Source of the DNA: a candidate division KSB1 bacterium
Lineage (GTDB): Bacteria > Zhuqueibacterota > JdFR-76 > DREG01
Assembly (NCBI GenBank): GCA_022566355.1
Contig: JADFJB010000152.1
Coordinates: 1 to 9,458 of the forward strand
Length of the DNA: 9,458 nt
Reading direction: 5' to 3'
Shown in pieces: positions 1 to 9,458 of this stretch. The first letter of the stretch is position 1, and each line of letters starts with the position of its first letter. A program made the position numbers and the translations under genes. The notes under the pieces were generated by a model. The model was not told where the DNA came from, did no database searches, and worked only from the letters and a program-made list of their open reading frames with translations.

Positions 1-86
1 TAATTTCGAAATCATAAACAAAAAACTTGACTCAAAATCAAAGTTGTTTTTCTGATAAAACATTTAATATCGGGTATGAGTATTAT

Positions 87-1373
87 ATGAATCCATTGCG
101 GTTTGTTGTGGTGGGTGTTGGGGGCTATGGCTTATTCCATTTAGAAGCGATTACATGGCTAGAGGAACAAGGTTTAGCTAATTTGGTTGGTTTGGTTGCA
201 CTCCATCGAGATCAAGCTAAATATTCTGAACTGATCAAATCTCTAAAACAAAGAAACGTAGTTATTTATTCAGATATTGATGAATTCTTTTCAAGCGGAT
301 GTAAATACACAGACATTCTTACTGTCCCTATTGGAATTCACATGCATGTCCCGGTTAGTAAAGCGGCACTGCAAGCGGGTATTCATGTGTATTGTGAGAA
401 ACCATTGGCAGCTACCGTGCAGGAGGTGGACCAGCTTATTTCTGTCCAAAGAAAAAGTGATCGAAAGATTGCCATTGGGTTTCAACACATAACCAGCTAT
501 TCGATACAGCAACTGAAAGATAGAATTTGTGACGGTCGTTTGGGAAAAGTAAAAGAGATTTCTGTGATGTGTGGTTGGCCGCGGAGCAGCCAATACTATT
601 CAAGAAACGATTGGACGGGAAAGTTGCGTTTAGGCGATAATTGGATTCTTGACAGTCCGGCAAATAGCGGCCATGCACATTATTTACTCAATATGCTATA
701 TTTATGCTCCTCTGAACCCAATAAAGCCGCAACTCCTACAAAGGTTCGTGCTGAATTGTACCGGGCAAACCACATCCCAAGTCCTGACCTGGCCCAACTT
801 TATTTTGAGACAGAAGAAGGGTGTAAAGGGAGTGCTATTTTTAGCCATAGCAACTTTCATGTAATCGAGCCACTGATGCGGATTGTCTGTGAAAATGGCG
901 ACGTAGAATGGGAAACGGACAATGGCAAAACCACAATCAAGTATCAAAATGGCAAAGAGGAGGAATTTGATAATGCAACTCATGATCATTGGCGCTTTGA
1001 CGGATTTAAAAATTTGGTTCAGTCGATTCATCAAAATACAAATCCGGTTTGTACTCCTGAAATAGCGAGATGCCACACAGTGACAATCAATGCTATGCAT
1101 GAAAGTTGCCCAAAAATCGTTCAAATTCAGGAAGATGATATTGTTGTGGTAGAAGATTGGGAAGTGTTTCCGCCAAATTCTAAAGGAACTTTTCGTAAAG
1201 TTAAGAATATGGATGAATATTTGTATGAAGCATTTAATAGAAAATGTTTTTTAAGTGAATTGGGAATTCCATGGGCAACATCTGAACATAGCCAGGTTTT
1301 TGAACTTAAGGACTACACCTGTTTTCCGGAAAATAATTTACAAGCACCCAGAGCGGAGTCGAAGGGTGATTAA
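87..1373 (+). CDS. Gfo/Idh/MocA-family NAD(P)-dependent oxidoreductase
   Basis: This is a cytoplasmic sugar or cyclitol dehydrogenase-type protein of 428 residues; the substrate is unknown. The sequence starts directly with a Rossmann beta strand and the dinucleotide motif G10-x-G12-G13-x-G15 (VVVGVGGYG). It carries the family hallmark CEKP at residues 103-106, where the lysine of EKP is known to help catalysis, and GFQ at 131-133. The segment DSPANSGHAHYLLNML (189-204) fits the conserved Asp/His region of the substrate domain. I chose ATG 87 because the Rossmann strand begins five residues later. The in-frame TTG at 27 would add 20 residues of no family character, and an in-frame stop lies at 15-17. 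The ribosome site is weak. The protein is longer than the usual 330-390 residues: about 75 residues after residue 350 form an extension, and the last residues (PRAESKG) are encoded by a dispersed repeat. It is followed after 60 nt by a symporter gene and probably shares its transcript. Family is certain; role is inferred. Confidence 0.93.
   Translation: MNPLRFVVVGVGGYGLFHLEAITWLEEQGLANLVGLVALHRDQAKYSELIKSLKQRNVVIYSDIDEFFSSGCKYTDILTVPIGIHMHVPVSKAALQAGIHVYCEKPLAATVQEVDQLISVQRKSDRKIAIGFQHITSYSIQQLKDRICDGRLGKVKEISVMCGWPRSSQYYSRNDWTGKLRLGDNWILDSPANSGHAHYLLNMLYLCSSEPNKAATPTKVRAELYRANHIPSPDLAQLYFETEEGCKGSAIFSHSNFHVIEPLMRIVCENGDVEWETDNGKTTIKYQNGKEEEFDNATHDHWRFDGFKNLVQSIHQNTNPVCTPEIARCHTVTINAMHESCPKIVQIQEDDIVVVEDWEVFPPNSKGTFRKVKNMDEYLYEAFNRKCFLSELGIPWATSEHSQVFELKDYTCFPENNLQAPRAESKGD
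1345..1368. repeat. Dispersed 'GAGCGGAGTCGAAGGG' repeat overlapping the 3' end of the oxidoreductase gene
   Basis: A 24-bp imperfect palindrome with outer arms CACCC and GGGTG and core CAGAGCGGAGTCGAAGGG. I recognise the core as a short element scattered through many environmental FCB-group genomes; in another frame it reads as the characteristic peptide PERSRRV. Here it lies inside the coding frame and supplies residues 421-427 of the oxidoreductase, three nucleotides before its TAA stop. The recurrence elsewhere is from memory and cannot be tested within this window. Confidence 0.6.
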
Positions 1374-1421
1374 TCTTTTGAAAACAATACCTTGGACAGG
1401 ATTTTTTATCTTTATAAATAA

Positions 1422-1427
1422 GAGGAA
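1422..1427 (+). promoter_or_regulatory. Ribosome binding site of the SSS symporter gene
   Basis: GAGGAA lies six nucleotides upstream of ATG 1434 and fixes that start. No convincing terminator or promoter is visible in the 60-nt spacer after the oxidoreductase gene, which favours co-transcription. Confidence 0.7.
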
Positions 1428-1433
1428 ATCCAA

Positions 1434-3545
1434 ATGCAAATATTAGGACTTCATATTATCGATGTCCTTTTGATACTCCTTTATTTTGTCGCCATGATTT
1501 GGATCGGCAAGCGATTACGCGTTAGGATGAAGAATACCGAAGATTACTTTCTTGCCGGCCGGAAAATGGGCCGTATGTACCAGTTCTTCTTAAATTTTGG
1601 CGCTTCCACCGACGCCAGCCAGGCGGCAGCAGTCTCTCGTGAAATATACCGCCAGGGTATCGCCGGCATGTGGATTCAATATATTGTTTTATTCCTCACA
1701 CCATTCTATTGGTTCACAGCCATGTTGTTTCGGCGCTCACGACTCATGACTATTGGTGATTTTTTCACAGAACGTTTCGAAAGCAAATCCCTGGGAGCGG
1801 CATTTGCATTGTTTACTATTGTAACGACTCTCATCGGAAGTGGGGTGGGTTTTATGGTTGCTGCTAAGACTTTTATTGCATTAACTCCAAAACCTGTGAA
1901 TGAATTTACCACCGAAGAACGGTTGAGCGTGGAGCAATATAATGAATTCCGTGGGCTGAAGCAGCAGTATGGTGCAGGAAATCTTGCTGAAGAGGATCGG
2001 GATCGATTCGAAGAGTTAAACAGCCTGGACAGCCAGGGCAAATTGCATGCTTTTATTTCTTATGTCAAACCAGTCTATTTTTATTTTATTTATGGTGGCC
2101 TTGTTTGTATTTATGTGGTACTTGGTGGATTTGCAGCAGCTGCCATAACGGACATAATTCAAGGAGTTTTGATAGTCCTCTTTTCCTCCATACTAATTCC
2201 CTTCGGACTTATGGCCATCGGCGGATTTAAAGGATTGCATGCCTCTGTACCGGAACATATGTTTTGGTTGTTTGGCGCAGAAGCATTGAGTGAGTACGCC
2301 TGGTATACCATTGGCGCCATGGCTTTTGCTAACCTGGTTTCGATTGTTGCGGTTGCAGGGAATATGCAGGTAAGCGGTTCTGCAGTGAATGAAAGCAGCG
2401 CTCGATTTGGGATGATCGGTGGAATGATGTTTAAGCGCTTTATCATGATATTTTGGGCAATGGCAGGTTTGCTCGCGATTGGCCTTTATTCCGGCCAGTT
2501 GAACGATCCCGATCTTATCTGGGGTTACATGACTAAACAATTGTTAGGTCCGGGGTTTATCGGAATTATGATGATAGGCGTATTGGCTGCAAATATGTCA
2601 TCCCTCGATGTACAATCGGTTTCACTTTCAGCACTTTTTGTGAATCAAGTATATAAACCTTTAACCGGCCAAAAGGATGAAAAGCACTATATCAATATTG
2701 GACGTATTGTTGTTGTGATAACAATTTTTGGCGGGATAGGGATGGCTCTTTATATCTCGAATTTGCTGGAGCTATTTAAATATTTTATCTCGTTGCCTGC
2801 CATTTTCGGTGCACCCATATGGCTTGGGTTTGTCTGGAGAAGGCTCAGTAAATCTGCTGTTGCCGTACAGATAGCTATTTCATTCCTAATCATCGCAATC
2901 ATTCCGAATCTCTTTCAATCCTGGAACACCGCCAGAACTTATGAGCCCTTTCTAAAACAAACTCTCGAGCGTCAATTAGTCTTTGTGACAAAAGCTTTGA
3001 GTCCGGATGTCGAACAAGGTCTTGCAGCTCAAGTAGGTGAGGAAATATCGAAAGTAAGAATGATACCTTCATACCCTGTTTATTTTAATCGAATTGCTCG
3101 TGAAAATCCTGATGATCCGAATTCCCGGTTGATTGGCTTTGGACGTTTCAATGCAGAATTGTGGATTTTGAGTCTGGTGGGAATCGATTTTAGTGGTTTT
3201 AGCAAAGCCCAGCTGGTTGCTGTTCGCTTTCTTTTCGATGGCCTATTTCCATTTATTTTGCTTATAATCCTGAGCTATTTTACCAGGCCGGCCAGCAAAA
3301 AACGGTTGGATTATTTTTTTGCGAAGATTCATACCCCGGTTCAAGGTACTCCGGAAGAGGATATCATTACAATTAAAGAGAATGCAAAAAATATTTCGAA
3401 GTTTGATTCAAGAAAACTGTTTCCACGAACCCAATGGGAATTTCACAAACCACAAAAGATGGACTATATCGGATTCTTTGGCACCTGGGTTTTAGTAGGG
3501 ATCATACTTGTTTTATTGTGGCTGATGGTCAACGTAGGCGCTTAG
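1434..3545 (+). CDS. Sodium:solute symporter (SSS family) with two large hydrophilic insertions
   Basis: An inner-membrane transporter of 703 residues that should couple Na+ entry to solute uptake. Family marks are the N-terminal first helix (8-26), DYFLAGRKM at 37-45, TIGDFFTERF at 106-115, the signature region GGFAAAAITDIIQG at 231-244, and AANMSSLD at 385-392, corresponding to the broken-helix Na+ site region. I see about 14 hydrophobic segments: roughly 8-26, 48-66, 76-98, 120-150, 209-232, 237-262, 289-311, 336-354, 372-392, 422-446, 449-469, 476-494, 600-617 and 678-700. The protein is clearly longer than the roughly 500-residue norm. A charged, probably helical insert occupies about 152-206 and a second hydrophilic stretch about 495-595, before two further C-terminal helices. 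The start is supported by GAGGAA at 1422. Placement between an oxidoreductase and a glycosidase-like gene suggests a sugar, uronate or small glycoside substrate; this is inferred, as specificity cannot be read from SSS sequences. Confidence 0.95.
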   Translation: MQILGLHIIDVLLILLYFVAMIWIGKRLRVRMKNTEDYFLAGRKMGRMYQFFLNFGASTDASQAAAVSREIYRQGIAGMWIQYIVLFLTPFYWFTAMLFRRSRLMTIGDFFTERFESKSLGAAFALFTIVTTLIGSGVGFMVAAKTFIALTPKPVNEFTTEERLSVEQYNEFRGLKQQYGAGNLAEEDRDRFEELNSLDSQGKLHAFISYVKPVYFYFIYGGLVCIYVVLGGFAAAAITDIIQGVLIVLFSSILIPFGLMAIGGFKGLHASVPEHMFWLFGAEALSEYAWYTIGAMAFANLVSIVAVAGNMQVSGSAVNESSARFGMIGGMMFKRFIMIFWAMAGLLAIGLYSGQLNDPDLIWGYMTKQLLGPGFIGIMMIGVLAANMSSLDVQSVSLSALFVNQVYKPLTGQKDEKHYINIGRIVVVITIFGGIGMALYISNLLELFKYFISLPAIFGAPIWLGFVWRRLSKSAVAVQIAISFLIIAIIPNLFQSWNTARTYEPFLKQTLERQLVFVTKALSPDVEQGLAAQVGEEISKVRMIPSYPVYFNRIARENPDDPNSRLIGFGRFNAELWILSLVGIDFSGFSKAQLVAVRFLFDGLFPFILLIILSYFTRPASKKRLDYFFAKIHTPVQGTPEEDIITIKENAKNISKFDSRKLFPRTQWEFHKPQKMDYIGFFGTWVLVGIILVLLWLMVNVGA

Positions 3546-3610
3546 TTGGAGATCAAAAAGTATAAGACAGGATTTACATGATGAACATCAATTCATAAGT
3601 TAGTTTATCA

Positions 3611-3661
3611 GTTGTGGTGTCATTCAGGAGGCTGCGTCTTGAGCTTGTCGAAGGGAATCTG
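3611..3661. repeat. Dispersed 'TTGAGCTTGTCGAAGGG' repeat
   Basis: The core TTGAGCTTGTCGAAGGG is at 3639-3655. Upstream, GTCATTCAGGAGG (3619-3631) is the other part of a composite element I know as a frequent intergenic repeat of the form GTCATTC...GAGCTTGTCGAAGG...AATCT in environmental bacterial genomes. It shares the GTCGAAGGG end with the repeat at 1345-1368, suggesting related families. The boundaries are estimates. Confidence 0.55.
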
Positions 3662-3697
3662 TTTTGAATATTAGTAAATTGCTGTTCATATAGTACG

Positions 3698-3703
3698 TAG
3701 GAG
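3698..3703 (+). promoter_or_regulatory. Ribosome binding site deciding a GTG start
   Basis: TAGGAG lies six nucleotides before GTG 3710, supporting that non-ATG start for the glycosidase-like gene. The next in-frame ATG encodes Met53 and would remove part of the N-terminal domain. Confidence 0.7.
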
Positions 3704-3709
3704 TTCGTA

Positions 3710-6016
3710 GTGACAATTGCAGAAGCTTTGCATAAAACCAAAATAATCAGGATACCTTCTAATCCTTTGCCTGTTGAGGAAACCAGCGCAAGTGAAATTC
3801 GACATATTTTCAAACTTGAGATTAAATTACATGACTTCCATTTTAACCAATCGGGAGTTTTCAAAATGGCTGTTGCGGGGAATGCTGATTTCCCAATCGA
3901 CCAAATTCAAGAGTATGCTCCAGAAGAAAAACAGTGGGGCTACTTCAGGATAGATTTGGATGGGTCAGGTGAATTGATCGTGTCGCATCCGTCATTGTTG
4001 TATGCCTATACTACCCGTTTGCTTGAAGAATGGCTGAATCAGCCGGTTTCTTCTTTTGAAGAGGGAACATATTTCCAGACTGCCTTTCGCTGGCATCGCC
4101 CGCTGTTTGATTATCTATTGACCCAAACCTGGCGAACAGCCCGAAATTTTGATGCCGGGGAGCACATCAAAGAATTGGCCAGATCAGGCTATACACATTT
4201 AGAAGTAAATGGCTTGGCCTCACCTGAGCCGCTTGAAGATTCCGTTCCCGGTGAATTCTATTCTCAATTTTATTCTTATTGTTTGGCGTTGGATCAATAT
4301 GTTTGTAGTGACTTGAACAAAGGTATTTATCCTGAAGACTATTTAGCCGCCAACTTAAACCTGTTGAAGGAATATGCACAGCTTGGTCGTAAGTATGGCC
4401 TGGAGCCCGGAATCCTCTGTTTTGAACCGAGAACCGTTCCGGAAAAACTTCTGCAAAAATATCCAACTTTGCGAGGCGCCCGGGTGGACCATCCTTTTCG
4501 CAGCCGGTTACCGCGCTACACACTCACGATTGCCCATCCTCTTGTCCAAAATCATTACAAAGAAATGATCAGGAAATTATTGCGGGAAGTTCCTGAATTA
4601 GCATACATGAGTATCTGGAGTAATGACAGTGGAGCAGGATTTGAGTATACCAGTTCACTCTATGTCGGAAGAAATGGCGGTCCTTATTTGATTCGTGAAT
4701 GGCGCAACCATGAACAGATCGCAGAGGCTGCGGGGAAAAATATTGTGCAATTTATGAAAATTTTACGGGATGCTGCATCTGAGATCAACCCAAATTTCCA
4801 TGTATCGCTGCGCCTGGAGCCGTTTAAGGATGAACATGATGTGATTATAGACCATCTCGAAGATCGACTGGATATTGAAGTTCCATCATTACTGGTGCGC
4901 GGTTACGACTTACCTTATCGCCATGACAAATATCCTGATATTTCGGGAGTGGCGGGCAGTATCCAGCATATTCATATGGATAATCAAGAGCGGGAATTGA
5001 TCAGGAAACATCAGGCAAAAGGTGTGAATTCGCATTTAATCTATTCTCATGGCAATGGCTATAATTTTGAACCATTGTTGGGTATTCCGTTTCCATGGCT
5101 GCTCCATCAAAAAATGGTGGCAATGCTGGAGAGTGGGGTGGAATATGCCGCAAATCTTGGCGGATTTACACCATCCCGGTTTGCTCCGTATCATATCAAC
5201 CAGGAAGTATCCAGGGCATTTATGTTGGATTCCGAAATTGACATTGATGAATTCATTTGGGAAAAGGCAAAGTATTGGGTGGGAGAATCAAAAGCCGATT
5301 TTCTTGTCGATATTTGGCGTCAGGCGGAAGAAGCGATTCGCTGGCTTCCGCCATTGCCATTATATTCGCATTTTGGTTTTGTCTGGCTGCGCGTCTGGGT
5401 ACGCCCAATTGTTCCGAACCTACATGCTGTTCCCGAACAGGATAGAAAATATTATGAAAACTTTATGGTGAGCTCAGCTAACAATACCAACCTGGTGGAT
5501 TTGGGTCGGGATGTCTTGTTCGATCTGATCACACAAGAATATGGCGAAAAATTTGTCCAGCGTGTTGATGAGAATGTTATCGGTAAACTTAACGAAGCAA
5601 TCGGCTTGGCGGAAAAAGTAGCAGGAAACTCTTCATTGTCGGACAATTCTCGCCAGGTTTTTATCGATCAAGGAGATCGACTTTGTGCCTTGAAATGTTG
5701 GGTTGCTACATTACGAAGTGTAGCTGCATGGGTAACCGGAGTTTATGGTTTCCTGGCTGCTGATTCCAACGAACAAAAAAACACCATGCAAGATTTTCTC
5801 CAGGATATGATGACCAGAGAAATCCAAAATACAAAAAACCTGCTGGAATTATGGCAAAACAGCCCAGTACATTTTATGGTGATTTCGAAATCCGGTGAGA
5901 CCAGCTACATTTATGGTGAGAATTTGGGAGAGTTATTGAATCGGAAAATTGAACTTATGAGCAAATATCGGCATGTCCAACCTAGAATCGATCCTGATAT
6001 AATGTGGAAAATTTAA
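3710..6016 (+). CDS. Uncharacterised glycosidase-like protein (GH67/GH20-type architecture)
   Basis: A 768-residue protein I do not recognise as a named enzyme. It has no signal peptide or membrane segment, so it should be cytoplasmic. Residues 1-125 look like a small alpha/beta domain. SHPSLLYAYTTRLLEEW (92-108) recalls the 'LLYGVYDLLE' helix closing the N-terminal domain of GH20, GH67 and GH115 enzymes. Residues about 126-500 fit a TIM barrel: HIKELARSGYTHLEVNG (152-168), YGLEPGILCFEPR (229-241), then IWSNDSGAGFEY (302-313). That last stretch sits where GH67 alpha-glucuronidases carry an Asn-Ser-Glu-Gly acid motif, making D306 or E312 candidate catalytic acids. Other acidic or conserved-looking spots are SLRLEP (366-371), VRGYDLPYRHD (397-407) and SHGNGYNFEPLLGIPFPW (446-463). 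Residues about 505-755 are mainly helical, like the C-terminal domain of GH67. Start GTG is backed by TAGGAG. Lying after a symporter, it may hydrolyse an imported glycoside. The gene is certain, the fold moderately likely, the reaction unknown. Confidence 0.9.
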   Translation: MTIAEALHKTKIIRIPSNPLPVEETSASEIRHIFKLEIKLHDFHFNQSGVFKMAVAGNADFPIDQIQEYAPEEKQWGYFRIDLDGSGELIVSHPSLLYAYTTRLLEEWLNQPVSSFEEGTYFQTAFRWHRPLFDYLLTQTWRTARNFDAGEHIKELARSGYTHLEVNGLASPEPLEDSVPGEFYSQFYSYCLALDQYVCSDLNKGIYPEDYLAANLNLLKEYAQLGRKYGLEPGILCFEPRTVPEKLLQKYPTLRGARVDHPFRSRLPRYTLTIAHPLVQNHYKEMIRKLLREVPELAYMSIWSNDSGAGFEYTSSLYVGRNGGPYLIREWRNHEQIAEAAGKNIVQFMKILRDAASEINPNFHVSLRLEPFKDEHDVIIDHLEDRLDIEVPSLLVRGYDLPYRHDKYPDISGVAGSIQHIHMDNQERELIRKHQAKGVNSHLIYSHGNGYNFEPLLGIPFPWLLHQKMVAMLESGVEYAANLGGFTPSRFAPYHINQEVSRAFMLDSEIDIDEFIWEKAKYWVGESKADFLVDIWRQAEEAIRWLPPLPLYSHFGFVWLRVWVRPIVPNLHAVPEQDRKYYENFMVSSANNTNLVDLGRDVLFDLITQEYGEKFVQRVDENVIGKLNEAIGLAEKVAGNSSLSDNSRQVFIDQGDRLCALKCWVATLRSVAAWVTGVYGFLAADSNEQKNTMQDFLQDMMTREIQNTKNLLELWQNSPVHFMVISKSGETSYIYGENLGELLNRKIELMSKYRHVQPRIDPDIMWKI

Positions 6017-6035
6017 GCTTATTATCAAATATTCA

Positions 6036-6180
6036 GCCATTGGCTTTTAGCTGCTGGCCTTTAGCTTACTCTGATGAGATTGTTTAACATTTTTGTTCTA
6101 TGTTTTAACCGATCCACAATCACTTAACCATCTTTTGTTGGGATTAAATGCCAATAGCTAACAGCCAAATGCCAATAGCC
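6036..6180. repeat. Imperfect inverted pair of AGCTA/GCCAAT-type repeats
   Basis: The left arm, 6036-6066, read on the minus strand contains AGCTAAAGGCCAGCAGC and AAAAGCCAATGGC. The right arm, 6146-6180, carries the 13-bp sequence AAATGCCAATAGC twice (6146-6158 and 6167-6179), separated by TAACAGCC. The two arms are similar in opposite orientation and could pair imperfectly across about 80 nt. They resemble low-complexity 'AGCTA..AGCCA' intergenic repeats common in FCB-group genomes. A role in ending transcription from the glycosidase-like gene is possible but not shown. Confidence 0.5.
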
Positions 6181-6222
6181 GAACAATTATAAAAAAGGCT
6201 TTAAAAAGATTTATAATATGAA

Positions 6223-6259
6223 CTTGGAGCCTTTGAGCCTTAGCGGCTGAATAGTTACG
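6223..6259. repeat. 'GCCTTAGCGGCTGAATAGTTACG' type dispersed element
   Basis: On the minus strand it begins CGTAACTATTCAGCCGCTAA and continues with CTCAAAGGCTCCAAG. From memory, this 'GTAACTATTCAGCC(G/A)C.AAGGC.C.AAG' layout is a frequent intergenic repeat in environmental genomes. Only one copy is in the window, so the repeat status rests on recollection rather than on internal evidence. Confidence 0.4.
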
Positions 6260-6392
6260 CTTATTATTAGATTTGTCTTGCTTACACGTATTCAAAAAAT
6301 AAATTAACACTTGTAGATTTGCTGTATTCCGAATGCAATTACAAAATGACCTGGGAAAACAATATAACCGTAACTTAACCTGCAAATCGTGA

Positions 6393-7151
6393 ATGATGGA
6401 TCAAAGCTTACCTGACAAAGCTGCAACGGTGCAATTATTTCATACCTGCCTGATCAATGAATTTTATCCCGAGGTTGGCATGGCAGTAGTCCATATTCTC
6501 GAACGGCTCGGAATCCGGGTTGAAGTTCCCTTAGATCAAACTTGTTGCGGACAACCTGCTTACAACTCCGGTTTTTTGGAGGAGACTAAGAAAGTGGCGG
6601 TCAAAAACCTGGAAGTCCTGTCCAGCACCGAAGGAGCAATCATTATTCCATCAGGTTCCTGTGGCGATATGATCATCCACCAATACCGTATCCTTTTTGC
6701 CGAAAACCCAGATCTTCTCAAAAAAGTAGATAAAGTCTCCCGGCGCTGCTATGAGTTTAGCCAATTTTTGGTGGATGTTCTGGGCATCACCGATTTAGGA
6801 GCCAGATTGAAGGCAAGGGGAGCATACCATCCGTCTTGTCATCTTTTGCGTGGACTTAAAATTAAAGATCAGCCAAAAATACTGCTTGAAAATATCGCAG
6901 AACTTGAGATGGTTGAATTTGAAGATCCGGAAGAATGCTGCGGGTTTGGCGGGATGTTTTCTATTAAGAATCCCGAAATATCCGGTCGAATGATGGACAA
7001 TAAGATCAGCAACTTGCAAGCAAGCAAAGTCGATATGGTAATCAGTTGCGATATGGGCTGCCTGATGCACCTGGAAGGGGGGCTGCATCGCAAAGGCTCT
7101 CAGATTCGAGTGCGCCATCTTGCCCAGGTCCTTGATAGCGGGGTCGATTGA
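6393..7151 (+). CDS. lutA: L-lactate oxidation iron-sulfur protein LutA (LldE/YkgE)
   Basis: A 252-residue cytoplasmic subunit of the LutABC complex that oxidises L-lactate to pyruvate. It has two CCG (cysteine-rich) domains. The first has HTC (C19), CCGQPAYNSG (C51, C52) and SGSC (C90). The second has HPSCH (C149), ECCGFGGMFS (C182, C183) and CDMGCLMHLEGG (C219, C223). FYPEVG at 24-29 and GGMFSIKNPEISG at 186-198 are characteristic of this family rather than of other CCG proteins such as GlcF or HdrB. Length matches the usual 240-250 residues. Two adjacent ATGs (6393 and 6396) are equally possible starts, with no strong ribosome site before them. The stop codon overlaps the lutB ATG by one base (TGATG), implying coupled translation. 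Confidence 0.95.
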   Translation: MMDQSLPDKAATVQLFHTCLINEFYPEVGMAVVHILERLGIRVEVPLDQTCCGQPAYNSGFLEETKKVAVKNLEVLSSTEGAIIIPSGSCGDMIIHQYRILFAENPDLLKKVDKVSRRCYEFSQFLVDVLGITDLGARLKARGAYHPSCHLLRGLKIKDQPKILLENIAELEMVEFEDPEECCGFGGMFSIKNPEISGRMMDNKISNLQASKVDMVISCDMGCLMHLEGGLHRKGSQIRVRHLAQVLDSGVD

Positions 7152-8551
7152 TGTCACACTTTTCAGACCGGGTTGACAAAGCTCTTGCGGATGACAATCT
7201 TAGTGAAGCGCTTAAAAAGGCGACGTCGCAACTGGTTTCCAGGCGATCGACAGCGTTCTCTTCTCTTGAAGATGCCGAGAATCTGAGGGACATTGCCCGC
7301 AATACCAAAATGAAAATCTTACATAATCTAGAAGACAATCTGCTGAAATTTGAGAAAAGTCTACAAAAAAATGGTTCTCATGTCCACTGGGCGAAGGATG
7401 CAGAAGAGGCAAATAATGTAGTCATAGAAATTGCCCAAAAACAGGCTGTAAAGAAGATTGTAAAATCCAAGTCCATGTTGTCGGAAGAAATTCACCTGAA
7501 TACAGCATTGATTAAAGCCGGTATGCAGGTTGTGGAAACGGACCTGGGTGAATACATCGTCCAACTTGCCGGAGATAAGCCATCGCACATCATCGCACCT
7601 ATCATTCATATGACTCGTGAGGATGTCGGCAATCTCATGCATGACCGGTTATCGGTACCTTTTTCTGACGAGCCGGAAGTACTGACTCGAATTGCCAGGC
7701 GAAAGCTCCGCCAGGAATTTCTCGATGCGGATATGGGTATTACCGGAGCGAATTTTGGCGTGGTTGAAACCGGCAGTATTTGTCTTGTCACAAATGAAGG
7801 AAACGCCCGCATGGTCACCACGCTGCCTAAAATCCATGTCGTTTTGATCGGAATCGAAAAATTGGTAGCCACGTTTGAGGATCTTAATCGTTTTTTAAAA
7901 TTATTAGCACGTTCGGCTACCGGACAAAAACTTTCGGTTTATACATCGATCATTCAAGGACCCGGGAAAGGAACTGAAACCGGACCGGAAGAAGTTCATG
8001 TTGTGCTTGTAGATAATGGCCGCAGTGGAATGCTTGGTGGAGACTTAGCTGAGAGTCTCGCATGTATTCGATGTGGCGCTTGTCTGAATGTCTGTCCGAT
8101 CTATAAAAACATTGGCGGCCATGCTTATGGCGATACTTACGCCGGTCCAATTGGATCTATCATCACACCAGGACTCAGGGGATTGGCACAATGGCATGAA
8201 CTACCTGCAGCCAGTACACTTTGTGGCGCATGTAAAGAAGTATGTCCAATACGAATTGATATTCCCAAAATGCTGTTGAAATTGCGTCAAGTCACGCCGC
8301 CAAAGGTCAAAGCTTCAATAAGCTTAAGAATGGCGATAAAATGCTTTGCTGTGATTGCTGGTATCCCAAAAGTATATAAAGGATTTACTGCATTTGGAAG
8401 CAGGTTACTGAGATTTCTTGGCTCAAAAAGTTGGCTAACAAATAATATTCCTTTACTTGACCGATGGACTAAAGTTCGTGATTTCAAGACACCGGCAAAA
8501 AAATCATTTCAAAGGATGTGGCAAGAGAAGATTGCTAAAGATGGAAAATAA
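7151..8551 (+). CDS. lutB: L-lactate oxidation iron-sulfur protein LutB (LldF/YkgF)
   Basis: A 466-residue LUD-domain plus ferredoxin-type subunit of the lactate oxidation complex. Residues about 65-290 form the LUD domain, with GITGANFGVVETGSICLVTNEGN (196-218, shown by its key residues G199, E206, G208, E216) and a glycine-rich IQGPGKGTETGPEE stretch (268-281). A first [4Fe-4S] motif C305-x2-C308-x2-C311-x3-C315-P is followed by LCGACKEVCP with C358, C361 and C365, the form usual in this family. The C-terminal 90 residues are basic and partly hydrophobic, as in other LutB proteins. I chose ATG 7151, overlapping the lutA stop; the TTG at 7148 is an alternative one codon earlier. A GGGG run seven bases upstream may act as a weak ribosome site. 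The 3' end overlaps lutC by 11 nt. Confidence 0.96.
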   Translation: MSHFSDRVDKALADDNLSEALKKATSQLVSRRSTAFSSLEDAENLRDIARNTKMKILHNLEDNLLKFEKSLQKNGSHVHWAKDAEEANNVVIEIAQKQAVKKIVKSKSMLSEEIHLNTALIKAGMQVVETDLGEYIVQLAGDKPSHIIAPIIHMTREDVGNLMHDRLSVPFSDEPEVLTRIARRKLRQEFLDADMGITGANFGVVETGSICLVTNEGNARMVTTLPKIHVVLIGIEKLVATFEDLNRFLKLLARSATGQKLSVYTSIIQGPGKGTETGPEEVHVVLVDNGRSGMLGGDLAESLACIRCGACLNVCPIYKNIGGHAYGDTYAGPIGSIITPGLRGLAQWHELPAASTLCGACKEVCPIRIDIPKMLLKLRQVTPPKVKASISLRMAIKCFAVIAGIPKVYKGFTAFGSRLLRFLGSKSWLTNNIPLLDRWTKVRDFKTPAKKSFQRMWQEKIAKDGK

Positions 8552-9188
8552 ACTTTCAAAATCCAAAGAGGTTATTCTTACGCGTGTTCGAGAATCTCAA
8601 GTCTTGGCCCGACTACCGGAAATAATGCCGGAATCGACTGATGGTTTAAAATCTCACCACCAACCAGAATCAGATCTCCTGAATAGTTTACAAAAGGAAT
8701 TTGATTTGCTCGGTGTGGAGACTTATGTAGAAAAGAATCAGAAAGCTGTATGCAAGCGGCTGCGAAACCTTTTGCAAGACAAATCCGTCCTTAGCTGGAA
8801 CTTAGACAATTTACCTTATGATGCCGGAACTGTTCTGCAAAGCCGGAATGTTTATTTCGAAAGGGATGATAAAATAATACAAGCAAGTGCAGATATTGGG
8901 CTGACAGGCTGCGATGCGGCAATTGCCGAAACCGGCTCTCTTGTGCTTCTTTCAGGAGAAGGGAAACCGCGTACGGCCTCTCTGTTGCCTTTTGAGCATA
9001 TAGCCCTAATCCGCCAGAGTGACATTTATTTCACGATGAGTGATTTTTTCGATAAGAAAGGAAAAGAGGTAAGCCAGGCTTCCTGCATTGATATCATAAC
9101 CGGTCCTAGCAGAACGGCAGACATCGAGCTGTCATTGACTCTTGGTGTTCATGGACCAGGGAAGGTTATTGTCGTGATCGGACCATAG
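8541..9188 (+). CDS. lutC: L-lactate utilisation protein LutC (LldG/YkgG)
   Basis: A 215-residue LUD-domain protein, the third subunit of the LutABC lactate oxidation complex. Family marks are GLTGCDAAIAETGSLVL (key residues G, D, E, G), GEGKPRTASLLPFEHIALI, and the C-terminal ITGPSRTADIELSLTLG with HGPGKV close to the end. Overall length fits the family (about 200-240 residues). ATG 8541 lies within the last codons of lutB, 11 nt of overlap, preceded by the purine-rich AAGAGAAG at 8523-8530, ten bases upstream. An in-frame ATG at 8457 would extend the protein 28 residues into lutB and is less likely, since that stretch has no family similarity and simply reads the lutB coding sequence out of frame. 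Last gene of the operon. Confidence 0.95.
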   Translation: MENKLSKSKEVILTRVRESQVLARLPEIMPESTDGLKSHHQPESDLLNSLQKEFDLLGVETYVEKNQKAVCKRLRNLLQDKSVLSWNLDNLPYDAGTVLQSRNVYFERDDKIIQASADIGLTGCDAAIAETGSLVLLSGEGKPRTASLLPFEHIALIRQSDIYFTMSDFFDKKGKEVSQASCIDIITGPSRTADIELSLTLGVHGPGKVIVVIGP

Positions 9189-9311
9189 GGGTGAAATAAA
9201 AAAGTGTTCAGTCAAATTTCTGATAGTCGTAATTTTGTACATACGTTGCTTATTTATTTTTTAAACATCTATTTGTATTAAAGCATAAACTCCACAAACT
9301 TCTCACAACTA

Positions 9312-9380
9312 CTTTTCCTTTTCCCTTTTTCCTCATATCTCCTTTTCTTTTTCTTTTTCACTTTTCACTTTTTACTTTTT
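9312..9380. repeat. Polypyrimidine tract with CTTTTTCAC-like subrepeats
   Basis: 69 nt on the + strand with no G and only five A residues (9335, 9337, 9360, 9367, 9374). The second half consists of near-repeats of CTTTTTCA, CTTTTCA and CTTTTTA, seven or eight bases each. It may be slippage-generated low-complexity DNA; comparable C/T-rich spacers occur in FCB-group genomes. Confidence 0.75.
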
Positions 9381-9415
9381 GTGGGATTTATTTGGAAAAC
9401 TGTTTCAAAAACTTC

Positions 9416-9447
9416 TTGACTTTAAGATTAATATATTTATTTATACT
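9416..9447 (+). promoter_or_regulatory. Possible promoter for a gene beyond the window end
   Basis: TTGACT (9416-9421) matches the -35 consensus at five of six positions and TATACT (9442-9447) the -10 at five of six. The 20-nt gap is longer than the ideal 17, so strength is doubtful. The surrounding AT-rich sequence and the absence of a gene up to 9458 fit a downstream gene starting just outside the window. Confidence 0.25.
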
Positions 9448-9458
9448 GACAAATAAAA

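Follow-up and report, generated by a model that had tools for sequence, protein, structure and literature searches.

A probable cytoplasmic glycoside hydrolase from a candidate division KSB1 bacterium, representing an unclassified GH20/GH67/GH115/GH138-like family

The window analyzed here is a DNA stretch of 9,458 nucleotides that makes up the entire contig C152 of a candidate division KSB1 genome, so the operon it contains may run past the window ends. All genes discussed lie on the forward strand, in the order Gfo/Idh oxidoreductase, sodium:solute symporter, a 768-aa protein, and then LutA-, LutB-, and LutC-like genes. The Gfo/Idh/MocA-type oxidoreductase gene (27..1373; PF01408, 1.7e-16; PF22725, 6.7e-07) likely has its true start at the ATG at 87, and is followed by the gene for a 703-aa sodium:solute symporter (SSF; 1434..3545; PF00474, 3.1e-21). 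The gene for the 768-aa glycosidase-like protein occupies 3710..6016. Downstream are genes for a LutA-like cysteine-rich (CCG) protein of L-lactate oxidation (6393..7151; PF02754, 6.9e-36), which also matches the LdhH C-terminal-part model of NCBIfam (6.8e-65, under the cut-off of that model), a LutB/LldF-family iron-sulfur protein of L-lactate oxidation (7148..8551; TIGR00273, 2.2e-150, over the cut-off), and a LutC-like LUD-domain protein (8457..9188; PF02589, 1e-28), the likely start of which is the ATG at 8541. In the 376-base gap 3' of the 768-aa gene, AAATGCCAATAGC occurs twice, in identical copies 21 bases apart (6146–6179). A repeat-like sequence of 17 bases at 3639 has only three occurrences in the genome when up to one mismatch is allowed. 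An Rfam search of the window returned no family.

The open reading frame at 3710–6016 is a genuine gene, as indicated by the ORF call, the homologues, and the structural model. It begins with GTG directly downstream of an AGGAG Shine-Dalgarno-like stretch, and full-length homologues have an equivalent start position and near-identical size. A preliminary description, made from the sequence alone, had paired this reading frame with a Na+ symporter and an oxidoreductase and had taken its product to be cytoplasmic; the PF00474 and PF01408 matches on the 5' side identify these partners, and no signal peptide is apparent in the 768-aa protein.

The same description had found no recognizable named family, and our searches of Pfam, NCBIfam, and the PDB likewise gave no sequence match to a characterized family. 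Neither the 768-aa protein nor any of 40 homologues reaches a Pfam or NCBIfam cut-off, and searches of PDB chains, GH138 entries included, with phmmer and with an alignment profile yielded no sequence or profile match to the 768-aa protein. The window protein did not match PF16126 (DUF4838) or PF07488 (GH67 middle domain) at E-values up to 1, nor did it have a Pfam match to PF15979 (GH115) or PF00728 (GH20); three of the 40 relatives, all distant, matched PF16126 weakly (best 0.00088). Matches of the 768-aa protein to Barstar, NF047340, and antibodies were at chance level and were rejected. A six-frame search of the window genome for GH67, GH115, GH20, and DUF4838 was without match, and searches of open-licence papers retrieved no paper that names the family. 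Judged by sequence, the family appears to be nameless in Pfam, NCBIfam, and the PDB, and there may be a CAZy family for it that has no representative in those three resources.

The structure of the 768-aa protein was predicted with AlphaFold using 62 sequences (pLDDT 92.1, pTM 0.93), and secondary structure was assigned with DSSP. The model has three parts: an N-terminal α/β domain (3710..4084, residues ~1–125), a (β/α)8 barrel (4085..5236, residues ~126–509), and a helical C-terminal domain (5243..6013, residues ~512–768). The barrel is complete, with eight strands (residues 128–132, 163–165, 232–238, 299–303, 364–368, 387–391, 441–445, and 479–483) that alternate with helices, and barrel matches obtained with VIA-align fall on residues 126..510. 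The N-terminal domain is placed as in GH20, GH67, and DUF4838 proteins and falls within the DUF4838 profile alignment.

Foldseek comparison of the model gave GH138, GH20 (GH20C), GH67, GH115, GH89, and GH84 structures as top matches, with E-values of ~1e-14 to 1e-8. The two highest-ranked entries, 6hzf and 6hze, belong to GH138 (best E-value 1.2e-14) and align from the N- through the C-terminal domain, and the GH67 entries 1gqi and 1h41 (E ~3e-13) are within the top 10. Because the rmsd of the whole-chain Foldseek alignments is ~9–16 Å, these alignments secure the general architecture alone. With VIA-align, GH138 (6hzg) aligned over 580 residues at 5.1 Å (Z 16.2) and GH67 (1mqq) over 500 residues at 5.0 Å (Z 14.1); GH67, GH115, GH20, and GH89 structures generally aligned over ~500 or more residues with Z ~14–15, and the barrels of Cwp19 and PgaB over ~300 residues with Z 15–17. 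Since the scores are tied within the glycosidase group, the fold indicates a superfamily and not a family. The nearest fold is that of GH138 (BP0997, which targets rhamnogalacturonan II), and this likeness, at ~7–11% identity, is seen in the overall fold. The hexosaminidases of GH20, GH84, and GH89 and the GH115 enzymes fall in the same barrel group by both methods.

Relationships to known families were further assessed by local profile–profile alignment (hhalign) of two alignments of the family (A1 and A3) against families drawn from within its phylum. DUF4838 scored a probability of 93% with A1 and 85% with A3 over ~500 columns, compared with 1.3% and 1.1% for GH67, 0.2–0.4% for GH115, and 1.4–4.6% for GH20. 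The DUF4838 profile itself scored 98% against GH20 and 91% against each of GH67 and GH115 (90–93% overall for these two). DUF4838 thus lies about as far from the 768-aa family as it does from GH67 and GH115, and by these profiles none of the characterized families tested is closer to the 768-aa family than DUF4838 is. The two share the N-terminal domain, the barrel, and an ND motif past strand 4, at ~15% identity in the profile alignment, and DUF4838 proteins are themselves uncharacterized. The family is therefore best called an unclassified member of the GH20/GH67/GH115/GH138-like superfamily and a distant relative of DUF4838. The preliminary description had noted a GH67-like order of parts (small N-terminal domain, probable TIM barrel, helical C-terminal domain) in a protein that was nonetheless not GH67 and lacked GH20 and GH115 signatures. 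All three parts are present in the model, and the GH67 fold among the top 10 matches, the GH67 profile probability of ~1%, the lack of Pfam matches, and the hhalign values below 5% for GH20 and GH115 agree with that view. The GH67 fold and domain order are common to GH138, GH20, GH115, and others and so are not diagnostic of GH67.

Several strongly conserved residues lie near the C-terminal ends of barrel strands. The SNDSGAGFE motif (4619..4645), which is at residues 304–312 as originally reported and is conserved in alignments A1 and A3, follows strand 4. D306, three residues beyond that strand, is invariant in both the main set (62/62) and a broad set (40/40), and S307 is invariant throughout the aligned sequences. 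E312 is present in all 62 main-set sequences and in 36 of the 40 broad-set sequences, four distant-clade members having Cys instead, whereas E370 is kept in 60/62 and 22/40, respectively, and is absent from the leader-bearing (secreted) clade and the distant clade. The expected conservation of D306, E312, and E370 thus holds for D306 and nearly so for E312, whereas E370 is retained in the main clade only; it is consequently not a universal partner of D306, and no universal acid pair is defined. Further main-set invariants are E239, E390, R241, R258, D260, H261, R264, and R269. Secondary structure places E239, D306, E370, and E390 at or just past the C-terminal ends of strands 3, 4, 5, and 6, so in the model they would be located at the barrel mouth. 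A second highly conserved motif, LYVGRNGGPYLIREW (residues 317–331, 4658..4702), holds the lowest-confidence loop of the model (319–328); this YVGRNGG loop is compatible with a mobile loop that would shut over the substrate.

The site of D306, after barrel strand 4, matches the site where GH20 and GH67 bear catalytic acids. In the profile–profile alignments, ND of NDSG aligns with ND of DUF4838, and the DUF4838 QND aligns beside the NSEG motif of GH67 and the GGDE motif of GH20. Via DUF4838, the catalytic-acid motif of the GH67 α-glucuronidases, which have a similar domain order, thus falls at an equivalent site, but it reads NSEG instead of NDSGAGFE. The DE pair that follows strand 4 in GH20 is missing from the 768-aa protein, which has SNDSG there.

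Homologues occur in 38 of the 82 genomes of the phylum, some of which carry several copies, and the nearest relatives of the window protein are from candidate division KSB1. A scan of 84,980 species genomes based on the family alignment found 296 related loci; a single-protein query of the same collection gave no match. Eighty of the 296 loci, from KSB1, Opitutae (Verrucomicrobiota), Aminicenantes, Ignavibacteria, Rhodothermota, Kryptonia, Gemmatimonadota, and Electryoneota, were retained. The tree comprises a mostly leaderless main clade, a sister group of eight members with hydrophobic leaders (scored by a simple hydrophobicity scan), and a distant group of seven proteins of ~630 aa (100% support), most of which also have leaders. 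Side-by-side tandem copies of the gene are found at L111, L115, L117, L119, L128, L140, and L145, mostly in Opitutaceae. Two assignments probably reflect binning errors: L084 (filed as KSB1) and L085 (filed as Phycisphaerae) are contigs of equal length and content, and L159, filed as "Micrarchaeota," is an Aminicenantes-like locus.

Gene neighbors were counted within six genes of the family gene in the 80 loci after a codon-usage filter, which removed several "conserved neighbors" in high-GC Opitutaceae that were artefacts of antisense ORF calling; the loci are mutually related, and the counts are associations and not statistics. The most frequent neighbors were Gfo/Idh oxidoreductases (31 loci), SSF symporters (25), PhyH (21), URO-D-type proteins (20), DUF455 (20), AraC (19), SDR (18), and heparinase-like proteins (10). 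Overall, the sugar-related neighbors include symporters, Gfo/Idh and SDR proteins, sugar kinases, LutABC, GH78-like and heparinase-like proteins, and GH28, the last of which lies close to three members of the distant clade and to one with a leader. KSB1 operons also carry a DeoC/LacD aldolase, D-lyxose isomerase, sugar kinases, and LutAB. At least one of URO-D, B12-binding, MtaB, PhyH, and DUF455 genes is present at 40/80 loci, including one of the 14 KSB1 loci, and none is in the window.

These neighborhoods vary by phylum, and the family may act on several substrates. URO-D neighbors occur in Ignavibacteria/Bacteroidetes, Aminicenantes/Acidobacteriota, Gemmatimonadota, and others, with MtaB and a B12-binding protein added in seven Ignavibacteria-type loci. 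Six Ignavibacteria/Bacteroidetes loci (L120, L124, L125, L139, L143, and L150) have the conserved order ROK, heparinase-like, PfkB, URO-D, B12-binding protein, MtaB, family gene, glycerate kinase, and EamA transporter, a set that is a candidate methanol-type corrinoid methyltransferase system within a sugar operon. PhyH, DUF455, and AraC form the Opitutae arrangement, with a lactonase-like amidohydrolase and dehydrogenases close by. A neighbor with the fold of GH78 (α-L-rhamnosidase-like; model pLDDT 74) recurs in several phyla without a Pfam match. These proteins (L118:4033-5625 and relatives in L097, L100, L102, L108, L119, and L127) have 525–536 aa and 58–64% identity across phyla, and form a second unnamed family, of likely glycosidases. 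The heparinase-like neighbors (L125:1677-3917 and members of its cluster, as well as L037 and L038) are secreted proteins of ~747 aa without a Pfam match.

Taken with the sugar-catabolic context, the fold and the position and invariance of D306 make glycoside hydrolase the best reading, and we consider it probable that the 768-aa protein hydrolyzes glycosides in the cytoplasm and belongs to an unclassified GH20/GH67/GH115/GH138-like family. From the predicted fold, residue conservation, the absence of a family name, and the gene neighborhood, we infer hydrolysis, residue roles, substrate, and pathway. The most likely role would be that of a cytoplasmic exo-glycosidase acting on an imported saccharide that contains a uronic acid and/or a deoxysugar. 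A sugar or short saccharide would enter through the sodium symporter, and its non-reducing-end sugar would bind in the C-terminal mouth of the barrel, with the YVGRNGG loop shutting over it. D306, just past strand 4, would serve as the general acid, and E239 (after strand 3), E312, E370 (after strand 5), and E390 (in strand 6) may provide the base or ligand the substrate. The freed sugar would be oxidized by Gfo/Idh- and SDR-type dehydrogenases and then split by aldolases, part of the product ending as L-lactate to be oxidized by LutABC. Oxidative rhamnose and fucose routes end in L-lactate and pyruvate. LutABC and the GH78-like neighbor together suggest that the substrate contains a deoxysugar, for instance rhamnose or fucose. 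This sugar is likely to be partnered by a uronic acid, and relatives may deal with O-methylation as well.

A narrower form of the hydrolase reading, which we hold to be possible but clearly less probable, is that the protein is specifically an α-glycuronidase resembling GH67, GH115, and GH138, using an acid/base pair at the mouth of the barrel and targeting an α-linked glucuronic or galacturonic acid, possibly 4-O-methylated. The best folds include those of GH138 (an RG-II enzyme), GH67, and GH115, and R241, R258, R264, and R269, past strand 3, could bind a carboxylate; however, the hexosaminidase folds of GH20, GH84, and GH89 score about equally, and the substrate does not follow from the fold. 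The heparinase-like and GH28 neighbors point to uronic acid polymers, but the heparinase-like label comes from a weak heparinase II/III-type resemblance (HepC, 0.0043, NCBIfam) of proteins that have no sequence match in the PDB, and none of the window genes was recognized as a uronate-specific isomerase. A glycuronide-type substrate, as proposed in the preliminary description, is plausible. It is rather unlikely, in our estimate, that the protein founds a new GH family for glycosides whose uronic acids or deoxysugars are O-methylated, encoded in operons with dedicated demethylation. Methyl groups would then be removed by corrinoid/URO-D-type methyltransferases in anaerobic lineages and by a PhyH-type oxygenase with DUF455 in Opitutae, and it is the methyl-transfer and oxygenase neighbors in other phyla that allow this hypothesis.

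A shared barrel by itself is no proof of hydrolysis, and the family has no close homologue with known activity. Slightly less likely again than the O-methyl-sugar hypothesis is a 3-keto-glycoside lyase, whereby the Gfo/Idh protein would oxidize the sugar before the 768-aa protein cleaved it by elimination. The Gfo/Idh gene upstream in the window, its presence within six genes in 31/80 loci, and the glycoside 3-dehydrogenase among the weak NCBIfam matches of its product are consistent with such a route, but those matches are generic (~50 bits against cut-offs of 355–750), many loci have no Gfo/Idh gene near the family gene, and 3-keto-glycoside lyases are not known to have a glycosidase-barrel fold. 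Least probable is a barrel protein that has no catalytic function or catalyzes another kind of reaction, such as a sugar-binding regulator or an isomerase. The absence of a characterized homologue, a second carboxylate that is not universal, and a conserved glycine-rich loop that is not known from the listed GH families would fit such a protein, but the barrel mouth shows dense invariance over more than five phyla and the neighbors are chiefly metabolic, not regulatory.

These proteins make good candidates for carbohydrate-degrading enzymes of a new type. The family is widespread in several poorly cultured, carbohydrate-degrading phyla of sediments but nameless to annotation pipelines, so the carbohydrate repertoire of those phyla is undercounted. 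If active, the protein would be the founding member of a new CAZy family, with D306 as a ready handle for mutants. The repeated association with genes for methyl transfer and oxygenases is a concrete lead on the breakdown of O-methylated sugars and, if the O-methyl-sugar hypothesis is true, would account for the consumption of methylated sugars from plant and algal polymers.
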